From: Antrihabitans stalactiti
Lineage (GTDB): Bacteria > Actinomycetota > Actinomycetes > Mycobacteriales > Mycobacteriaceae
Direction: 5' to 3'
Assembly (NCBI RefSeq): GCF_012932915.1
Contig: NZ_VCQU01000003.1
Span: forward strand, 248,001-312,000
DNA: 64,000 nt
Part shown: piece after piece, positions 1 through 64,000 of the stretch
How the letters are laid out: each line of letters starts with the position of its first letter
Position numbering within the stretch: the stretch's first letter is position 1
Made by a program: the position numbers and the translations under genes
The notes under the pieces: model-generated
Told to the model about the DNA's origin: nothing
Databases searched by the model: none
The model's input: the letters and a program-made list of their open reading frames with translations, nothing else

Positions 1-130
1 CTTGGTAGCCCTGCGCGAGAAGGCGCCGGCCCACCTCGCGCGCGTTCGCGAACAACGGTTGCACGGCGGGGTCGGCAGGGCCGCGGGCGTGGTTTGGCTT
101 CCGATCGCGTCCGCGTGACCACACCACCAC
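1..130 (-). CDS. possible N-terminal fragment of an unrecognised gene (partial)
   Basis: Reading leftward from a run of GTG codons (124-130) there is an open frame to the window edge. Its codon composition looks coding: about 50% GC at position 2 and above 80% at position 3. The peptide begins VVVWSRGRDRKPNHARGP and ends with an amphipathic stretch containing REVGRRLLAQGY. An in-frame stop lies just upstream at 140-142. No family is recognised. The same bases also read as an open frame on the other strand (stop 116-118), so the strand choice is a judgement. If real, this gene is divergent from the Clp-N regulator and shares its operator region. Confidence 0.3.
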   Translation of the reverse strand, partial: MVVWSRGRDRKPNHARGPADPAVQPLFANAREVGRRLLAQGYQ

Positions 131-154
131 GAGTAGAGGCTACTCACCAGGAAT

Positions 155-202
155 CGTCAAGACAGCCTTGACGCCGAACGGATCGTCAACCTACAGTTGA
201 CG
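155..202 (+). promoter_or_regulatory. promoter with two tandem inverted-repeat operators
   Basis: Two perfect 7-5-7 inverted repeats stand in tandem: CGTCAAG-N5-CTTGACG at 155-173 and CGTCAAC-N5-GTTGACG at 184-202, 29 bp start to start. A sigma-70-like promoter is embedded in them, with -35 TTGACG at 168-173 and -10 TACAGT at 192-197 (18 bp spacer). The ATG at 204 is only 7 bp after the -10 and has no Shine-Dalgarno sequence, so the transcript is probably leaderless. One repeat covers the -35 and the other runs from the -10 to the start codon, as expected for a repressor. The downstream protein carries a helix-turn-helix and is the natural candidate. Confidence 0.6.
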
Positions 203-203
203 C

Positions 204-902
204 ATGACGACAAAGGTACGGCTCGACGACCTCATCGACGGAATCCGCAACGGATACCCTGACCAACCTCTCGACCAGCTCACTGCGGCAGTCCTTGCGG
301 CAGAACACTTCACGGAGATCTCCGACCATCTGGTCGGTCACTTCGTGGACCAGGCCAGACGCAGTGGTGCATCGTGGTCGGAGATCGGCTCCAGCTTGGG
401 CGTGACGAAACAGGCAGCACAGCAGCGGTTTACGCCGCGGGCCGATGCGAACATGTTTGCTCGCTTCACGGAGAAAGCGCGCAAGTCTGTGGTCGAGTCG
501 CAGGAGGAAGCGCGGAAGGGCAAGCACACCGAGATCCTCGCTGCACACCTCGTGCTCGGACTGCTGGCCGTGCCGGACAGTTTCGCGATGCGCGCTCTCG
601 CCGAACAAGGCATCACGGCAGCCGCGGTGCGGGCTGCGGCCGAAGCGGTATTGCCTGACGGGAGTTCGAATCCCGCGCCGCCGACGTTGATTCCCTATGC
701 GAACGAGGGGAAGAAAGCACTGGAACTGACGATTCGGGAGGCTGTGCGCCTTGGCCACAATTACGTCGGGACGGAGCACATTCTGCTCGGCCTCTTGGCC
801 TATGAAGGCGATGCGCCAGGACCGTTGGTAGAACTGGGCGTCGATGCGGACGCCGTCGAAGCGTTCATCCTCGCCGCACTGGCATCCGTCACGGGAGAGT
901 AG
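204..902 (+). CDS. Clp N-terminal (ClpR) domain protein with N-terminal helix-turn-helix
   Basis: This 232-residue protein has two parts. Residues about 1-75 hold a predicted DNA-binding helix-turn-helix (SWSEIGSSLGVTKQAAQQRF). Residues about 80-230 carry two ClpA/ClpC-type N-terminal repeats, seen as ILAAHLVLGLL and the matching VGTEHILLGLL. The Clp-N domain normally binds adaptors or misfolded substrates of Clp ATPases; there is no AAA module here. A soluble regulator that senses protein damage or Clp substrates is a reasonable inference. The ATG lies directly behind a promoter with two tandem inverted repeats, suggesting autoregulation. The 3' end overlaps the convergent YjbR gene by 14 bp. 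Confidence 0.8.
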   Translation: MTTKVRLDDLIDGIRNGYPDQPLDQLTAAVLAAEHFTEISDHLVGHFVDQARRSGASWSEIGSSLGVTKQAAQQRFTPRADANMFARFTEKARKSVVESQEEARKGKHTEILAAHLVLGLLAVPDSFAMRALAEQGITAAAVRAAAEAVLPDGSSNPAPPTLIPYANEGKKALELTIREAVRLGHNYVGTEHILLGLLAYEGDAPGPLVELGVDADAVEAFILAALASVTGE

Positions 903-1305
903 GCCGGTCGATCGACTCGACCAGCTTCTTCGGCGCGAGGATGACGTAGCTTTCGGTCAGCAGTTCGGCGACCTCGTCCCAGTCGACCGAATCACCCAGC
1001 AGCATCCCGACAATGTTCGGCGCCCAGGGCGGGGCAACGAAATCTGGGCCGGCATGCGTCAACGCGTGGAGTTCATCGGCCGAGGCACGAAACGTCAGCA
1101 TCGTCGCCGGACCGTCTGTGCCCGCGACCCGGGCGTAGGCGGCCGGCCAGCCCGCCTCGATTCTGACCACGTGGGCGAAGTTCTTTTTCCGAATACACCA
1201 GCGCGTACCGGCCCAGGCCTGCTCTTCGTAGGCCTCAGGCAGGCCGAGGCAGATCGTCCGAAGCTCGGCCAGCACGTCGGTTGGGATATCTGGGCTCACA
1301 ACCAC
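889..1305 (-). CDS. MmcQ/YjbR family protein
   Basis: A protein of about 138 residues of the MmcQ/YjbR-like fold, a small DNA-binding-like domain of unknown biochemical role. Family features seen are an early LP.AYEE segment, the basic CIRKKNFAHV strand and a C-terminal region with WAPNIVGMLLG and DWDEVAELLTESYVI. The frame stays open further upstream, but that extension runs through the 1340-1379 palindrome and has non-coding composition, so the GTG at 1303-1305 (or 1297-1299) is chosen. It follows the TDO-like gene on the same strand with the palindrome between them. Its function is unknown. Confidence 0.75.
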   Translation of the reverse strand: MVVSPDIPTDVLAELRTICLGLPEAYEEQAWAGTRWCIRKKNFAHVVRIEAGWPAAYARVAGTDGPATMLTFRASADELHALTHAGPDFVAPPWAPNIVGMLLGDSVDWDEVAELLTESYVILAPKKLVESIDRPTLP

Positions 1306-1339
1306 GGTCCGAGCGTACGACGCACCACCGACATTGGTC

Positions 1340-1384
1340 GTGAGTCTTTTAGGAGTCCAGGGACTCCTAAAAGACTCACGAGGG
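1340..1384. repeat. dispersed palindrome family A, copy 1
   Basis: A perfect 19-2-19 palindrome occupies 1340-1379 (left arm GTGAGTCTTTTAGGAGTCC, loop AG), followed by the flank GAGGG that the other copies share. It begins directly after the stop of the TDO-like gene (1385-1387, minus strand) and precedes the YjbR gene. Related copies are at 46501-46540 and 55181-55220. Arm position 12 is A here and T in copy 2, with the opposite arm changed to match, so the hairpin is conserved by covariation. A likely role is a terminator hairpin or REP-like element. Confidence 0.8.
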
Positions 1385-2590
1385 TTAGGCGGCTGAGTAG
1401 CCGAACGGGCACCCACGCGTACGGACCGCTGGGTCGAAAACCGGGATCTCGCGAGCAGTCGCGAGATACGGAACTCCTTCGGTGTAGCCGGTGCCACGCC
1501 GTTCGCCGAGCATCGTCAACGCCACGCGGTAGTGAGTCTTGCGCCACCGCTCGAACGTCGTGCCGAAGCGGTGCATTGCTGCCAAGACGGCGTCGTCGGC
1601 AGCGTCCGCCGCGTCGCTGAGATTCGGTAGTCCGGCGATGATTCGTTCCCGTACCTCGGGAACGGAGGAAAAGGCGGGCGAGTCGAGCCGGTCGGGGTCT
1701 GGCATCCGGCACAGGCTCTCGATGAGTTTGTAGTTCCTCGATTGAATAGCGCTGGCGCCGTCGGTGAATTCGCGAAACGTCAGGAAGGCCTCGGGCTGCA
1801 TCGTCGCGACGACCGAGAACAGCAGCGACGCCTCCCGCAACGACTGTTCGGCGGCGTCGATCGCTTGGACCGCGTCATCGCCCTGCCCGATGCGGAGCGC
1901 CTCGATCGCGACTGAAAGACAGACGACGGCCAGCGCGAAAGTCGTTTCGTAGGACTGCAACACGCGGACGAACATGTACTCGTCGTGCACCTGCGAGACG
2001 GTCAGAGCGCTGAGTGCCAGCATCCGGCGTTCCCCTGGCGTCGTGTCTGCCGCGACCGCCGCGCAGACCTCGCGAGCGGCATCGACCGAATCCGTGGACG
2101 TGACAGCAGGATCGAGACCCAGCCGGCGCAGCACAGGCAGGACCGCGCGAACCGCGAGCCGACACCGCTTCGCGACGACCCTCGCAGGCGGACGTAGGTG
2201 CGGTAGCCGGTCGTGGCCGTCCACCGCGGCGATCTCGAACCGCAGGATGTCGGTGACCAGCAGGGCGAAAAGTCGGTCGCGCTGCTCCTCGGCGTCTTGC
2301 AAATCCGGCCGCCGATGACCGTTACCCGGCATCGGCAGGAGATTGAGGGCGAGGTAGCTGGGGTTGTCGAATCGCCTGTCCCACTTGTCCAATGCAGTCT
2401 TCATGAAGCGGGCGAGCAACCCTTTGCCTACATACGAGCCGCCTGTCGAGGTTGCTCGCGCGCTGGCGAGCATGGCCAGTAAGTCACCCGATACGAAGTG
2501 CTTGCCTGCGCTGCAGAATTCGTCGACGACGGCGTCGTAAGGAAACGAGTCCGCGTGCGGCGAGTCCAGCCATGTCGTGAGTTCGTGCAT
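1385..2590 (-). CDS. tryptophan 2,3-dioxygenase-like haem protein
   Basis: 401 residues. The C-terminal half has the signature of the tryptophan 2,3-dioxygenase superfamily: FREFTDGASAIQSRNYKLIE (compare FR..SGFQS..YR.iE in TDO), then FERWRKTHYRVALTMLG with the candidate haem-ligand His, and a glycine-rich RGTGYTEGVPYL loop. True bacterial TDO is about 280 residues; this protein has roughly 120 extra N-terminal residues and a degenerate glycine loop, so substrate may differ. PrnB-like enzymes belong to the same superfamily. No kynurenine-pathway genes are adjacent. Oxidative cleavage or rearrangement of an indole is inferred. Palindrome copy 1 abuts its stop codon. Confidence 0.65.
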   Translation of the reverse strand: MHELTTWLDSPHADSFPYDAVVDEFCSAGKHFVSGDLLAMLASARATSTGGSYVGKGLLARFMKTALDKWDRRFDNPSYLALNLLPMPGNGHRRPDLQDAEEQRDRLFALLVTDILRFEIAAVDGHDRLPHLRPPARVVAKRCRLAVRAVLPVLRRLGLDPAVTSTDSVDAAREVCAAVAADTTPGERRMLALSALTVSQVHDEYMFVRVLQSYETTFALAVVCLSVAIEALRIGQGDDAVQAIDAAEQSLREASLLFSVVATMQPEAFLTFREFTDGASAIQSRNYKLIESLCRMPDPDRLDSPAFSSVPEVRERIIAGLPNLSDAADAADDAVLAAMHRFGTTFERWRKTHYRVALTMLGERRGTGYTEGVPYLATAREIPVFDPAVRTRGCPFGYSAA

Positions 2591-2739
2591 TCATCAATGG
2601 TCAAGGCGGACGAATCGGACGAATAGCCACCCAAGGGGGAAGACATGCCCATCCTGAGCTGGGAAATCTTCACTGTGGAGGTAGAACGAACCGAGCGCTC
2701 GAATGGTTCGAATCGATGTGGCAGGGGTAACTCGGTGCA

Positions 2740-3300
2740 ATGCGGACATTGATCGTGACCGAAAACGTGACGCTCGACGGGTTCATCTCGCCTATCGGGG
2801 ACTGGTTCGCTCCCAGCGGCGATGACGAAGAACTCTTGGCGACGACGACGGCGCATGGCGAGGCAGCCGATGCGCTCGTCCTCGGCCGCACAACCTACGA
2901 CGAGTTCGCGAGCTACTGGCCGCACCAGGTCGACGACGAAACGGGGATCACCGAGTACCTCGACCAAGTCGACAAGTACGTCGTTTCAACCACTTTGGAC
3001 CGTGCGGACTGGGTCAACACGACGATCGTCGACGGTCCCGTCGTGGCCGAACTCGGTGCGCTGAAGGAGCGGTCCGGCAAAGACATCGTCATCACGGGCA
3101 GCGTCACGCTCGTCCATTCGCTGCTGCCGACCGGTCTCGTCGACGTGGTCCGCCTTTTTGTGTTTCCGGTCGTGCAAGGCCATGGGCGACGCTTGTTTCC
3201 CGACGATGTGGCGCTCGACGCGGAACTGATGGAGACGAAATCTTTCGAGTCCGGCGTCGTGTTGTTGTCGTACCGCTTACCCCGCGTGGAGCGAGATTAG
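2740..3300 (+). CDS. dihydrofolate reductase family protein (RibD C-terminal domain)
   Basis: 186 residues with the DHFR/RibD-C fold: the opening strand MRTLIVTENVTLDGFIS, then ALVLGRTTYDEFASYWP, and a C-terminal LFVFPVVQGHGRRLFPDD motif typical of the stand-alone actinobacterial members. These proteins are NADPH-binding reductases of mostly unknown substrate and are not the housekeeping DHFR. The ATG follows a purine-rich AGGGGT 11 bases upstream. The last 24 bp overlap the convergent metallophosphoesterase gene. A second member of the same family lies at 8146-8715. Confidence 0.8.
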   Translation: MRTLIVTENVTLDGFISPIGDWFAPSGDDEELLATTTAHGEAADALVLGRTTYDEFASYWPHQVDDETGITEYLDQVDKYVVSTTLDRADWVNTTIVDGPVVAELGALKERSGKDIVITGSVTLVHSLLPTGLVDVVRLFVFPVVQGHGRRLFPDDVALDAELMETKSFESGVVLLSYRLPRVERD

Positions 3301-4446
3301 GGTGATCTCGCTCGGCGCGAAGATCCGGAACGGCGGGCCCCAGAAACCGGTGCCCCGACTCGTGTACAGCTGAGTCCGTTCGCCGTGCTTACTCAGTCCA
3401 GCCACTACGGGCTGATCCAGCCGGACCAAGAAGTTGAACGGCCAGATCTGACCGCCATGGGTATGGCCGGAGATTTGGAGGTCGACACCGGCCTGTACGG
3501 CCTGCGGCACCTGCTTCGGTTGGTGGGCAAGAAGGAGAACCGGAAGCGTGGGGTCGGCACCGGCTAGGGCCTCGGCGAGGTCTGCGCCGTGTCCGATCAG
3601 TCCCGACGACCGTGCCGTCGCATCGTCCACACCGACGACGACCAGTTTGTCTCCACCGCGTTCGACGACCAGGTGGCGGTTGTGCAGCGAATCCCAGCCG
3701 ATGTCGGTCATGTAATCGAGCCAGCCCTGGGCTTCGCCGAAGTATTCGTGATTGCCCGTCACGTAGACGCGTGCAAGCTGGGCGCGCATCGTCGCGAGCG
3801 GCGCCGCCTGCTTTTCGCGCTGTGCGACCGAGCCGTCGGCGATGTCGCCGACGTGGCAGACGATGTCGGCGTCGAGTTCGTTGACCGCGTCGGCCACCCG
3901 AGCCGACCAGCCGGACCGCTCGATCGGCCCGAAATGGGTATCGGTCACCATGACCACTCGAAGTCCGGACAGGCCGGCGCCGAGGCGCGGAATCGTGATG
4001 TCGACGTTCTTGATGCGGGGCAGGCGCATCGCTTCGACATATCCCCACACCAGCAGGGCGGCAACGACGATCACGATGAATGCGGCGACGATCCGTGACC
4101 GCTCAGGGTTGTGAACGCCGGCGACGACCAGCGCAAGCCGCAGCACGTCGCCGACCAAAGTCCACACGAACAGCACCCATACCGCACCCAACAACTTGTC
4201 GCCGAGTGCCGCTGCCCAGTCCAGGTGCCTACGCCCGTGACCGAGCACCATCAACAGCGGAAGCGCGACGAACGCCGCGACGAATACGACTGTGCCGCCG
4301 ACGATTACCCCAACTGGCCAGTCCGTCGTCGATGCGACGAGGGCCCACCACGGCACCCCGAAGAGCAACGCCATGATGGCGAGAACCGGCAGCAGTCGCA
4401 GTAGGCGTACGGGTGACCGTCGCGGTCTGGCGGGAGCTTCTGACAT
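3277..4446 (-). CDS. membrane-anchored metallophosphoesterase
   Basis: 389 residues. The first 150 or so hold about four hydrophobic helices, followed by a calcineurin-like phosphoesterase domain facing outward or at the membrane. All metal-binding motifs are visible: VMVTDTHFGP (D.H), HVGDIADG (GD), YVTGNHEYF (GNHE), LLLAHQPKQ (H) and ISGHTHGGQIWP (GHTHGG). This architecture is the YaeI/YkuE-like group, which acts on phospholipid-linked or nucleotide substrates; the exact substrate cannot be told. Its stop lies inside the end of the convergent gene at 2740-3300. Confidence 0.85.
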   Translation of the reverse strand: MSEAPARPRRSPVRLLRLLPVLAIMALLFGVPWWALVASTTDWPVGVIVGGTVVFVAAFVALPLLMVLGHGRRHLDWAAALGDKLLGAVWVLFVWTLVGDVLRLALVVAGVHNPERSRIVAAFIVIVVAALLVWGYVEAMRLPRIKNVDITIPRLGAGLSGLRVVMVTDTHFGPIERSGWSARVADAVNELDADIVCHVGDIADGSVAQREKQAAPLATMRAQLARVYVTGNHEYFGEAQGWLDYMTDIGWDSLHNRHLVVERGGDKLVVVGVDDATARSSGLIGHGADLAEALAGADPTLPVLLLAHQPKQVPQAVQAGVDLQISGHTHGGQIWPFNFLVRLDQPVVAGLSKHGERTQLYTSRGTGFWGPPFRIFAPSEITLISLHAG

Positions 4447-4634
4447 TCTGGGCGCCTCGATCGATCGGGAAAGTGGATCCTTTCAAACATGAACCATTTC
4501 TTGCCGATCGGCGCTAAATTTCGTCTACGGCGTAATCGCTTCAATAGGGCGTTACGCACGGCATGACATTTGCGATGTAGTTGCCGTCCGGGCCACGGAC
4601 GCAGCGACCACTACCAATTGAGGGGTTTTCCCCG

Positions 4635-6110
4635 GTGACCACCGACAAACAGAGCGGCCAGGCGACCTACGTTCGCGGGCCGCTACGTCCCGGCAAACTG
4701 AGGTCAGTCCGTTCCAGGCAGGCTCGCAGACTTGCGTCGCACGCGTTCCGGGGTGTCGATGTCGTCTTCATCGCGATAGTCACTGGGGTGATGCTCGCGA
4801 TCGCGTCACCCGGCCCGGTGCTCCAGGCACCTACCGCTTTCGTCGCACCATTCGTCTTGGGTGGATTGCTACTTGTCCACGTGCTCAGTGCATCTGGGGC
4901 TTATCGATTCGATCGGGGCGAGCCGTGGTGGCACCACGTGGCGCACGTAGGCGCTCTCTCCTTCATCGTCGGCGTCATCACGACTGCCATTGCGGCGCTG
5001 CTCGACGAGAGCGACATCGTCGCGCAGATGAAATGGTGGCCATTGGTCTTGCTCGTGGGTATCTGCCTGCTGCATACCTTTTGGTGGCTGCTCGTGGCTC
5101 GTTGGCGCAAGCAACATTGGCTCACCCCCAACATCGTGTTGGTCGGTGCGACGGCGCGGGCTGAGGAACTCATCAACGAAGCCATCGCCCGCGACGACAT
5201 CAATGTGATCGGCATTTTCGACGACCGGCTCGAGCGTTCACCGCTCGCGGTCCTCGGGGTGCCGGTGCTGGGTAACACCGAAGCGCTCCTCACGCATCGC
5301 ACGCTGCCGCATGTGGATCTGATCGTGGTGACGGTCGATCCGTCGGCAACGGTCCGGGTACGCGAGATCATGACTCGGCTGTCGACCCTTCCCAACGAAG
5401 TCACGTTGATGGTCGACCAGGACGAGGACGCGGCTCGTCTGGCTGCAGTCGCACATCTCGCGGATGCGCCGTTGGCTCCCGTCGCTCGGACGGCCGACCA
5501 CGAGCGCAAGGCCGTGGCCAAACGCGTCCAAGATCTCGCCATCGCACTGCCGATGCTGCTCATCGCTGCGCCGGTGATCGCGCTGTCCGCACTCGCCGTG
5601 AAGTTGGACAGCCGGGGTCCGATCCTGTTTCGCCAGGTCCGACACGGCTTCAACAACGAAGAGATTCTGATCTGCAAGTTCCGGACGATGCGCCACGAGG
5701 CCGCTGACGCCAAAGCGGAACGCCAGGTAACCGCTGGTGATGACCGGGTGACGAGGGTCGGTCGCGTCCTGCGCAAGACCAGCCTCGACGAACTACCGCA
5801 GCTGTTCAACGTGTTTCGAGGCGAAATGTCCTTGGTCGGCCCGCGACCTCACGCCATCGGTATGAAGACCGGTGAGATCGAATCGGCCCAACTCGTCGCG
5901 GATTACGCCCATCGGCATCGGATCAAGCCAGGCCTGACCGGTTGGGCGGCGGTCAACGGATCACGCGGACCCATGCACTCCCCCGCCGAAGTCAAGCGCC
6001 GGGTGGCGCTCGATGTCGAATACATCGAACGGCAGTCGCTCGGCCTCGACCTGAAGATCATGCTGATGACGCTGCCCGCCCTCCTCGGTGACCGGTCCGC
6101 TGTGCGCTGA
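4635..6110 (+). CDS. polyprenyl-phosphate sugar phosphotransferase (exopolysaccharide initiating)
   Basis: 491 residues with the WcaJ/GumD-type layout: about five N-terminal membrane helices, a central nucleotide-binding-like domain (NIVLVGATARAEELI) and a C-terminal bacterial sugar transferase domain (ILFRQVRHGFNNEEI, CKFRTMR, KTSLDELPQLFNV, SLVGPRPHA, IKPGLTGWAAVNG). It transfers a hexose-1-phosphate to undecaprenyl phosphate to start a capsule or exopolysaccharide unit. GTG 4635 is chosen because GAGGGGT stands 8 bases upstream; an earlier TTG at 4581 has no ribosome site. No glycosyltransferases flank it, so its polymer is unknown. Confidence 0.85.
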   Translation: MTTDKQSGQATYVRGPLRPGKLRSVRSRQARRLASHAFRGVDVVFIAIVTGVMLAIASPGPVLQAPTAFVAPFVLGGLLLVHVLSASGAYRFDRGEPWWHHVAHVGALSFIVGVITTAIAALLDESDIVAQMKWWPLVLLVGICLLHTFWWLLVARWRKQHWLTPNIVLVGATARAEELINEAIARDDINVIGIFDDRLERSPLAVLGVPVLGNTEALLTHRTLPHVDLIVVTVDPSATVRVREIMTRLSTLPNEVTLMVDQDEDAARLAAVAHLADAPLAPVARTADHERKAVAKRVQDLAIALPMLLIAAPVIALSALAVKLDSRGPILFRQVRHGFNNEEILICKFRTMRHEAADAKAERQVTAGDDRVTRVGRVLRKTSLDELPQLFNVFRGEMSLVGPRPHAIGMKTGEIESAQLVADYAHRHRIKPGLTGWAAVNGSRGPMHSPAEVKRRVALDVEYIERQSLGLDLKIMLMTLPALLGDRSAVR

Positions 6111-6712
6111 GCGGTCCGTCGGGCACCGCCATGTGAATGAGCCGCTTCGCAGCGCGATCCGTGCGCTCAGCGTGGCCGGTGATGATGCGGTCCTGGATGA
6201 TTCCCCGCAGGCCTGAGATCAGCAACGTCGCGACGACCTCCGGGTCGTCGACGGACTCGAGCCGGGCCAGGGCAGCAGCGAGTGCTTTTACGAACGTCGC
6301 GATCGCGTCGTTGGCGTATTCGGCGTATGGACTTCCCGGGACGCACGCCGCGCCGAGGACCTGAAGCAGCACCTTGACACTCGTGCTGTTCGCGCCGGCT
6401 TGGTTCGACATGCAGAACGCGTAAAGGCGATCCCGCAGCGCAGCAGCGTCCGCCACGCCGGCGAACACGGCGGAAATATCGGGCCGCTGTGTCTCCAGTG
6501 CCGCAACGAGCATCGCTTCTTTGGTGCCGAAATAGTAGATCGGCATCCGCAGAGCTGGTGTTCAGCTCTGCGGCGAGCGGTCGTAGCGAAAGGTCGGCGA
6601 GACCGTGCTCGCCGATATAGGCGCCGGCGTCGACCTCGACGTCGTTTCCGGCGGCCCACGCAGACAGCGAATCGACCACGCGCTCAGTAACTCGTTCGGC
6701 TTCGGCGGGCAC
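6058..6712 (-). pseudogene. TetR family regulator, frameshifted in the helix-turn-helix
   Basis: The N-terminal part (from ATG 6712) gives a TetR start ending [19 protein letters not shown]. The recognition helix and ligand domain continue in another frame as MPIYYFGTKEAMLVAAL. Joining them restores the usual TetR pattern, so one or two bases have been lost or gained near 6547. The break lies exactly at one arm of a perfect 11-5-11 inverted repeat (6547-6573). It is either a genuine inactivating mutation or a sequencing/assembly error at a hairpin. The C-terminal end overlaps the sugar transferase gene by 53 bp. Confidence 0.75.
6547..6573. repeat. perfect inverted repeat at the TetR frameshift
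   Basis: CCGCAGAGCTG (6547-6557), loop GTGTT, CAGCTCTGCGG (6563-6573). The arms fall in the codons for the helix-turn-helix of the broken TetR gene. Such a strong hairpin inside a coding region is a classic place for polymerase slippage or base-calling errors, which may explain the reading-frame break next to it. Confidence 0.85.
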
Positions 6713-6840
6713 AATGTCGCGCTCGCGTTCGGGCGAGCCTGAAGGAAAAGCCCACCCGCCAGACGCCCATCGACTACTCCCGGTTCGGCTGTTCGCCGAG
6801 ATTCGCCTCCTGCGTGTATATGTGGAGCGAAGGAGGGGAT

Positions 6841-7581
6841 ATGCGGCGAGCTCCGGCCATGGGTGCCGATGGCATCATGCGCCTCGTGCCGTCCGCAGAA
6901 CCGCCGACACATTCAGACCGGCCGCGGGGCGACGTCGTTCTTCCTGGTTCGCCGAAGCTCGAGCAAGATATCGCGTGGGTCTTTCCCGACGTTGCGTCGC
7001 AACCGATTTCGCCACAGCTGGTCCGGCACCGGGTGCGGTGGCAATGGTTGTGGGCGGTGGGAGTTGCCGCTCATCGGGAATTCATCGCCCACGTCCCGCT
7101 CAACGAATACTGGCTGGACGCCGCCGTCCGCGGTGCGCACACGAGCATCGTTCCCGCTGCATCCTCGGTATTGAGTGACACCGACAAGCCGGCGTCGACG
7201 TTGCACGTCGTTGCCGGTCTCGATCGTCACGTCGACATATTCGGAGCCCCGACCAAGGCGCAATTCGATGCGGTCTGGTGGGGTCTACGTGCGGAATTCG
7301 CGTTGGCTCAGGCCCTTCCCGAAACGGTCGAGCCGACGCCGCTGAATCAACTGCGCTATGCCTCGTTCGAGGGGCTGCTGGAGGACGAGTACGAATCGTT
7401 GCTCGCGGACTCCGGCCAGCTCTGGAATCTGCTGGAGATCTACTGCCACGGCAGTTACGACATTGCCGCGCTTGCGAGAGGGCAGCCGACCATGGCTCAA
7501 CTCGGCCCACGAGCGCAAAAGCTCAGACGTCGGCAGAATGTCATTGTGGCGCTTCGTGCTACCGGGCACCGACGGGGATAG
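6841..7581 (+). CDS. hypothetical protein
   Basis: 246 residues, no recognised domain, no signal peptide and no clear membrane helix. It is moderately rich in Trp, with clusters such as RVRWQWLWAVG near residue 65 and FDAVWWGLRAEF in the middle, and a conserved-looking DEYESLLADSGQLWNLLEIY segment before an RRRQNV C-terminus. ATG 6841 is chosen because AAGGAGGGG ends two bases upstream; an ATG at 6814 lacks this. It is followed at 8 bp by a membrane protein gene and is probably co-transcribed with it. Codon composition is typical of the window, so it is very likely real. Confidence 0.7.
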   Translation: MRRAPAMGADGIMRLVPSAEPPTHSDRPRGDVVLPGSPKLEQDIAWVFPDVASQPISPQLVRHRVRWQWLWAVGVAAHREFIAHVPLNEYWLDAAVRGAHTSIVPAASSVLSDTDKPASTLHVVAGLDRHVDIFGAPTKAQFDAVWWGLRAEFALAQALPETVEPTPLNQLRYASFEGLLEDEYESLLADSGQLWNLLEIYCHGSYDIAALARGQPTMAQLGPRAQKLRRRQNVIVALRATGHRRG

Positions 7582-7588
7582 GACACAG

Positions 7589-8074
7589 ATGAAGCAGCAG
7601 ACCTACCGGCTACAGCCGCCGCCGAACCTGTTCACGACTGCCCCACCGACGATCGATTGGGCGGTGGGGTCGACGTTCATGCCCGCGCCGGGAGTGACCG
7701 ATTGGCAGCAACCGATTTCGTACACGCCGCCGTCGAAGCCGGTCATGCCTGCCGCGCTCGCAGTTGCCGCAGCGCTGCTCGGTGCCGCCGGACTGTTGGT
7801 GCTGTTCAGTGGCCTGGTCGGGATCTTGATATTCGGATCGTCCGGCACAACGGCGACGATCCTGTGGTCCGCGGTGTTTCAGCTCGGCGCAGCCGTGGCG
7901 CTGGTCAAGATCCCCGGTGCCGTGACTCGTCTTGTCGCCAGTGTTGCGGCAGCGTGGTGGGTGTTGACGATTCTCGGCGTCGTCGTTGCGGTGCCGGTGT
8001 TGCTGTTGCTGTGGAGCCCGTCGTCGGTCAAGGCTTACTACCGCCAGCTGAAACGTTTTCGCTCGCTGTCGTAA
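7589..8074 (+). CDS. small integral membrane protein with proline-rich N-terminus
   Basis: 161 residues. A proline-rich cytoplasmic-type N-terminus of about 50 residues (LQPPPNL, SYTPPSKP) precedes three or four hydrophobic segments, including VAAALLGAAGLLVLFSGLVG and WWVLTILGVVVAVPVLLLLW, and a short basic tail (KAYYRQLKRFR). The layout resembles small actinobacterial membrane proteins of unknown role. ATG 7589 lies 8 bp after the preceding stop, implying one operon. No enzyme motif is visible. Confidence 0.65.
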   Translation: MKQQTYRLQPPPNLFTTAPPTIDWAVGSTFMPAPGVTDWQQPISYTPPSKPVMPAALAVAAALLGAAGLLVLFSGLVGILIFGSSGTTATILWSAVFQLGAAVALVKIPGAVTRLVASVAAAWWVLTILGVVVAVPVLLLLWSPSSVKAYYRQLKRFRSLS

Positions 8075-8145
8075 TCGCTCTGCTCCGTTCGTGGCATCTG
8101 TAGAGGGTCGAAACTCGAACCCGAACTGCACGAAGGAGATGGCTG

Positions 8146-8715
8146 ATGAGCGCACCGATCCGGTTGTACATGTCGATGTCCCTCGACGGCTTCATAGCAG
8201 GACCCGACGATCGAGCGGGCCAGGAACTCGGCCGCAATGGCGGCAGACTCTTCAATTGGCTCGACGATCGGATGTCCGACGGTCCGAACGGACAGATCTA
8301 TTCCGAGGCCTTGGCCACCGGGGCCGTCATCAGTGGCCGACGCACGTTCGAGCTGGCCGGCCGCTGGAACGGTGATCACCACGACGGCGTGCCGATCTTC
8401 GTCTTGACCCATCACATCGACGACGGAGACGTTCCGCCAGGCAGCGCGCAGTTCGTCACCGAGGTCGAAGACTGCGTGAAGCGGGCCAAGGCGGCGGCCG
8501 GTGATCGTGCGGTCCTGGTGCACGGTGCCGGCGCGGCGCAATCGATGCTGCGGGCAGGATTGATCGACGAGCTGGAGATACATCTCGTACAGGTCCTGCT
8601 CGGTGGAGGGCGTCGACTGTTCGAATCGCTTGGTCCCGACCACATAGAACTGGAATTGGTCCGGCAGCTCGAGGGTCGGGACGTGACGCATCTTCGCTAC
8701 CGGGTGCTGAAGTAG
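8146..8715 (+). CDS. dihydrofolate reductase family protein (RibD C-terminal domain)
   Basis: 189 residues. The family start is IRLYMSMSLDGFIAGPDD, followed by GAVISGRRTFELAGRWNG and the C-terminal nucleotide-binding part AAQSMLRAGLIDELEIHLVQVLLGGGRRLFESL, which matches the RibD-C consensus closely. It is a probable NADPH-dependent reductase of unknown substrate. The start ATG has a strong GAAGGAGATG upstream. Its TAG stop at 8713-8715 is immediately adjacent to the TAA of the convergent transporter gene, with no intergenic base. Confidence 0.85.
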   Translation: MSAPIRLYMSMSLDGFIAGPDDRAGQELGRNGGRLFNWLDDRMSDGPNGQIYSEALATGAVISGRRTFELAGRWNGDHHDGVPIFVLTHHIDDGDVPPGSAQFVTEVEDCVKRAKAAAGDRAVLVHGAGAAQSMLRAGLIDELEIHLVQVLLGGGRRLFESLGPDHIELELVRQLEGRDVTHLRYRVLK

Positions 8716-10152
8716 TTATTTCGCTGGCACGACCGGGGGCACGAAGTCGAAGGTCGTCCCGAGCAACCAGACGAGCAGCAGCACGACTGGTAAGTGGAAC
8801 ATGAACTGCAGGAACGTGAATCCCACCAAGTCGCGTGCCCGGAGCTTCAACACCGCCAAGAGTGGCAGCATGAAGAACGGATTGATCAAGTTCGGCAAGG
8901 CCTCGGCGACGTTGTAGATCTGGACCGTCCAGCCCAGGTTCATGTGCACGTCGGTGGCCGACTGCATCACGTACGGTGCCTCGACCAGCCATTTTCCTCC
9001 GCCGGATGGGACGAAGATGCCCAGGATCACTGTGTAGATCGCGATGACGACTGCGAAGGCACCGCCACCGCCGATGTCTGTGAAGAACTCCGCGAGATGT
9101 CCGGAAATTGTCTGGCCACCTCGACCTTCCGCCTTTGTGAGGATCGCGGCCATCGCCGCGTACAGCGGAAACTGCACGAGAATGCCAGCGGTCGCGGGTA
9201 CGGCAAGTGACACCGACTGCAAGAACTTTCGTGGCGTCCCGTGCAGCACGAGCCCCAACATCAGGAAGACGAGCAGATAGCCGTTAAGGCTGCTGACGAC
9301 GGTGAGCACCGGCTTGCTGAGTAGCTGGGAAATCAGCCAGCCCAATGTCAGGACCCCGGCGAGGATCGGCAGTATTCGGCTGTACTCGAGCCATTCCCCG
9401 GGTCGAGAGCGCGGCGGGACTTCTTCTGGTTCATCGTGAACATCGACGTCGAGATCTTGGGCAGTCTTGATGGCAGCGCCTCGCGGCGCCGAGAAATGGG
9501 CGATCAACACCGTCAACGCGATGATGATGACGCACATGACCATCGACTGCCACGTGAAGATGGTGGTGCCGAAATCGAGCACGCCGGTGATGCGGAGCAA
9601 GGGAGGCGGGAGTGACGATGCCGTGGCCTGCAACTGCGCGGCGGACGACGACATACCCAGCGCCCACACCGCACCGAGTCCCATGAACGCCGCTGCGCCC
9701 AATGCGCGATAGTCGACTCGCAGGTCCGACCGCCGCGCGATCGCGCGCGCCAAGAGGCCGCCGAAGACGAGGCTGAGCCCCCAGTTCAGCAGCGAGACCG
9801 TGGTCGACAACAACGCTACGAAACTCACTGCACTACTTGCGGTGCGTGGGATGGCGGCAAGTCTGTCGATCAAGCGCGCAACCGGCGGGGACGTGGCGAC
9901 CACGTACCCCGTCAGCACGACCATCGCCATTTGCAGTGTGAACGCTGTCAGATCCCAGAATCCGTTGCCGAAGGAATCGAAGACCATCTGCGGAGACGAG
10001 CCGTTCGCCAGCGCTGCCACGGTGACGACGACGACTCCCGCCAAGGCGACGACGTATGCGTCGGGAAACCATTTCTCGGTCCAGCCGGCCAGCGCCTGCG
10101 CAACCCTGGCCAGCCCTTTTTCCGAGTCGTTCTTCGCCACGGCGGATGTCAT
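8716..10152 (-). CDS. short-chain fatty acid transporter (AtoE family)
   Basis: 478 residues with 10-12 hydrophobic segments. The N-terminus LAGWTEKWFPDAYVVALAGVVVV and the later FVPSGGGKWLVEAPYVMQ and LPNLINPFFMLPLLAVLKLRARDLVG segments match the AtoE/short-chain fatty acid permease family. These proteins carry butyrate or acetoacetate across the inner membrane. In E. coli atoE sits with CoA-transferase genes; here there are none, so substrate is inferred from family alone. It is divergent from lon and shares a 108 bp intergenic region containing a HAIR-like site. Confidence 0.8.
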   Translation of the reverse strand: MTSAVAKNDSEKGLARVAQALAGWTEKWFPDAYVVALAGVVVVTVAALANGSSPQMVFDSFGNGFWDLTAFTLQMAMVVLTGYVVATSPPVARLIDRLAAIPRTASSAVSFVALLSTTVSLLNWGLSLVFGGLLARAIARRSDLRVDYRALGAAAFMGLGAVWALGMSSSAAQLQATASSLPPPLLRITGVLDFGTTIFTWQSMVMCVIIIALTVLIAHFSAPRGAAIKTAQDLDVDVHDEPEEVPPRSRPGEWLEYSRILPILAGVLTLGWLISQLLSKPVLTVVSSLNGYLLVFLMLGLVLHGTPRKFLQSVSLAVPATAGILVQFPLYAAMAAILTKAEGRGGQTISGHLAEFFTDIGGGGAFAVVIAIYTVILGIFVPSGGGKWLVEAPYVMQSATDVHMNLGWTVQIYNVAEALPNLINPFFMLPLLAVLKLRARDLVGFTFLQFMFHLPVVLLLVWLLGTTFDFVPPVVPAK

Positions 10153-10221
10153 GCGGCCGATGGTGTCACGGCCGTCCGCTGAGGGCGAACATTCGGCCGG
10201 AACAATCGTTCACCGCCTGAG

Positions 10222-10242
10222 GTTGAGTAGGTATCGCTCAAC
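10222..10242 (+). promoter_or_regulatory. HAIR-like inverted repeat (HspR-type operator) upstream of lon
   Basis: GTTGAGT-N7-GCTCAAC lies 18 bp before the lon start. The HspR operator (HAIR) consensus is CTTGAGT-N7-ACTCAAG; the spacing is identical and the core TTGAGT/CTCAA is kept. HspR is known to control lon and chaperone genes in Streptomyces, so heat-shock repression of lon is a sound inference. It could also affect the divergent atoE-like gene. Confidence 0.6.
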
Positions 10243-10260
10243 TTCGAGAGGTGCGAAAAC

Positions 10261-12582
10261 GTGACATCAACAATGCGTCTACCAGTGCTCTTCCTGACCG
10301 ATCCGATCGTTCTGCCTGGCATGGTCGTGCCGATCGAGCTCGATGAAGCCGCCCAAGCGGCAATCGATGCCGCACGAGCAGGCTCCGCCAACCAGGTCCT
10401 CATTGCCCCGCGGCTCGACGAGGGCTACGCGTCCTACGGCGTCGTTGCCTCGATCGAGCAGGTGGGCCGGATGCGCGGCGGCAACGCTGCCGCCGTGCTG
10501 AAGGCCGAGCGCCGCGCGCGCATCGGCCACGGCGTGACCGGACCCGGCGCAGCGCTGTGGGTCGAAGCCGACGAGGTGGAGACGCCTGCGCCCGACACCC
10601 GGACCAACGAACTGGCAGCCGAGTACAAGAAGCTCGTCGTTGCTGTGCTGCAGCGTCGTGAGGCGTGGCAGATCATCGACGTCGTCAATCGGATCACCGG
10701 TCCGTCCGACCTCGCCGACACTGCGGGCTACGCGCCCTACCTGTCCGACGACCAGAAGCGTCAGCTCTTAGAGACCCCCGACGTGACGGAACGTTTGACG
10801 ACCCTGATCGCGTGGACCAAGGATTACATCGCCGAAACCGATGTGACCGAGAAGATCAGCGCCGACGTTCGCGAAGGCATGGAGAAGAGCCAGCGCGAGT
10901 TCCTGCTGCGCCAGCAGCTCGCCGCGATTCGCAAGGAACTCGGCGAGGACGAACCAGACGGCGCCGACGACTACCGGACCCGGGTGGAAACCGCGGACCT
11001 GCCGGATGCTGTGCGTGAAGCCGCAATGCGCGAGGTCGGTCGGCTGGAGCGCTCCAGCGACCAGAGTCCGGAATCGGGCTGGATCAGGACCTGGCTGGAC
11101 ACGGTGCTCGAATTACCATGGAGCACAAAGACAACCGACAGCACGGACGTGAAAGCAGCACGGGCAGTGCTCGATGCGGATCACCACGGCCTCGACGAGG
11201 TCAAAGACCGCATGGTCGAGTACCTCGCGGTCCGTGCGCGTCGGGCCCAGCGTGGACTCGAGGTGGTCGGTGGCCGTGGCTCGGGTGCCGTGATGGTGCT
11301 CGTGGGCCCGCCCGGTGTCGGTAAGACGTCGCTCGGTGAGAGCGTCGCGCGTGCCTTGGACCGCAAGTTCGTCCGCGTCGCATTGGGTGGTGTTCGCGAC
11401 GAAGCGGAGATCCGCGGTCACCGGCGGACTTACGTCGGCGCGCTACCCGGCCGCATCGTCCGTGCGATCAAGGAAGCGGGATCGCTGAATCCTGTTGTCC
11501 TGCTGGACGAGATCGACAAGGTCGGCGCCGACTACCGCGGTGATCCCGCGGCTGCGTTGCTCGAGGTCCTGGATCCGGCGCAGAACCACACGTTCCGCGA
11601 CCACTACCTGGACCTGGACCTGGACCTGTCGGACGTGCTGTTCATCGCGACAGCGAACGTCATCGACACCATTCCGCAGGCGCTGCTCGACCGGATGGAA
11701 CTGATCACGGTCGACGGTTACACCGAGGACGACAAGGTCGCCATCGCACGCGACTTCCTGGTCCCGCGGCAGCTGGAACGCGCAGCGCTGACGGGTGAGG
11801 AAGTGACGTTGACCGACGACGCGCTACGCGAAATCGCCGCCAATTACACCCGTGAGGCGGGCGTGCGGCAGATGGAGCGGTTGGTCGCAAAGGCGTTGCG
11901 CAAGGCGGCAACTCGACTGGCCGACGAACCGGAGTCGATCACCATCGACAAGGACTCGCTGAAGGAGTTCCTCGGGCGGCCCCGGTTCACTCCGGAGTCC
12001 CACGAGCGGACCGCTGTTCCAGGTGTGTCCACCGGACTCGCTGTGACCGGTATGGGTGGCGACGTCCTCTTCATCGAGGCAAACGCCGCGGAGGGCAAGC
12101 CCGGCCTGACCTTGACCGGTCAGCTCGGCGACGTGATGAAGGAGTCCGCGCAGATTGCGCTGACCTACGTGCGGTCGCACTTGGAGCAGCTCGGAATCGA
12201 CGCGGGCGTCCTGGATCGCAGCATCCACGTCCACGTTCCGGCGGGTGCGGTGCCGAAGGACGGTCCGTCGGCGGGCGTCACGATGGTCACGGCATTGACC
12301 TCGCTGGCACTCGGTCGACCGGTGCGGTCCGACGTCGGCATGACCGGTGAGGTCACGCTGAACGGTCGGGTGCTGCCGATCGGTGGCGTCAAGCAGAAGC
12401 TTCTCGCCGCACAGCGCGCTGGGCTGACGACGGTCTTCCTGCCCAAGCGCAACGAGCCGGATCTCGACGACGTGCCTGCCGAAGTGTTGGCAGCGGTCGA
12501 CGTGCGTCTGGTTTCCGACGTCGCCGAAATCCTCGCGACGGCTCTGGAGCCCGCCGAGGTCGACTCGACGGTCGCTGCGTAG
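10261..12582 (+). CDS. lon: ATP-dependent Lon protease
   Basis: 773 residues with the full LonA layout: an N-terminal substrate-binding domain (MRLPVLFLTDPIVLPGM), a coiled region (FLLRQQLAAIRKELGED), an AAA module with Walker A GPPGVGKTS near residue 350 and Walker B VVLLDEIDK, and a C-terminal peptidase with the catalytic Ser in PKDGPSAGVT (near 670) and Lys in GGVKQKLLAA (near 712). It degrades misfolded and regulatory proteins in the cytoplasm. The start is taken at GTG 10261; ATG 10273 is the alternative. A HAIR-like site stands just upstream. Many mycobacteria lack Lon, so its presence fits Rhodococcus/Nocardia. Confidence 0.97.
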   Translation: MTSTMRLPVLFLTDPIVLPGMVVPIELDEAAQAAIDAARAGSANQVLIAPRLDEGYASYGVVASIEQVGRMRGGNAAAVLKAERRARIGHGVTGPGAALWVEADEVETPAPDTRTNELAAEYKKLVVAVLQRREAWQIIDVVNRITGPSDLADTAGYAPYLSDDQKRQLLETPDVTERLTTLIAWTKDYIAETDVTEKISADVREGMEKSQREFLLRQQLAAIRKELGEDEPDGADDYRTRVETADLPDAVREAAMREVGRLERSSDQSPESGWIRTWLDTVLELPWSTKTTDSTDVKAARAVLDADHHGLDEVKDRMVEYLAVRARRAQRGLEVVGGRGSGAVMVLVGPPGVGKTSLGESVARALDRKFVRVALGGVRDEAEIRGHRRTYVGALPGRIVRAIKEAGSLNPVVLLDEIDKVGADYRGDPAAALLEVLDPAQNHTFRDHYLDLDLDLSDVLFIATANVIDTIPQALLDRMELITVDGYTEDDKVAIARDFLVPRQLERAALTGEEVTLTDDALREIAANYTREAGVRQMERLVAKALRKAATRLADEPESITIDKDSLKEFLGRPRFTPESHERTAVPGVSTGLAVTGMGGDVLFIEANAAEGKPGLTLTGQLGDVMKESAQIALTYVRSHLEQLGIDAGVLDRSIHVHVPAGAVPKDGPSAGVTMVTALTSLALGRPVRSDVGMTGEVTLNGRVLPIGGVKQKLLAAQRAGLTTVFLPKRNEPDLDDVPAEVLAAVDVRLVSDVAEILATALEPAEVDSTVAA

Positions 12583-12592
12583 CACCTATGAA

Positions 12593-12639
12593 AAGAAGGT
12601 GGGATTCCTCCCGGTAGCCGGGAGGAATCCCACCTTCTT
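12593..12639. terminator. long perfect hairpin between convergent lon and cutinase-family genes
   Basis: A 22-bp stem with a 3-base loop: left arm 12593-12614 beginning AAGAAGGTGGGATTCC, loop TAG, exact right arm 12618-12639. The A-rich left edge and TTCTT right edge give short U tracts in both directions. It lies between the stop of lon and the stop of the convergent gene, so it can act as a bidirectional terminator. Confidence 0.85.
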
Positions 12640-12654
12640 CGGTGTCGTTTAGAC

Positions 12655-14517
12655 CTATTTCACCGGCGGTGTAGTTGACGTTGTCGTCGTCGGCGCGGCC
12701 GTAGTGGTGGTCGGCTCGACGGCAACAGGCGCTGTCGTCGGAACGGTGACGGGCACCGGGTCGGGCTCGATCGCCGCGGCCGGGGGCACGTCGTAGGTCG
12801 GGACTGTAAGCGGCGGGACTGTGACCGTCGGAACCTGGAAGGTCTCGGCCGCAACCGCTGCTTGCTCGGTGGTGGTCGGAACTGCCGTAGTCGTGGGCAC
12901 CGTGGTGGTGGGAACCGTCGTCGTGGTCGGAGCCGCGACCTTGTATTGCAAGGCCGGGTTCTGGGCGAAGGGGTTCTGTGCGGCCTGGTTCTGCGGGACC
13001 AGGTTCGCCGGGACGAGCGGCACGGTTGCCTTCGTAGTCGTCGTCGGAGTACTCGGTGTCGTCGTCGCCGCGGCGCCGGTTGTCGTCACCGAGGCGAACG
13101 TGTTCGTGCTGTTGGCCTTCTCGGCAGTCCGTGTCGTCGTATCGGCGGCCAGGACGGCGGTGTTTTCGCGCTTCGCGGCGTCGGTTGCCTTCTTCTGGTC
13201 GGCTTCCTGGGCCAGGTGGGTCAACCATGCGGCCGCGTATTCGGCGGTCGTCATCGTCTTGCCATTGGCTTGGTCGGCGTCCTTCCAGTAGTCGAAGTGG
13301 TGGCCGGTGTCGTGGTCGAGCGTCGTTTTGTACGGATCGCTCATCGCGACCTGCAAGGTGTTCTGGTTGTCGCCGATGAAACCGATGACTTCCTTGCGAA
13401 TCTTGTCCGGCAGGTAGACCACGTCGATCAGCTGCGGAGCGGAGACGTAGTCCTTCGAGACAGGCGCCTTCGGTGCATTCGGGTCGTACGCCGGATCCGA
13501 CACCTTGAGCAAGACGTCCAGGAATGTCTCGTCGCTGCGCATCCAGTCGGGGTTGTTCGCGATGTCGGTGAACGCGGCGATTGCAATGCGACCCAGAACG
13601 ACAGCAACGTCCGCGCCGGTCGCTGGAGTCAGCCCGTCGCGCTCGAGCGCATCGACGTTGATCTGCCTGCCCACGTTGGCGGCCAGCTGCAGCAGCGCGA
13701 TGTTCTCCGGCGCGGAGCACGTGAGGTCACCCTCGGCACAGAATGAGGCGACTTTGCCGTTCAGGGCCCCGAATCCGCCCGAGGTACCCGAGATTGCACC
13801 GGCACCCGATGCACTCTTCCGACCGGACTGAAACGGCACGTTGAAGCCGTCGGGATTTTGAAACTCGTTCTCCGCGCCTGGGAATGGTGCCTCGCCGCGG
13901 GTCCGACCGTTGTCGGCGAGGATGACGACGCCAACGATGTCGTCCGGATCGACGATCTCGTAGTCGCCACTGGAGTTCGGCGTCTGGTTGCCGATTTTCG
14001 TCGTGACACGGCGGACGACGTCGGCGCCCTCGCTGTAGCCGACGATGGAGAACTTGGTGTCGGGGCAGGAAACCTGAATGGCGCGGATGACTTGCTCGGT
14101 ATTGGCCACGCCGGCGTTGATGGAATCCTCGTAGGTCGCCATATTTGCCGGGTATTCGAGATACAGAGACTCGTAGGACCCGGGCCCGACGGCTGAGCTG
14201 GGCGCTGAGACCACTGGATCCAGCCAGTCGCTGTGATAGTCGTCGGAGACGGGCAGGCGCGTGCCGTCCGAAGCCATGACGAACTGGTTCGTGCCCTCGC
14301 GGGGTATATCACCGCGTCCGGCGACGGAGATGTTGACCATGTCGTAGCAGACGTCCGACGTTGATGACGTCAATGCCGTTGCCGTGGTGCTCGGCGCGGA
14401 CGGGTTCGCCCACGGCGCGGCAACCAGAACGGCCAGTCCAAACGTTCCCGGCACGATCAGATTTCCGACAATCAGTCGGCGCTGAACCGGTTTACGCATC
14501 GTGTCACTGAATCCCAC
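12655..14517 (-). CDS. secreted cutinase-family hydrolase with Thr/Pro-rich C-terminal tail
   Basis: 620 residues. An N-terminal signal/anchor segment (RRLIVGNLIVPGTFGLAVLV) precedes a cutinase-like alpha/beta hydrolase domain: Cys in DVCYDMV, the nucleophile loop VGYSEGAD with Ser near 162, and FCAEGDLTC with the likely catalytic Asp. From about residue 470 the chain is low-complexity, with many TTT, VPTTT and QNP repeats, suggesting a cell-wall-spanning or glycosylated stalk. Cutinase-like proteins of mycolata cleave lipid or polymer esters outside the cell. The C-terminal third is unusual for the family, which is normally 200-300 residues. ATG 14499 (MRKPVQRR) is an alternative start. Confidence 0.75.
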   Translation of the reverse strand: MGFSDTMRKPVQRRLIVGNLIVPGTFGLAVLVAAPWANPSAPSTTATALTSSTSDVCYDMVNISVAGRGDIPREGTNQFVMASDGTRLPVSDDYHSDWLDPVVSAPSSAVGPGSYESLYLEYPANMATYEDSINAGVANTEQVIRAIQVSCPDTKFSIVGYSEGADVVRRVTTKIGNQTPNSSGDYEIVDPDDIVGVVILADNGRTRGEAPFPGAENEFQNPDGFNVPFQSGRKSASGAGAISGTSGGFGALNGKVASFCAEGDLTCSAPENIALLQLAANVGRQINVDALERDGLTPATGADVAVVLGRIAIAAFTDIANNPDWMRSDETFLDVLLKVSDPAYDPNAPKAPVSKDYVSAPQLIDVVYLPDKIRKEVIGFIGDNQNTLQVAMSDPYKTTLDHDTGHHFDYWKDADQANGKTMTTAEYAAAWLTHLAQEADQKKATDAAKRENTAVLAADTTTRTAEKANSTNTFASVTTTGAAATTTPSTPTTTTKATVPLVPANLVPQNQAAQNPFAQNPALQYKVAAPTTTTVPTTTVPTTTAVPTTTEQAAVAAETFQVPTVTVPPLTVPTYDVPPAAAIEPDPVPVTVPTTAPVAVEPTTTTAAPTTTTSTTPPVK

Positions 14518-14766
14518 AGTCGATCCCCTATCTCAGGCCGGTAATACCGATACCCCCGCACCGGTCGTGCATTGCTAGCCCCTGTGTCGTGAGGCTAAGC
14601 AACCTTCGTTACAAACGCCTGCGTGCGAGTCTCGGCGAACTCACCTTGGTGGTGAAAAGGCTCACCCTCAGGGGTGGTTACCCGACCACTCGGGTGCCTG
14701 GTTGCCCCTCGGTCCAGAGGACAGGATTGCGTCAACAAAACGACACGACGTGAACGGGGACTCGAC

Positions 14767-15240
14767 ATGACGAACACCATCGAATCGACCAAGATGATCG
14801 CCGCAATCGCTGCGCAGCCAGACCTTCTCGCCCAGAACGCGAGCTGGGATCCCGAAGGCATCGCAATCTCGGCAGGCGACCGCGACATGACCAACGAAGA
14901 GCTCGACCGCGGAACGAACCGCCTTGCCAGAGTGCTCATCGCCGCCGGAGTGACGCCGGGTGCGCAGGTGGCATTGGCGCTTGCGCCCTCGATCGAATCC
15001 GTCGTGGGAATGTGGGCGATCTTGAAGGCAGGCGCTACCTGCGTGCCGACCGACGGCGCGAACGTTGTTCCGATGTCGGCTATCGGCATCACCACTCGAG
15101 AGAATCGCCCACGCCTGTCGAACTCGGTCGAGTGGATCGTCCTCGACGACCCGGCGACGCTGCTGGCTGTTCGCGCAGTGGCAAACGTGGCGATCAGCGA
15201 TTACGACCAGCTCGTCGAGATGGAATCCAACGTCGGCTGA
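14767..15240 (+). CDS. stand-alone N-terminal fragment of an AMP-binding (adenylation) domain
   Basis: 157 residues. Residues about 25-95 match the start of adenylate-forming enzymes: MTNEELDRGTNRLARVLIAAGV and VALALAPSIESVVGMWAILKAGATCVPTD (the usual aYvPlD region). All catalytic core motifs (the P-loop-like TSGTTG and the hinge) are missing, and the chain ends with unrelated sequence including GITTRENRPRLSN. It cannot be an active ligase. Coding statistics look intact, so it is either a conserved small relative with a non-catalytic role or a well-preserved remnant. The 3' end overlaps the convergent ABC gene by 40 bp. Confidence 0.6.
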   Translation: MTNTIESTKMIAAIAAQPDLLAQNASWDPEGIAISAGDRDMTNEELDRGTNRLARVLIAAGVTPGAQVALALAPSIESVVGMWAILKAGATCVPTDGANVVPMSAIGITTRENRPRLSNSVEWIVLDDPATLLAVRAVANVAISDYDQLVEMESNVG

Positions 15241-17120
15241 TTATCGCAATCGACTTCGGAATCGTTGGCGAACTGCGTTCGATACAACTCGTCGTAGCGC
15301 CCGCCGGCAGCCAGTAGTTCGGAGTGCGTCCCGCGCTCGACTATCCGGCCGTCCTCGACGACGAGAATCAGATCCGCAGCGCGGATCGTCGACAGGCGGT
15401 GTGCGATGACCAAGGCGGTCCGGCCGTCGAGTGCCTCGTCGAGAGCCTCTTGAACGGCAGCTTCGTTGGTCGAATCCAGGGACGCTGTCGCCTCGTCCAG
15501 AATCACGACTCTCGGCTGCTTCAGCAGCAACCGTGCGATCGTCAGACGCTGACGTTCACCACCGCTGAGGCGGTAGCCGCGTTCACCGACGACGGTGTCG
15601 AGGCCATCCGCCAGAGACCGCACGAGATCGGCAAGCCGTGCGCGGCCCAACGCGTCCCAGAGATCTCTCTCGGACGCTTCCGGACGCGCGAGCAGCAAGT
15701 TCGCGCGGACCGTCTCGTGGAAGAGGTGACCGTCCTGCGTGACCATTCCTACGGTCGCTCGGATCGAGTCTGCCGTCAGGTCCCGCACATCGACGCCGTT
15801 CAACCGGACCGCTCCGCTGTCGACGTCGTAGAGGCGTGACACCAGTTGCGCGATCGTCGACTTGCCCGCTCCCGACGATCCGACGAGCGCGACGACTTGA
15901 CCGGGTTCGGCTTGCAGCGTCAGGCCGTGCAGAACCTCGACTCCCCCACGGGTATCCAGACTGGACACTTCCTCGAGCGAGGCGAGCGAGACCTTGTCTG
16001 CCGACGGATATGCGAAGCGCACATCGTCGAACTCGACCGACACCGGACCTGGAGGGACCTCCCCCGCATCCGGTGCGTCTTCGATCAGTGGTTTCAGGTC
16101 GAGGACCTCGAAAACTCGCTCGAAGCTGACCAGCGCGCTCATCACTTCCAACCGCGCGCTCGCCAGGGCTGTCAGCGGCGCATACAACCGCGTGAGCAGC
16201 AACGACAACGCGACGACCGCGCCGGCGTCGAGCTGACCGCGCAACGCGTAGAAGCCGCCGAGCCCGTAGACCACGGCGACGGCCAACGCGGACACGAGAG
16301 TCAGCGACGTGACGAACACGGTCTGCACCATCGCGGTGCGAATTCCGATATCGCGGACGCGGGCTGCTCTGGCGGCGAACTCCGCCGATTCCTGGGTCGG
16401 GCGCCCGAACAGCTTGACCAAGGTGGCTCCTGGGGCGGAGAACCGCTCGGTCATCTGGGTGCTCATGGCAGCGTTGTGGTCCGCACCTTCGCGCTGAATC
16501 TCGGCTAGCCGATTCCCCATTCGCCGCGCAGGCAGCACGAACACCGGCAGCAGAATCAAAGCCAACAGGGTGACCTGCCACGAGATCCGCAGCATCACGA
16601 CGAGCGTCAGCAGCAGCGTGACCAGGTTTGCCACCACTCCCGACAACGTGTCGCTGAACGCGCGTTGCGCGCCGATCACGTCGTTGTTCAACCGGCTCAC
16701 CAACGCGCCGGTGCGGGTGCGAGTGAAGAACGCGATCGGCATGCGCTGCACGTGGTCGAAAACGGCAGTCCGCAATTGCAGGATGAGGCCCTCGCCGATG
16801 GTCGCCGACAGCAGGCGTGTGACGAGCCCGAGCGCGGCATCGACCACGGCGATACCCGCAATCGCCAACGCCAGATAAACGACGACTCGCGGCTCTGAGC
16901 CACCGACGATCTCGTTGACCACTCGACCGGCCAGGACAGGGGTCGCGACGGCGAGCGCGGCAGTAGCAACGCTCAGCAGCAGAAACCCTGCGAGCAGCCG
17001 GTAGTGCGGACGCGCGAACGCGACGATCCGCCGCGCAGTCGCCATGGTGAACGGCCGCTGCTCGTTGGGCGCGTTCATCGACCGGTACATCTGGTTCCAG
17101 GCGACCGATTCCATACTCAT
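15201..17120 (-). CDS. ABC exporter, fused permease and ATPase (MsbA/LmrA type half-transporter)
   Basis: 639 residues. Six membrane helices lie in about residues 35-330. The ATPase domain has Walker A GSSGAGKST near 414-422, signature LSGGERQRL, Walker B VVILDEATASLDS and the H-loop VIAHRLST. Half-transporters of this type dimerise and export drugs or lipids. The FTRTRTGALVSRLNNDV coupling segment is typical. Its promoter carries a MerR-type operator inside a 19-bp spacer (17174-17204), which suggests induction by a drug or redox signal sensed by a MerR/SoxR-like activator encoded elsewhere. Confidence 0.9.
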   Translation of the reverse strand: MSMESVAWNQMYRSMNAPNEQRPFTMATARRIVAFARPHYRLLAGFLLLSVATAALAVATPVLAGRVVNEIVGGSEPRVVVYLALAIAGIAVVDAALGLVTRLLSATIGEGLILQLRTAVFDHVQRMPIAFFTRTRTGALVSRLNNDVIGAQRAFSDTLSGVVANLVTLLLTLVVMLRISWQVTLLALILLPVFVLPARRMGNRLAEIQREGADHNAAMSTQMTERFSAPGATLVKLFGRPTQESAEFAARAARVRDIGIRTAMVQTVFVTSLTLVSALAVAVVYGLGGFYALRGQLDAGAVVALSLLLTRLYAPLTALASARLEVMSALVSFERVFEVLDLKPLIEDAPDAGEVPPGPVSVEFDDVRFAYPSADKVSLASLEEVSSLDTRGGVEVLHGLTLQAEPGQVVALVGSSGAGKSTIAQLVSRLYDVDSGAVRLNGVDVRDLTADSIRATVGMVTQDGHLFHETVRANLLLARPEASERDLWDALGRARLADLVRSLADGLDTVVGERGYRLSGGERQRLTIARLLLKQPRVVILDEATASLDSTNEAAVQEALDEALDGRTALVIAHRLSTIRAADLILVVEDGRIVERGTHSELLAAGGRYDELYRTQFANDSEVDCDNQPTLDSISTSWS

Positions 17121-17173
17121 TGTGTTGCTCCCCGCTCATGTCGTTCGAGCGTCCATGCAAACACTCGCCACCG

Positions 17174-17204
17174 ACAGTACGACCTCAACAATGGTTGAGG
17201 GCAA
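17174..17204 (-). promoter_or_regulatory. MerR-type operator in a 19-bp-spaced promoter of the ABC exporter
   Basis: The perfect palindrome CCTCAAC-AATG-GTTGAGG spans 17183-17200. On the minus strand it is framed by -35 TTGCCC (17199-17204) and -10 TACTGT (17174-17179) with a 19-bp spacer. An overlong spacer filled by a dyad is the hallmark of MerR-family activation, and the CCTCAA/TTGAGG arms resemble SoxR-like sites. It points toward the exporter gene, 54 bp downstream. Confidence 0.65.
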
Positions 17205-17227
17205 GTGCTTTTAGTTACCCTGAGTGC

Positions 17228-19999
17228 ATGTCGGACCGGTTCGGCGAACTTCGTACGCGGGTTGGGGGCGCCGTCGACGACGGGGCGCGCCGCCGCGCCG
17301 AATATTCGTCGGATGCGTCGAACTACCGTGTTGTCCCAGACGCCGTCGTTTTCCCGAAATCCAACGAGGATGTCGTTGAAGTCCTCGACTTCGCGCGGGC
17401 GAACGGTCTGGCGGTGACGGCCCGCGGTGGCGGAACATCGGTGGCGGGTAATGCGATCGGTCCCGGGTTGGTCCTCGACTTCAGTCGGTATATGAACGCA
17501 ATCGTCGAGCTCGATCCGGACAACCGCAGGGCCACAGTGCAACCCGGTGTCGTGCTCGGCGACCTGCAGCGGGCAGCGCGACCGCACGGACTTCGTTTCG
17601 GCCCGGACCCGTCGACACAAAGCCGTTGCACGCTCGGCGGAATGATCGGCAACAACGCGTGCGGTCCCCGTGCGGTGGCGTGGGGGCGGACTGTCGACAA
17701 CGTGGTCTCGATCGACATGCTCGACGGTCGGGGTGTGCGCCGAACGCTCGGCGCCGGAACCGACACCGTTCCCGGGCTCGACGAGTACGTCCGCGCCAAT
17801 CTCGGTGTGATTCGTACCGAGTTGGGGCAATTCGACCGACAGGCGTCGGGCTACTCGCTCGAACATCTGCTGCCCGAGCGCGGCGCCAGCGCGGTCAAAT
17901 CCTTTGTGGGCACCGAAGGCACGTGCGGGCTGATCTTGCACGCCACCGTCGACCTCGTCGAGGTGCCCGCCGCGACCGTGCTGGTGGTGCTCGGTTATCC
18001 GGACATGCCAGCGGCGGCGGATGCTGTTGCAGCGCTGATGGTGTCGAAACCCATGGCCGTCGAGGCGATCGATGCTGGGCTGGTCGCTGTGGTGCGCGCC
18101 CATCGTGGCACGGTCCCCGAACTGCCTCGGGGCGACGGTTGGCTTTTCATCGAGATTGCCGGATCGACCCAGCTGGAGGCGATCGCGATCGCACAGGTGA
18201 TGTGTGCGGCCGCAAGTGCGGTCGATTCGCGGATCGTCACCGATGCGGCGGAATCCGCGGCGTTGTGGCGAATCCGCGCAGACGGCGCGGGGCTGTCCGG
18301 GCGGACAGTGAAAGGTGAACCGGCATGGCCTGGTTGGGAGGATGCCGCCGTTCCGCAGCTCAACCTCGCGAGCTATTTGCGCGAGTTCGCCGACCTCACC
18401 GCAGACCATGGTGTGCACGGCTTGCTGTACGGCCATTTTGGTGACGGCTGTGTACACGTGCGGCTTGATCTCCCCATTGCGCAAGCGCCGCAACGATTTC
18501 GGGCGTTCTTGTTCGATGCAGCGAAACTGGTTGCCCGGCATGGTGGTTCATTGTCCGGCGAGCACGGCGACGGTCGAGCTCGGTCCGAGCTGCTGCCGTT
18601 GATGTATTCGCCGGACGCTCTCGCCGCATTCGCCGGTTTCAAGGGGTTGTTCGATCCGGACAATGTGCTCAACCCCGGCGTGCTCGTCGATCCGCAACCG
18701 ATCGACGCAGACCTGCGGTTGGCAGTTGAGCACAAAGACGTTGCGGCGCAAGGCTTTGCCCTGTCCGCCGATCGCGGCGATCTTGGAATGGCCGTGCACC
18801 GCTGCGTCGGCGTCGGAAAATGCCGAGCCGACAACGCGGCGACAGGCGGGTTCATGTGTCCGTCGTACGTTGCGACGCGCGATGAGAAGGACAGCACCCG
18901 CGGCCGCGCCCGAGTGCTCCAGGAAGTTGTCAACGGATCGTTGCTCATCGACGGTCCAGAGCTGGCCGAGTCGCTCGACTTGTGTCTGTCGTGCAAGGCG
19001 TGCGCCTCGGATTGCCCGGCCGGTGTGGATATGGCGACCTACAAGTCCGAGGCGTTGTACCGCAGATATAAGGGCCGTCGTCGGCCGCCCGCCCACTACG
19101 CGCTCGGCTGGTTACCACGGTGGTTGCGGGCTGCGAAACATGCTCCCCGCGTGATGAATTCGTTGACGCAACGCGATGGACTGCGGCGCTTCGGGATGCG
19201 GTCCGTCGGTATCGACGAACGCCGCCCGGTACCGAAGTTGGCGCCGCACAGCTTCCGACATTGGTGGCGCCGCAACCGAGACGATCAAGCAAAAGACGCT
19301 GTGCTGCTGTGGATGGATACGTTCACTGATGCGTTCGCACCGGAAGTCGCGATTGCAGCAGTCGAAGTCCTGGAGGCTGCGGGGCACCGGGTTCGTATTA
19401 CCCGTAAGGCAGTGTGCTGCGGGCTGACGTGGATTTCGACGGGTCAGCTGGATGCGGCGCGTAAACAGCTGAACGCCACGGTCGATGCGCTGGCGGACCA
19501 CGTGTCGGCGGGTGGTGTGGTCGTCGGCCTGGAACCGTCATGCACGGCGGTCTTGCGGTCGGATCTTGTCGAATTGCTACCCGACGACGAACGGGCTGTC
19601 GCCGTCGCTGCGGCCACGCAGACCCTGGCGGAGTTCTTGACGGCAGACGAGGCGTGGACGCCACCTCGACTCGACGGGATGACGCTGATCGTGCAACCGC
19701 ACTGCCACCAACACGCGGTGACTGGATTCGGTGCAGACCGCGAAATATTGCGACGCAGCGGCGCGAATCTCACGGAGATCGCTGGGTGCTGCGGACTCGC
19801 GGGCAATTTCGGAATGGAGTCGGGACATTACGACCTCTCGGTCGCGGTGGCGAAAAACGCCTTACTGCCAGCGCTGAACGATGCGGCGGGCGCGGTGTTC
19901 GTTGCTGACGGGTTCTCGTGTCGTACTCAGGCCTGGCAGCTCGCCCACCGGGAAGGCGTTCATCTCGCACAATTGCTCAACGCCCCCCGGCGGACTTAG
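17228..19999 (+). CDS. FAD-linked oxidase fused to Fe-S/CCG domains (D-lactate/glycolate dehydrogenase type)
   Basis: 923 residues. The N-terminal FAD_binding_4 domain has VTARGGGTSVAGNAIGPGL and LGGMIGNNACGPRAVAWGRT; the FAD-oxidase C-terminal domain ends YGHFGDGCVHVRL and SGEHGDGRARSELL. Two ferredoxin-type cysteine clusters follow (CVGVGKCR...CPSY; CLSCKACASDCPAGVDM), then CCG-domain motifs (CCGLTW, HCHQHAV, CCGLAGNFG). This is the YdiJ/GlcD-GlpC fusion type, a membrane-associated dehydrogenase for D-lactate, D-2-hydroxyglutarate or glycolate that feeds the quinone pool. ATG 17228 is preferred; upstream sequence is promoter. No lactate transporter is adjacent. Confidence 0.9.
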   Translation: MSDRFGELRTRVGGAVDDGARRRAEYSSDASNYRVVPDAVVFPKSNEDVVEVLDFARANGLAVTARGGGTSVAGNAIGPGLVLDFSRYMNAIVELDPDNRRATVQPGVVLGDLQRAARPHGLRFGPDPSTQSRCTLGGMIGNNACGPRAVAWGRTVDNVVSIDMLDGRGVRRTLGAGTDTVPGLDEYVRANLGVIRTELGQFDRQASGYSLEHLLPERGASAVKSFVGTEGTCGLILHATVDLVEVPAATVLVVLGYPDMPAAADAVAALMVSKPMAVEAIDAGLVAVVRAHRGTVPELPRGDGWLFIEIAGSTQLEAIAIAQVMCAAASAVDSRIVTDAAESAALWRIRADGAGLSGRTVKGEPAWPGWEDAAVPQLNLASYLREFADLTADHGVHGLLYGHFGDGCVHVRLDLPIAQAPQRFRAFLFDAAKLVARHGGSLSGEHGDGRARSELLPLMYSPDALAAFAGFKGLFDPDNVLNPGVLVDPQPIDADLRLAVEHKDVAAQGFALSADRGDLGMAVHRCVGVGKCRADNAATGGFMCPSYVATRDEKDSTRGRARVLQEVVNGSLLIDGPELAESLDLCLSCKACASDCPAGVDMATYKSEALYRRYKGRRRPPAHYALGWLPRWLRAAKHAPRVMNSLTQRDGLRRFGMRSVGIDERRPVPKLAPHSFRHWWRRNRDDQAKDAVLLWMDTFTDAFAPEVAIAAVEVLEAAGHRVRITRKAVCCGLTWISTGQLDAARKQLNATVDALADHVSAGGVVVGLEPSCTAVLRSDLVELLPDDERAVAVAAATQTLAEFLTADEAWTPPRLDGMTLIVQPHCHQHAVTGFGADREILRRSGANLTEIAGCCGLAGNFGMESGHYDLSVAVAKNALLPALNDAAGAVFVADGFSCRTQAWQLAHREGVHLAQLLNAPRRT

Positions 20000-20009
20000 C
20001 TGCAACAAG

Positions 20010-20117
20010 TCAGCTACCGAACGGCAGTGTTCCTGGCGGGATGTGATAGCCGCTGCTTCCAGCAGAGCTGCCGCCCCAAGCGTCGAGCAGCAAGTTCAGG
20101 AAGTTGGTGATGTACAT
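20010..20117 (-). CDS. small ORF, 35 residues
   Basis: ATG 20115-20117 opens a 35-residue frame starting MYITNFLNLLLDAWGGSSAG and ending PPGTLPFGS. A short amphipathic helix is followed by a Gly/Ser-rich turn and a proline-rich tail. AAAGG stands about 8 bases upstream of the ATG. It lies in an otherwise gene-free gap of 250 bp, convergent with the FAD oxidase gene (stops 10 bp apart). No homology is recognised; a membrane-associating micropeptide is possible. Confidence 0.45.
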   Translation of the reverse strand: MYITNFLNLLLDAWGGSSAGSSGYHIPPGTLPFGS

Positions 20118-20251
20118 CTACGGCCTTTCGTATGGGCCCGCGCCCGTGAACAATTCTCAGTGCGAACGTCGCCACCCGCCGACGTCTCGTTACAGAGTAC
20201 CGGCTCATCCGTTAAGCCACCGTCTCCCGATTTCGGGCGGACAATGGGTGC

Positions 20252-21232
20252 ATGAGCAATCTCGAAACGAGCGCACAAGTCCTCACCTGCGAAGATGGTT
20301 CGCACGAAGATTCGAACGCTGTGGAAATTCTCACTCCGCGCGAAGTGCCACTCGGCGGACTTCGAGCGATGCGGGTGCGTCGAACATTGCCGCAGCGGCA
20401 GCGCTCGCTCATCGGAGCCTGGTGTTTCGCTGACCATTACGGTCCGGACGATGTGCGCGAATCGGGAGGCATGAGCGTCGCGCCGCACCCACATACAGGT
20501 CTGCAAACAGTAAGCTGGTTATTTGCTGGAGAGATCGAACATCGCGACAGTATCGGGTCGCACGCCATGGTCGTGCCCGGCCAGTTGAACCTGATGACGG
20601 CCGGTTCGGGCATCGCGCACTCCGAAGTGTCGACCACCAACACCACGGTGCTGCACGGCATGCAGTTGTGGTTGGCCTTGCCGGCGCGGTCGCGCAATAC
20701 CGCTCCTGCATTCGAACATTACGAACCGACGCCGGTGACAGTGAGCGGCGCGCGCATCAGCGTGTTCCTCGGGACCCTGACCGGCTCGTCGTCGCCCGTG
20801 AACACATTCAGCCCGCTGCTCGGCGCCGAGATCGTGCTCGAGCCGGGTGCCAGGATCACGCTCGACGTCGACGAGCGGTTCGAACACGGAGCGATCGTGG
20901 ACACCGGGAGGGTGGAAATGTGTGGCACCGCTCTGGCGCGCGCGGAGCTCGGCTACGTCGCGCCGGGCAGGCAATCACTCGACTTGCGCAATCCCGGTTC
21001 CGAGCCCGCACGCCTACTGCTGCTGGGCGGCGAGCCATTGGGTGAGCAGATCCTCATGTGGTGGAACTTCGTCGGTCGCAGTGATGCGGAGATTCGTGAA
21101 TATCGCGAGCAGTGGCAATCAGAGGTCGGCGGCAACACCGATGATCCGCAGTTCGGGACCGTGGTCGGCTACGTGGGCGGCTGGATTCCCGCGCCGGAGC
21201 TGCCCACTACAGCGCTGAAACCGCGCGGGTGA
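20252..21232 (+). CDS. pirin family protein (cupin)
   Basis: 326 residues. The N-terminal cupin has the pirin metal motif: SVAPHPHTGLQTVSWLFAGEIEHRDSIG, then GSGIAHSE with the remaining His/Glu ligands. The C-terminal pirin_C domain follows (LLLLGGEPLGEQILMWWNFVG). Pirins are Fe-dependent proteins, some with quercetinase activity and others acting as redox-linked regulators; which applies here cannot be told. It is monocistronic, and its 3' end lies 7 bp from the convergent hexosaminidase gene. Confidence 0.9.
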   Translation: MSNLETSAQVLTCEDGSHEDSNAVEILTPREVPLGGLRAMRVRRTLPQRQRSLIGAWCFADHYGPDDVRESGGMSVAPHPHTGLQTVSWLFAGEIEHRDSIGSHAMVVPGQLNLMTAGSGIAHSEVSTTNTTVLHGMQLWLALPARSRNTAPAFEHYEPTPVTVSGARISVFLGTLTGSSSPVNTFSPLLGAEIVLEPGARITLDVDERFEHGAIVDTGRVEMCGTALARAELGYVAPGRQSLDLRNPGSEPARLLLLGGEPLGEQILMWWNFVGRSDAEIREYREQWQSEVGGNTDDPQFGTVVGYVGGWIPAPELPTTALKPRG

Positions 21233-21239
21233 TGGTGGG

Positions 21240-22715
21240 TCACGGCACTGGCTCGCCGTACTCCGCGCCGAAGCGGACGAATTCTTCGTAGGGCAGCTCG
21301 GGCGAACCCCAGGTTTTTTGGGCCATGACCCGCAGCAGCTCGCCGATGCCAGCGCCGACCTGTTGTTCGGTTTCAGCTGTGGGATCGTCGAACCAGACGT
21401 TGACGTTGGCGCCCAGATTGTGGGCGTTGTCTTGCGGCGAAAGTCGATCGCCAGTGACGAACATCGACGGATCCCACGTGGCGTAGGTCAATACCGGCGG
21501 CACGTTCACGACGAGCGCGAGGGCGCCCGACGTCCGATATGTCGGATGGAACGATGAATTCTTGATGGTGTGTCCGGCCGCGATGAGTTCGGCGGGTCGT
21601 AAGCCATTTCCGAGCTGCGGCGGTATGGATCCTCCGGTCCACACCTCGACGATGATTCCGTCGTTGATCGGCACGGTCGATCCGTCGCGGGCCATCGAGT
21701 CGTTCCAGATCCGAGTTGTCTTTCCATGCGCGCGGACTATGTCGTCGGCCCAATTGATGAACTTGTGCAGCATGTCCGCGGAAGCCGACGGTCCGTATTC
21801 GTCACCGCCGACATTCCAATACTTCCCGGGGAACAGCGGCAGGAATTCTTCGAGAATGTCGCGCATGAGGTCGTAGCTGCGCGGATTGGTCAGGTCGATC
21901 GTCCCGTCCTGTGGAACACCTCCGATCGGCGCCGCCTTCAGTTCGGGATGTGCAGCGAGAATGGCGTGCATGTGACCGGGAAAATCGATGTCGCCGACGA
22001 CCTCGATGTTGTAGCTGGCGGCGTACGCGATCAGGTGGCGGATTTCGTGTTTCGAATAGTGTTCCGGGGATGTGATCTCGGGATGCACGTCGCTTTGCAG
22101 CCGGAAGCCGAAGTAGTCGGACAGGTGTAGCTGAAGGAAATTCATCTTCAGATAAGCCATTCGGCGGATCTGCGCTTCGATGAACGCCACCGACAGGTAC
22201 TTACGGCCGAGGTCAAGTAGCAGGCCACGCTCGCGATATGTGGGCCAGTCGACGGCCGTCCCGCCCGCGACCGACGTCGACTGACGGAGCAGTTGCAAGG
22301 CAGTCTGCGCAGCGTGCTGCGCACCGGCCGGTGTGGCGGCTCGCAGGACGAGAGTCACCCCGATAGTCGCGGTGTACGACTCCGCACGGGGTACGGACCA
22401 CTCGTCGGCGCCGAGCACGATCTCGATATCGCCGGTTCGCGCGACGCCCCCGACGGTCGTCGCGACAACCCGGCCCGTTGCTGCGCGCAGGCCCTGCGCC
22501 AATCTGACCGAAGTCGCTTCGAGTGCTCCGTCGGAATAGACGATTCGCGGCGTCGGCCCAAGTGTGAACTCGGCACCTCCGGGTACCCACTGTTGTAGTG
22601 CGGGAATCACGGGCGGCGTTGGCGTTTCTGCGTCAACTCGATTGTCTTGCGTTGCGTGGGCGCCGACGACAACGAGCAGCACCGTGAGCAGGCGAACCAC
22701 GCCCCTTCGCACCAT
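21240..22715 (-). CDS. secreted beta-N-acetylhexosaminidase, GH20
   Basis: 491 residues. An N-terminal signal peptide (VVRLLTVLLVVVGAHA) leads to a GH20b domain and a catalytic TIM barrel: ERGLLLDLGRKYLSV, MNFLQLHLSDYFGFRL, then NVGGDEYGP near residue 303 carrying the catalytic Asp-Glu pair. It would remove terminal GlcNAc/GalNAc from chitin, peptidoglycan fragments or glycans outside the cytoplasm. It is divergent from a TetR gene (34 bp between starts), which may be its regulator. No transporter for the sugar is adjacent. Confidence 0.85.
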   Translation of the reverse strand: MVRRGVVRLLTVLLVVVGAHATQDNRVDAETPTPPVIPALQQWVPGGAEFTLGPTPRIVYSDGALEATSVRLAQGLRAATGRVVATTVGGVARTGDIEIVLGADEWSVPRAESYTATIGVTLVLRAATPAGAQHAAQTALQLLRQSTSVAGGTAVDWPTYRERGLLLDLGRKYLSVAFIEAQIRRMAYLKMNFLQLHLSDYFGFRLQSDVHPEITSPEHYSKHEIRHLIAYAASYNIEVVGDIDFPGHMHAILAAHPELKAAPIGGVPQDGTIDLTNPRSYDLMRDILEEFLPLFPGKYWNVGGDEYGPSASADMLHKFINWADDIVRAHGKTTRIWNDSMARDGSTVPINDGIIVEVWTGGSIPPQLGNGLRPAELIAAGHTIKNSSFHPTYRTSGALALVVNVPPVLTYATWDPSMFVTGDRLSPQDNAHNLGANVNVWFDDPTAETEQQVGAGIGELLRVMAQKTWGSPELPYEEFVRFGAEYGEPVP

Positions 22716-22749
22716 GCCCCCCGATCGACAGAAATGGTGAAAACGCAGT

Positions 22750-23355
22750 ATGCAAGAACGCTCTTACATCAGACAACCCTACGCTAAAGGCGTGGCCAGT
22801 ACCCGGGACCGAATCATGGACGCTGCTCTGCGCAGCTTCGGTGCTCGTGGTGTCGCGGCGACGTCCATCACCTCGATCGAGGCGGCCGCGGGATTGTCGG
22901 CGGGTAGCGGGGGCTTCTACCGCCATTTCAAGGACAAAGACGCGCTGCTTGCAGCCGTTGTGGACCGGGAAATCGAGCGCGTGGAGAAGCCGGAACCGCC
23001 CGCGGACCTCGGCGGCGAAAGTGCGCTCACCGTTCAACTGCGCGGCGATCTCGAGTTCCTGTCCCGCATGCGGCCACTCATATCGATTCTGATGTGGGAA
23101 CGCGGCGGAAATCGGGCAGTGCTGGAGCGCGTTCAGACGGTGATGATGGACCGAGGTGTCGACCTCGGTGTTGCGGACCTACTGGCGAGCAATCCGACGG
23201 CCGCGGTGCAGGCCGACCCTGCCGCTGCCGCTGCGGTGATGACGGCGGCGATGGTCGGCTATTTTCTGCAGGTGGACTACTTCGGTGCCGGGCCTGCGGG
23301 TGTCGACGCGGACCGGTTCACCAAGACACTCGCGAATCTTTTGCTCGGCCAGTGA
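22750..23355 (+). CDS. TetR family transcriptional regulator
   Basis: 201 residues. The N-terminus RQPYAKGVASTRDRIMDAAL followed by FGARGVAATSITSIEAAAGLSAGSGGFYRHFKDKDALLAAV is a complete TetR helix-turn-helix; the rest is an all-helical ligand domain. ATG 22750 is chosen because the YAKG segment before helix 1 is conserved in the family; GTG 22792 is an alternative. It is divergent from the GH20 gene and probably controls it or its own operon with the VOC protein 30 bp downstream. No clear palindrome is seen in the 34 bp between the starts. Confidence 0.85.
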   Translation: MQERSYIRQPYAKGVASTRDRIMDAALRSFGARGVAATSITSIEAAAGLSAGSGGFYRHFKDKDALLAAVVDREIERVEKPEPPADLGGESALTVQLRGDLEFLSRMRPLISILMWERGGNRAVLERVQTVMMDRGVDLGVADLLASNPTAAVQADPAAAAAVMTAAMVGYFLQVDYFGAGPAGVDADRFTKTLANLLLGQ

Positions 23356-23385
23356 CGTGTCGGTGCCCTGTGCGACGGTGCATTC

Positions 23386-23751
23386 ATGACCACTGAACTG
23401 CAAGGATTGCGCACTGTCATCTACCCGGTCACCGATGTCGCCGCCGCGAAATCATGGTGGACGAAGTTCCTGGGTAAGCCGCCCTACTTCGACCAGCCCT
23501 TCTATGTGGGGTTCGACGTTGCCGGTTACGAATTGGGTATTCTGCCGAGCGAGTCGAGCACTGACGGCGCGTTGACCTACTGGGGAGTCGAGTCGGTTGC
23601 CGAAGCTACCGGCGCAGCCGTCGCGAATGGTGCGGTTGTGCACACACCAGCCGCGGCGGTCGGCGACGGAATTGTGACCGGGACCGTTCGATTGCCGGAT
23701 GGCAGTATCGTCGGTTTCATCACGAATCCGCACTTCGCTTTGCCCAGCTAG
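23386..23751 (+). CDS. VOC superfamily (glyoxalase/bleomycin-resistance fold) protein
   Basis: 121 residues. One VOC module: TVIYPVTDVAAAKSWWTKFLG at the start, PYFDQPFYVGFDVAGYELGIL in the middle and DPDG-like LPDGSIVGFITNPHF at the end. Members bind a metal and act on small electrophiles, or sequester drugs; too generic to assign a substrate. It is 30 bp behind the TetR gene on the same strand and likely co-transcribed. Confidence 0.85.
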   Translation: MTTELQGLRTVIYPVTDVAAAKSWWTKFLGKPPYFDQPFYVGFDVAGYELGILPSESSTDGALTYWGVESVAEATGAAVANGAVVHTPAAAVGDGIVTGTVRLPDGSIVGFITNPHFALPS

Positions 23752-23775
23752 GAGCATGAAATCCTCGAACGAAAG

Positions 23776-24669
23776 GTGGTTGCCGACCGTCCCGTGAGCA
23801 TGGGGATGACGATCGCACTACTACGGCGGGGGCCCGGCGATCCGTGCCATCAGCGAACTCACGACGGCGCGGTCTGGCGGGGGTCACGCATGAACACCGG
23901 CATAGTCACCTACCGGTTGACGCAGGCCGCGCGCAATGAGGTCCAGGCCGTGGCGTGGGGCCCTGGCAGTGCCGAGTTCCTCGATGGACTGCCTTCGATG
24001 TTCTGCCTCGACGAAGATCTCGAGAACTTTGCACCGACGCACCCGAAGATCATCGACGCGCATCGCCGGTTTCCTGGGCTGCGGATGCTTCGCACCGGCC
24101 GCGTCCTCGAAGCCCTGGTCCCCGCTATTCTGGAACAGAAGGTCCACGGGGTTGCGGCGTTCGCATCGTGGCGCAAGCTCGTCAAACGCTACGGAGAGCG
24201 CGCACCAGGTCCAGCGCCGGCGGGGCTCTACATCCCGCCCACCGCCGAAGTGTGGCGTCGGGTGCCGTCGTGGGAGTTTCATAAGGCGAACGTGGATCCC
24301 AAGCGATCAAGGGCGATCGTCACTGCCGCAGCGATCGCCGATCGCCTGGAGGAGACCGTCGGGATGAGTCCTGCGGACGCCGAGCGCAGGTTGCGCACCG
24401 TCCCCGGCGTCGGCGTATGGACCGCGGCGGAAGTTGCGCAACGCGCGCTCGGCGACGCGGACGCGTTGTCGGTCGGCGATTTCCACCTCGCCGCGATAGT
24501 CGGGTGGACCTTGGCGGGGCGACCGTTCGACGACGACGAGATGGTCTCCTACCTCGAACCGCTGCGCCCACATCGCTACCGCGCGATCCGATTACTGGAA
24601 GTGAGCGGTCATGCGTTCAAGCCCAAGTTCGGTCCGCGCACCGCGGTCACCGACCACAGCAAGCACTGA
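23776..24669 (+). CDS. DNA-3-methyladenine glycosylase (AlkA-like, HhH-GPD)
   Basis: 297 residues. The helix-hairpin-helix is LRTVPGVGVWTAAEVAQRAL and the catalytic Asp follows in DADALSVGDFHLA, the HhH-GPD signature. The enzyme excises alkylated bases to start base-excision repair. Upstream MTIALLRRGPGDPCHQ and GAVWRGSR are also family-like, so the long start (GTG 23776) is kept; ATG 23800 is possible. No Ada/alkA partner is adjacent. The stop is followed directly by family-B palindrome copy 1. Confidence 0.85.
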   Translation: MVADRPVSMGMTIALLRRGPGDPCHQRTHDGAVWRGSRMNTGIVTYRLTQAARNEVQAVAWGPGSAEFLDGLPSMFCLDEDLENFAPTHPKIIDAHRRFPGLRMLRTGRVLEALVPAILEQKVHGVAAFASWRKLVKRYGERAPGPAPAGLYIPPTAEVWRRVPSWEFHKANVDPKRSRAIVTAAAIADRLEETVGMSPADAERRLRTVPGVGVWTAAEVAQRALGDADALSVGDFHLAAIVGWTLAGRPFDDDEMVSYLEPLRPHRYRAIRLLEVSGHAFKPKFGPRTAVTDHSKH

Positions 24670-24713
24670 CCGTGCGCGCGTCTCACCCCCGCAGGGGTGA
24701 AATTCGCGCACGG
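24670..24713. repeat. dispersed palindrome family B, copy 1
   Basis: A 44-bp dyad starts one base after the glycosylase stop: left arm CCGTGCGCGCGTCTCACCCC, 4-base loop, right arm GGGGTGAAATTCGCGCACGG. The outer 9 and inner 6 bases pair perfectly, with a small internal mismatch. Copies of identical length lie at 45060-45103 and 47932-47975. It lies between convergent genes and is a likely bidirectional terminator. Confidence 0.75.
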
Positions 24714-24720
24714 TTGTGCG

Positions 24721-25482
24721 TCAGTCCCGCGGACCGCCCGCGACGTAGATGACCTGACCGCTCACGAAGCCGGCGCCCTCACTGACGAGGAACGACACAG
24801 TGTGCGCGATGTCCTCGGGGTAGCCCACTCGGCCGACCGGTGTCTGTGCTGCAGCACCCTTGACGAAGTCGTCGAACGGAACACCGACGCGCTCTGCCGT
24901 CGCCTTGGTCATGTCGGTCACGATGAATCCTGGACCGATCGCATTCGCGGTGACGCCGAACTTGCCGAGCTCGAACGCGAGCGTCTTGGTGAAGCCCTGC
25001 AGACCGGCTTTGGCCGCCGAGTAGTTCACCTGGCCACGGTTGCCGAGCGCGGACACGCTCGACATGTTGACCACCCGGCCCCACTTCTGTTCGACCATGT
25101 ACTTCTGCGCTGCCTTGGTCAGCAGGAATGCGCCGCGCAAGTGCACGTTCATCACCGCGTCCCATTCCGACACCGGCATCTTGAACAGCAGATTGTCGCG
25201 GGTGATGCCTGCGTTGTTGATGACGACGGTCGGACCGCCCAGCTCTTCCGCGATCCGCGTGACCGCCGCGTCGACGGAGGCTTCATCGGATACGTCGGCA
25301 CCGACCGCGATTGCTGAGCCACCAGCCGCGGTAATCGCATCCACTGTTCCGGCGCACGCGCCTTCATCGAGGTCGAGCACACCGACTGCGAGCCCGTCGG
25401 CGGCGAGGCGCAATGCGATCGCCGCGCCGATACCGCGGGCAGCTCCGGAGACAACGGCAACTTTGGCGTTCTCAGTACTCAA
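24721..25482 (-). CDS. SDR oxidoreductase, FabG-like 3-oxoacyl reductase
   Basis: 253 residues. Rossmann motif SGAARGIGAAIAL, NNAG at VVINNAGITRDNLLFKM, catalytic Ser-Tyr-Lys in NMSSVSALGNRGQVNYSAAKAG, and IGPGFIVTDMT. The NLLFKM and ELGKFGVTANAIGPG segments are typical of 3-oxoacyl-ACP/acetoacetyl-CoA reductases using NADPH. It is monocistronic and apart from other fatty-acid genes, so it may act on acyl-CoA in degradation or storage rather than core FAS-II. Confidence 0.85.
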   Translation of the reverse strand: MSTENAKVAVVSGAARGIGAAIALRLAADGLAVGVLDLDEGACAGTVDAITAAGGSAIAVGADVSDEASVDAAVTRIAEELGGPTVVINNAGITRDNLLFKMPVSEWDAVMNVHLRGAFLLTKAAQKYMVEQKWGRVVNMSSVSALGNRGQVNYSAAKAGLQGFTKTLAFELGKFGVTANAIGPGFIVTDMTKATAERVGVPFDDFVKGAAAQTPVGRVGYPEDIAHTVSFLVSEGAGFVSGQVIYVAGGPRD

Positions 25483-25570
25483 TTCAATCTCCTACGTTTT
25501 TCGCTAACGGGCCGACTTGTCGTCTCGATGGAGCATACGAAGCGACCCTACGGAGCGAGGAGGCGCCGCA

Positions 25571-25639
25571 ATGATTCGTGATCCGGAGCTTCCACTGTGG
25601 CTGGAGTGGATCTATGCCTGGCTCGGCGTGCGCTGGTAG
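25571..25639 (+). CDS. very small ORF, 22 residues, strong ribosome site
   Basis: The ATG at 25571 follows a perfect AGGAGG (25558-25563) with a 7-base spacer. The peptide starts MIRDPELPLWLEWIYAW and ends GVRW: four Trp in 22 residues, a likely membrane-interface micropeptide. The stop at 25637-25639 abuts the stop of the convergent maltokinase gene at 25640. It is divergent from the FabG-like gene. The near-ideal translation signal makes chance less likely, but there is no homology evidence. Confidence 0.5.
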   Translation: MIRDPELPLWLEWIYAWLGVRW

Positions 25640-27004
25640 CTACAGCGTGACCAGCCGCGTGATGGCGCGGATCGGCAGCGGCAACCAGCTCGGGCGGTGC
25701 CGAGCTTCATAGACCGCTTCGTAGATCGCCTTGTCGAGTTGATACGCCTGCAATAGCGCCGGCTGGTCGCGCGGGTCCTCGTCTGCGACCTCCGCGTAAC
25801 CGTCGCAGAAAGCGTCGCTGTTGCGCGCCGTCCACTCCGTTGCGCGGAACTCGCGCTGCGACTGCGATCCCGCTGCCGCATCGGCCAACGGGTGCCTGCC
25901 TGCATAGTCGAACGACCGCAGCATCCCCGCGATATCGCGAAGCGGGCTGTCGGGTTGCCTGCGTTGCGCGATCGTCTTGACCGGCTCGCCCTCGAAATCG
26001 ATCAGCACCCATCGCGACGGGGTCCGCAGCGCCTGGCCGAGGTGTAGGTCGCCGTGAATCCGTTGGACGGCCGTGGGGCCCGCAGCAGCTGCCAGGTCGA
26101 ATACCGCCTCGGCCGCGCGGCGCTGATCGGCAATCTCCGGGATTGTGCGTACAGCATCGTCGAGGCGGCTACGCATTGCGTCGATGGCGACCTCCCGCGG
26201 CTCGCTGCCGAGCACGCGAGCGAGGTCGGCGTGCACATGCGCGACGGTCTCGCCGAGCCGATGCGATTCGCCGGCGAAATCGCTGCCGAGTTCGCTGGCG
26301 TGCAGGTCGGCTTCCGCGACAAGATCTCGCACGCTCGTCATTGCCATGTCCCAGCCGTCGACCCCATTGGGGACGAATTGGTGCGCGATCGCCACCGTGC
26401 CGGATTCGCTGCCCGCCTCCAATTCGATCCATCCGCGTAGGTGAGCGACGGAGTCGCAGCCTGCAGCGTCGAGGGCCATGTGCAATTCGAGGTCCGGGTT
26501 GATGCCCGGCTGAATGTGTCGGAACAGCTTGAGGATCAGGGACTCCCCGACGACGACACTCGTGTTGGACTGCTCGGCCCCGATCACCCGGCTGCGGCCC
26601 GTCGGCACGGTATGCGCCGACCCGCTTCGCCGAAATCGCAGCGCGCCGATGGACTGCGACTGTTCGAGTGCTTGCAGGTAGCGCACGACGACGTCGTGGT
26701 CGGACAATGCGTCGTAGCAGGCAACGGGCAGCGTGCCCGGTGGAAGCGCCCATGGCGCAAGTGCTTCCGGCACCTGCGCTCGGTACGCGAGCGGCACCTG
26801 GTACCGAGTAGCGCCGCCGTCGTCGAGCTCGACCACGACGATCAGGTGGTCGGCGGCAAGATCGTCTGCGGCTAGCAGGGGCTCACGGACAGCGATCCGA
26901 ACTCGGGCGATCGCGCCGTTCTTCGCCGAGAACCAGCGCTGTGTCGGTAACCACTGCGCCAGAACGGTTTCCAGTTCGGTATCGGTAGGTGTCGCCAATG
27001 TCAT
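25640..27004 (-). CDS. mak: maltokinase (Pep2/Mak)
   Basis: 454 residues. The N-terminal cap [18 protein letters not shown] and the kinase core [11 protein letters not shown] (catalytic loop) plus VLIDFEGEP (metal-binding DFE) identify maltokinase, which makes maltose-1-phosphate from maltose and ATP. Maltose-1-phosphate is the substrate of GlgE for alpha-glucan synthesis. The start overlaps the treS stop by four bases (ATGA, 27001-27004), giving translational coupling; TreS and Mak form a complex in mycobacteria. glgE and glgB are not in the window. Confidence 0.93.
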
Positions 27005-28845
27005 CGCTGTACCGCCGCTTCGGCCTCGCTGCTGACCAGGTGGCCGGACCGTCCTCCGTCGGTCGACGGGTCCGGCTGCAGCGCAAACCAATAGAACCCA
27101 TGACCGGGCAGCGTGATCATGTACTGCTCGGCGCCGATCTTCGGAAACGGAATCGACCCGGTCAGTTCCACCGGAATTCGACCTTCGAAATCCGAGAGGT
27201 CGAGGATCGCGGCCTGCGGGAATCGCGACAGATTGTTGACGCACAGGATGACGTCGCTGTCGCGGCGGTCCGTCTGCGACGGTGCCAGTTCACGAAGGTA
27301 GGAAAGTACCGACGGATTGTTGTTGCCGAGTTCGGTGAAGGTGCCGAGCCCGAACGCGGGATGCTGCTTGCGCACGTGGATCATCCGGCGGGTCCAGTGC
27401 AATAGCGTGCTGGTCGAACGCATTTGGGCCTCGACATTGACTGCCTGAAAACCGTATGTCGGGTCCATGATGACCGGCAAATACATTCGCCCCGGGTCGG
27501 CACGGGAGAACCCGGCGTTCCTGTCGGGCGTCCATTGCATCGGCGTACGGACCGAATCGCGGTCACCGAGCCAAATGTTGTCTCCCATACCGATTTCGTC
27601 GCCGTAGTACAACATCGGCGAGCCGGGCAGACTGAGCAGAAGCGCGGTGAAGAGCTCCAACTGATTTCGATCGTTTTCCAGCAACGGCGCCAGCCTGCGT
27701 CGAATGCCGATGTTCGCTTTCATTCGCGGGTCTTTGGCGTATTCGGCATACATGTAGTCACGTTCGTCGTCGGTGACCATCTCCAGCGTCAATTCATCGT
27801 GATTGCGCAGGAAGATTCCCCACTGCGCGGAACTGGGTATCGCAGGCGTCTGGGCCAGGATTTCCGAGATCGGGATGCGGGTCTGCCGTCGGACCGCCAT
27901 GAAGATTCGCGGCATCAGCGGGAAGTGGAATGCCATGTGGCACTCGTCGCCTCGCTCCGGCTCGCCGAAGTACTCGACGACGTCTGCCGGCCATTGATTC
28001 GCCTCGGCCAGCAACACCCGACCGGGATATTCGGTATCGACCACTTTTCGGCACCGTTTGAGATACGCATGTGTTTCGGGCAGATTCTCGCAGTTCGTAC
28101 CTTCGCGCGCGAAAAGGTAAGGGACGGCGTCCAATCGAAAACCGTCGATTCCGAGGTCGAGCCAAAAGCGCAGGACGTCGATCATTGCGTCGGCGACTTC
28201 GGGATTGTCGTAGTTGAGGTCGGGCTGGTGGGAAAAGAATCGGTGCCAGTAATACTGGCGTCGAACCGGATCCCACGTCCAGTTCGACTCCTCGGTGTCG
28301 ACGAAAATAATGCGCGCATCGGGGAAACCCGTATCGTCGTCCGCCCAGATGTAGTAATCACCGTACGGCCCAGTCGGATCGGTCCGTGATTGCTGAAACC
28401 ACGCATGCGTATCGGACGTGTGGTTCATAACAAGATCGGTAATGACGCGCATTCCTCGGCGGTGCGCTTGGTCGACGAGGGTGACGAAATCTTCGACGGT
28501 CCCGAATTCGGGTAGGACGAGCCGGAAATCTCTGATGTCGTATCCACCGTCGCGAAGCGGCGAGTCGTAGAACGGCGGCAGCCAAAGGCAATCGACGCCC
28601 AACCACGCGAGGTAATCGAGTTTGTCGGTCAATCCGGCGAGGTCGCCGGTGCCGTCATTCGTCGAGTCGGAGAACGCGCGGACCAACACCTCGTAGAACA
28701 CCGCGCGTTTGAACCATTGGTGGTCGACTCGAAGTGGTTTGGCGTGCGTAAAGGCGTCTGATTGAGCTTCGACCAAATGCCCGTCAGCCGTATGTCCCGT
28801 CGAGTCCGTCTGCGTCCTCGACAGTTCGTCCAGGGGTGTGTGCAC
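27001..28845 (-). CDS. treS: trehalose synthase (maltose alpha-D-glucosyltransferase)
   Basis: 614 residues, GH13 family. The start [18 protein letters not shown], nucleophile region [10 protein letters not shown], acid/base VLLAEANQW and [12 protein letters not shown] identify TreS, which interconverts trehalose and maltose. With the coupled maltokinase it channels trehalose into maltose-1-phosphate and glycogen-like glucan. The 233 bp upstream, shared with a divergent small gene, holds the promoter; no clear operator was found there. Confidence 0.95.
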
Positions 28846-29078
28846 TGTGCGCGATCCCTTCCGGCCGGGAACCGGCCATGGTGTTTCGTGCTCGATACCT
28901 GTCGATCGCCCTTGTATTCCGGTGGAATTCTCTCCGCAGGTCTTGATTGTGGTGTGTTACCTACCGTTTATCGGCTCGAGATAGTGCCTGCGGAAATTCA
29001 TCGGAACAATTTCTTCCAGCGAACCAGTCAGTATGGTAGTAATTGGTCTACTTCTCCCATTAAGGAGTAATCCGGAGT

Positions 29079-29279
29079 ATGGACAACGTCGTCAAATCTC
29101 CAAACCAGAGGGTCAACTTCTCGGTACTCGGCGCCGATTTGGTCGAATGGCTCATCGTCTGCTTGCTGTGCGCGGTCGCCACTGCGGGAGTTGCAGTGAT
29201 GACAGGGTCGGTAGTGTCTGCTGCCGTTGTGGGGGTCGTTGTATTCATCGCCAGCGCAGCGGTCGTAGCGCTGCTCTGA
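29079..29279 (+). CDS. small two-helix membrane protein
   Basis: 66 residues: a 20-residue polar N-terminus, then two hydrophobic segments (LVEWLIVCLLCAVATAGVAV and a second Val/Ala-rich one ending ALL). AAGGAG lies about 12 bases before the ATG. It is divergent from treS and convergent with a small gene on the other strand 7 bp away. No family is recognised. Confidence 0.6.
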   Translation: MDNVVKSPNQRVNFSVLGADLVEWLIVCLLCAVATAGVAVMTGSVVSAAVVGVVVFIASAAVVALL

Positions 29280-29286
29280 GCGCCCA

Positions 29287-29496
29287 CTACGGGCTCGGCT
29301 GCGGGAGGTCCGGGGTGTCGCAGTCGGCGACCTTCGGATTGACCCCCACATAGTTGAGTGGACCCGCGACGATCGTCAGCGCGATCGTCCCCATGCCGGC
29401 ACAGGTATCTGCCGGACCTTTGTAGTAACCACGTTGCCCGGCGGCCAAAGCGCCGATGATCAACCAGATCAAGACAATAACTGCTGCGATACGCAT
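29287..29496 (-). CDS. small secreted or membrane-anchored protein
   Basis: 69 residues: an N-terminal hydrophobic helix (MRIAAVIVLIWLIIGALAAG) then a short exported part with two cysteines (DTCAGM and VADCDTP) that could form a disulphide, ending in a Pro-rich tail. GGAGG stands upstream of the ATG at 29496. It resembles the small exported actinobacterial proteins with an RG-YYKG segment after the helix (QRGYYKGPADTC). Function unknown. The sdh terminator hairpin is just upstream. Confidence 0.65.
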   Translation of the reverse strand: MRIAAVIVLIWLIIGALAAGQRGYYKGPADTCAGMGTIALTIVAGPLNYVGVNPKVADCDTPDLPQPSP

Positions 29497-29510
29497 TTCG
29501 CAGCCTCCGT

Positions 29511-29551
29511 TCGTAGGTGTGGGCTTCCCCGAGGGGTACCCACACCTACGA
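29511..29551. terminator. hairpin downstream of the sdh operon
   Basis: Arms TCGTAGGTGTGGG (29511-29523) and CCCACACCTACGA (29539-29551) pair perfectly over 13 bp, with an inner CCCC-GA-GGGG stem in the loop. It lies 17 bp beyond the sdhB stop on the minus strand and before the small-protein start, so it is the probable operon terminator. Confidence 0.75.
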
Positions 29552-29568
29552 CGGTGGAAACGCAAAAA

Positions 29569-30315
29569 CTAGCGTCTGAAGAGCTTGTTCCCGAGCCAGA
29601 CGATCGGGTCGTACTTTTTGTCGGCTACACGTTCTTTCATGGGGATCAACGCGTTGTCGGTGATCTTGATGTGCTCGGGGCACACCTCGGTGCAGCACTT
29701 CGTGATGTTGCACAAGCCGAGCCCGTGCTCCTCCTGCGCGTCGTTGCGGCGGTCTGCGACGTCGAGAGGATGCATCTCTAGCTCGGCGATGCGCATGAGG
29801 TACCGCGGACCCGCGAACGACTCCTTGTTCTCCTCATGATCGCGGACGACGTGACAAGTGTTCTGGCACAGAAAGCATTCGATGCATTTGCGGAATTCCT
29901 GCGACCGCTCGACGTCGACCTGCTGCATCCGGTACTCGCCCGGCTTCAAATTGGGCGGCGGCGTGAACGAGGGGATCTCGCGCGCCTTTTTGTAGTTGAA
30001 CGACACATCGGTGACGAGGTCTCGCATCACGGGGAAGGTCCGCATCGGAGTGACCGTGATGACGTCGGTCTCTTCGAACGTCGACATGCGAGTCATACAG
30101 AGCAGACGCGGACGGCCGTTGATCTCGGCTGAGCACGATCCGCATTTGCCCGCCTTGCAGTTCCATCGAACGGCGAGGTCCGGCGTCTGAGTCTGCTGCA
30201 GCCGGTGAATGATGTCGAGGACGACTTCGCCCTCTTTCACCTCGACTGTGTAGTCCTTCAGCTCACCGCCTTCGATATCACCGCGCCACACTCGGAATTG
30301 TGCGTCGTAACTCAT
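29569..30315 (-). CDS. sdhB: succinate dehydrogenase iron-sulfur subunit
   Basis: 248 residues. The [2Fe-2S] domain has CKAGKCGSCSAEINGRPRLLC; the C-terminal part carries the [4Fe-4S] and [3Fe-4S] clusters, seen as CIECFLCQNTC and CNITKCCTEVCPEH. It passes electrons from SdhA to the membrane subunit. It overlaps the sdhA stop by ATGA (30312-30315) and has AGGGAGG 5 bases upstream. Gene order and sequence type match mycobacterial Rv0247c (Sdh1). Confidence 0.93.
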   Translation of the reverse strand: MSYDAQFRVWRGDIEGGELKDYTVEVKEGEVVLDIIHRLQQTQTPDLAVRWNCKAGKCGSCSAEINGRPRLLCMTRMSTFEETDVITVTPMRTFPVMRDLVTDVSFNYKKAREIPSFTPPPNLKPGEYRMQQVDVERSQEFRKCIECFLCQNTCHVVRDHEENKESFAGPRYLMRIAELEMHPLDVADRRNDAQEEHGLGLCNITKCCTEVCPEHIKITDNALIPMKERVADKKYDPIVWLGNKLFRR

Positions 30316-32219
30316 GACGTCCTCCCTGGATGGTCGGCGAGTTCGGCTTCGGTGAAGTACTTCTCGGCTTCGGCGATATCGATGAGTTCCAGCAGGTCGG
30401 GGCGCATAGGGATCTGAGCCTTCGGCGTCACCGTCACACCGGGAACGAATTTGTTGCCGACGGACCTGTCGACCTCGCAGACCAGCAGCGTGTTGCGCCA
30501 CTGAGCTTCCATCTTCGGGTGGTCGTCGCGGGTGTGGCCGCCGCGGCTTTCGGTCCGCAGCAATGCCGCCTTGGCCACACATTCGCTGACCAGCAACATG
30601 TTTCGCATGTCGATCGCCACATGCCAACCGGGGTTGAACTGTCGGCCGCCCGACACCGCGACGTTCTCGTAGCGATCACGCAAGACGACAAGCTTCTCGA
30701 TCGCTTCTTGGACCTCGTTCTCCTTGCGGATGATCCCGACGAGCTCGTTCATCACCTTCTGCAGGTCCGAGTGCAACGTGTACGGGTTCTCCCCGCTGTC
30801 GCCGAACGGAGCAAGCGCTCCCGCCGCAGCATCCTCGACATCGGCTTCGGACACTGTGGGGCGTTCGGCAAGGCCTTCGATGTACGAGGCGGCGCCGAGG
30901 CCCGCGCGGCGACCGAAGACGAGCAGGTCCGACAGCGAGTTGCCGCCGAGCCGGTTCGAGCCGTGCATGCCGCCCGAGCACTCCCCCGCTGCGAACAAGC
31001 CAGGGACCGTTGCGGCCGCGGTGTCCGGATCGACTTCGACCCCACCCATCACGTAGTGACAGGTCGGCCCGACTTCCATCGGCTCCTTGGTGATGTCGAC
31101 GTCCGCCAGTTCCTTGAACTGGTGGTGCATCGACGGCAGCCGGCGAATGATCTCGGCCGCAGGCATGCGCGACGCGATGTCGAGGTAGACACCGCCGTTC
31201 GGAGTTCCCCTGCCTTCCTTGACTTCCGTGTTGATTGCTCGCGCGACTTCGTCACGGGGAAGTAGGTCGGGCGTGCGACGAGCCGAATCGTTGTCCGCGA
31301 GCCACTTGTCGGCTTCTTCTTCGGATTCCGCGTACTGACCTTTGAACACCGGGGGGATGTAGTCGAACATGAACCGCTTGCCGTCGGTGTTCTTCAGTAC
31401 TCCACCGTCGCCGCGGACGCCTTCGGTGACCAGGATGCCTCGGACACTCGGTGGCCACACCATGCCGGTCGGATGGAACTGCAGGAATTCCATGTTGATC
31501 AGCGTTGCGCCTGCCCGCAGGGCCAGCGCATGACCGTCCCCTGTGTACTCCCACGAGTTCGACGTCACGATGTAGGACTTGCCGATGCCACCGGTCGCCA
31601 GCACAACCGCAGGCGTCTCGAACAATACGAGATTGCCGGTTTCGCGGTAGTACCCGAACGCGCCGGAAATCCGGTCACCGTCTTTGAGCAGCTCGGTGAT
31701 GGTGCACTCGGCGAAGATCTTGATCCGCGCCTCGTAATCGCCGGTCTCCTTGAAGTCCTCCTGCTGCAGCGAGACGATCTTCTGCTGCATCGTTCGGATG
31801 ATCTCCAGGCCGGTGCGGTCGCCGACGTGCGCGAGCCGCGGCCACGTGTGACCACCGAAGTTGCGCTGGCTGATCCGGCCGTCCTTGGTGCGGTCGAACA
31901 ATGCGCCGTAGGTCTCGAGTTCCCAGACGCGGTCGGGCGCCTCCTTGGCGTGCAGCTCGGCCATCCGCCAGTTGTTCAGGAACTTGCCGCCGCGCATCGT
32001 GTCTTTGAAGTGGGTCTGCCAGTTGTCGTTCGGGTTCGCGTTGCCCATCGACGCCGCGCACCCGCCTTCGGCCATGACGGTGTGTGCCTTGCCGAAGAGC
32101 GACTTACACACGACGGCGACCGAGTGGCCACGCTCGCGTGCCTCGATAACTGCGCGCAGCCCAGCACCACCGGCACCGATTACGACTACGTCGTACTTGT
32201 GCCGTTCAACTTCTGCCAT
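30312..32219 (-). CDS. sdhA: succinate dehydrogenase flavoprotein subunit
   Basis: 635 residues. The FAD Rossmann motif VVVIGAGGAGLRAVIEA, the covalent-FAD His region QRNFGGHTWPRLAHVGDRTG, the active-site segments LQFHPTGM and GVRGDGGVLKN, and CHYVMGGVEVD identify SdhA/FrdA. It oxidises succinate to fumarate in the TCA cycle. Length and order correspond to Rv0248c of the Sdh1 complex. sdhB follows with an ATGA overlap; the membrane subunit gene precedes by 31 bp. Confidence 0.95.
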   Translation of the reverse strand: MAEVERHKYDVVVIGAGGAGLRAVIEARERGHSVAVVCKSLFGKAHTVMAEGGCAASMGNANPNDNWQTHFKDTMRGGKFLNNWRMAELHAKEAPDRVWELETYGALFDRTKDGRISQRNFGGHTWPRLAHVGDRTGLEIIRTMQQKIVSLQQEDFKETGDYEARIKIFAECTITELLKDGDRISGAFGYYRETGNLVLFETPAVVLATGGIGKSYIVTSNSWEYTGDGHALALRAGATLINMEFLQFHPTGMVWPPSVRGILVTEGVRGDGGVLKNTDGKRFMFDYIPPVFKGQYAESEEEADKWLADNDSARRTPDLLPRDEVARAINTEVKEGRGTPNGGVYLDIASRMPAAEIIRRLPSMHHQFKELADVDITKEPMEVGPTCHYVMGGVEVDPDTAAATVPGLFAAGECSGGMHGSNRLGGNSLSDLLVFGRRAGLGAASYIEGLAERPTVSEADVEDAAAGALAPFGDSGENPYTLHSDLQKVMNELVGIIRKENEVQEAIEKLVVLRDRYENVAVSGGRQFNPGWHVAIDMRNMLLVSECVAKAALLRTESRGGHTRDDHPKMEAQWRNTLLVCEVDRSVGNKFVPGVTVTPKAQIPMRPDLLELIDIAEAEKYFTEAELADHPGRTS

Positions 32220-32250
32220 AGAGATTCGATCCTTAGCTGAACTAGGAGTG

Positions 32251-33069
32251 CTATCCGATGAATCGCAGGTCTGAGATCGTTCCGCTCGCGACGAGCATGA
32301 TGTAGAAATCGGTGAGCATCAGGGTGCCCAGCGTGATCCACGCCAGCTGCATGTGCCGTGTGTTGAGTTTCGATACCTGCGTCCAGATCCAATAGCGGAC
32401 TGGGTGTTTCGAGAAGTGCTTCAGCCGTCCGCCCGTGATGTGGCGGCACGAATGGCACGACAACGTGTAGGCCCAGAGCAAGATCACGTTGCCGAGGAGG
32501 ATGACATTGCCGAGGCCGAACCCGAACCCACCAGGACTGTGGAACGCCACGATCGCGTCGTAGGTGTTGATGATCGAAATGATCGCGGCCGCATAGAACA
32601 AGTAGCGGTGCGCGTTCTGAATGATCAGCGGAAAGCGCGTCTCACCCGAGTACTTCGCGTGCGGTTCGGCGACCGCACAGGCGGGCGGCGACAACCAGAA
32701 GGCGCGGTAGTACGCCTTTCGGTAGTAGTAGCAGGTCAGCCGGAACAAGAGCAGGAACGGCAGGCCGACGAACGCCAACGGAATGATCATCGGCAGGTCC
32801 GGAAGCGGAGTGCCGAAATGGCTCGAGCCTTCCACACACGATGTCGACAGACATGGTGAGTAGAAAGGGGTCAAGTAGTGGTAATCCGCGACGTAGTACG
32901 CGCTTCGGACGAACGATCTCGTTCCCGCGTATACGACGAAGATCCCAAGGCCGATGGCTGTCACCAATGGGGGCAGCCACCAGCGATCCGTCCTGAGCGT
33001 GCGTGCGGCGATCTGTGCCCGTGAAGGGGAAAAGACCCCGGTGCTTTGTTCGTTGGCTGGTGCGCTCAC
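32251..33069 (-). CDS. sdhC: succinate dehydrogenase membrane subunit (Rv0249c-like)
   Basis: 272 residues with five hydrophobic helices. Rv0249c of M. tuberculosis is of the same size and position. Cys/His clusters are visible: CAVAEPH near residue 130 and SCHSCRHITGG near 210. From memory, the mycobacterial Sdh1 cryo-EM structure reported a membrane-embedded Rieske-type [2Fe-2S] cluster in this subunit, and these residues are candidate ligands. GTG 33069 overlaps the preceding stop as GTGA. It anchors SdhAB and passes electrons to menaquinone. Confidence 0.85.
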   Translation of the reverse strand: MSAPANEQSTGVFSPSRAQIAARTLRTDRWWLPPLVTAIGLGIFVVYAGTRSFVRSAYYVADYHYLTPFYSPCLSTSCVEGSSHFGTPLPDLPMIIPLAFVGLPFLLLFRLTCYYYRKAYYRAFWLSPPACAVAEPHAKYSGETRFPLIIQNAHRYLFYAAAIISIINTYDAIVAFHSPGGFGFGLGNVILLGNVILLWAYTLSCHSCRHITGGRLKHFSKHPVRYWIWTQVSKLNTRHMQLAWITLGTLMLTDFYIMLVASGTISDLRFIG

Positions 33070-33359
33070 TTGGTCCGCTCGCGCGAGTGGAACCCGAGAC
33101 CCTCGTCCTGAGCGCCCAACCATGCTGACTCGTCGGACTTGTTGTCCGGAACGTAGATGACGTCGCGCTTGGGCGCGCTCGACGTGACCTTCGGCGGCGG
33201 TGACTCTTCGAGCTCTGCGACGTCGATATCGAGTCGATCGAGGTCGTTTGCCAATCGGCGCACCGACCGGGCGTCGCCGTATTGCGAACGCAGGGTGCCG
33301 ATGCACTGTCTGAGCTGGCCCAATGTCTGGTGTAGCTCGTTGAATTCGGTGGGTGCCAT
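33066..33359 (-). CDS. conserved protein, first gene of the sdh operon (Rv0250c-like)
   Basis: 97 residues, starting MAPTEFNELHQTLGQLRQCI. A predicted two-helix coiled N-terminal part (DARSVRRLANDLDRLDIDVAEL) is followed by a flexible tail with EESPPPKV and VIYVPD. The length equals that of Rv0250c, which heads the same operon in M. tuberculosis. A soluble accessory of the Sdh1 complex is inferred from the GTGA-overlapping arrangement; no catalytic motif is seen. Confidence 0.75.
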   Translation of the reverse strand: MAPTEFNELHQTLGQLRQCIGTLRSQYGDARSVRRLANDLDRLDIDVAELEESPPPKVTSSAPKRDVIYVPDNKSDESAWLGAQDEGLGFHSRERTK

Positions 33360-33380
33360 GTGTGTACCTCCGAGGGGCTG

Positions 33381-33396
33381 TGTGACGGAACGCACA
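33381..33396 (+). promoter_or_regulatory. CRP/GlxR-like site upstream of the sdh operon
   Basis: TGTGACGGAACGCACA fits the CRP-type consensus TGTGA-N6-TCACA with one mismatch. Its centre is about 30 bp before the operon start codon. GlxR, the CRP homologue of corynebacteria, is known to bind the sdhCAB promoter, which makes cAMP-linked control of this operon plausible. Confidence 0.5.
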
Positions 33397-33492
33397 CTAC
33401 GTCATCATAGGTGGCGCTACTGGGTAGTTCGCTAGACGAAGTGTCGACCTGGAAACGTGACCCTCGTCACTCTCCATCGTGCCAGAAAACGG

Positions 33493-34458
33493 TCAGCCTG
33501 CAGCGAGTTCGATGGCCGCTTTCGGCATCGCGAGTTCGCGCACTCGTTGGACCAGGCCGGCGATCGCATGCGCAACGTCCGGCGCTCGTTCGAGCAGCAC
33601 GCTGTGACCGGCGCCGTCGAGGCACACCAGTTCGGAACCGGGTAGCCGGGCGGCCATGGCAACCGAATGGGTGAACGGCGTCATCAAGTCGTCGGAGCCG
33701 CCGAGGACAAGTGACGGAATGTTTTCCAGCATCGGCAGGGTCTCGGATTCGTCGAAGCCGATGAACGAATCGACGAAGCTCGTCATCGTCACCACCGACG
33801 TGTCGTTCAGCATGGCTGCGGCGACGGCGACCATCTTGGGGCTCACCTTGCCGCCGCCGAACATGGTGTTGCGGACGATCGCTTCACATACCTTGCTGCT
33901 CAATCGTTTCGACATGTGCATGAAGCCCGGCGCGCGTTCGACAGCGCGGCACAGCATCGACATGGCGGGGCGGCGCAACCAGCGGCCCATCCCGTCGTCG
34001 GCAAGTCCGTTGGCCGCTGACGCGATCAGCCCGATACCGGCGATCCGGGTGCCGATGGCTTCGGGGTTCTGCCGTGCGTAGACGAGGGCAGTCATCGCGC
34101 CCATCGAATGGCCGACGAGAATTATCGGTCCGGCAGGGACGACGGCGCGGATCACGGCGTCGAGATCGTGGCCGAGTTGATCGATCGTGTACGTCTCGAC
34201 CGGTGCTTCGCCGGAGGCGCCGTGGCCGCGATGGTCGTAGAAGACCATGCGCACTTCGGCTCCCCACGCGTTGGAGAGGTAGCTGCGGAGGTAGCGCCAG
34301 GAATCGGCGCGAAGGCAGTGACCGTGTACGAAGACGACCGTGAGCGGTGCGTTTCTGTGGCCGAATTCGCGGCCTGCGAGCGGGACTCCATCATCGGCCG
34401 ACACCGTGAAGCGATGACCGTCGAAGTCGGCGGCGGCTACATGTTGAGTAGACAGCAT
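33493..34458 (-). CDS. alpha/beta hydrolase
   Basis: 321 residues. Oxyanion strand VFVHGHCLRADSW, DHRGHG, nucleophile elbow VGHSMGAMTAL (Ser near 119), acid region VLGGSDDLMTP and terminal GAGHSVLLE. The insert after strand 6 forms a helical cap. This is a generic esterase/lipase-like fold seen often in mycolata; the substrate is unknown. It is monocistronic, downstream of the LitR gene in the same orientation with a 231 bp gap. Confidence 0.85.
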   Translation of the reverse strand: MLSTQHVAAADFDGHRFTVSADDGVPLAGREFGHRNAPLTVVFVHGHCLRADSWRYLRSYLSNAWGAEVRMVFYDHRGHGASGEAPVETYTIDQLGHDLDAVIRAVVPAGPIILVGHSMGAMTALVYARQNPEAIGTRIAGIGLIASAANGLADDGMGRWLRRPAMSMLCRAVERAPGFMHMSKRLSSKVCEAIVRNTMFGGGKVSPKMVAVAAAMLNDTSVVTMTSFVDSFIGFDESETLPMLENIPSLVLGGSDDLMTPFTHSVAMAARLPGSELVCLDGAGHSVLLERAPDVAHAIAGLVQRVRELAMPKAAIELAAG

Positions 34459-34689
34459 CGAGGTCTCCCGGGTTTGGGTTCCTGACTCGGATGTCGCCGT
34501 GTCGGGCGAGTCCGTTACTGCGTATTCGTTGCTGGATCACCTGGGTATTGGGATGGTTACCCAGAAATAGCTATTACGGTGCAGGTGACATGCAACCGTT
34601 ATTGAGCCGGTGTCGAACTGAAGCCGCAGCGCGCTGATCCGCCTTTTATCCAAACATCTTGCGAAATGTCTAGAGCCACTTAGAAATCG

Positions 34690-35565
34690 CTACGAGGCGC
34701 GCTGTTGGAGAAGGTCGACAGCGGCCGGGAGGCTGTCGATGCGCCCCACTTCCGGCGGCAGATCCACATCGTCCCAGCCGGGGCCTGCGACGAAAACCCG
34801 CGCTTGCGCGTCGATTGCCGTCTGTACTGCCGACAGGTCGGCGGTATCGGGACCCTGTGCCCACAACACCGCCGTCGCGCGACCCTCGCCGCGGCTGAGC
34901 GCATCGCCCAAGGCGTCGTCGGGCACCCCGGCGCCGAGCATGCTCGCCGCGACATGCGCTTCGGCGAGTGCTGCGCGCAATGCTTCCAGCGGCAGCGCAT
35001 GCGATTCGTTCGACGTGCACGCCAACACGACGGCATTGCGCCGATCAGCTGCAGGGGCAGGCAATCGGTGCAGGCTCGTCGTGACCGCCCACGACAGGAT
35101 GTGTTCGACGTCGATGCAACCGCCGGCGTCGTACTGCTGTTCGACCACGCTCGCGAACGCAGGTCGGCAGAGGTGGTCCCACGTGGCGACCACGCCGTGT
35201 TCGCGGAAGTTGCTGTCGAGTATGCCGAGCAGGTCGGCCGAATCGAGTCGAAAAGCCGCGGCCAGCAACCGGTCGAGGTCGTCCGATGCGGGTTGACGCT
35301 GCGGAATAGCCGTCCGTGCAGCGCTTGCTGGGCTCGCCCCCGCGCGGATAAGCGCGACCATTCTTTCGAGGATCGCGATGTCGGCTTCCGTGTAGTTGCG
35401 GTGCCTGCCGCGTTGATGACGTTGCGGGCCGATCCCGTACCGCAAGGTCCAGCTCCGGAGCGTGGGCGTCGGCACGCCAAGGCGCTCGGCAACGGCACGC
35501 ACCGTGTACGCGGGCGTGCTCTGGTCGATGACGAGTTGTGTGTCGATGTCCCCATCTTCGCGCAT
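34690..35565 (-). CDS. litR: MerR-type regulator with cobalamin-binding domain (LitR/CarH-like photoreceptor)
   Basis: 291 residues. The MerR helix-turn-helix is YTVRAVAERLGVPTPTLRSW with WTLRYGIGPQR; the middle helical bundle has the W-to-EH pattern (ATWDHL...IDVEHILSWAVTTS) that holds adenosylcobalamin above the C-terminal B12 domain, where NESHALPLEAL contains the candidate Co-ligand His. LitR/CarH proteins repress in the dark and release DNA when light breaks the Co-C bond. It is divergent from an ECF sigma gene, as in the Streptomyces litR-litS pair. The symbol is assigned by this similarity. Confidence 0.8.
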   Translation of the reverse strand: MREDGDIDTQLVIDQSTPAYTVRAVAERLGVPTPTLRSWTLRYGIGPQRHQRGRHRNYTEADIAILERMVALIRAGASPASAARTAIPQRQPASDDLDRLLAAAFRLDSADLLGILDSNFREHGVVATWDHLCRPAFASVVEQQYDAGGCIDVEHILSWAVTTSLHRLPAPAADRRNAVVLACTSNESHALPLEALRAALAEAHVAASMLGAGVPDDALGDALSRGEGRATAVLWAQGPDTADLSAVQTAIDAQARVFVAGPGWDDVDLPPEVGRIDSLPAAVDLLQQRAS

Positions 35566-35619
35566 GCCGCCAACGGATTGGTGTTTGCCGAGACTATCCG
35601 CCGATCATGACCGAAAAAA

Positions 35620-35638
35620 ACGATGCACAAACGATGCA
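35620..35638 (+). promoter_or_regulatory. 11-bp-period direct repeat between litR and the ECF sigma gene
   Basis: ACGATGCA occurs at 35620-35627 and again at 35631-35638, exactly 11 bp apart, one helical turn. A partial further match follows at TGCCACAATC. CarH/LitR tetramers bind arrays of direct repeats with this period, so this is the likely LitR operator, 54 bp upstream of the sigma start codon. Confidence 0.5.
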
Positions 35639-35691
35639 ATCTGGTCGAAAAAATGCCACAATCAAGACATGGACGCACGCAGGGACGACTG

Positions 35692-36288
35692 ATGGCAACG
35701 CTCTATGCGCCGACGAAGCTGTGCGCGGACGAATCCGAAACGCTCTCGGAGTTGATCGCCGGCGTCGCGGCGGGCGACGAAGCCCCGTTCGTCCGGCTGT
35801 ACGACGCCACGGCGGGCAGGGTGTACGGCATGGCTGTGCGCGTGGTTCGCGATCAAGGCCATGCCGAAGACATCACGCAAGAGGTATTCGCGGAGGTCTG
35901 GAACAAGGCGCGCCAATTCGACCCCGCCCGCGGAACGGCGTTGGGCTGGTTGCTCACCTTGGCGCACCGCCGCGCGATCGACCGCGTGCGGTCCGAGCAA
36001 TCGCGCCGAGACCGCGAAAACCAGTGTTTGACAATGGAAGTCCGCAGAAGCTACGACGACCCGGTATCCGATTCGGTCATCGCGAAGGATTCAGGCGAAC
36101 GCGTGCAAGCAAATCTCGACGATCTCACCCACTTGCAGCGCCAGGCGCTGCAACTGGCGTATTACAACGGCCTGACCTATCGCGAGACGGCAGGCGTGCT
36201 CGGAGTGTCGTTGTCCACGGTCAAGCAGCGCATCCGTGGTGCGATGGCCAGACTTGCCCACATCGTCGACGAGCGGAGCTTTGCCTGA
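35692..36288 (+). CDS. ECF sigma factor (SigK/LitS-like)
   Basis: 198 residues. Region 2 reads YDATAGRVYGMAVRVVRDQG and AEDITQEVFAEVWNKA; region 4 reads LQRQALQLAYYNGLTYRETA and VSLSTVKQRIRGAMARL. No anti-sigma gene follows: the next gene is convergent and begins 2 bp away. Control therefore probably lies with the divergent LitR repressor, as for LitS. ATG 35692 is preferred, preceded by AGGGA; earlier ATGs lie in the operator region. Predicted targets are the fatty-acid-modifying genes that follow. Confidence 0.85.
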   Translation: MATLYAPTKLCADESETLSELIAGVAAGDEAPFVRLYDATAGRVYGMAVRVVRDQGHAEDITQEVFAEVWNKARQFDPARGTALGWLLTLAHRRAIDRVRSEQSRRDRENQCLTMEVRRSYDDPVSDSVIAKDSGERVQANLDDLTHLQRQALQLAYYNGLTYRETAGVLGVSLSTVKQRIRGAMARLAHIVDERSFA

Positions 36289-36290
36289 CT

Positions 36291-37649
36291 TCAGGCCGAC
36301 TGCCGACCGAGTTGGTGGCGCAACGTCGCCTCCAGTGTGGGGTGCCTGAACCGGTGTCCGAGAGTTTCCAGCCGGTCCGGCACGACGAACTGATCGGCCA
36401 AGGCCAGCTCGTCAGCGCCTTCCTTGCCCAACAAGATTCGTGGCCCGAAGGACGGGACGGGAAGCACCGTCGGACGTTTCAGCACAGTTCCCAACGTGTC
36501 CGTGTATGCCCTGTTCCGGATAGGTTGCGGTGCAACTGCATTGAGGGGCCCGCGGACCCGCTCGTCGTACAGCGCCCGGTAGTAGACGTCGATGAGGTCG
36601 TCGAGGCCGATCCACGACAGCCACTGCCTGCCGTCGCCGAGCGGCCCGCCGAGGCCGGCCGCGAACAGCGGGTACTGCAGTTTGAGTGCGCCGCCCCGAG
36701 ACGACTGGACGATTCCGGTGCGCACCTGCACTACTCGCAGGCCCGCCTCCTCCGCAGGCGCGGTCGCGGCTTCCCAATCGGCGACCACGTCGGCGAGAAA
36801 TCCGTCGCCGCGAGAACTCTCTTCGGTCAACGGTTCCGCACCACGGTCGGCGCCGTAGAACCCGATTGCCGACGCCGTCACGAACGTTCGCGGACCGTTA
36901 TTCGTGGTTGCAGCAACTCGGGCCAACTCGCGGGTCGGCCCGATGCGACTCTCGCGCACGATTCGCTTGTGCACCTTGGTGAATCGTCCGGCGATGGACG
37001 CACCCGCCAAATGGATGACGGCGTCGACGCCGTCGAGCAGGTCCGCCGCGGGATGGGCGGTATCCCAGCGACGTTCGTCGTCCGAGCTCGGGTCGTGGCG
37101 CACGAGGCGGACGACACGGTGACCGCCGGTCGTGAGGAACGCCGTCAACGCGGACCCGACAAGTCCGGTGGCGCCGGTCACGGCGACGGTCATCGGGACG
37201 GCGCCTTCGCTCGCAGCAGCGTCGTGTGCGGCCAGATCTTCGGTCAGCTGGCGGTGCCGGTAGGCGAACATCGAGCGCAACAACGCTGCAGGGACGGGAG
37301 TGTCGACGTGGTCGGTCATGCGGGTGGCGTTGGGACCGAGTTCTTCGAATTCGTGAGTGTGCCGCCAATGGCCGATCGCTCGGACCGGCCACGAGGCCGG
37401 ACCGCTGTGGCCCAGTGCGTCGACGAACTGCCGTGGCGGGTCGTATTCGGTGCTGTCATGGTCGGCTACCCAACGGAGTCCAGCTGGGAAGCCGAGGACA
37501 GCGCGGCCGTCTTTCAGCGAAGGCGATTCTGCAACCACATGCATCGGTTGCCACGGGGGCGAGAGTCGCGTTATGGCACCCGGCCTCGCATGCCAGTCGA
37601 ACACAACCGACCGCGGAAATTCGAGGACGCTCGAAAACTCGATGCTCAT
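36291..37649 (-). CDS. SRPBCC domain fused to TIGR01777-type NAD-dependent epimerase
   Basis: 452 residues. The first 150 or so form a polyketide-cyclase-like SRPBCC domain (HTHEFEELGPNATRMTDHVD). The rest is an extended SDR of the TIGR01777 family: VAVTGATGLVGSALTAFL, AVIHLAGASIAGRFT, GFYGADRG, and a C-terminal DUF1731 module (PSFGPRILLGKEGADELALADQFVVP). The family recurs in light or singlet-oxygen regulons, with unknown reaction. ATG 37649 is chosen because longer frames run into the lipocalin gene. It is the second gene after the lipocalin, 25 bp apart. Confidence 0.85.
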   Translation of the reverse strand: MSIEFSSVLEFPRSVVFDWHARPGAITRLSPPWQPMHVVAESPSLKDGRAVLGFPAGLRWVADHDSTEYDPPRQFVDALGHSGPASWPVRAIGHWRHTHEFEELGPNATRMTDHVDTPVPAALLRSMFAYRHRQLTEDLAAHDAAASEGAVPMTVAVTGATGLVGSALTAFLTTGGHRVVRLVRHDPSSDDERRWDTAHPAADLLDGVDAVIHLAGASIAGRFTKVHKRIVRESRIGPTRELARVAATTNNGPRTFVTASAIGFYGADRGAEPLTEESSRGDGFLADVVADWEAATAPAEEAGLRVVQVRTGIVQSSRGGALKLQYPLFAAGLGGPLGDGRQWLSWIGLDDLIDVYYRALYDERVRGPLNAVAPQPIRNRAYTDTLGTVLKRPTVLPVPSFGPRILLGKEGADELALADQFVVPDRLETLGHRFRHPTLEATLRHQLGRQSA

Positions 37650-37674
37650 TCCAACTCCAATCGAGGGGGGCGCG

Positions 37675-38271
37675 TCACACGGTGCAGAGCGGGCGGGTCT
37701 CGTCGAGTCCGCCCGTCGTCGGCGACGTGAGCAGCAGGCAGGCGTTGTATCCGCGGGATTCGACGACGGACCGGATTTCGCGCCATTGCTCATAACTTAC
37801 GGCTGGTGTGCGCGATAGCACGAAGCCCGACAGTCGAGCCGGATCACCCACGAACGCCCAGGAGTAGTCGTCGGCGATGAAAGTGACGATGTAATTGGTG
37901 GGACCGTCGGGTGTGGACTGGAACGGAACTCCGGGAAAGCTGACATGCAGTTGCGCCTGCGTCGTCGCGTCGTTGACTCGAGCGTTGCCGATGATCCGGT
38001 TCTCGCCACCCGTCCAAGTGGTGCAGCGGTTGTCGACGCGGACGTTCGTCGGATCGTTCAACGAGTAGGTCGCGCGGGTGTCGCGGGCACATTCGAGGCT
38101 GAACGGTTGTGGCACCGACGCCAGCTGGAACCAGGTGCCGAGGTAGCGCTCGACGTCAAGGGATGGGACGGGCTGCAGGTCAGCGGCCTGCGCGACGCCC
38201 GGTGTGCACACCCATGTCATCGCAGCGAACAACCCGACGCCGACTGCCCGCATGTATTTGATCACTGTCAT
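37675..38271 (-). CDS. lipocalin (Blc-like), secreted
   Basis: 198 residues. A signal peptide (VGVGLFAAMTWVCTPGVAQA) precedes the lipocalin motif VERYLGTWFQLASVPQPF. Other family features are YSLNDPTNVRVDNRC, YIVTFIADDYSWAFVGDP and a C-terminal Cys pair (NACLL, PLCTV). Bacterial Blc proteins bind lysophospholipids or fatty acids outside the cytoplasm. Its place in a LitR-linked lipid cluster suggests transport or scavenging of modified or damaged lipids. No lipobox Cys, so it is not a lipoprotein. It is divergent from the FAD oxidoreductase operon. Confidence 0.85.
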   Translation of the reverse strand: MTVIKYMRAVGVGLFAAMTWVCTPGVAQAADLQPVPSLDVERYLGTWFQLASVPQPFSLECARDTRATYSLNDPTNVRVDNRCTTWTGGENRIIGNARVNDATTQAQLHVSFPGVPFQSTPDGPTNYIVTFIADDYSWAFVGDPARLSGFVLSRTPAVSYEQWREIRSVVESRGYNACLLLTSPTTGGLDETRPLCTV

Positions 38272-38368
38272 TGTTCGGAGCCCCGGTTGCGGACGGATAG
38301 GTGTGTGATCCGCGTTACTCGTCGAGATCGTGACGTGTCTGACCGCGTCTGGGCTCCGAACACATCAC

Positions 38369-39697
38369 ATGCGCGAATCGAATGGCCCGCGAGGCCGCAG
38401 CGTCGCGGTGATCGGTAGCGGCGTTGCCGGGCTGACGGCAGCCTACGTGCTCGCCAAGCACGACCGCGTCACTCTCTACGAGGCGGACGACCGATTGGGG
38501 GGCCATGCCCGCACCCATGACATAGACCTCGGCTCCGGTCGGCACGTGAGCGTCGATACTGGATTCATCGTTCACAACGACCGCACCTACCCGACGCTGC
38601 TGCGACTGTTCGAAGAACTCGATGTGGCGACTCAGGACTCGGATATGTCGATGTCGGTCCGCTCGTCGGCATCGGGCCTCGAATACGCCGGCGCCAAGGG
38701 GCTTTCGGGGCTGTTCCCCACGATCGGCACGGTCGGGCGCGGGCGCTACCTGGCGATGCTCGCCGACGTCAGACGTTTCCACAAGCATGCACGCGCTGCC
38801 CTCGCGCTACCTGCCGATGCGGAGGACGAATCGCTGGGCGAGTTCCTCATCAGACATCGGTTCAGCGACTTCTTCCTCGAACATTTCATGCGACCGTTGG
38901 TGGCTGCGGTGTGGTCGTGCGATCCGAAGATCGCGCCCGAATATCCGGCCCGGTATCTGTTCCGCTTCCTCGAACACCACGGCATGTTGACCGTTTTCGG
39001 ATCGCCTCGGTGGCGCACGGTCACAGGCGGGTCTGCCCGGTATGTCGAGAAGGTCGCGGCGACTCTCGACGTGGTCCTCATGTCCACGCGCGTCACGCGA
39101 ATAGTTCGGTCCGCCAATGGGGTTTCGATCACCGATAGCAACAATGCAGTACGTAATTTCGACGCAGCGGTGGTCGCCGTGCATCCGCGCCAAGCGTTGG
39201 ATCTCCTCGCCCAACCGACGTTGCTGGAGTCGGTCGTGCTGGCCGCAATGCCGTACTCGGTCAATCGTGCGCAGCTGCACACCGACGAATCCGTCCTGCC
39301 GCGTGCGGCGCGCGCTCGTGCGTCCTGGAACTATCTGATTCCGTCCACCGACGAGGACGGCGTGGTCGTGACCTACGACCTGACGCGTCTGATGCGCCTC
39401 GACTCCGTCGCCGATCGACGATTCCTGGTCACGCTCGGTGGCGAACGCTACGTTGCGCCGGAGTCGGTGATCGCCGAAATGACCTACGAGCACCCGATCT
39501 ATACCCCGGAATCCGTTGCAGCGCAATCTCGTCTGCCGGAGCTCGGGTCAGATGTGCTCGCGTTCGCAGGCGCGTATCACGGTTGGGGCTTCCACGAAGA
39601 CGGTGCCGTGTCGGGGCTGCGAGCAGCTGAGCGAATCGGCGGATCGTGGACCGGAAGTAATGCGGAACACTCGCGCGAAGGTGCTGTGACGACGTGA
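38369..39697 (+). CDS. FAD-dependent amine-oxidase-fold oxidoreductase (COG2907 type)
   Basis: 442 residues. The dinucleotide fold is VAVIGSGVAGLTAAYVLAKH with YEADDRLGGHARTHDI; VDTGFIVHNDRTYPTLLRLF is typical of the COG2907 group. It probably acts on a fatty acyl chain or isoprenoid. Desaturase or saturase roles are known for related folds; here it is inferred from the neighbours. It heads a four-gene operon in which every junction overlaps. ATG 38369 is used; GTG 38330 is an upstream alternative. Confidence 0.8.
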   Translation: MRESNGPRGRSVAVIGSGVAGLTAAYVLAKHDRVTLYEADDRLGGHARTHDIDLGSGRHVSVDTGFIVHNDRTYPTLLRLFEELDVATQDSDMSMSVRSSASGLEYAGAKGLSGLFPTIGTVGRGRYLAMLADVRRFHKHARAALALPADAEDESLGEFLIRHRFSDFFLEHFMRPLVAAVWSCDPKIAPEYPARYLFRFLEHHGMLTVFGSPRWRTVTGGSARYVEKVAATLDVVLMSTRVTRIVRSANGVSITDSNNAVRNFDAAVVAVHPRQALDLLAQPTLLESVVLAAMPYSVNRAQLHTDESVLPRAARARASWNYLIPSTDEDGVVVTYDLTRLMRLDSVADRRFLVTLGGERYVAPESVIAEMTYEHPIYTPESVAAQSRLPELGSDVLAFAGAYHGWGFHEDGAVSGLRAAERIGGSWTGSNAEHSREGAVTT

Positions 39698-40422
39698 CCG
39701 CACCCGCCCTGTACGACACGACTATCTGGCACATCCGGACCGATCCGGTGCGTCACTCGTTCTCCTATCGCAGCTACAGCTGGTATGTCGATGTCGACGA
39801 TTTGCCAAGGCCCCCGCGCGTCCTACGGCCGTTTGCGCGCTTCCGGGCCGACGATCACCTGGAACCGCCGGGAGCCGACCTGCGTGCGCGCATCGATGGG
39901 TTTCTCGCGGAACATGGTGTCGAGTGCAGTGGCAGGATCACCTGCCTGACCAACGCGCGCGTTCTCGGCCACGTCTTCAATCCGCTCACTCTTTTCTGGT
40001 GCCACGACACGGACGGCAACGTCACCAACGTCGTTGCGGAGGTGCACAACACCTACGGCGGCAGGCACAGCTACCTGTTGCAAACCGATGCCAAAGGGCG
40101 AGCGAGGACGGACAAGAAGTTCTATGTGTCGCCGTTCAACGACGTCTCGGGGTCCTACGACATGTCCCTACCGGAGCCTGCTGAGCAGATGTCGCTGCGG
40201 ATCGCCCTGCGCCGCGAAGGGCACGCCCCGTTCGTCGCCACGGTAGCCGGGGTGCGGCGGGATGCGACGACAGCCAATATCGTACGCACACAACTTCGCA
40301 ATCCCCTGGCGCCACTCGCAGTATCAGCCCGAATTCGCAAGCAGGGCATCGCATTATGGGCGCGCGGTGTGCCGGTGGTGCCGCGCGGCATTACCGCAAG
40401 GCGAGAGGAATCGATCACATGA
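39694..40422 (+). CDS. DUF1365 family protein
   Basis: 242 residues. The start APALYDTTIWHIRTDPVRHSF and the segments GRITCLTNARVLGHVFNPLTLFWCHD, VHNTYGGRH and KKFYVSPFNDVSGSYDM are diagnostic of DUF1365 (COG3496). The family is nearly always beside the COG2907 oxidoreductase and a cyclopropane-synthase-like gene. Biochemistry is uncertain; a role in modifying unsaturated acyl chains has been proposed in other bacteria. GTG 39694 overlaps the previous stop (GTGA). Confidence 0.85.
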   Translation: MTAPALYDTTIWHIRTDPVRHSFSYRSYSWYVDVDDLPRPPRVLRPFARFRADDHLEPPGADLRARIDGFLAEHGVECSGRITCLTNARVLGHVFNPLTLFWCHDTDGNVTNVVAEVHNTYGGRHSYLLQTDAKGRARTDKKFYVSPFNDVSGSYDMSLPEPAEQMSLRIALRREGHAPFVATVAGVRRDATTANIVRTQLRNPLAPLAVSARIRKQGIALWARGVPVVPRGITARREESIT

Positions 40423-41708
40423 GTAGCCCGAGCATCGATGGCACCGCATCGAATTCATCAGACGTCGACGATCACATTTGGCAAGGGCTGGTGCAAGTGC
40501 CCAGGGGTCTGAAAGCGCGAATCCTCGGTCGTGGTGCCGACAGGCTGTTTCGACGTGCAGCAGCCCGGCTCGACCTACGCGTCGAGTATCCGGACGGCAC
40601 CGTCATCGGCGCAGGACAGTTCGAGCACATATTGCCGCGCATGATCATTCGTCGCCCCGAGGCCTTCGCGGCGCGAATCGGTGCGCACGGTCTCATCGGG
40701 TTCGGCGAGGCATACATGGTCGGCGACTGGACTTCGCCCGACCCCGCCGCGGTGCTCACTGTGCTCGCGTCCCGGATCACCCACCTCGTTCCGCCGGCAC
40801 TGCAGCGGATGCGGTCCTTGTTCGTCGCCACACCGCCACCCTCCGACGATGGTGCTGCGCACAACACCCAGGAGAACATCGCCAGCCATTACGACCTGTC
40901 GAACGAGTTGTTCGCCCTGTTCCTGGACGAGACGATGACCTACTCGAGCGCACTGTTCATCGAGCCCCTCTTCGAGCAATGGGACCAGCTTGCCGATGCG
41001 CAGCGCCGAAAGATCGATCGTCTGCTCGACGCCGCGAGTGTCGGTCCAGGGACGCGCCTGCTCGAAATCGGAACGGGCTGGGGGGAACTCGCTATTCGTG
41101 CAGCTGCGCGCGGCGCGGTCGTGCACTCGGTGACGCTTTCGCGTGAGCAGCAGGAACTGGCGCGGGTTCGAGTTGCCGAAGCCGGGCACGAAGATGCTGT
41201 GTCGATCGATCTGCTCGACTACCGCTCGATCGAGGGTTCCTACGATGCGATCGTGTCCGTCGAGATGATCGAAGCAGTCGGTCACCGATACTGGGAGACC
41301 TACTTCAAGGTCATCGACAACTTGCTCGTCCCCGGAGGAAAGGTTGCGCTGCAGGCGATTACGATGCCGCACGACCGGATGAAAGCCACTCGCAACACCT
41401 ACACCTGGGTCCAGAAGTACATCTTCCCCGGCGGGTTTCTTCCGTCGTTGCGTGCGATCGAGGACATTACCGCCGAATGCACGTCACTTCGGGTCGAAGA
41501 CACGTTCGCCATGGGTGAGCACTATGCGGAGACGTTGCGACTCTGGCGCGAGCGCTTCAGCGCGCATGGTCGGCAGGTGCTCGAACTCGGCTTCGACGAG
41601 ACATTTCGCCGGATGTGGCAGTTCTATCTCGCGTACTCGGAAGCCGGCTTCCGGTCTGGCTACCTCAACGTCCACCAGATCGTCCTGAACAAATCACGGG
41701 AGCAATGA
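40419..41708 (+). CDS. cyclopropane-fatty-acid-synthase-like SAM methyltransferase
   Basis: 429 residues. The SAM site is LLEIGTGWGELAIRAA, followed by VSVEMIEAVGHRYWETYF and the C-terminal YIFPGGFLPSL, all hallmarks of the CFA/mycolic methyltransferase family (COG2230). An N-terminal 130-residue lipid-binding region is present, as in Cfa. It transfers a methyl or methylene group to a double bond of a phospholipid acyl chain. Start ATGA overlaps the DUF1365 stop at 40419-40422. Neighbours suggest a non-cyclopropane product, for example a methylated or furan fatty acid. Confidence 0.88.
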   Translation: MSSPSIDGTASNSSDVDDHIWQGLVQVPRGLKARILGRGADRLFRRAAARLDLRVEYPDGTVIGAGQFEHILPRMIIRRPEAFAARIGAHGLIGFGEAYMVGDWTSPDPAAVLTVLASRITHLVPPALQRMRSLFVATPPPSDDGAAHNTQENIASHYDLSNELFALFLDETMTYSSALFIEPLFEQWDQLADAQRRKIDRLLDAASVGPGTRLLEIGTGWGELAIRAAARGAVVHSVTLSREQQELARVRVAEAGHEDAVSIDLLDYRSIEGSYDAIVSVEMIEAVGHRYWETYFKVIDNLLVPGGKVALQAITMPHDRMKATRNTYTWVQKYIFPGGFLPSLRAIEDITAECTSLRVEDTFAMGEHYAETLRLWRERFSAHGRQVLELGFDETFRRMWQFYLAYSEAGFRSGYLNVHQIVLNKSREQ

Positions 41709-42523
41709 TGGCCGAGGTCGATTGGGCATCGTTCGCCCTCGTATCGGGTTCGAGTGTGGTCGTTCTCGCTCTCGCACATGTGATCTCGTTCGACATCGGC
41801 CGGCGAATCGGGCGCTACAACGTGGTCGACGTGACCTGGGGAGTCGGGTTCGTCCTGGTGGCAGCGGTGGCGGCTGTGCTCGGCGACGGTGACGCCGCGC
41901 GCCGGGTGTTGCTGCTCGTACTCACGACAGTCTGGGGCGTTCGGCTCAGCTGGCACATGGTGCGCAAGTCGCGCGGCAAGGGAGAGGACCCGCGGTACAC
42001 GGCACTGTTGGAACGGTCCGGCGGTAACAGTCCGCGCGTGGTGCTCCGACGGATCTTCTTCACCCAAGGGCTTGCGCAATGGTTCGTCTCGCTACCCCTG
42101 CAACTGTCGGCAGCAGTGGGGCCCACTCACCTGACCGTTGTGCTCGGCATCGGCGTTGTCCTGTGGGTGGCTGGCGTGTTCTTCGAAGCCGTCGGTGATG
42201 CGCAGTTGGCGCAGTGGAAGGCCGATCCGGCGAACAAAGGCAAGGTCATGGACTTGGGCCTGTGGGCCTGGACGAGGCACCCGAACTACTTCGGCGATTC
42301 CCTTGTCTGGTGGGGGCTCTGGCTGATTGCAGCGAGCGTGTGGCCCGGGGTGCTCACCGTGCTTTCACCGATTGCGATGACCTATTTCCTCGTCTTCGCC
42401 ACGGGCGCAAGGCTGCTGGAGAAGACCATGTCGAAACGGCCAGGCTATCCCGAGTACCAGCAGCGGACCAGCTACTTCATCCCGCGGCCACCTAAGCGCC
42501 ACGCCGCCCACGGCCGGGCGTAG
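41705..42523 (+). CDS. DUF1295 / steroid 5-alpha-reductase-like membrane protein
   Basis: 272 residues with about seven hydrophobic segments. The C-terminal signature KGKVMDLGLWAWTRHPNYFGDSLVWWGLW is that of DUF1295 (COG3752), related to steroid 5-alpha reductases and isoprenylcysteine methyltransferases; the RHPNYFG loop binds a nucleotide cofactor in relatives. Reduction of a lipid double bond is inferred. ATG overlaps the previous stop (ATGA, 41705-41708). The 3' end overlaps the convergent AraC-type gene by 32 bp. Confidence 0.85.
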   Translation: MMAEVDWASFALVSGSSVVVLALAHVISFDIGRRIGRYNVVDVTWGVGFVLVAAVAAVLGDGDAARRVLLLVLTTVWGVRLSWHMVRKSRGKGEDPRYTALLERSGGNSPRVVLRRIFFTQGLAQWFVSLPLQLSAAVGPTHLTVVLGIGVVLWVAGVFFEAVGDAQLAQWKADPANKGKVMDLGLWAWTRHPNYFGDSLVWWGLWLIAASVWPGVLTVLSPIAMTYFLVFATGARLLEKTMSKRPGYPEYQQRTSYFIPRPPKRHAAHGRA

Positions 42524-43526
42524 TTCCTGTCCAGCGGCGGTACGCGCGGGTGAATCCGGCAGCGTCGTGGTAGCCGAGGCGGCCTGCGACGTCGTGCACA
42601 GTCAGGCCTGCGGTGCCGAGTAACTCGTCGGCGATGGTCTCGCGAACCTCTTCGATGAGCTCGCGAAACGAGGTCCCCTCCGCCTGCAATTGGCGCCGCA
42701 AGGTCCGTGGATCGACGTGCAGTTCGCCTGCGATCTGCTCCATCGTCGGTGATTCGTCGAGGCGGGCAAGGATGAGGGACCGGACGTGGCTTGCCACGCC
42801 GCGGCGCCGGCGCCTGGCATGCAGCAGCGCGTTGCATTGGTCTTCCAGCATTCGAGCGGTGACCGGGTCTGCTTGTGGGAGTCTCGCATCGAGCAGCGCG
42901 CGGTCGAATGCGATGACGTGGCGCTCGCGGGCGGTGAGCAAGTGTGCCTGGGGCATGCGAGAACGGATCGCAGCGGCCTCACGCCCGTCGAAGGTCGTTT
43001 CGAACCGCACGTCGGCTATGCGGATGCCGACGGCAAGCGGCATCAACGTCGCGAGTTTGGTGAGTTCACGCTCGACGAAGAAGGTGCGCATGTCCGCGGG
43101 TATCTCGTCGGCGTCGAAAACCACTCGGCCTTCCCGGTCGTCCTCTTCGAAGTGCGGCTTGATGAAGGCGAAGGACAGTCCGGCGTACCGGACGCCGATC
43201 CGGACCATATCGCGCACCGTCGGGCTGGAAAGCAATGCGTACGCCCAGATTCCGAAGTGGCCGATGGTGTAGCGCATTCCCGCGTCGACGCCGAGGCCGG
43301 GCGGGTTGCCGAGCCTGCGGACGAGGTTGCGGGCGATCGTCAGTTCCTGGCCGGCTTCCACCTCGAACATCGGGTCCGTGAGTTCGGCCGCCCGGATGCC
43401 GGAGCCGGCGAGCAGATCGGACTGTGCCACACCACGGTCGGTGCCGAGTTCGACGAGAATGCGTGCTGCGGCTGTACCGCGCGGGTGATCCCACGCGGGT
43501 GCGTCGCTGGTTGCGGTGGTCGTCAT
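42492..43526 (-). CDS. AraC family regulator (VirS-like)
   Basis: 344 residues. An N-terminal arabinose-binding-like domain (PF12625 type, with GHFGIWAYALLSSPTVRDMVRI) is followed by a C-terminal AraC helix-turn-helix pair: IAGELHVDPRTLRRQLQAEG and VHDVAGRLGYHDAAGFTRAY. Architecture and size match M. tuberculosis VirS (Rv3082c). It is divergent from a Baeyer-Villiger-type monooxygenase gene as virS is from mymA, so it most likely activates that gene. ATG 43526 is chosen at the domain boundary. Confidence 0.85.
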   Translation of the reverse strand: MTTTATSDAPAWDHPRGTAAARILVELGTDRGVAQSDLLAGSGIRAAELTDPMFEVEAGQELTIARNLVRRLGNPPGLGVDAGMRYTIGHFGIWAYALLSSPTVRDMVRIGVRYAGLSFAFIKPHFEEDDREGRVVFDADEIPADMRTFFVERELTKLATLMPLAVGIRIADVRFETTFDGREAAAIRSRMPQAHLLTARERHVIAFDRALLDARLPQADPVTARMLEDQCNALLHARRRRRGVASHVRSLILARLDESPTMEQIAGELHVDPRTLRRQLQAEGTSFRELIEEVRETIADELLGTAGLTVHDVAGRLGYHDAAGFTRAYRRWTGTTPGRGRRGA

Positions 43527-43552
43527 GTCCGAAAATGACAATACAACGCCCG

Positions 43553-43571
43553 GGAAGGACATAGGAAGGAC
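43553..43571 (+). promoter_or_regulatory. 11-bp-period direct repeat between the AraC and monooxygenase genes
   Basis: GGAAGGAC occurs at 43553-43560 and 43564-43571, 11 bp apart. It resembles a Shine-Dalgarno sequence but ends 25 bases before the ATG at 43597, too far for that role. AraC-type activators bind direct repeats, so this is a candidate operator for the VirS-like protein. TGTC-N7-GACA at 43526-43540 is nearby. Confidence 0.4.
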
Positions 43572-43596
43572 GCGCGGCTCCGCATACCGTTCGCAC

Positions 43597-45075
43597 ATGC
43601 CTACAACGACACCCTCGGTAGCCATCATCGGCGCTGGATTCGGCGGCCTCGGCGCCGCTATCGAACTTGAACGCAACGGAATCGACTCCTACACGATCTT
43701 CGACCGCGGCCCCGGTGTAGGCGGTGTGTGGCGCGACAACACCTATCCCGGCGCCGCCTGCGATGTGCCCTCGCCGACCTACTCGTATTCCTTCGAATTG
43801 GAAAGCGAGTGGTCCGCGCGGTTCGGTTCACAAGCGGAGATCAAGGCGTACCTCGAGCGTTGTGCGGAGAAGTACGGAATTCTCTCGAAGGCGCGATTCA
43901 ACACCGAGATCGTCGCTGCGAGGTTCGACGAGCCGACGGGCCGTTGGGAAGTGGAAGTCGACGGTGGCGAGAAGTTCTGGTTCGACGCGCTGATCTGCGC
44001 GACCGGCCAGCTGTCTCGGCCGAAGATTCCGGACCTGGACGGTTTGAACACCTTCGCCGGTGACCATTTCCATTCTGCGCGTTGGGATCACAGCGTCGAC
44101 CTCCGCGGCAAGAAAGTCGCTGTCGTGGGCAGCGGTGCGAGCGCGGTCCAGCTGGTTCCCGCGATCGTCGACGAGGTGTCGGAGTTGCATGTCATCCAGC
44201 GGTCGCCGAACTGGGTGGGCAACAAGTGGAACCACAAGTCGAACCGGCAGGTGAAGTGGTTGATGCGCAACGTCCCCAGTCTGGCGCGGCTGCAGCACAA
44301 CGTCGAGTGGGTTTGGTACGAAACGCGCGTTCCGATCATCTTCAACCAGTTCGATCCACTGCGCGGCGGGTTCCATGAGTGGCTCAAGTTCAAGATCCGC
44401 CGCGAAATCAAGGACCCTGAACTACGCAAAGCCGTGACGCCGAACTACAAAGTCGGGTGCAACCGGGTGTTGTTGTCCAACGACTGGTACCCCGCGCTCG
44501 ATCGAGACCACACCACCGTGCATGCGAACGCCGTGACCAAGGTGACGCCAGCGGGATTGGTGCTCGACGACGGCACCGAGGTCGAAGCCGACGTCATCAT
44601 CTGGTGCACCGGATTCACCGCCACCGAATACCTCGCGCCGATCGACATCACCGGACGCGACGGTCGCAAACTGCACACCGAATGGAAGTCCGGCCCCGAG
44701 GCATACCTCGGCATCGCGGTCTCGGGCTATCCGAACCTGTTCATGATCTACGGACCCAACACCGGTTCGCTGACCAACACGATCATCTTCCTACTGGAGA
44801 AGCAGGCCAGGTACGCGCGTCAGGCGATTCAGCGGATCGCACAGAACGGCGGCTGGATCGACGTTCGCCAGGATGTGCAGGACCAGTTCAACGCTGAGAT
44901 CCAACGCAAGCTCGCCGGCACCGTCTTCACGAGCGGCTGCCCCGGTTGGTATCACACCGACGACGGCAAAGTCGTTGCCGTGTGGCCCGGTTCGCACGTC
45001 GCCTACGCCCGCGCGACAGGAAAGGTCGACTTCGACTCCTTCGAGCACGGCCGTCCCGACCGTGCGCGCGTCTGA
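43597..45075 (+). CDS. flavin-containing Baeyer-Villiger-type monooxygenase (MymA-like)
   Basis: 492 residues. FAD motif VAIIGAGFGGLGAAIELERNG, the fingerprint FAGDHFHSARWD (FxGxxxHxxxW), and the NADPH motif VAVVGSGASAVQLVP. The closest functional picture is MymA (Rv3083, 495 residues) beside VirS, implicated in cell-envelope lipid adaptation in acid or macrophages. It oxidises a ketone or sulfide substrate with NADPH and O2. No mymA-operon acyl-CoA genes follow; downstream is a palindrome and a binding-protein gene. Confidence 0.85.
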   Translation: MPTTTPSVAIIGAGFGGLGAAIELERNGIDSYTIFDRGPGVGGVWRDNTYPGAACDVPSPTYSYSFELESEWSARFGSQAEIKAYLERCAEKYGILSKARFNTEIVAARFDEPTGRWEVEVDGGEKFWFDALICATGQLSRPKIPDLDGLNTFAGDHFHSARWDHSVDLRGKKVAVVGSGASAVQLVPAIVDEVSELHVIQRSPNWVGNKWNHKSNRQVKWLMRNVPSLARLQHNVEWVWYETRVPIIFNQFDPLRGGFHEWLKFKIRREIKDPELRKAVTPNYKVGCNRVLLSNDWYPALDRDHTTVHANAVTKVTPAGLVLDDGTEVEADVIIWCTGFTATEYLAPIDITGRDGRKLHTEWKSGPEAYLGIAVSGYPNLFMIYGPNTGSLTNTIIFLLEKQARYARQAIQRIAQNGGWIDVRQDVQDQFNAEIQRKLAGTVFTSGCPGWYHTDDGKVVAVWPGSHVAYARATGKVDFDSFEHGRPDRARV

Positions 45076-45103
45076 CCCTTCCGAGGGTGAAATTCACTCA
45101 CAG
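45060..45103. repeat. dispersed palindrome family B, copy 2
   Basis: A 44-bp element with left arm CCGTGCGCGCGTCTGACCCT and right arm AGGGTGAAATTCACTCACAG. The arms pair less well than in copies 1 and 3. The left arm overlaps the monooxygenase C-terminus and supplies its stop TGA (45073-45075), so the element was inserted at, or evolved over, the gene end. Confidence 0.65.
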
Positions 45104-45221
45104 TAGGTATTTCTAAGGCTCTCTTGGGAAAGGGCGAGAGTCGTGTAGATCGTCATGACAAATCGCGCGAAGATCGAATCTTTCGCGAATTCCTGCGGCC
45201 GAGCCCGTCGGAGGATCACGA

Positions 45222-46478
45222 TTGCTTACCGTGGCCAAATACAGATCGTGGGCATTGCTGCTGGTAGTGGCGTTGGCGATGATTGGGTGCAGTTCGAAGG
45301 AGTCCAACGACGTAGAGGTGTTCACATGGTGGGCGTCGGGTAGCGAGAAGTCGGGGCTCGACGCCTTGGTCAAGGTTTTCGACGAGCAGCATCCGTCGCT
45401 GAATTTCGTCAACGGCTCGGTCTTGGGTGGCGCGGGCAGCAATGCGCGTGACGTACTGGCGTCCCGCATGGCGGCACACAATCCGCCGGACACCTTTCAG
45501 GTTCATGCCGGAATGGAATTGGCCGACTACATCAAAGCCGGCCAAGTGCAAGACCTCGCGGCGATGTACACCGAGAACGGGTGGCGCGATGTATTTCCCG
45601 CGCGGCTGCTCGAGCTGCTGACGGTCGACGGAAAGATCTACTCGGTTCCCTCGAATGTCCACCGCGCCAACGTCGTCTGGGCAAATACCGATGTGCTGAC
45701 CCGGGCCGGAGTCGATCCCAAGCATCAACCCGCGAACCTCGACGAATGGTTCGGCGACCTGGACCGGATCAAAGCGACAGGAGTAACTCCCCTCGCCATG
45801 GGCAAGGACTGGACTCAGGTGCATCTGCTGGAGACGGTCCTGCTGGCACGCCTGGGTCCGGCGGCGTACACCGCATTGTTCGACAAGCGCGAGGGGTGGG
45901 ATTCACCGCAAGTAAGCGGTGCGATCGGTGACTTCGCGCGGCTGCTGACGTACACGAATGCCGACAGCCAATTCTTGGATTGGTCCGATGCGCTGCAGCA
46001 GGTCATCGACGGCAAAGCTGCCTACAACGTGATGGGCGATTGGGCGGACGCCGCGTTTCGAGATCAAGGCAAGAAATTCGACGTCGACTACACCGCCTTT
46101 CCTGTGCCGGGTTCCCAAGGCTCGTTCGACTTCCTTGCCGACTCGTTCACGCTGCCCGTCGGGTCCAAGCACGAGACCGCGGCAAAAGCCTGGCTGACAA
46201 CGGTCGCCAGCGCCGAGGGTCAGCGCGCATTCAACACAGCGAAAGGGTCTATCCCCGCGCGGACCGAGATGGACGCCGGCGACTACCCGAAGTACCAGCA
46301 GATCGCCCACGAGTCCTACACCAACGACGTGATCGTTCCCTCGCTGGCGCACGGTGCCGCGACGTCGGTCCGGTGGCTCGCCGACATCACAACCGCGGTC
46401 CGAGAGTTCGGCACCACGCATGACGTCGACAAACTACGGACCACTTTGGTGGCCGGCGCGACGAAGAACGGTCCGTAG
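45222..46478 (+). CDS. extracellular sugar-binding lipoprotein (ABC solute-binding, family 1)
   Basis: 418 residues. A lipoprotein signal with lipobox MIGC at Cys23 is followed by a family-1 binding fold: VEVFTWWASGSEKSGLDALVKVF, NPPDTFQVHAGMELADYI and KAAYNVMGDWADAAF. Such proteins deliver mono- or oligosaccharides to an ABC importer. No permease or ATPase gene is nearby, so it is an orphan that must serve a distant transporter or a sensory role. TTG 45222 is chosen: GGAGG ends 7 bases before it; GTG 45231 is the other candidate. Confidence 0.85.
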   Translation: MLTVAKYRSWALLLVVALAMIGCSSKESNDVEVFTWWASGSEKSGLDALVKVFDEQHPSLNFVNGSVLGGAGSNARDVLASRMAAHNPPDTFQVHAGMELADYIKAGQVQDLAAMYTENGWRDVFPARLLELLTVDGKIYSVPSNVHRANVVWANTDVLTRAGVDPKHQPANLDEWFGDLDRIKATGVTPLAMGKDWTQVHLLETVLLARLGPAAYTALFDKREGWDSPQVSGAIGDFARLLTYTNADSQFLDWSDALQQVIDGKAAYNVMGDWADAAFRDQGKKFDVDYTAFPVPGSQGSFDFLADSFTLPVGSKHETAAKAWLTTVASAEGQRAFNTAKGSIPARTEMDAGDYPKYQQIAHESYTNDVIVPSLAHGAATSVRWLADITTAVREFGTTHDVDKLRTTLVAGATKNGP

Positions 46479-46500
46479 CGACAAATTGCCAAAAGAAGTT

Positions 46501-46545
46501 GTGAGTCTTTTTGGAGTCCAGGGACTCCAAAAAGACTCACGAGGG
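46501..46545. repeat. dispersed palindrome family A, copy 2
   Basis: A perfect 19-2-19 palindrome at 46501-46540 (left arm GTGAGTCTTTTTGGAGTCC, loop AG), followed by GAGGG as in copy 1. It lies 22 bp after the binding-protein stop and before the convergent AAA ATPase gene. Compared with copy 1, arm position 12 is T and its partner A, a compensated change. Confidence 0.8.
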
Positions 46546-46607
46546 GTGGTTCGTATATGAATCTACGCTTTTCTACCGTTTCCGATAGATAAGCGAATAT
46601 TGGTAAG

Positions 46608-47795
46608 TCATTCCGTCTGCGCGCGCAGGTATCTGCCGAAATGCGGGACCGTGAATCCGATGGTCCCGCGCTCGGCTGAATAGATCAGACCCTTTTTGAT
46701 GAGGCCGTCGCGGGCGGGTGACAGCGATGCCGGCTTTCTGCCCAGCTCAGCCGCAATCTTCGCCGTCGCGACCGGTCCGTCGTCGCCGGAGAGATCGGCC
46801 ATCGCGCGCATGTACTCCCGTTCGGCGGGGGTCGCGCGTTCGTAGCGCGACCCGAAGAAGCCGACGGCCAACTCTTCTTCGGCGGTCGGTGCAGCAAGGA
46901 GCACGTCTTCTGCGGTGATCGGGCTGTCGGCGGCGAGGTCCCAGGTGGCTTTGCCGTAAGCCTGGACGAAGTACGGGTAGCCGTCGGCGGCGGCGTACAA
47001 CGCATCCAATGCCTCGTCGGTGAACTTCACGTCTTCACGTTCGGCAGGCACGATCAGTGCCAGGTCCGCAGCGTCGCGATCGAGTCGGTCGATGCGGTGG
47101 TAGCTGAACAGCCGCTCGGAGTAGCTCTTCGACGCCGACAGCACGGCTGGCAAATGTGGAAGTCCGGCTCCGACGACGATGAGCGGCGCGGCGTCCTGGC
47201 TCAGCTCGTGGCAGGCTCCGCAGATCGCGGAGATGTCGTCGGCGCCGATGTCTTGCATCTCGTCGATGAAGATCGCGATGCCGACACCGATATCGCGGGC
47301 CAATTGTGCAGCTTCCAGCAGTAACTCGACCAAGTCGATCTCGATGTCACCCGAATCGGCACGACCCGTGATGGCTGGGACGTCGATGCCGGGCTGCCAT
47401 CGCTCGCGCATGCCCTTGTCCGCAGTGGCGCGCAGGGCGAAAGCTTTGAGGATGCCGAGGAAGTCGTCGACTTGCTCGGGATTGCGATGAGCGGTCGCTA
47501 TTGCACGGACCGCCATATGCAGTGCCGAGGACAACGGTCGGCGCAGCGACTGGTCCGGGCGGGCTTCGATCTTGCCGGTGCCCCACCCGCGCGAGACCGC
47601 AGCCGACCGCAACTGATTGAGCAGAACCGTCTTCCCGACGCCGCGCAGTCCGGTCAAGACGACGCTTCGCTCTGGGCGGCTGCGTGAGATCCGTTCGAGA
47701 ACGACGTCGAATGCGTCGAGCTGTCTGTCGCGACCCGCGAGCTCAGGGGGCCGCTGACCTGCACCGGGGGCGTACGGATTACGAACGGGGTCCAT
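46608..47795 (-). CDS. orphan AAA/archaeal-type ATPase with C-terminal winged helix
   Basis: 395 residues. P-loop VVLTGLRGVGKTVLLNQL, Walker B IAIFIDEMQDI, sensor-like IVVGAGLPHLPAVL and a C-terminal winged-helix region (KIAAELGRKPASLSPARDGLIKKGLI). This is the STAND-like/Orc-like ATP-binding group common as single genes in actinobacteria. It may be a DNA-binding switch protein or part of a defence or stress module, but no partner is adjacent. ATG 47795 has no Shine-Dalgarno sequence; translation may be leaderless. Confidence 0.75.
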   Translation of the reverse strand: MDPVRNPYAPGAGQRPPELAGRDRQLDAFDVVLERISRSRPERSVVLTGLRGVGKTVLLNQLRSAAVSRGWGTGKIEARPDQSLRRPLSSALHMAVRAIATAHRNPEQVDDFLGILKAFALRATADKGMRERWQPGIDVPAITGRADSGDIEIDLVELLLEAAQLARDIGVGIAIFIDEMQDIGADDISAICGACHELSQDAAPLIVVGAGLPHLPAVLSASKSYSERLFSYHRIDRLDRDAADLALIVPAEREDVKFTDEALDALYAAADGYPYFVQAYGKATWDLAADSPITAEDVLLAAPTAEEELAVGFFGSRYERATPAEREYMRAMADLSGDDGPVATAKIAAELGRKPASLSPARDGLIKKGLIYSAERGTIGFTVPHFGRYLRAQTE

Positions 47796-47931
47796 GGAAT
47801 TGGAAGTTAGCAATGCCTGTACCCGAATCTCGGTACATCTACGGCGTGTCCTAGAGGTCGCTAGCGATTGTTATCGACCGTGACCGTCATAGGAATATTC
47901 GCCTATCTACGACATTCGCTAGACCGCCTTA

Positions 47932-47975
47932 CTGTGCGTGAGTTTGGCCCCCGGAGGGGCCAAACTCACGCACAG
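47932..47975. repeat. dispersed palindrome family B, copy 3
   Basis: A perfect 20-4-20 palindrome (left arm CTGTGCGTGAGTTTGGCCCC, loop CGGA), 10 bp beyond the tautomerase stop on the minus strand. It is the best-paired member of the 44-bp family and shares GTGCG, TTT and CCC blocks with copies 1 and 2. It probably terminates the tautomerase transcript. Confidence 0.8.
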
Positions 47976-47984
47976 GCCGAAAGG

Positions 47985-48422
47985 CTAAGCCGTCGCGCCC
48001 TCTCGTTCGGCTGCGGCGGCGCTCTTGAGCATCTCGAATGCCACGGGCTGCCCGGCGGCGCCCCAATTGCCTTCCGGAACTTCGCGAATCAAGGTCCAGA
48101 CGTGGAGCGCGTTCGCCTGTGCGTCGAGACAGGCGGCCTCGAGGACGGCGGTGTGCACGCCCGCGATCAGTTCGCCCTTGCGGCGCTCCGACAGCGCGCC
48201 GGCAGGGACCGTGATGTCGACGCGGAACCTGGGCTCGCCGCCAGGCCGTCCGCCGACCGCCAGCTTGGCCTCGTGGAGGTAGGTCCAGGTGATCTCGCGG
48301 AAGAACGAGGTATCCGGCGCCCGCTCGGCGCGCAGCAGGATTGTGGCCAATTCATCGAGCAGCTTCGCCGAGCGATCGGCGGGAATCGAGCCTTCGGGAA
48401 TTGTGAGGTCGATCAGTGGCAT
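47985..48422 (-). CDS. tautomerase superfamily protein
   Basis: 145 residues. The mature N-terminus MPLIDLTIPEGSIPADRSAK provides the catalytic Pro1, and FFREITWTYLHEA and the second-half FRVDITVPAGALSERRKGELIAGV show two tandem 4-oxalocrotonate-tautomerase-like units in one chain. Such proteins isomerise or dehalogenate small unsaturated acids. ATG 48422 is fixed by the Pro1 requirement. It is divergent from a TetR gene with a 17-bp operator between them, so it is likely repressed by that protein. Confidence 0.85.
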   Translation of the reverse strand: MPLIDLTIPEGSIPADRSAKLLDELATILLRAERAPDTSFFREITWTYLHEAKLAVGGRPGGEPRFRVDITVPAGALSERRKGELIAGVHTAVLEAACLDAQANALHVWTLIREVPEGNWGAAGQPVAFEMLKSAAAAEREGATA

Positions 48423-48454
48423 CGGGACCAGCACCTTCGGTGATTGCGGATTAT

Positions 48455-48471
48455 GTACTATTGCATAGTAC
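48455..48471. promoter_or_regulatory. 17-bp palindromic operator between tautomerase and TetR genes
   Basis: GTACTAT-TGC-ATAGTAC is a perfect 7-3-7 dyad, AT-rich in a GC-rich background, 33 bp from the tautomerase ATG and 50 bp from the TetR GTG. Size and position fit an autoregulatory TetR-family operator covering both promoters. Confidence 0.7.
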
Positions 48472-48520
48472 TGAATCGGCGAGAAGTTGGCTAGGATCAA
48501 GGTGCGAGGAGGTGCGCAAC

Positions 48521-49117
48521 GTGGCGAAGGAACTCGGTACCCGCGATCGAATGCTGGCCAGCGCCGTGCAGCTCATCCGCGAACGCGGAGTTGCCGGAGC
48601 GACGATCGACGCGATCCTGCAACGCAGCGAAGCGCCGCGCGGCTCGGTTTACTACCACTTTCCCGGCGGGCGCACGCAAATCGTCACCGAGGCAATCGGA
48701 TTCGCGGGCACCTGGATCACGTCGATCATCGACAGGGCGGTCGACGCTCCCGATACGGGCAGTGTCCTGCTCGGATTCATCGCGTCGTGGAAACGACTGC
48801 TCACCGCGAGCGACTTCCAGGCGGGGTGCCCGATGGTCGCTGTCGCCGTCGACGGCATCGCCGAAGATCCGTCGTTACGCGAGCCTGCAGCGGCCGTTTT
48901 CGACGAGTGGCGCGCGGCCGTGTCTGCGCGTCTGCTCGCGGACGGCGTCGATGAAGGTCGCGCCGCGCGGTTCGCGAACATGGCGATCGCCTCGATCGAA
49001 GGCGCGGTGGTGCTGTGTCGGATCGAGCGAGACACGCGTCCACTCGACGACATCGGCCTCGAACTGGTCGCCTTGTTATCGACGATGACGCCGACCCCGG
49101 CAGGGGCTAGCGAGTAG
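48521..49117 (+). CDS. TetR family regulator (LmrA/YxaF-like)
   Basis: 198 residues. Helix-turn-helix RDRMLASAVQLIRERGVAGA and LQRSEAPRGSVYYHFPGGRTQIV; the PRGSVYYHFPGG form and C-terminal FQAGCPMVAVAVD are typical of the LmrA/YxaF subgroup, which responds to flavonoids or xenobiotics. GTG 48521 has AGGAGG 7 bases upstream. It probably represses the divergent tautomerase gene through the dyad at 48455-48471. Confidence 0.88.
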   Translation: MAKELGTRDRMLASAVQLIRERGVAGATIDAILQRSEAPRGSVYYHFPGGRTQIVTEAIGFAGTWITSIIDRAVDAPDTGSVLLGFIASWKRLLTASDFQAGCPMVAVAVDGIAEDPSLREPAAAVFDEWRAAVSARLLADGVDEGRAARFANMAIASIEGAVVLCRIERDTRPLDDIGLELVALLSTMTPTPAGASE

Positions 49118-49784
49118 CTTCACCCGGCGCGACGATGCCGTTGTCGAACGCGAAGACGATCGCGGCCGCACGATCGCGCAGACCGAGCTTCAAAAAGATG
49201 TGGCCGACATGGCTCTTCACTGTGACGCCGGATATGCCCAGTTCTGAGCCGATCTCGGTGTTGGTCCGTCCTCGACCGATCAACGTCAGCACATCGAGTT
49301 CGCGAGACGTCAGTTCGTTGGCGGCAGCAGGATTGTGCGCGGCGGCCGGAGTCGCCGATCGATAGGTGGTCAGCACCCGCGCCGTGACCGCTGGGTCCAG
49401 GAACGACCCACCCTCGGCGACGGTGCGGACCGCCCAGATCAGCTCTTCGGCCGGTGAGTCCTTGAGAATGAACCCTGCTGCGCCCGCGCGCAATGCGCCG
49501 GACAGAAGTTGATCGTCGTCGAAGGTTGTCAGTACCAACACGGGCGGCGAGTTGGTGCTCGCCTGCAACTGACGGGTCGCCTCGATTCCGCCGACGTTCT
49601 TCATCCGCAGATCCATGACCACGACATCGGGCCGGTAGGTCGCGACCGCAGCTGACACCTCGGAACCGTCACCACACTCGGCGACGATGACGAAACCGTC
49701 CCGTCGCCGCAGAATTCGGCGCAGGCCCGAGCGCACCAATTCCTGATCGTCGACCAGCAGAACACCGACCTCGGTTTCGGTCAC
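49107..49784 (-). CDS. NarL/FixJ-type response regulator
   Basis: 225 residues. Receiver domain VGVLLVDDQELVRSGLRRIL with phospho-acceptor Asp in VVVMDLRMKNVGG and the Lys in FILKDSP; LuxR-type helix-turn-helix LTSRELDVLTLIGRGRTNTEIGSELG at the C-terminus. GTG 49784 overlaps the histidine kinase stop (GTGA), so the two are translated together. Targets are unknown. Confidence 0.92.
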   Translation of the reverse strand: MTETEVGVLLVDDQELVRSGLRRILRRRDGFVIVAECGDGSEVSAAVATYRPDVVVMDLRMKNVGGIEATRQLQASTNSPPVLVLTTFDDDQLLSGALRAGAAGFILKDSPAEELIWAVRTVAEGGSFLDPAVTARVLTTYRSATPAAAHNPAAANELTSRELDVLTLIGRGRTNTEIGSELGISGVTVKSHVGHIFLKLGLRDRAAAIVFAFDNGIVAPGEATR

Positions 49785-50968
49785 TGGACTACACCGAGGA
49801 TTCGAGAGCCAAGGCAAGAGTGACTGGAGCCGTTCGGGACCTCTGCCTGTACGCGCCACCCGGACTGCTCAGGACCGGCGGTCAGCCAACCGCCGAGCGA
49901 TTCGATCCGTTGCCGCATGCCTTTCAGTCCGTTCCCACCTTTCAGCTGTGGATGGGAAGGCGGACCGTTGGGCGTCCCGTTCGCAACTTCCAAGGCAATT
50001 CCCCCATTGGTAATGGTGACGCTTACGTCGACAGCTGCGCCGGGTGCGTGCTTTGCCACGTTGGCGAGCGATTCTTGAGTCACTCGGTACAGGCTCAGCC
50101 CAGTTGCGGCGGTGACAGCGCTCGGTTCGCCGTGCATGTCGTAGTGCACAGGCAGTCCTGCGCGGCGAAAGTCTTCGATCAGCTCGTCGATATCGGCGAG
50201 CCCGGGCTCCGGCGCATTCTTGGAGGGGCCGACATCGAGCAGCCCGACCGTTCGGCGGATATCCGCCATCGCCTGGCGGCCGATACGTTCGGCGTCGGTC
50301 AGCGCGTCGATTGCCTCGTCGACATCGCGGTCTTGCTGCAGTGCGCGTCGTGCGCCTGTCACGTTGAGCAGCGTGATGCTCAGCGAATGCGCCACCACAT
50401 CGTGGATCTCGCTGGCGATCCGTCGTCGCTCGTCGCTCGCTGCCGTCTGTGACCGAACGACTTGTGCGTCGCGCTCCTTGTGCAGCAGCTGCAGTTGACC
50501 GAGCAGCATTATGCCGAGCAGTGAGGCGAACAGAACTCCGGAGATGTTGAAATGCAGCTCGGTGGAATCGCCCTGGAAGAACACCAAGATCACCAGGACG
50601 GAGACCGCTGTCGTGAAGACGGCGACCCAGCGCGGCGACGACGCCGAGACCATGACGGCCATGACGATGAGGATCACCGGCGCGAAGTCGTAGCCGACCT
50701 GTTGCGTCATCAGTAAGGCGCAGCCGCCGCCGACCAAAATCGTCATGGCGGCACCGTTCTTGCTGGCGCGGGCGACGAACAGGGTGCACGGGATCAGCGC
50801 AACGACTCCGCCGACGAGGGCCCACACCGTCGGACCTGCGACGATGCGCTGGGTGGTGGCCGTAACGACGGTAGCGAACTCGGCAACGACCGCGAGCAGG
50901 ATGTACCAGCTCGGGTAGTCGTAGCCGTGGGCCGGAGCGCCGCGGGTGAGGTAATCCACCAACTTCAC
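49781..50968 (-). CDS. sensor histidine kinase (HisKA_3, NarX/DesK-like)
   Basis: 395 residues. Five or six membrane helices occupy the first 170 residues with little extracytoplasmic loop, so sensing is probably in the membrane. The phosphorylation box is ERRRIASEIHDVVAHSLSI, and the ATPase part has SLANVAKHAPGA (N box) and GGNGLKGMRQRIESLGG (G box). Start at GTG 50968, which gives a membrane segment right after a short cytoplasmic tail. It partners the response regulator, with which it overlaps by four bases. Confidence 0.88.
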   Translation of the reverse strand: MKLVDYLTRGAPAHGYDYPSWYILLAVVAEFATVVTATTQRIVAGPTVWALVGGVVALIPCTLFVARASKNGAAMTILVGGGCALLMTQQVGYDFAPVILIVMAVMVSASSPRWVAVFTTAVSVLVILVFFQGDSTELHFNISGVLFASLLGIMLLGQLQLLHKERDAQVVRSQTAASDERRRIASEIHDVVAHSLSITLLNVTGARRALQQDRDVDEAIDALTDAERIGRQAMADIRRTVGLLDVGPSKNAPEPGLADIDELIEDFRRAGLPVHYDMHGEPSAVTAATGLSLYRVTQESLANVAKHAPGAAVDVSVTITNGGIALEVANGTPNGPPSHPQLKGGNGLKGMRQRIESLGGWLTAGPEQSGWRVQAEVPNGSSHSCLGSRILGVVQ

Positions 50969-51172
50969 CGAACAAGCGTAACCGCAGGTCAGGCCGTATG
51001 CATCATGCCGCGAGCGGGTTCGCGGTCCACCCACGGTAGGAGGTGATCACGGACCGGTCCGATTCGTCCGCCCGAGGGCGGAGCAAAAGACGCGACCACG
51101 GGACGGCGATACGGCGTTCGGATCTTCGTAGCGTCAGAGATGTCGAAGAAACGACACACAGGAGGGAACATC

Positions 51173-51574
51173 ATGAGCTGGACAGAATTTCGTGCTCGCA
51201 AGGCCGTATTGGACGCCGTGCTCGATCAAGCCCGGGTTGTCGGCCCCGACCACATCGATATAGATCGAGTGCCTGACGTCGAGCGGCTCTTCGGCGGATC
51301 GGACAACGTTCTGCTGGCACTTGCACACAGGTGGAACACCCATCTGCAGGCCAAGCTGGAGAACGCGATCGACACCGGTCTCGACCCGGCCGCAGCGTGG
51401 ACCGAGTTGGCCGGCGAGCAGCCGACCCTTCGAGCGCTACTCGACGTAGGTGCGCGCCGATCGGAAGCGCTGCGCGAAGCCGCACGCGGGGAGGCACGCA
51501 CGATCCACGCAACAACAGCGCTATTGGTGCCGAATATCCTGCAAATCCGGGTCGGCGCGAAATCTGTTGCGTAA
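51173..51574 (+). CDS. conserved hypothetical protein
   Basis: 133 residues, mostly helical, starting MSWTEFRARKAVLDAVLDQA and ending QIRVGAKSVA. A segment resembling a degenerate TetR-type helix-turn-helix (VERLFGGSDNVLLALAHRWNTH) is followed by Ala/Arg-rich helices; no DNA-binding claim is made. AGGAGGGA stands 6 bases before the ATG, so translation is convincing. It is monocistronic, opposite to the histidine kinase across a 204 bp gap containing a 12-bp palindrome (51050-51061) and a CCGCCC-GA-GGGCGG hairpin (51068-51081). Confidence 0.65.
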   Translation: MSWTEFRARKAVLDAVLDQARVVGPDHIDIDRVPDVERLFGGSDNVLLALAHRWNTHLQAKLENAIDTGLDPAAAWTELAGEQPTLRALLDVGARRSEALREAARGEARTIHATTALLVPNILQIRVGAKSVA

Positions 51575-51887
51575 GTGGGACGTATGTAAACCGCAGTTCG
51601 TCGTGAATGTCGGTTATCGGAAGATAATCCACGTCGCGCTCCGGCCGCACCTGCCAGTAACATCGCCTTCGTCGATGCGTGAACGGATGTAACGATCCGG
51701 TCGTGAAAATCGAAATGAGGACGTTACTCTAATCACACCCGTATCACGCTGACCACGGTTTTGACTCTGCAGGGTTTGCCTTCGTTATGCAGATGTGTGT
51801 CAATTGAGATCGGGTCGAGTACCGGTCGGTGTTGATTCTCCGCACGGATTTGCGTGCGAACGAGTGTTGAGATGGCAGGAGTTAGGT
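51575..51887 (+). promoter_or_regulatory. gene-free region upstream of the L,D-transpeptidase
   Basis: No open frame with coding composition is seen in these 313 bp. The base composition drops in GC. It holds a dyad TTATC-GGAA-GATAA (51614-51627) and three GTAAC motifs: forward at 51657-51661 and 51689-51693, reverse at 51723-51727. The last two form GTAACG...CGTTAC. GTAAC-type boxes are associated with MtrA in mycolata, which controls cell-wall enzymes, so this is probably the promoter region of the transpeptidase; the assignment is tentative. Confidence 0.4.
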
Positions 51888-52724
51888 ATGCGGGGTACGA
51901 ATCCGCGAGCAGTGACATCAGGTTCCGTCAAGGCGCCGAAGGCAGGTCGATGGGGCGTACGCGTCGGCCTCGCCGTCGTGGGCGTGGCGGCAACCAGCCT
52001 CGCGCTGATGGTGCCCGCACAGGCAGAGCCGCTGTGGCCCGGAGGCCCGGATATCGGCACTCCCGCGATCATTCCTAGCCCGGCACCGTCGATCGAGCCC
52101 GGCACGGGCGCGACCGTCGGCGGCAAGCGCGCAATCGACATCTTCTACAAGGTGCCGACCGGCGACAGGGTTGCCGCTCAGAACGCGGTCCGCATCACGT
52201 CGAACCCCGGTGTTGCCGGAACGTTCAAGTGGATCGACAACCAGCACCTGCAGTGGTACCCGAACGACTACTGGCCGCGCGGCACCAACGTCACGGTCAA
52301 CGTTCCCGGCGCCAGCTCCAACTTCCGTGTCAGCGACACGTTCGACGCTGTCGGCAGCACGGGCGGACACGACTTCGAGGTGAAGATCGGCGGCGACGTC
52401 GTCCGTACCTTCCCGGCATCGTTCGGAAAGCCGAAGCACGAGACCCCCACAGGCTCGTTCCCGGTGATGGAACTAAACCGCAACATCATCATGGACTCGT
52501 CGACCTACGGCGTCCCGGTCAACTCGCCTGAGGGCTACAAGCTCAACGTCGAATATGCCGTCCGCCTCACCTGGAGCGGGATCTTCGTCCACTCGGCACC
52601 GTGGTCGACCGCTCAGCAGGGCAACTCGAACGTGAGCCACGGCTGCATCAACCTGGCTCCGGCCGCGGCCCAGTGGTTCTTCGAGAACGTCCGCCCCGGC
52701 GACGTCGTCAACATCACCGGCTAA
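51888..52724 (+). CDS. L,D-transpeptidase, secreted
   Basis: 278 residues. A signal segment (VGLAVVGVAATSLALMVPAQA) precedes an Ig-like domain (HLQWYPNDYWPRGTNVTVNV) and a YkuD catalytic domain with IFVHSAPWSTAQQGNSNVSHGC, the HxnSHGC signature with the catalytic Cys. It makes 3-3 cross-links in peptidoglycan outside the membrane, the main cross-link type in mycolata, and is carbapenem-sensitive. It is shorter than the lipoprotein LdtB type (no lipobox). ATG 51888 follows AGGAG. An intrinsic terminator follows. Confidence 0.92.
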   Translation: MRGTNPRAVTSGSVKAPKAGRWGVRVGLAVVGVAATSLALMVPAQAEPLWPGGPDIGTPAIIPSPAPSIEPGTGATVGGKRAIDIFYKVPTGDRVAAQNAVRITSNPGVAGTFKWIDNQHLQWYPNDYWPRGTNVTVNVPGASSNFRVSDTFDAVGSTGGHDFEVKIGGDVVRTFPASFGKPKHETPTGSFPVMELNRNIIMDSSTYGVPVNSPEGYKLNVEYAVRLTWSGIFVHSAPWSTAQQGNSNVSHGCINLAPAAAQWFFENVRPGDVVNITG

Positions 52725-52739
52725 CCTGCTACAGACTTG

Positions 52740-52784
52740 AAAAGGTCACCTTCGCGTTGTCATCGACGTGAAGGTGACCTTTTT
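52740..52784 (+). terminator. intrinsic terminator after the L,D-transpeptidase
   Basis: A 14-bp stem AAAAGGTCACCTTC (52740-52753) pairs with GAAGGTGACCTTTT and is followed by a T run (52780-52784), with a 16-base loop. This is the only classical U-tract terminator in the window. Confidence 0.85.
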
Positions 52785-52819
52785 CGTATCTACCCTTACC
52801 GATGGAAGGGTTATGACTC

Positions 52820-53815
52820 ATGACGCCGTCGGGGCTGCAGCCGTTCACGCTCGGCATGGAGGAAGTTCTCGCCGCGACTGGTCGCGGCGAGCTGGAGGCT
52901 GCCGAAAAGTCCTGTGTTCGCTACGAGAGCTTGTCAGCCGGCGAGGTCGACTCGCACGCTCTTGTGGACGCGATGTGGGGCAAGACGTATCTCTACGCAG
53001 GGCGATTGGACGAGGCGTGCGCTCGGCTCCGGTCCGCAGTCTCCGGGACCCTGCCGGAGCCCTGGCTGTTGCTCGCTGCCGCCTGGTGGGCGCAGGCAGA
53101 GGTAGCGCGAGGACGAATCGACCAAGCACGGATCGCATTGAACCGATGCGGGCGGTCCCAGCACCACGAAGTCGAGTTCGCTCGCGCCTGGGTCCTCGTC
53201 GGCTCGGGAAAGCCGGTGCCCGCGATAAAGCGAGTGCTGGAAGTCGCCAGTCTGGCGAGCGTCGACGGCTCCGCGGCGGCGGTCGAGGTGGCTGCTCGTT
53301 ATCTGGCCTTGCGGTTCGGCGATCGCACACAAGCGCGACGGATAATCATTGCTGCCGCGAAAGTGGACGGTCAGCTGGCGGCAACGTGCGGTTCGCATGC
53401 CGCGTGCCTCGAGCGCAATGACGGCGACGGCCTCGATGCGGTGTCCAGCCGGTTCGAATCTATGGGCGCGACGCTGCTCGCCGCGGAGGCGTCGGCACAC
53501 GCTGCAGTCGCGCACGCCCGCAGAGGTAAGCGGAGCAAGGAACTCGTCGCGTCCTCGCGGGCTCAGCGGCTGGTTGTGCAGTGCTGTGCGGACGCGCGAA
53601 CGCCTGCGATCGAATCGATCGTGCAGCCGGTGCAGCTGACCGCCCGCGAATCCGATATCGCGGCACTGGTGGCGGACGGCTTGTCGAATCGTCAGATTGC
53701 CGAGCGGCTAGCCATTTCCCTACGGACTGTGGAAGGCCACATCTACCGGATCTATTCGAAGCTGGCGATCGACCACCGCAACGATCTGGTCCGGCTGATC
53801 CGCGCCAGGTCGTGA
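52820..53815 (+). CDS. LuxR-type regulator with helical-repeat N-terminus (short LAL-like)
   Basis: 331 residues. The N-terminal 260 residues are Ala-rich helical repeats (for example ELEAAEKSCVRYESLSAG, DEACARLRSAV) of TPR character. The C-terminus is a LuxR helix-turn-helix: LTARESDIAALVADGLSNRQ and RLAISLRTVEGHIYRIYSKL. It looks like the C-terminal third of a LAL/MalT-type regulator without the P-loop ATPase. ATG 52820 sits 12 bases after GGAAGGG. Its targets are unknown. Confidence 0.8.
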   Translation: MTPSGLQPFTLGMEEVLAATGRGELEAAEKSCVRYESLSAGEVDSHALVDAMWGKTYLYAGRLDEACARLRSAVSGTLPEPWLLLAAAWWAQAEVARGRIDQARIALNRCGRSQHHEVEFARAWVLVGSGKPVPAIKRVLEVASLASVDGSAAAVEVAARYLALRFGDRTQARRIIIAAAKVDGQLAATCGSHAACLERNDGDGLDAVSSRFESMGATLLAAEASAHAAVAHARRGKRSKELVASSRAQRLVVQCCADARTPAIESIVQPVQLTARESDIAALVADGLSNRQIAERLAISLRTVEGHIYRIYSKLAIDHRNDLVRLIRARS

Positions 53816-53845
53816 GTAGTTCGGTCGTGGGAACACCGGGACGCA

Positions 53846-53859
53846 GATAGCGCTATCTT
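53846..53859. promoter_or_regulatory. 14-bp perfect palindrome at the SRPBCC operon start
   Basis: AGATAGC-GCTATCT is fully self-complementary and ends 6 bp before the ATG at 53866. No Shine-Dalgarno sequence is present, and TATCTT can serve as a -10, so the transcript may be leaderless with this dyad over the promoter. A repressor of unknown identity is suggested. Confidence 0.5.
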
Positions 53860-53865
53860 TTCCCC

Positions 53866-54306
53866 ATGAACCGGTTCGGTGGCACCACCACAATCGCCCG
53901 ATCGATCGACGAAGTATTCGCCTTCCTTGCCGACGGTGAAAACGACAAGAAGTTCAGCTCGCGAATCATCGAGATTCACAACACGACTCCGGGGCAGCAC
54001 GGCGTCGGGACCGTGTACGTCAGCAAGGCGAAAGACCTGGGCCTGACGATGCAGCACAAGTTCGAGATCACCGCATTCGAGTCGCCGACGCTCATCAGGT
54101 GGAAAGAAATCCCGGGTGGTCCCGCATGGGTCGCCGAGGGAGGCTACGACCTCGAGGCAGTCGGTGCCCAGACGAAATTGACCTTCTTCAACGAGATCGC
54201 CGGCCGCGGTCCCGGCAAACTCCTCGCGCGCCTCGCCGCTCGTGGTGGAGCGAAGGCTGCTGACGCGTTCCTCGCCAGCCTCAAATCTGCCGTCGAAGCG
54301 AGCTGA
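53866..54306 (+). CDS. SRPBCC (polyketide cyclase/START-like) family protein
   Basis: 146 residues. Starts FGGTTTIARSIDEVFAFLADGEND, the usual first strand and helix of the START-like fold, with KFEITAFESPTLIRWKEI and GGYDLEAVGAQTKLTFFNEI later. These proteins bind hydrophobic ligands in a deep cavity. The stop shares one base with the start of the hydrolase (TGATG), so the pair is translated together and may act on the same lipophilic compound. Confidence 0.82.
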   Translation: MNRFGGTTTIARSIDEVFAFLADGENDKKFSSRIIEIHNTTPGQHGVGTVYVSKAKDLGLTMQHKFEITAFESPTLIRWKEIPGGPAWVAEGGYDLEAVGAQTKLTFFNEIAGRGPGKLLARLAARGGAKAADAFLASLKSAVEAS

Positions 54307-55184
54307 TGACAAGCGCGAGTACGAGGGTCGAATCAACCGACGGCGTGTCCCTCGCCGTATTCGAATCCGGCGACCCCGCAAAGCCCACAGTTGTTGCCGT
54401 GCACGGCTATCCCGACACGCACACGCTGTGGGACCGCGTCGTCGAGCTACTGGAGGACGAGTTCCACGTCGTCACCTACGACGTCCGCGGTGTCGGTGAA
54501 TCCGACAAGCCGGTCGGCCGCGGCAACTACGTCATCGAGCAGCTCCTCGACGACCTCGCAGCGATACTCGACGCCGTGGCGCCCGATCAGAAGGTTCACC
54601 TGCTCGCGCACGACTGGGGTTCGATCCAATGTTGGGACGCCGTCATAGCGCCGGAATTCACCGATCGGATCGCGTCGTTCACGTCGATTTCCGGAGTCTC
54701 GCTCGACCATGCGGGAGTCTGGCTACGGACCGCGCGGCAACGTCCTCGCGCTGTCGTGCAACAGATGCTCGAGTCGTACTACACGGCGTTCTTCCAGCTC
54801 CCGGGCCTGCCCGAGTTCGCGGCGCGGTCCGGCGCCATCGATGCTGTCGCCAAGTTCGTCGGCAGGTTCGGCCGTGGCACAGGTTCCGGCGGTCCAGCCA
54901 GTGAGCGCACCGAAGAGGACATGATCAACGGGCTGGAGCTCTACCGAGCGAACATGCCGGTCAGGCTCAGCAATCCAGTGCCGCGCAAGACCGACATTCC
55001 AGTCCAGGTCATCGCACCCGGCAGCGACCTGCTCGTATCACCCGCGCTGCAAACTCAGGCGCCGGAGCCGTTTGTCAGCGACTTGCGGATCAGCGAGATC
55101 GAGGGCGGCCATTGGGTGGTCGCCGACCGCCCTGACCTCATAGCCGAGTTGACCAGGGCCTTCATCGCCGACCTACCCTCGTGA
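54306..55184 (+). CDS. alpha/beta hydrolase (epoxide hydrolase/haloalkane dehalogenase-like)
   Basis: 292 residues. Oxyanion motif VVAVHGYPDTHTLWDRV, TYDVRGVGESDKP, and the nucleophile elbow LLAHDWGSIQCW, in which the nucleophile is Asp (HDWG), as in epoxide hydrolases and haloalkane dehalogenases, not Ser. The general-base His is in IEGGHWVVADRPD. A hydrolysis of an epoxide or halide with the SRPBCC partner is inferred. Its stop TGA lies inside palindrome copy 3. Confidence 0.85.
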   Translation: MTSASTRVESTDGVSLAVFESGDPAKPTVVAVHGYPDTHTLWDRVVELLEDEFHVVTYDVRGVGESDKPVGRGNYVIEQLLDDLAAILDAVAPDQKVHLLAHDWGSIQCWDAVIAPEFTDRIASFTSISGVSLDHAGVWLRTARQRPRAVVQQMLESYYTAFFQLPGLPEFAARSGAIDAVAKFVGRFGRGTGSGGPASERTEEDMINGLELYRANMPVRLSNPVPRKTDIPVQVIAPGSDLLVSPALQTQAPEPFVSDLRISEIEGGHWVVADRPDLIAELTRAFIADLPS

Positions 55185-55220
55185 GTCTTTTAGGAGTCTA
55201 TGGACTCCAAAAAGACTCAC
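55181..55220. repeat. dispersed palindrome family A, copy 3 (inverted)
   Basis: Left arm GTGAGTCTTTTAGGAGTC, right arm GACTCCAAAAAGACTCAC, with an A-A mismatch at arm position 12 and a changed loop. The extra flank appears on the left as CCCTC, the complement of GAGGG in copies 1 and 2, so this copy is in the opposite orientation. Both convergent genes end inside it: the plus stop TGA at 55182-55184 and the minus stop TGA at 55217-55219 are its two ends. Confidence 0.8.
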
Positions 55221-55570
55221 ATGCGGGGAGCTGACGGTTGCTGCGGATCCATGCGCTGCTGCTCGGCGACCAGTTGGTTGCTCGCCCGACTTGCTGCCTT
55301 GGCTTCGCGGCGAGACTGCTTGAGTTCGCGCCGCGCTACCCGCGCTCGGCGGGCGTTCCCGCGTGCACCGGCCAGTAATACAGCCAACCCGAACAGCGCT
55401 ACTGCGCCGACCGCCATACCCCACAGGAACAGCGACCCTGTCGTCCCGCTGACTTGGTAACCCAGGACCGAGAAGTTCTGCAGAGTGTCGGTGCTGCCGC
55501 TGTTGGTGGCATAAGCCGCGACGCCGACGATCACCGCTGCGACAAGTACGAGTGCTCCGATGATGACCAT
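55217..55570 (-). CDS. small membrane protein with basic C-terminal coiled tail
   Basis: 117 residues. Two hydrophobic helices (VIIGALVLVAAVIVGVAAYA and LWGMAVGAVALFGLAVLLAG) are followed by a basic, Ala/Arg-rich tail (RRARVARRELKQSRREAK) that probably forms a coiled coil in the cytoplasm. Similar two-helix proteins occur in many actinobacteria without known function. Its stop codon lies in palindrome copy 3. Confidence 0.7.
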   Translation of the reverse strand: MVIIGALVLVAAVIVGVAAYATNSGSTDTLQNFSVLGYQVSGTTGSLFLWGMAVGAVALFGLAVLLAGARGNARRARVARRELKQSRREAKAASRASNQLVAEQQRMDPQQPSAPRM

Positions 55571-55638
55571 GACGACTCTTCTCCGCTCGTTTGCGATGTC
55601 TACCTGGGGGTTACCCGCCGAGTGGCATCGCGAAACGC

Positions 55639-56019
55639 CTAGGCGAAGGCAGCCAGCGCAGCGTCGAGTGTGGGGTAGATGCCGAATACCTGGTCGAGTC
55701 CGGTCAGCTTGAGGGGCCTGCTCGTCGCGGGACCGTCGGCAACGACACCGAATGCTGTGGCGGCACCGAGCCGCTGATGCGCGGAGACGAGGATCGACAT
55801 GCCTGCCGAGGCGAAGAACTCCACCAACGCGAGATCGATGACGAGGGCGCGAGGATTGCCGTCTGCTGCCGCTGTGACCGCGCTTTCGAACTGGGCCGCC
55901 GTTGCCAGGTCCACTGTGCCTTCGACAGCCAACACGTTGATGTTGTCGCGCACGACGAGGGACGTCGTCAAAGCAGCACTTCGGGAGAACGCCGACTGTT
56001 CGTCGGGAGCCGTGGTCAT
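55639..56019 (-). CDS. STAS-domain anti-sigma factor antagonist (RsbV-like)
   Basis: 126 residues. The STAS fold is VVRDNINVLAVEGTVDLATAAQFESAV, with the phosphorylation-site region VIDLALVEFFASAGMSIL holding the Ser that an RsbW-type kinase would modify. It releases a sigma factor by binding the anti-sigma kinase when dephosphorylated. It is 37 bp downstream of the SpoIIE fusion gene and probably its dephosphorylation substrate. ATG 56019 is chosen at the domain start. Confidence 0.85.
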   Translation of the reverse strand: MTTAPDEQSAFSRSAALTTSLVVRDNINVLAVEGTVDLATAAQFESAVTAAADGNPRALVIDLALVEFFASAGMSILVSAHQRLGAATAFGVVADGPATSRPLKLTGLDQVFGIYPTLDAALAAFA

Positions 56020-56056
56020 GGCAGATAATGTGCCATGTCGAGGGCGGAAACGCACA

Positions 56057-58282
56057 CTATTGCGTCTCGCCGAACTGTGAGATCGGACCATCGCCGTGCG
56101 GCTGGGTCAACCTGGTCGCCATTCTGACGACGGTGCCGTCGCCCGAATGGTCGATCTCCACTCGTCCGGTCAGTGCTCGCATCATCGTGATGCCTCGCCC
56201 TCGGATGGACGAGTCGTTCGACGGCGGTTTCCAGGTGCCGGTGTCGGCGACGGTGACGACGACCTCGTCGGAGTCGGCCTCTGCGACAACGGTGAGCGTG
56301 CCACCGATGGTATGTCGATAGGCGTGTTCGATCGTGTTGGTCAATGCCTCGTTCACGGCCAGCACGATGTCCGACACGAGGTCAGCGGGAATCGCGGCAG
56401 CTGTGAGCCACGAATTCAGCTGGCCGCGCAGCAGAGCGAGCTGTGCGGGTTCGGCGGGTGCGGTGATATGCAGATCAGCCGGCTGCTGCCGGTAGATGAC
56501 GAGTGCGACGTCGTCGTCGTACCCGGCAATGGTCCGCAAGCCGGCGAGAACACGGTCTGCGGTGTCCTCAGGAGAGAGACCGGCTGCCTGCTCGAGCAAC
56601 CTCGCGGCGCCGTCGATTCCGGTATCGATGGATTCGCCGTGCCGTTCGACGAGTCCGTCGGTATAGAGCATCAGGGTCGAGCCCGGCGGCAGAGTCTGCG
56701 TCTCTTCCGGCCGGGGTGAACAGTCGTAGGTCGCGAGCGGAACTGCTCTGGCACCCTCGAGCACCGTCACGCCGTCGGGTCCACAAAGCAGCGGCGGCAT
56801 GTGTCCGGCATTGCTGAAGCACATTTCGCCGGTGTGTGGGTCGATCACTGCTGCGCACAACGTTGTGCAGACTGCGCCGGGAATGAGTTCGGCAACAGCG
56901 TCGAGCTCGTCGAGCAGTTGTCCGGGACTGGAACCGCGCAGCAACAACGCCCTTCCCGCGCTTCGCAATTGACCCATCACGGCGGCGGCCGCAAGCCCGC
57001 GACCGACGCAGTCGCCGACGATCACGCTGATACGGCCGTCGGGCAGCGTGACGACGTCGTACCAGTCGCCACCGATTTCGAGGGGCGGAACCGCAGGTTC
57101 GTAGCGAACCGCGAAGCGATGCGGCAGTTCGACGGACCCGAGCATCGCGCGCTGCAACGTCAGCGAGGCGGTGCGGGCCTGGTCGAAGTGACGAGCGCGC
57201 TGCAATGCGACGGTCAGCTGGCCGACCGCTAGTGCAACCAGGGCGCGGTCACCGGTCGTGATCACGCGGGGGTCGTCGTAGGACAGCACGAGCGCTGCGT
57301 CGTCCGCGCTACTGAGCGAGGCGACGACGCCCGCTGCGACACCGGGCGCCGCTGCGGGAATCGCAACGACGGTCAGCGCGGGCGAATGCCGTGCGTTGTC
57401 CAATTGCTCCTTGGTCCAGTCGTCGAGCGAGTCGTAGTCGGTCTCGCCGCTGGGCAGGTACCCGACCCCGCGCCGAGTTTCCTCCGGCCACACCGCGGCC
57501 ACAACCTGGTGTGCGCCAAGCATGTTCGCCAGCTCGGTCAGTGCGACCGTGAAAACGTCGGCGACGCTGCCGGCCGCCGCGATGGAGGACGCGAGCCGCG
57601 CCAGTGCCTGTTCGCGACCCGCGGCGGCGCGTTCGGTGGTGATGTCACGCGCGGTGCCGACGAACATTCCGGAGTAGCCGGGATGCGCGGTGAGCGGATT
57701 GGAGCTGACAGCCACCCACAGCCGCCGACCGTCGCGATGGCGGATCTGGATCGTGAATCGGCCCGGCCGAGCGGCGATCGTCACCGGAGTTCCGGTGGTG
57801 ATGGGATTGCCGATGATCCATGGATACGGCCAGCGGTAGGGCACGCCTTCGGGTCCGTACCCGGTGATGTCGCCGAAGGCTGCGTTGACTTCCACGATGT
57901 TCGCGTCGGCGTCGGTCACGAAGAATCCGTCTTGCAGCGACTCGACGAGAGCGCGGCGGAACGCATCGCGTTCGGCGAGATCTTCAGCCCGTTCGCGCTG
58001 CTGGCGGTACAGCCGCGTTTCATCGAGATAGCCGCGGGATGCGACGTCGAGGGCGATCAAGGACTGCAGCAGAAATTGCAGGTCACTGTCATCTGCGCGG
58101 CGCTCGGGGGATGCGACCAAGAGAAAGTGGGTTTCGATGACATCGAGAATGCTCACGCGGTGTTCCAGTGCCCACCGTCCGAGGTCGTGACCGACCGACA
58201 GACTGGTCTCGGTCCGCTGCTGCAGATGGTCGCGCAACGCGGCGCCGTACGCGGCCCGGAAGTCCTCGACAGGAGAGGTCAT
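56057..58282 (-). CDS. multidomain PP2C (SpoIIE) phosphatase with RsbU_N, PAS, GAF and HATPase domains
   Basis: 741 residues. Residues about 5-85 look like RsbU_N (FRAAYGAALRDHLQQRTE), the segment that receives RsbT; about 108-205 PAS (FFVTDADANIVEVNAAFGDITGYG); about 225-370 GAF; about 385-605 SpoIIE phosphatase (EIGGDWYDVVTLPDG, VGDCVGRGLAAAAVMG); and about 610-735 a kinase-type HATPase (DIVLAVNEALTNTIEHAY, RGRGITMM). It could both dephosphorylate STAS proteins and act as an anti-sigma kinase. Start ATGA overlaps the stop of the RsbX-like gene, so it is the last member of the stressosome operon. Confidence 0.9.
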   Translation of the reverse strand: MTSPVEDFRAAYGAALRDHLQQRTETSLSVGHDLGRWALEHRVSILDVIETHFLLVASPERRADDSDLQFLLQSLIALDVASRGYLDETRLYRQQRERAEDLAERDAFRRALVESLQDGFFVTDADANIVEVNAAFGDITGYGPEGVPYRWPYPWIIGNPITTGTPVTIAARPGRFTIQIRHRDGRRLWVAVSSNPLTAHPGYSGMFVGTARDITTERAAAGREQALARLASSIAAAGSVADVFTVALTELANMLGAHQVVAAVWPEETRRGVGYLPSGETDYDSLDDWTKEQLDNARHSPALTVVAIPAAAPGVAAGVVASLSSADDAALVLSYDDPRVITTGDRALVALAVGQLTVALQRARHFDQARTASLTLQRAMLGSVELPHRFAVRYEPAVPPLEIGGDWYDVVTLPDGRISVIVGDCVGRGLAAAAVMGQLRSAGRALLLRGSSPGQLLDELDAVAELIPGAVCTTLCAAVIDPHTGEMCFSNAGHMPPLLCGPDGVTVLEGARAVPLATYDCSPRPEETQTLPPGSTLMLYTDGLVERHGESIDTGIDGAARLLEQAAGLSPEDTADRVLAGLRTIAGYDDDVALVIYRQQPADLHITAPAEPAQLALLRGQLNSWLTAAAIPADLVSDIVLAVNEALTNTIEHAYRHTIGGTLTVVAEADSDEVVVTVADTGTWKPPSNDSSIRGRGITMMRALTGRVEIDHSGDGTVVRMATRLTQPHGDGPISQFGETQ

Positions 58283-58905
58283 GCCGCGGTACCTCGATAC
58301 CTCGCGACCAGGGCAACGGCGTCGTCGGTCGACCTGGCGCGGCGAGCCAAGATTTCCGCGGCGATCAGCTCTTCCGACTTCGTCGGATCGACGGCGTCGA
58401 CGTGCTCGCCCGAGATCCCGTCGGACGCCATGATCAGCAGGTCTCCGGTCTTGATCGGGACGGCAGGGGGTACCACGATCGACGGCATTCGATACCCCAC
58501 GATGCCGCCCGTGAGCAGTGCTGCTGCGCGCGTCTCCAGTCCTCCGGGTGCGATCGCTACCAGGGAAGACGACACGTTACCGATGCTCGCCCAGTGCAGC
58601 ACGGGGTCGTCGAATCTGATGATCGACAACGATATTGCCGCTCCACGTGTGTCGGTCAATGCTTCGTGACACAACAGCATGAGTACATCGACCGGTTCGC
58701 CAGAATTGTCCGTGATCACTGCGACCGCGCGCTGGGCGGCGACGGCGGCATCCGCGCCGTGACCGAGGCCGTCGATAACGGCGAACAATGCCGAGCTACC
58801 ACCGGTGTCGCAGGCGACCCACGCATCACCCGAAACATCCTCACCGGGTAGCGGCCGACCGGCGACTGCCCACTCGAGCGGTCCGATCCGACCACCCTCA
58901 CGCAT
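58279..58905 (-). CDS. RsbX-like PP2C phosphatase
   Basis: 208 residues of a single SpoIIE/PP2C-type domain: GEDVSGDAWVACD, ALFAVIDGLGHGADAAVAAQ with the metal-binding Asp, and IMASDGISGEH. No sensor domain is present. In Bacillus RsbX dephosphorylates RsbR and RsbS to reset the stressosome, the expected role here. It overlaps RsbT upstream by 8 bp and the SpoIIE fusion downstream by 4 bp. Confidence 0.88.
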   Translation of the reverse strand: MREGGRIGPLEWAVAGRPLPGEDVSGDAWVACDTGGSSALFAVIDGLGHGADAAVAAQRAVAVITDNSGEPVDVLMLLCHEALTDTRGAAISLSIIRFDDPVLHWASIGNVSSSLVAIAPGGLETRAAALLTGGIVGYRMPSIVVPPAVPIKTGDLLIMASDGISGEHVDAVDPTKSEELIAAEILARRARSTDDAVALVARYRGTAA

Positions 58906-59314
58906 CGAAAGCCAACCACTTCCACAGCTCGATCAAGGTTCCCTGACCGGGGCCCGATGTGACTTCCAAGTGATCCATCAACCGGCGAGCGCCGGGTAGA
59001 CCCAACCCGAGTCCGCCGCCGGTCGAGTAGCCGTCTTCGAGCGCGCGGGTGATGTCGGCGATCCCGGGCCCGTTGTCCGACGCACGCACGACCAGGGCTT
59101 TGCGGCCGTCCTTCTTCTCGAGTGACAGCGCGATCGAGCCGGTCCCGGCGTAGCTGGTGATATTGCGGGCGACTTCGGAGATGGCCGTCGCGATCATCGT
59201 GACGTCGGTCATGGAGAAGCCGAGATCCACGGCAAGATCCCGGCCGGCCTGCCGCGCGGTCACGATGTCGTCCGGCGTGTCGACCGCGACGACGAGATCA
59301 GCGGACACCGTCAT
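58898..59314 (-). CDS. rsbT: RsbT-like serine kinase
   Basis: 138 residues. N box ATAISEVARNITSYAGTGSI and ATP lid SDNGPGIADITRALEDGYST plus GGGLGLGLPGARRLMDHL follow Bacillus RsbT almost residue for residue. It is held by the RsbR-RsbS stressosome; on stress it phosphorylates them and is freed to activate an RsbU-type phosphatase. The start overlaps the RsbS gene by 17 bp, and the end overlaps RsbX by 8 bp. Confidence 0.9.
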   Translation of the reverse strand: MTVSADLVVAVDTPDDIVTARQAGRDLAVDLGFSMTDVTMIATAISEVARNITSYAGTGSIALSLEKKDGRKALVVRASDNGPGIADITRALEDGYSTGGGLGLGLPGARRLMDHLEVTSGPGQGTLIELWKWLAFDA

Positions 59315-59687
59315 ATCCGTTCCACTGCTTTCGCTGATCGAGTCGACGATTCAACAGTGCCAGACCTTCTTCCAGGTCCAACGCGGTGCTCATGCCGTCG
59401 AACGTCAGGCCCAGCTGCACCATTGCGAATGCAACTTCCGGCTGCAGACCGACGATCACGGTAGCGGCGCCACGTAATTGGGTCATATGAGCAACGGTCC
59501 GCAGCGACCGCGCGGCGAACGAATCCATCACGTCGATCGCTGTCACGTCGACGATGATCCCCTGCGCGCGGTAGCGACTGACCCGCTCCATGAGATCGTC
59601 TTGCAAGCGCTGGGCATCAGCGTCCGTCAACGCCGCCTGGACGGTGGCGATGAGATAAGTGCCCTGCTTGAGAATCGGTACGGGCAT
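59298..59687 (-). CDS. rsbS: RsbS-like stressosome core STAS protein
   Basis: 129 residues, a minimal STAS domain: PVPILKQGTYLIATVQAALT, the phospho-site VDVTAIDVMDSFAARSL (Ser after Asp, as Ser59 in B. subtilis RsbS), and VIVGLQPEVAFAMVQLGLTF. It forms the stressosome shell with RsbR. The 3' end overlaps rsbT. ATG 59687 lies 17 bp after the RsbR stop. Confidence 0.9.
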   Translation of the reverse strand: MPVPILKQGTYLIATVQAALTDADAQRLQDDLMERVSRYRAQGIIVDVTAIDVMDSFAARSLRTVAHMTQLRGAATVIVGLQPEVAFAMVQLGLTFDGMSTALDLEEGLALLNRRLDQRKQWNGYDGVR

Positions 59688-59703
59688 GGAAGCGTGACCC
59701 TTG

Positions 59704-60600
59704 TCAGCGCGCGTCGCGGACGGACTCGCCCGCACGGGTGACTTCGTAACCGAGGAGGCGTTCGGCTTCCTCGATACCACCCTGCAGGTCGCCGACTGCG
59801 TTCATCTTGGACAGGTCGAGGCCTATCGTGACCAGCGTCAACGCGATCTCCGAGGACAGTCCGGTGATGATCACGCTCGCGCCCATCAGGCCGGATGCGT
59901 CGACGGTCTGCACGAGGTGGTTGGCGACGGTGGAGTCGATGGTCGGCACACCGGTGATGTCGATGACGACCACCTTCGCGCGGTTCGCGCGGATTGCGCG
60001 AAGCAACTGCTCGGTCAACTGGCGGGCGCGCTGGCCGTCGAGCACACCGATGATCGGCAGAATGAGCAGCTGTTCACGGACCTGCAGAACCGGCGTCGAC
60101 AGCTCGCGAATTGCCTCCTGCTGCTGGCGAATGACGCGTTCGCGCTCTTGCACGAAGCTCACGCCCACGGTGTTGGCGATCCGGTTGGCTGCGGGCTCGT
60201 AGGCGTCGAGCACACGGTTGAGCAATTTGAAGTCCGACTGGTACTTCTCGAACAGCGAGCGCGCCAACACATCTCGCAGCAGGAGCACGATCCCGAGCAC
60301 TTCGTCGGTCTCGACGCCCCGCGGAATGATGCGTTCGGACAAGTCGCGCGCGTAGGCCTGCAGCGCCTCGACGCTGCCGGTCTCCAGTACCTCGACGTAG
60401 TTGTCGTAGACCGACGTCGCTTCGGAGAACACTTCGTCGGAGGTCATCGCGGTGAGCAATTGCGCTTCGGTGATGCGCCGCGCCCATTCCTCACGCAGCA
60501 CGGTCCGGTTCTGCCGAAGGTGCTCGACAAGCTGAGGCAGCAGGCTCTCACTCGATGCTGCTGCCGACTGAACCGTGTTGTCGAACGAACTCTGAGCCAT
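59704..60600 (-). CDS. rsbR: RsbR-like stressosome sensor
   Basis: 298 residues. The N-terminal 140 or so residues form a helical globin-like sensor (REEWARRITEAQLLTAMTSD), joined by a long helix (RERVIRQQQEAIRELSTPV) to a STAS domain with VVVIDITGVPTIDSTVANHL (phospho Ser/Thr site) and VIITGLSSEIALTLVTIGLD. First gene of the stressosome operon. ATG 60600 has GAGGA about 8 bases upstream. Only one RsbR paralogue is in the window. Confidence 0.9.
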   Translation of the reverse strand: MAQSSFDNTVQSAAASSESLLPQLVEHLRQNRTVLREEWARRITEAQLLTAMTSDEVFSEATSVYDNYVEVLETGSVEALQAYARDLSERIIPRGVETDEVLGIVLLLRDVLARSLFEKYQSDFKLLNRVLDAYEPAANRIANTVGVSFVQERERVIRQQQEAIRELSTPVLQVREQLLILPIIGVLDGQRARQLTEQLLRAIRANRAKVVVIDITGVPTIDSTVANHLVQTVDASGLMGASVIITGLSSEIALTLVTIGLDLSKMNAVGDLQGGIEEAERLLGYEVTRAGESVRDAR

Positions 60601-60662
60601 CGCACATCCTCGACCGTGTGGGTGATCTTCGAAACAAATCGTGAATCTGTTAGCTACCTCGC

Positions 60663-60687
60663 GCTTAACTCTCGCTCGCGTGGGTAA
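60663..60687 (+). promoter_or_regulatory. candidate SigF/SigB-type promoter for the RsbW-like gene
   Basis: GCTT (60663-60666), a 15-base spacer and GGGTAA (60682-60687) resemble the general-stress promoter GTTT-N15-17-GGGTAT used by SigF/SigB of actinobacteria. It lies 43 bp before the GTG start at 60730. If real, the anti-sigma gene is in the regulon of the factor it controls, a negative feedback. Confidence 0.35.
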
Positions 60688-60729
60688 CCGCAAGCATAGG
60701 ACCGCCTACTAAGTGAAGGGATCTCGACC

Positions 60730-61146
60730 GTGCGCAGTGTGTCGCTAGTGACCAGGGATGACTTCCGTATGACGGTCGCCACGGCGGACGCTGCCGAAAT
60801 CGGTTCGGTGCGAGAGGCATTGGCGGAGTGGTTGGGTCACTTGCCCTTGACTGTCGAGCGCACGTCCGACATCGTTCTCGCCTGCTACGAAGCGATGGCC
60901 AATATCGTCGAGCATGCGTACAGCGGGACACAGATTCCGTCGTTCGAGATCACCGTTGCCAACAACAAGCTTGCGCGTCGAATCTCGATCACGATCGCCG
61001 ATCACGGAACCTGGCGAACCCCGGACCCGGAAGCCGACATCCGCGGTCGAGGGCTGGCATTGCTGACGGCGCTGTGCGACCGCGCCGATGTGGTCACCGA
61101 GCGCACGGGAACAACGGTCTTGATGAGCTGGGACGACACTCTCTGA
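60730..61146 (+). CDS. RsbW-like anti-sigma kinase (HATPase)
   Basis: 138 residues. N box SDIVLACYEAMANIVEHAY and lid ADHGTWRTPDPEADIRGRGLALL. It is similar to the C-terminal HATPase of the 741-residue fusion (both share the IVEHAY/TIEHAY and HGTW/TGTW...IRGRG segments), suggesting duplication. A role in phosphorylating the STAS antagonist and binding a sigma factor is inferred. Divergent from rsbR; the sigma gene is not nearby. GTG 60730 follows AAGGGA. Confidence 0.85.
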   Translation: MRSVSLVTRDDFRMTVATADAAEIGSVREALAEWLGHLPLTVERTSDIVLACYEAMANIVEHAYSGTQIPSFEITVANNKLARRISITIADHGTWRTPDPEADIRGRGLALLTALCDRADVVTERTGTTVLMSWDDTL

Positions 61147-61299
61147 TCAACCTGCTTCACGAACAAGCGATGGCGACTCGACTCGGTTCGGTCTCGACCG
61201 TACGGCCCTGCTCCATCCGAACTCGCTTTCCTCGCTGACGCGTTCGAGATCGGATACCCGCCCCTGGTGAGCGCTCGAACATCGTGGGAAGGTGCATCC

Positions 61300-61695
61300 A
61301 TGCACCCTTTTCGCGCAGCCGTCGAGGCCAAAGATGTCGATGCAATCTCCCGCCTGTTCACCGACGACATTGTGTTCCGTAGTCCGATCGCCCATAAGCC
61401 GTACGAGGGCCGCGAGATGGTCGCCGTCATTCTCCGCGCGGTGATGCAGGTATTCGAGGACCTCACCTATGAACGCGAAATCGGCGACGAGACGGCGAAC
61501 GATCATGCGCTCGTGTTCAACGCCCGCATCGGCGAGCTACAGATCCAGGGTTGCGATTTCCTGCACACCCGCGAGGACGGATTGATCGACGAGTTCACGG
61601 TGATGCTTCGGCCGCTGAAGGCAACCATGGCTTTCGCCGAGAAGATGTCGGTCAAATTCGCGGAGGCGGTGAACGCGTCTACCTCACAATCGTGA
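61300..61695 (+). CDS. SnoaL/NTF2-like fold protein
   Basis: 131 residues. Starts MHPFRAAVEAKDVDAISRLFTDDIVFRSPI, the characteristic NTF2-like opening, with YEGREMVAVILRAVMQVFED and a C-terminal IDEFTVMLRPLKATMAF. Members are small isomerases, dehydratases or binding proteins; nothing shows which. ATG 61300 has GGAAGG upstream. The last 12 bp overlap the convergent transporter gene. Confidence 0.8.
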   Translation: MHPFRAAVEAKDVDAISRLFTDDIVFRSPIAHKPYEGREMVAVILRAVMQVFEDLTYEREIGDETANDHALVFNARIGELQIQGCDFLHTREDGLIDEFTVMLRPLKATMAFAEKMSVKFAEAVNASTSQS

Positions 61696-63024
61696 TGGCG
61701 CGAGTTGGCGCTGCTCTTCGATCGCTTCGGGCGTGCCCGGCACTTCGGTACCGCGCAGCGAGACGCCCTTGGTCTCGATGAGGAAGTAGGCCGACACGAT
61801 CCCGATGAGGCATGCGCCGAGCATGTAATACGCGGGAACCAGGTTGCTTCCGGTGGCGCCGATCAGTGCCTCGTTGACAGCAGACGCGGTGCCGCCGAAC
61901 AGCGAGGTCGCAACGTTGTAGCCGATCGCGACGCCGGCAAATCGAACGATGGTCGGGAACATCGCGGGGAAAGTCGCCGAGATGGTCGCGAGTTGCGGCG
62001 CGTACAGCATGCCGAGCACCGCGAAGCCGATGATGGCACCGGCGAGGTTGGTCCCGATGAGTAGATACATCGGTATGACGGCGATGACCAGCGCGGCACA
62101 CGAGAACAGCCACATCGGCCGCCGACCGACTCGGTCCGACAGCATTCCGAAGAACGGCAGAGTCACCAGCATCGCGACCTGGCCGAACAGCGGGACCAGC
62201 AGGGCGTCGGATTCGTCCATGTCGATCGTCGTCTGCAAGTACGTCGGCATGTAACTGAGCAAGGTGTAGTTCACGACGTTGAGCGCGATCACCAACCCGA
62301 ACAACGTGAGAACGCAACGCGAGTACTTCACGATCAGGTCTTTGAAGACGACGGTGACTGCGCCCTCGGTCGCGTTCTTCGCCTCCAACTCCCGGAATAT
62401 CGGGGTGTCCTCCATCCGGTTTCGCAGATACATGCCGATCAGTCCGAGCGGTGCCGCAACGAAGAACGGCAGCCGCCAGCCCCACGATTCCAGCGCCGTA
62501 GCGTCCAGGACGTTGACGAGGAACAGCGCGATCGCGTTACCGAGGACGAAGCCGGTCAAGGTGCCGACCTCGAGGAAACTGCCGTAGAAGCCGCGCTTGT
62601 TGTCGGGTGCGTATTCGGCCATGAACGTTGCGGCGCCACCGTATTCGCCGCCCGCGGAGAACCCCTGCACGATGCGTGAGGCGTAGAGCAGGATCGGCGC
62701 CCAGATGCCGATGGTCTCGTACGAGGGAATCAGGCCGATGAACACCGTGGATGAGGCCATCAGGATGATCGTCATCGCCAGGACGCGCTTGCGTCCGATC
62801 TTGTCCCCGAGCGGACCCCAGAAGAGCCCGCCGATCGGCCGGATCAGGAACGAGATCGCGAACCCGACCAGCGTGTACAGAACACCGTTGCTGCCTTCGG
62901 GAAACAGTGAAGCCGCGATGTGGGTGGTCAGATAGGCGTAAACGCCATAGTCGAACCACTCGACCGCATTTCCGATCGCCGAGGCACCGATCGCTCTGTG
63001 CAGAACGTTCGGTTCTTTGGGCAT
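61684..63024 (-). CDS. MFS transporter, metabolite:H+ symporter (ProP-like)
   Basis: 446 residues with twelve hydrophobic segments. MHS-family marks are IGNAVEWFDYGVYAYLTTHIA, the loop GDKIGRKRVLAM, and YASRIVQGFSAGGEYGGAATFMAEY. The group imports proline, betaine, alpha-ketoglutarate, shikimate or citrate with protons; the substrate cannot be chosen from sequence alone. ATG 63024 is used because AGGAG precedes it; ATG 63045 is possible. Proximity to a stress module suggests an osmolyte, but this is only context. Confidence 0.85.
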   Translation of the reverse strand: MPKEPNVLHRAIGASAIGNAVEWFDYGVYAYLTTHIAASLFPEGSNGVLYTLVGFAISFLIRPIGGLFWGPLGDKIGRKRVLAMTIILMASSTVFIGLIPSYETIGIWAPILLYASRIVQGFSAGGEYGGAATFMAEYAPDNKRGFYGSFLEVGTLTGFVLGNAIALFLVNVLDATALESWGWRLPFFVAAPLGLIGMYLRNRMEDTPIFRELEAKNATEGAVTVVFKDLIVKYSRCVLTLFGLVIALNVVNYTLLSYMPTYLQTTIDMDESDALLVPLFGQVAMLVTLPFFGMLSDRVGRRPMWLFSCAALVIAVIPMYLLIGTNLAGAIIGFAVLGMLYAPQLATISATFPAMFPTIVRFAGVAIGYNVATSLFGGTASAVNEALIGATGSNLVPAYYMLGACLIGIVSAYFLIETKGVSLRGTEVPGTPEAIEEQRQLAPSRL

Positions 63025-63095
63025 TGGCTTCTCCTGTCGGGTCATTTGAGACTCGGAGCGAATACCCCGGTGCCGACAGCGCCAAACCCTCTGCG

Positions 63096-64000
63096 TCAGA
63101 TCATGTCTTTGCGGCCCAGCCAGCGCAGGGTCGGCCAACCCAAGAACACCGGGAGCCAGCAGGTCAGGACCCGGTAGAGGAGAACGGACGGCACGGCGAT
63201 CTCGGCGGCAAGGCCGAACGCGGCGAGTCCACCGATCAGTGCCGCTTCGACGGCGCCGACGCCACCGGGTGTCGGAGCGGCAGAGGCGAGAGTGCCACCG
63301 ATCATCGTCACGACCGTCACGGTCACGAATGTCGTACCGCCACCGAAGGCTTCGATGCTGGCCCACAGTGCCAGTGCGGCGCCGAGTGTCGTCGCGCCGC
63401 AACCGAGGATGATCAGTGCGGACCGCTTCGGGTCACGCGCGAGCTCGCTCAGTTCGCCGAAGACTTCTTGTATTTGCGGCCGCACAGCATCGCGCAGCCA
63501 ACGCCGCAAGGTCGGCACGAACATGAATGCGCCGAGGATGCCAAGTGCGACACCGGCTATCAAGTACAAAACCGTCGCCCCCGGCACGAAGTGCGATAGG
63601 TCGGCGGACGTACCGGCAACGACGCTGAACAAGATCAACAGGCCGACGTGGGTGATGACCTGGACCGACTGTTGCAGTGCCACAGCGGCAGTCGCGCGGA
63701 CTGCGCCGAGCCCGCCTTTCTGCAGGAACCGAACGCTCAATGCCAGGCCACCAACGCCGGCGGGTGTGGTAGTCGCGGCAAAGGTGTTGGCCACCTGCAT
63801 GATTACGAGGTTTCTGAACTTGACCAAACCGGAGGCACACGCCCACAACGCCGCCGCCGCACCGACGTAGGTTAGTGCCGAGATCCCGAGCCCCAGTAGG
63901 GCCCACCACCATTTCAGTGTTTTGAGCTGCGTGAAGAAGGTAGGGACCTGGCTGATGAATGGATACGCGACGTACACCAGGCCGATGAGCAGCACCAGCT
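63096..64000 (-). CDS. UPF0104 / LPG-synthase-type membrane protein (partial, runs off window)
   Basis: About 300 C-terminal residues are visible; the true start is beyond 64000. Around eight membrane segments are seen. ANTFAATTTPAGVGGLALSVRFLQ and ASAAPTPGGVGAVEAALIGGLAAFG are the paired glycine-rich motifs of the YbhN/MprF flippase-domain family. Such proteins move lipids between leaflets; aminoacyl-lipid synthase activity would need an extra domain that cannot be seen here. It is 71 bp downstream in orientation from the MFS gene, which it precedes. Confidence 0.8.
   Translation of the reverse strand, partial: LVLLIGLVYVAYPFISQVPTFFTQLKTLKWWWALLGLGISALTYVGAAAALWACASGLVKFRNLVIMQVANTFAATTTPAGVGGLALSVRFLQKGGLGAVRATAAVALQQSVQVITHVGLLILFSVVAGTSADLSHFVPGATVLYLIAGVALGILGAFMFVPTLRRWLRDAVRPQIQEVFGELSELARDPKRSALIILGCGATTLGAALALWASIEAFGGGTTFVTVTVVTMIGGTLASAAPTPGGVGAVEAALIGGLAAFGLAAEIAVPSVLLYRVLTCWLPVFLGWPTLRWLGRKDMI

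Follow-up and report, generated by a model that had tools for sequence, protein, structure and literature searches.

An orthologue of ClpC2 in Antrihabitans stalactiti lies behind tandem palindromic operators on a predicted leaderless promoter

The window analyzed here is a stretch of 64,000 nucleotides from Antrihabitans stalactiti (contig NZ_VCQU01000003.1, positions 248,001 to 312,000), and it carries a gene whose product is, judged from its sequence, ClpC2. Two palindromic operators, O1 and O2, precede the gene and overlap its promoter (Table 1). The promoter anatomy, the orthology, and the conservation of the operators across relatives are established here. Together they belong, very probably, to a clpC2 gene with an autoregulated promoter, in which an operator-bound dimer reads the half-site through a helix-turn-helix (HTH), is released by a ligand, and then serves as a sponge. 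Specifically, a ClpC2 dimer joined by its N-terminal helices would bind each of the two palindromes (half-site CGTCAA), and the bound protein would block the -35 and -10 elements of the leaderless promoter. A ligand on the Clp-N domains, which is cyclomarin A in mycobacteria and possibly also unfolded proteins or other cyclic peptides, would take the dimer off the DNA. The released promoter would then yield much ClpC2, by which the ligand would be soaked up and ClpC1 shielded. Repression, operator binding, derepression by cyclomarin A, and the sponge effect come from work on mycobacteria, and we infer by analogy that the same holds here.

Table 1. Location of the clpC2 gene, its protein segments, its operators and promoter elements in the window, and of related loci outside it
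Feature	Location	Strand	Basis or remark
Operator O1, CGTCAAGacagcCTTGACG (CGTCAAG-acagc-CTTGACG)	155..173		Perfect 7-5-7 dyad; inner arm is the -35
-35 element TTGACG	168..173	+	Promoter scan
Operator O2, CGTCAACctacaGTTGACG (CGTCAAC-ctaca-GTTGACG)	184..202		Perfect 7-5-7 dyad; holds the -10, ends 1 nt before ATG
-10 element TACAGT	192..197	+	Promoter scan; 18-bp spacer to -35
clpC2 orthologue, 232 aa, predicted leaderless	204..902	+	Best PDB relatives include ClpC2 9p2p, 8ad9, 8ada
N-terminal dimerization helices, aa 7-53	222..362	+	Match to 8ada
Helix-turn-helix, aa 58-76	375..431	+	AlphaFold model of aa 1-96; conservation
Recognition helix KQAAQQRF, aa 69-76	408..431	+	Part of HTH
Two Clp N-terminal repeats, aa 85-226	456..881	+	Pfam Clp_N 1.1e-21, two stretches; 8ad9 match
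Operator-preceded flavin monooxygenase loci	L053, L063, L108-L137		Nocardia, Antrihabitans stalagmiti

The initial annotation described the product as an HTH coupled to two Clp N-terminal repeats with no ATPase, and this architecture holds. The repeats are recovered by Pfam. The HTH scores under the Pfam cut-off, but an AlphaFold model, its similarity to RelI, and the family alignment all back it. The N-terminal part matches Mycobacterium tuberculosis Rv2667 (8ada) at 1e-22. The C-terminal part matches the ClpC2 structures 9p2p and 8ad9 at 2e-34 and 3e-30, respectively, with ClpC2 chains ranking ahead of ClpC1. The traits that mark ClpC2 are found in both the protein and its promoter: an N-terminal dimer domain is followed by a ClpC1-NTD-like double Clp_N with no AAA+ ATPase, CGTCAAC-n5-GTTGACG, identical to the published operator, ends 1 nt before the ORF and forms with its near-copy O1 a pair over the -35 and -10, and the residues of the ClpC2 dimer salt bridge are present. 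The latter, D46 and R57 in M. tuberculosis, correspond to D41 and R52 here, of which D41 is kept in 64 of 65 orthologues and R52 in all 65. The genome has one ClpC2 and, separately, a full-length ClpC1. A PADLOC search gave no match for the protein. Upstream, clpC2 is neighbored by a gene for an AAA/VWA_CoxE protein, and downstream by an MmcQ/YjbR-like ORF (read by eye). The upstream gene is divergent (window 1-130, minus strand, running on into locus L016), encodes a protein of about 701 aa with AAA ATPase and VWA_CoxE parts, and starts about 25 bp from O1; it is not a conserved neighbor of clpC2, being present only in the window's own loci. We also considered the product as a RelI-type antitoxin, a short protein encoded beside a RelS toxin gene, and rejected this, given its 232 residues with Clp_N and the two neighbors just described.

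The demonstrated effector of ClpC2 is cyclomarin A, and the Clp-N repeats are the ligand-binding part of the M. tuberculosis protein (PMC10030653). Its cyclomarin-contact residues F96, F172, and E181 correspond to F85, Y165, and E174 here, and the tyrosine in place of F172 is shared by 16 of the 65 orthologues. At the same place in ClpC1, F80Y is listed among engineered cyclomarin-resistant mutants (PMC6395927). Y165 and the resistance of this mutant together imply that the ligand of the window ClpC2 may not be cyclomarin. The initial annotation had gone further and viewed the protein as a reader of Clp substrates or adaptors, which would make ClpC2 a general proteostasis sensor and the antibiotic only a mimic. 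In line with this, a 2026 paper reports that unfolded proteins too relieve ClpC2 repression and proposes cyclomarin to be a substrate mimic (PMC12913811), and a milder induction of ClpC2 occurs upon heat shock (PMC10030653). The same 2026 paper found no ClpC2 induction by ecumicin and ilamycin (PMC12913811). A general sensor of this kind, however, would add to the published model without supplanting it, and the antibiotic-site residues F85 and E174 are conserved; we regard it as a tenable but rather doubtful reading, and keep to an autorepressor that a ligand on its Clp-N domains would release.

For this autorepressor, the comparison of related proteins suggests that the HTH (aa 58-76), rather than Clp-N, recognizes the half-site; Clp-N would sense the ligand and perhaps make extra DNA contacts. 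Taylor et al. took the C-terminal Clp-N domain, through R185 and R189, to be the part that reads DNA (PMC10030653). Transferred to the window protein, this assignment would have the operator read by R178 and R182, with the N-terminal part only dimerizing. The R185A/R189A double mutant binds more weakly in EMSA and shows 2-fold derepression (PMC10030653), the dimer is needed (R57A), and R182, the counterpart of R189, is invariant in the 65 ClpC2 orthologues and is Q in ClpC1. Given the effect of the double mutant and the invariance of R182, the C-terminal domain may contribute to DNA binding. The alignment with 8ada, the N-terminal crystal construct of that paper, stops at residue 67, two residues short of the recognition helix, and the other published crystal construct begins at about residue 83 of the window protein. 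Hence, the recognition helix is in neither crystal, and no helix-turn-helix is named in the text of the paper (PMC10030653). Residues 46-80 form the best conserved segment, with a mean majority frequency of 0.90 versus 0.69 for the Clp-N part. The AlphaFold model of residues 1-96, built with an alignment (pLDDT 78), has helices at 58-65 and 69-76, with pLDDT about 90 for residues 51-70 and 73 for residues 71-80. This N-terminal model alone was used because the full-length single-sequence model was poor (pLDDT 49). A Foldseek search with it returned no significant match, the best being Fis at an E-value of 0.54.

The same half-site, in tandem and with the leaderless layout, also precedes HTH proteins that have no Clp-N, which argues against Clp-N as the reader. 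Five HTH-only proteins of Nocardia, 88-97 aa in length (L108, L113, L115, L116, and L121), begin one base downstream of tandem CGTCAA-N7-TTGACG dyads; at two of these loci, one or more of the dyads carries a single mismatch. A search of 201 family genomes for tandem perfect CGTCAA-N6-TTGACG gave seven loci (L167-L173), and all seven lie directly upstream of small leaderless HTH genes without Clp-N (Pfam was run on two). The genomes of genus g4 that have such N6 sites (G003, G101, and G114) have no ClpC2. Proteins combining the HTH with a DUF3887-like C-terminal part (below the Pfam cut-off) have GTCAA-TTGAC dyads near their start (L154 and L158), and a tandem pair arranged in the same leaderless way occurs at L151. 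Most of the weak HTH relatives lack a dyad near the start, which shows that not every member of the wider HTH group has the operator. The operators of the HTH-only genes could be bound by another protein, or they could reflect a promoter ancestry common with clpC2. With these loci and the conservation of the HTH set against the mutant data, reading of the operator by the Clp-N domain appears improbable, and the HTH is the preferred reader.

The promoter anatomy given by the initial annotation, with two perfect 7-5-7 dyads over the -35 and over the -10 and start of a leaderless gene, was recovered in full. The arms of O1 and O2 differ by a single base pair. TTGACG-N18-TACAGT is the sole sigma-70-like promoter in a scan of positions 60-1500 (shuffles average 0.2), and ATG 204 sits 7 nt past its -10, where transcription should begin, which fits the predicted leaderless start. 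The motif had been written as CGTCAA-N5-TTGACG, which is wrong: the true spacing is CGTCAA-N7-TTGACG, and the N5 form has no perfect match genome-wide. An Rfam search of the window gave no match. Lone perfect 7-5-7 dyads are ordinary, with 10 in the window and 8.6 expected on average under a Markov model; a tandem pair (arms at most 1 base apart, within 60 bp) occurred in none of 60 simulated windows. That the dyads are chance palindromes before a gene that is not autoregulated, as the commonness of single dyads would allow, has next to no probability, for the simulations gave no tandem look-alike and the dyad is kept at the same place in 30 of 30 relatives, a conservation that already refutes chance.

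Whether the dyads are absent upstream of orthologues was a check proposed with the initial annotation, and they are present. Among the 30 closest loci, which were picked within the family by protein similarity alone, all have the O2 dyad and 29 have both dyads, at a spacing of 28-29 bp aside from one at 17; in nearly every locus, the second dyad immediately precedes the start codon. We then inspected 67 distinct clpC2 loci, a set in part chosen by operator pattern. O1 is kept in 65 of them, a single nucleotide separates O2 from the start codon in 57, and T9 and A10 of O2 are found in 66, while positions 9-10 of O1 are not conserved. Palindrome symmetry does not require T9 and A10, and their retention is as expected of a -10 element. 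Across 121 family genomes, the perfect CGTCAAC-N5-GTTGACG occurs in 55 of the 69 with ClpC2 and in 4 of the 52 that lack it (odds ratio 47, p 4e-16, both without correction for kinship). One of these four, G088, retains a single perfect operator at a gene (L061) that we first took for an HTH-only gene and then rejected as such, since with its frameshifts it reads as a decayed clpC2. The proposed scan of the genome for a regulon (perfect sites) added nothing further. The only other perfect site (C2:249258) falls within a long coding sequence that resembles a cytochrome P450 reductase, and was discarded as a regulon member. Elsewhere in the window, positions 1342-1377 form a perfect palindrome with 17-bp arms (GAGTCTTTTAGGAGTCC-AG-GGACTCCTAAAAGACTC), which is one of 182 copies in the genome at no more than 3 mismatches, compared with 0 for a reversed control pattern. 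It is a candidate dispersed palindromic repeat or strong terminator.

A gene for a class A flavin monooxygenase (about 400 aa) has a second tandem operator pair before it in Nocardia and Antrihabitans stalagmiti; the nearest solved relatives of the enzyme are 6-hydroxynicotinate monooxygenase and the tetracycline destructases. The operator code thus reaches a possible detoxifying enzyme. The operator is present in 34 of 34 orthologues with at least 73% identity and available upstream DNA; counting all monooxygenase loci, it is present in 34 of 39, the exceptions being four distant homologues (61-64% identity) and one locus without upstream DNA. The divergent neighbors of the monooxygenase include an HTH-only gene, a fusion of HTH and PEP mobile domain (L111), or PEP-domain proteins. 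An intact clpC2 with operators of its own is found in several of the monooxygenase genomes, which would allow regulation in trans. No second tandem site was found in the window's own genome. On the minus strand of L117 (the same locus as L053), a 260-aa ORF combines a ClpC2-like N-terminus (its first 53 residues) with an alpha/beta hydrolase; it has lost the HTH and still sits directly behind the tandem operator. At two further Nocardia loci (L067 and L085), tandem operators lie between a PEP-mobile-domain gene and a gene for a small membrane protein, with neither clpC2 nor the monooxygenase adjoining.

Evenly balanced, in our judgment, is the wider proposal that ClpC2 belongs, as one branch, to an actinobacterial family of repressors. 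In such a family, a single HTH would read tandem dyads with a GTCAA(C) half-site on the leaderless promoter of its own gene, and the sensor would be swapped among two Clp_N repeats, a DUF3887-like part, a PEP-utilizing mobile domain, or none. As part of this proposal, the operators would also control the flavin monooxygenase of Nocardia and A. stalagmiti, so ClpC2 could link the detection of peptides that target ClpC1 with their chemical inactivation. ClpC1 is a tuberculosis drug target, and one class of compounds is blunted by ClpC2, a built-in decoy. How a ligand releases ClpC2 depends on which part of the protein reads the DNA. With the HTH as reader and Clp-N as a sensor only, the published view, in which the ligand covers the surface that binds DNA, would yield to an allosteric mechanism. 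A second output of the same sensor could be tested at the monooxygenase promoters.

Taylor et al. (2023, PMC10030653) showed that ClpC2 of mycobacteria is a repressor of its own promoter. The published ClpC2 operator, CGTCAAC-n5-GTTGACG, lies one to two bases before the ORF and often occurs as two copies over the -35 and -10, and the transcript is probably leaderless; cyclomarin A frees the protein from DNA, which leads to derepression, and the ClpC2 so produced is a sponge protecting ClpC1 (PMC10030653). Rhodococcus, Gordonia, and Nocardia are already in the alignment of Taylor et al. (PMC10030653). Hence, the window presents an unstudied member of a known system. The self-regulating repressor foreseen by the initial annotation agrees with this, in that the gene is by homology a clpC2 and autorepression of clpC2 is published for mycobacteria; the switch is not of a new type, as this autorepression and its operator have been in print since 2023 (PMC10030653). 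What goes beyond Taylor et al., as far as the literature searched shows, is the argument for the HTH as reader together with the monooxygenase promoters. A literature search for the operator motif combined with autorepression gave no match.

The HspR/HAIR and ClgR circuits, like that of clpC2, are autoregulated and control actinobacterial chaperone and protease (Clp) genes; they differ from ClpC2 in using other DNA sites and other protein families. The RelI antitoxin (Rv2664) of RelS-RelI has a related N-terminal/HTH part (2.7e-7 to 9sdc); RelI is a toxin-bound antitoxin, whereas ClpC2 is not. RelI has already been linked to the HTH of ClpC2, fusions with DUF3887 and DUF2812 have been reported, and the authors found for RelI no upstream inverted repeats and no evidence of DNA binding (PMC13284704). 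Closest is mycobacterial ClpC2 itself (Rv2667 and M. smegmatis ClpC2), which has the same domain order, operator sequence, tandem layout over the -35 and -10, leaderless start, and dimer salt-bridge residues, and shares most of the cyclomarin-contact residues. The window protein differs from it in belonging to another genus, in having Y165 for F172, and in the G/C variant of the O1 inner arm.

Follow-up and report, generated by a model that had tools for sequence, protein, structure and literature searches.

RsbUW of Antrihabitans stalactiti, a phosphatase-kinase fusion encoded with stressosome genes and a likely output enzyme of the SigF partner switch

In the stretch of Antrihabitans stalactiti DNA analysed here (the window; 64,000 nucleotides of contig NZ_VCQU01000003.1), one gene appears to join an RsbU-like input domain to two enzymes of opposite action, a PP2C phosphatase and an RsbW-like kinase. 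Which signal does such a chain obey, on what do its enzyme domains act, and where did its kinase come from? An earlier note on this DNA proposed that the chain is activated by RsbT, that it works as a built-in ratchet on one STAS protein, and that its kinase is a duplicate of the separate RsbW-like protein encoded at 60730.

Only the minus strand is open at 56057-58282, where a frame with an ATG start encodes 741 residues. The gene and the domains of its product are the following.

56057..58282, minus strand: rsbUW, 741 aa, RsbU_N / PAS / GAF-like / PP2C / RsbW-type HATPase (ORF, Pfam, orthologs, AF2 model)
58040..58249, minus strand: RsbU_N domain, residues 12-81, putative RsbT docking site (Pfam E 2e-11)
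57641..57961, minus strand: PAS domain, residues 108-214 (Pfam PAS E 8e-11)
57191..57604, minus strand: GAF-like stretch, about residues 227-364 (AF2 model; GAF_2 in 4 of 43 orthologs; missing from genomes G004 and G034)
56489..57187, minus strand: SpoIIE/PP2C phosphatase with its entering helix, residues 366-598 (Pfam E 2e-43; 3ke6; invariant motif residues)
56108..56476, minus strand: RsbW-type HATPase (kinase), residues 603-725 (Pfam E 1e-28; invariant E645, N649, D680, G682, G695, G697)

The RsbU_N, PAS, SpoIIE and HATPase_c_2 matches, the last two covering residues 414-598 and 609-722, each exceed the Pfam curated cut-off, and the proposed presence of all four domains in a single chain was thereby borne out. 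The chain holds RsbU_N, PP2C and an RsbW-type HATPase together, the combination referred to here as RsbUW. Of the two domains for which small-molecule sensing had been suggested, the presence of PAS was confirmed, whereas Pfam gives no GAF match anywhere in the 741 residues, and the GAF assignment survives only as a likeness. GAF_2 matches 4 of the 43 orthologs, weakly (best E 0.0013). An AF2 model built from a 43-sequence alignment (overall pLDDT 81.6; a single-sequence model with pLDDT 36 was set aside) is confident in the stretch between PAS and PP2C, the order of whose elements fits GAF, and Foldseek with this model retrieves phytochrome PAS-GAF chains. Two relatives (L218 and L219, in G004 and G034) have an RsbU_N-PAS-PP2C-kinase chain that is missing the GAF-like block alone, together with a complete RsbRSTX set. 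Taken together, a degenerate GAF-like domain between PAS and PP2C is indirectly supported by model and orthologs.

Both enzyme domains look catalytically intact, judging from their residues. G405, D406, G423, D424, D542, G543, D590 and D591 of the phosphatase, and with them the metal-binding Asp/Gly motifs of PP2C/SpoIIE, are invariant in 43 sequences, as are E645, N649, D680, G682, G695, G697, G716 and T717 of the kinase, which retains the N-box Glu and Asn and the G1, G2 and G3 boxes of the GHKL RsbW/SpoIIAB type. The invariance holds in both sequence sets, A2 with 43 members and a second, overlapping one with 37; the loss of key residues from either domain, which the earlier note regarded as fatal to its reading, was thus checked for, and all were intact.

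rsbUW occupies the fifth place in an RsbR-S-T-X-UW-V operon on one strand, with RsbR first and the STAS gene last. Its partner genes are listed below with a divergent neighbour.

59704..60693, minus strand: rsbR-like stressosome scaffold, probable start ATG 60600 (PDB RsbR chains, E to 9e-30)
59298..59780, minus strand: rsbS-like STAS protein, probable start ATG near 59687 (Pfam STAS; position in relatives)
58898..59314, minus strand: rsbT-like switch kinase (Pfam HATPase_c; position and conservation in relatives)
58279..58905, minus strand: rsbX-like PP2C (Pfam SpoIIE E 1.5e-8; position in 80 relatives)
55639..56019, minus strand: rsbV/rsfB-like STAS protein, probable substrate, acceptor Ser71 (PDB 4qtp E 5e-30; 8ih8, RsfB, E 7e-23)
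60730..61146, plus strand: stand-alone RsbW-like HATPase, divergent neighbour (Pfam; tree and AU test)

The PDB chains nearest to the RsbR-like protein are RsbR from solved stressosomes; the RsbT-like protein gave no PDB match at 0.001 with phmmer. The coding ends of RsbT/RsbX and of RsbX/RsbUW overlap by a few bases each, which suggests that the three are translationally coupled. The STAS neighbour that had been named as the target is indeed RsbV-like: RsfB and a second anti-sigma antagonist (8ih8, 4qtp) are its closest matches, and the acceptor serine is aligned at S71, numbered from ATG 56019, a likelier start than 56091. Association with rsbR, rsbS, rsbT and rsbX extends beyond the window, the RsbR-S-T-X-UW order being found in 79 of 80 retrieved relatives (78 Nocardia and 2 Antrihabitans), while the remaining one ends at a contig edge. 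Not every member of the genus has the module, since one genome (G001) contains neither RsbUW nor RsbR. One locus (L239, G628) carries a second kinase gene, a stand-alone one, between rsbUW and an rsbV-like gene.

Proteins of this kind are already known from mycobacteria, and the present one is a further member. The name rsbUW is in use in M. marinum and other mycobacteria, with rsbR, rsbS, rsbT, rsbX and rsbV (PMC8115616); the name points to a U-W fusion there too, the companion genes are the same, and it is on these two that the likeness to M. marinum RsbUW rests. Relatives in a large sister genus (g29, probably Mycobacterium) share the architecture and gene order of RsbUW, the aligned members being 46-49% identical to it; rsbV is downstream on the same strand here but divergent from rsbR in the g29 loci. 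Among solved structures the best match, and also the top Foldseek match, is Rv1364c of M. tuberculosis (3ke6, E 4e-47, residues 366-728), which likewise has PAS, PP2C and an RsbW-type kinase in one chain. The Rv1364c family, however, carries a C-terminal STAS domain in the chain, whereas RsbUW ends after the HATPase and its STAS partner is a separate gene. B. subtilis RsbU also combines RsbU_N with PP2C and has RsbT in the same operon, but lacks the PAS domain, the GAF-like stretch and the kinase (PMC12143880), all three of which are present in RsbUW. Chains that unite a kinase with an opposing phosphatase have been described before, directed at one STAS protein in SypE and HsbR/CrsR and at the chain's own STAS domain in Rv1364c. 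SypE, HsbR and CrsR thus resemble what is proposed for RsbUW, with a kinase/anti-sigma domain and PP2C directed at one STAS protein; they are switched by a receiver domain, RsbUW presumably by RsbT through RsbU_N. As far as the sequence can tell, RsbUW does have the opposition built into its architecture, but this is nothing new. What this analysis adds is the co-loss or decay of RsbU_N with the stressosome and the promoter before Nocardia rsbR; Nocardia together with the stressosome is barely mentioned in the literature searched.

Two natural losses of the stressosome offer a comparative test that RsbU_N serves it. Among 198 subsampled g29 genomes, 85 hold RsbUW, and RsbU_N is present in 74 of these; 67 of the 74 also hold RsbT and 7 do not, so that RsbU_N is kept in 67 of 67 relatives with RsbT in the genome, while RsbT occurs in 0 of the 11 without RsbU_N. 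In the 18 relatives lacking RsbT, RsbU_N is deleted (11) or decaying (7); RsbR, which was found in four stressosome-bearing controls, is missing from all 18 as well, and no RsbRSTX genes were found near rsbUW in these genomes. In the 11 proteins without RsbU_N, a usual N-terminus is followed at once by the linker helix ('MTDTADFHQ|RYERERARADDLADRD', L061), suggesting that the domain was removed by an in-frame deletion. In the seven RsbT-less remnants, mutual identity is 50% in RsbU_N against 85% in PP2C and in the kinase, pN/pS is 0.37-0.94 in RsbU_N against 0.08-0.31 in PP2C, and deletions in some copies extend into the linker. The pN ratio of RsbU_N to PP2C is 1.3-2.2 with RsbRST present and 3.4 in the decaying clade, to be read with RsbU_N always being somewhat faster than PP2C. 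The deleted and decaying groups form separate, well-supported clades in the tree, indicating two losses, and the comparison therefore counts two loss events only. Presence of and constraint on RsbU_N thus track RsbRSTX among the 85 relatives, in support of the proposal that this domain is the stressosome input; relatives in which it is deleted or decayed are predicted to be RsbT-independent.

Alternatively, RsbU_N might be a dimerisation domain only, with its co-loss coincidental in two lineages. The B. subtilis domain also dimerises and the co-loss comprises just two events, yet dimerisation would still be required after stressosome loss, when RsbU_N is nevertheless deleted in one lineage and decaying in the other while PP2C and the kinase remain constrained. 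We consider this explanation quite improbable.

Other features of these families may be recorded here. At the decaying-RsbU_N loci (L225-L231), other PP2C-domain genes stand on both sides in 6 of 7, and on one side in a locus at a contig end; these are possibly replacement inputs. Where relatives have the stressosome, pN of the fused kinase (0.23-0.25) far exceeds that of the phosphatase (0.09-0.11) at matched identity; in the stressosome-less clade the two change equally fast. Related PAS-GAF-PP2C-kinase stretches without RsbU_N occur in other actinobacterial families, as parts of far longer open frames of about 1,400 codons (L064-L081).

How RsbT might act on this longer chain can be considered with B. 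subtilis RsbU, where RsbT docks on RsbU_N and orders a linker that pairs the PP2C domains (PMC12143880). RsbU_N of RsbUW aligns weakly with the B. subtilis N-domain (2j6z/1w53, E about 0.5), and Y28, an RsbT contact in RsbU, is not conserved, the aligned position being S29. In RsbUW, PAS and the GAF-like stretch intervene, so that RsbT cannot touch the linker entering PP2C as it does in B. subtilis RsbU and would need to act via helical relays; it has been proposed that helical linkers of a related kind serve PAS, GAF and other sensors (PMC12143880).

On the output side, the genome has a single sigma factor above the SigB/F/G cut-off, and it adjoins an RsbW homologue.

G000:C26:146857-147989, outside the window: SigF-type sigma factor with adjacent RsbW (L015, L162)

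This adjacent RsbW (RsbW1) no longer has the N-box Asn or the G1 box, and is probably a kinase-dead anti-sigma factor. Given this degenerate ATP site, phosphorylation of RsbV probably needs a separate kinase. The arrangement parallels that in M. smegmatis, which divides the two tasks between RsbW1 as anti-sigma factor and RsbW2 as kinase (PMC7693655).

The promoters point in the same direction in Nocardia. The SigF-type pattern GTTT-N14-17-GGGTA (published consensus GTTT-N14-19-GGGTA, PMC4694148) was searched within 300 nt upstream of rsbR. It was present in 72 of 75 loci, nearly all Nocardia, versus 0.002 per 300 nt elsewhere in the loci; since these loci are related, this is one conserved feature and not 72 independent ones. 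The motif (L083-L161) lies 33-175 nt before the start of homology, and suggests feedback of SigF on its own stressosome operon. No such promoter precedes rsbR in the window, in two other Antrihabitans loci or in 12 loci of other genera.

We therefore regard it as likely that RsbUW is a stressosome-controlled output enzyme of the SigF partner switch. In unstressed cells, RsbR and RsbS would hold RsbT and leave the phosphatase idle, while the fused kinase, perhaps with other RsbW-like kinases, would keep RsbV (55639) inactive through phosphorylation on Ser71. Once released under stress, RsbT would dock on RsbU_N; PAS and the GAF-like domain would tune the resulting signal, which would pass through helical linkers and pair the PP2C domains, and RsbV-P would then be dephosphorylated. 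RsbV could displace the separate RsbW1, with its degenerate ATP site, from SigF, and RsbX would reset the stressosome. We infer RsbT docking, both enzyme activities, RsbV as the shared substrate and SigF as the output. Points against this reading are the PAS domain and GAF-like stretch that separate RsbU_N from PP2C, the change from Y28 to S29, the 7 RsbT-less remnants, the number of losses (two only), the faster fused kinase with the stressosome present, the lack of a SigF-type promoter before rsbR in the window and the dispute over kinase activity in the homologue Rv1364c. If it is correct, general stress signals in Nocardia, and probably in many mycobacteria, seem to be routed to SigF via RsbUW and not via plain RsbU.

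In a stronger form, which we put forward tentatively, RsbUW may be a stressosome-gated bifunctional switch. Because the ATP site of RsbW1 is degenerate, the fused kinase would be the dedicated RsbV kinase, and RsbT docking on RsbU_N would flip the homodimer from net kinase to net phosphatase via the PAS-GAF relay, so that one contact controls both arms. Should RsbT indeed control both activities in one chain, the balance of RsbV phosphorylation could be tested with few purified proteins.

Two other roles of the fused HATPase have to be weighed. It might mainly be an anti-sigma or RsbW1-binding domain that holds its partner until RsbV binds, as in CrsR, and not an RsbV kinase. CrsR and HsbR join PP2C to a kinase/anti-sigma domain that binds RpoS (PMC6482189), Rv1364c is reported to bind SigF, and the fused HATPase sequence changes fast in stressosome-bearing relatives; however, the complete kinase residue set is kept in every relative, and a separate RsbW1 adjoins SigF, so that this role seems rather unlikely. 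RsbUW could also be a phosphatase only in practice, with the HATPase an inactive docking module for RsbV. The kinase activity of Rv1364c is disputed, as far as titles and reviews tell (PMC10950880): the title of Sachdeva et al. 2008, cited there, has the kinase activity lost in Rv1364c, while other work cited there found both activities. The presence of other RsbW-like kinases in the same genome would also suit an inactive module, but the ATP-site residues are invariant in all relatives checked, and we hold this second role to be improbable.

A ratchet that arose via duplication of the 60730 kinase is hardly credible. The fused kinase domain is 36% identical to the 60730 kinase, but the tree places fused kinase domains in their own clade (support 97/91), apart from the 60730 kinase, which groups with stand-alone Antrihabitans copies. 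Forced sisterhood is rejected (delta lnL 73, p-AU 7.5e-5), and the proposed duplication is accordingly ruled out by tree and AU test. Two other RsbW-like proteins of the same genome match the fused kinase domain better than the 60730 kinase does. Moreover, the fusion is common to Nocardia and another large genus, whereas a kinase of the 60730 type adjoins the operon in one other locus only. No observation favours irreversible cycling, and the published picture of SypE and HsbR is that of switches set by a signal, not of ratchets.

The window itself contains three perfect matches to the SigF-type pattern, versus 0.28 expected.

29561-29537, minus strand: SigF-type promoter-like site (pattern match)
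55636-55612, minus strand: SigF-type promoter-like site, directly after rsbV and before a small membrane protein gene (pattern match, GTTT-N16-GGGTA)
63087-63063, minus strand: SigF-type promoter-like site (pattern match)

An ATG with a GGAG-like ribosome site follows each of the three at a distance of about 40-60 nt; two of the genes that start there encode small membrane proteins and the other an MFS transporter.
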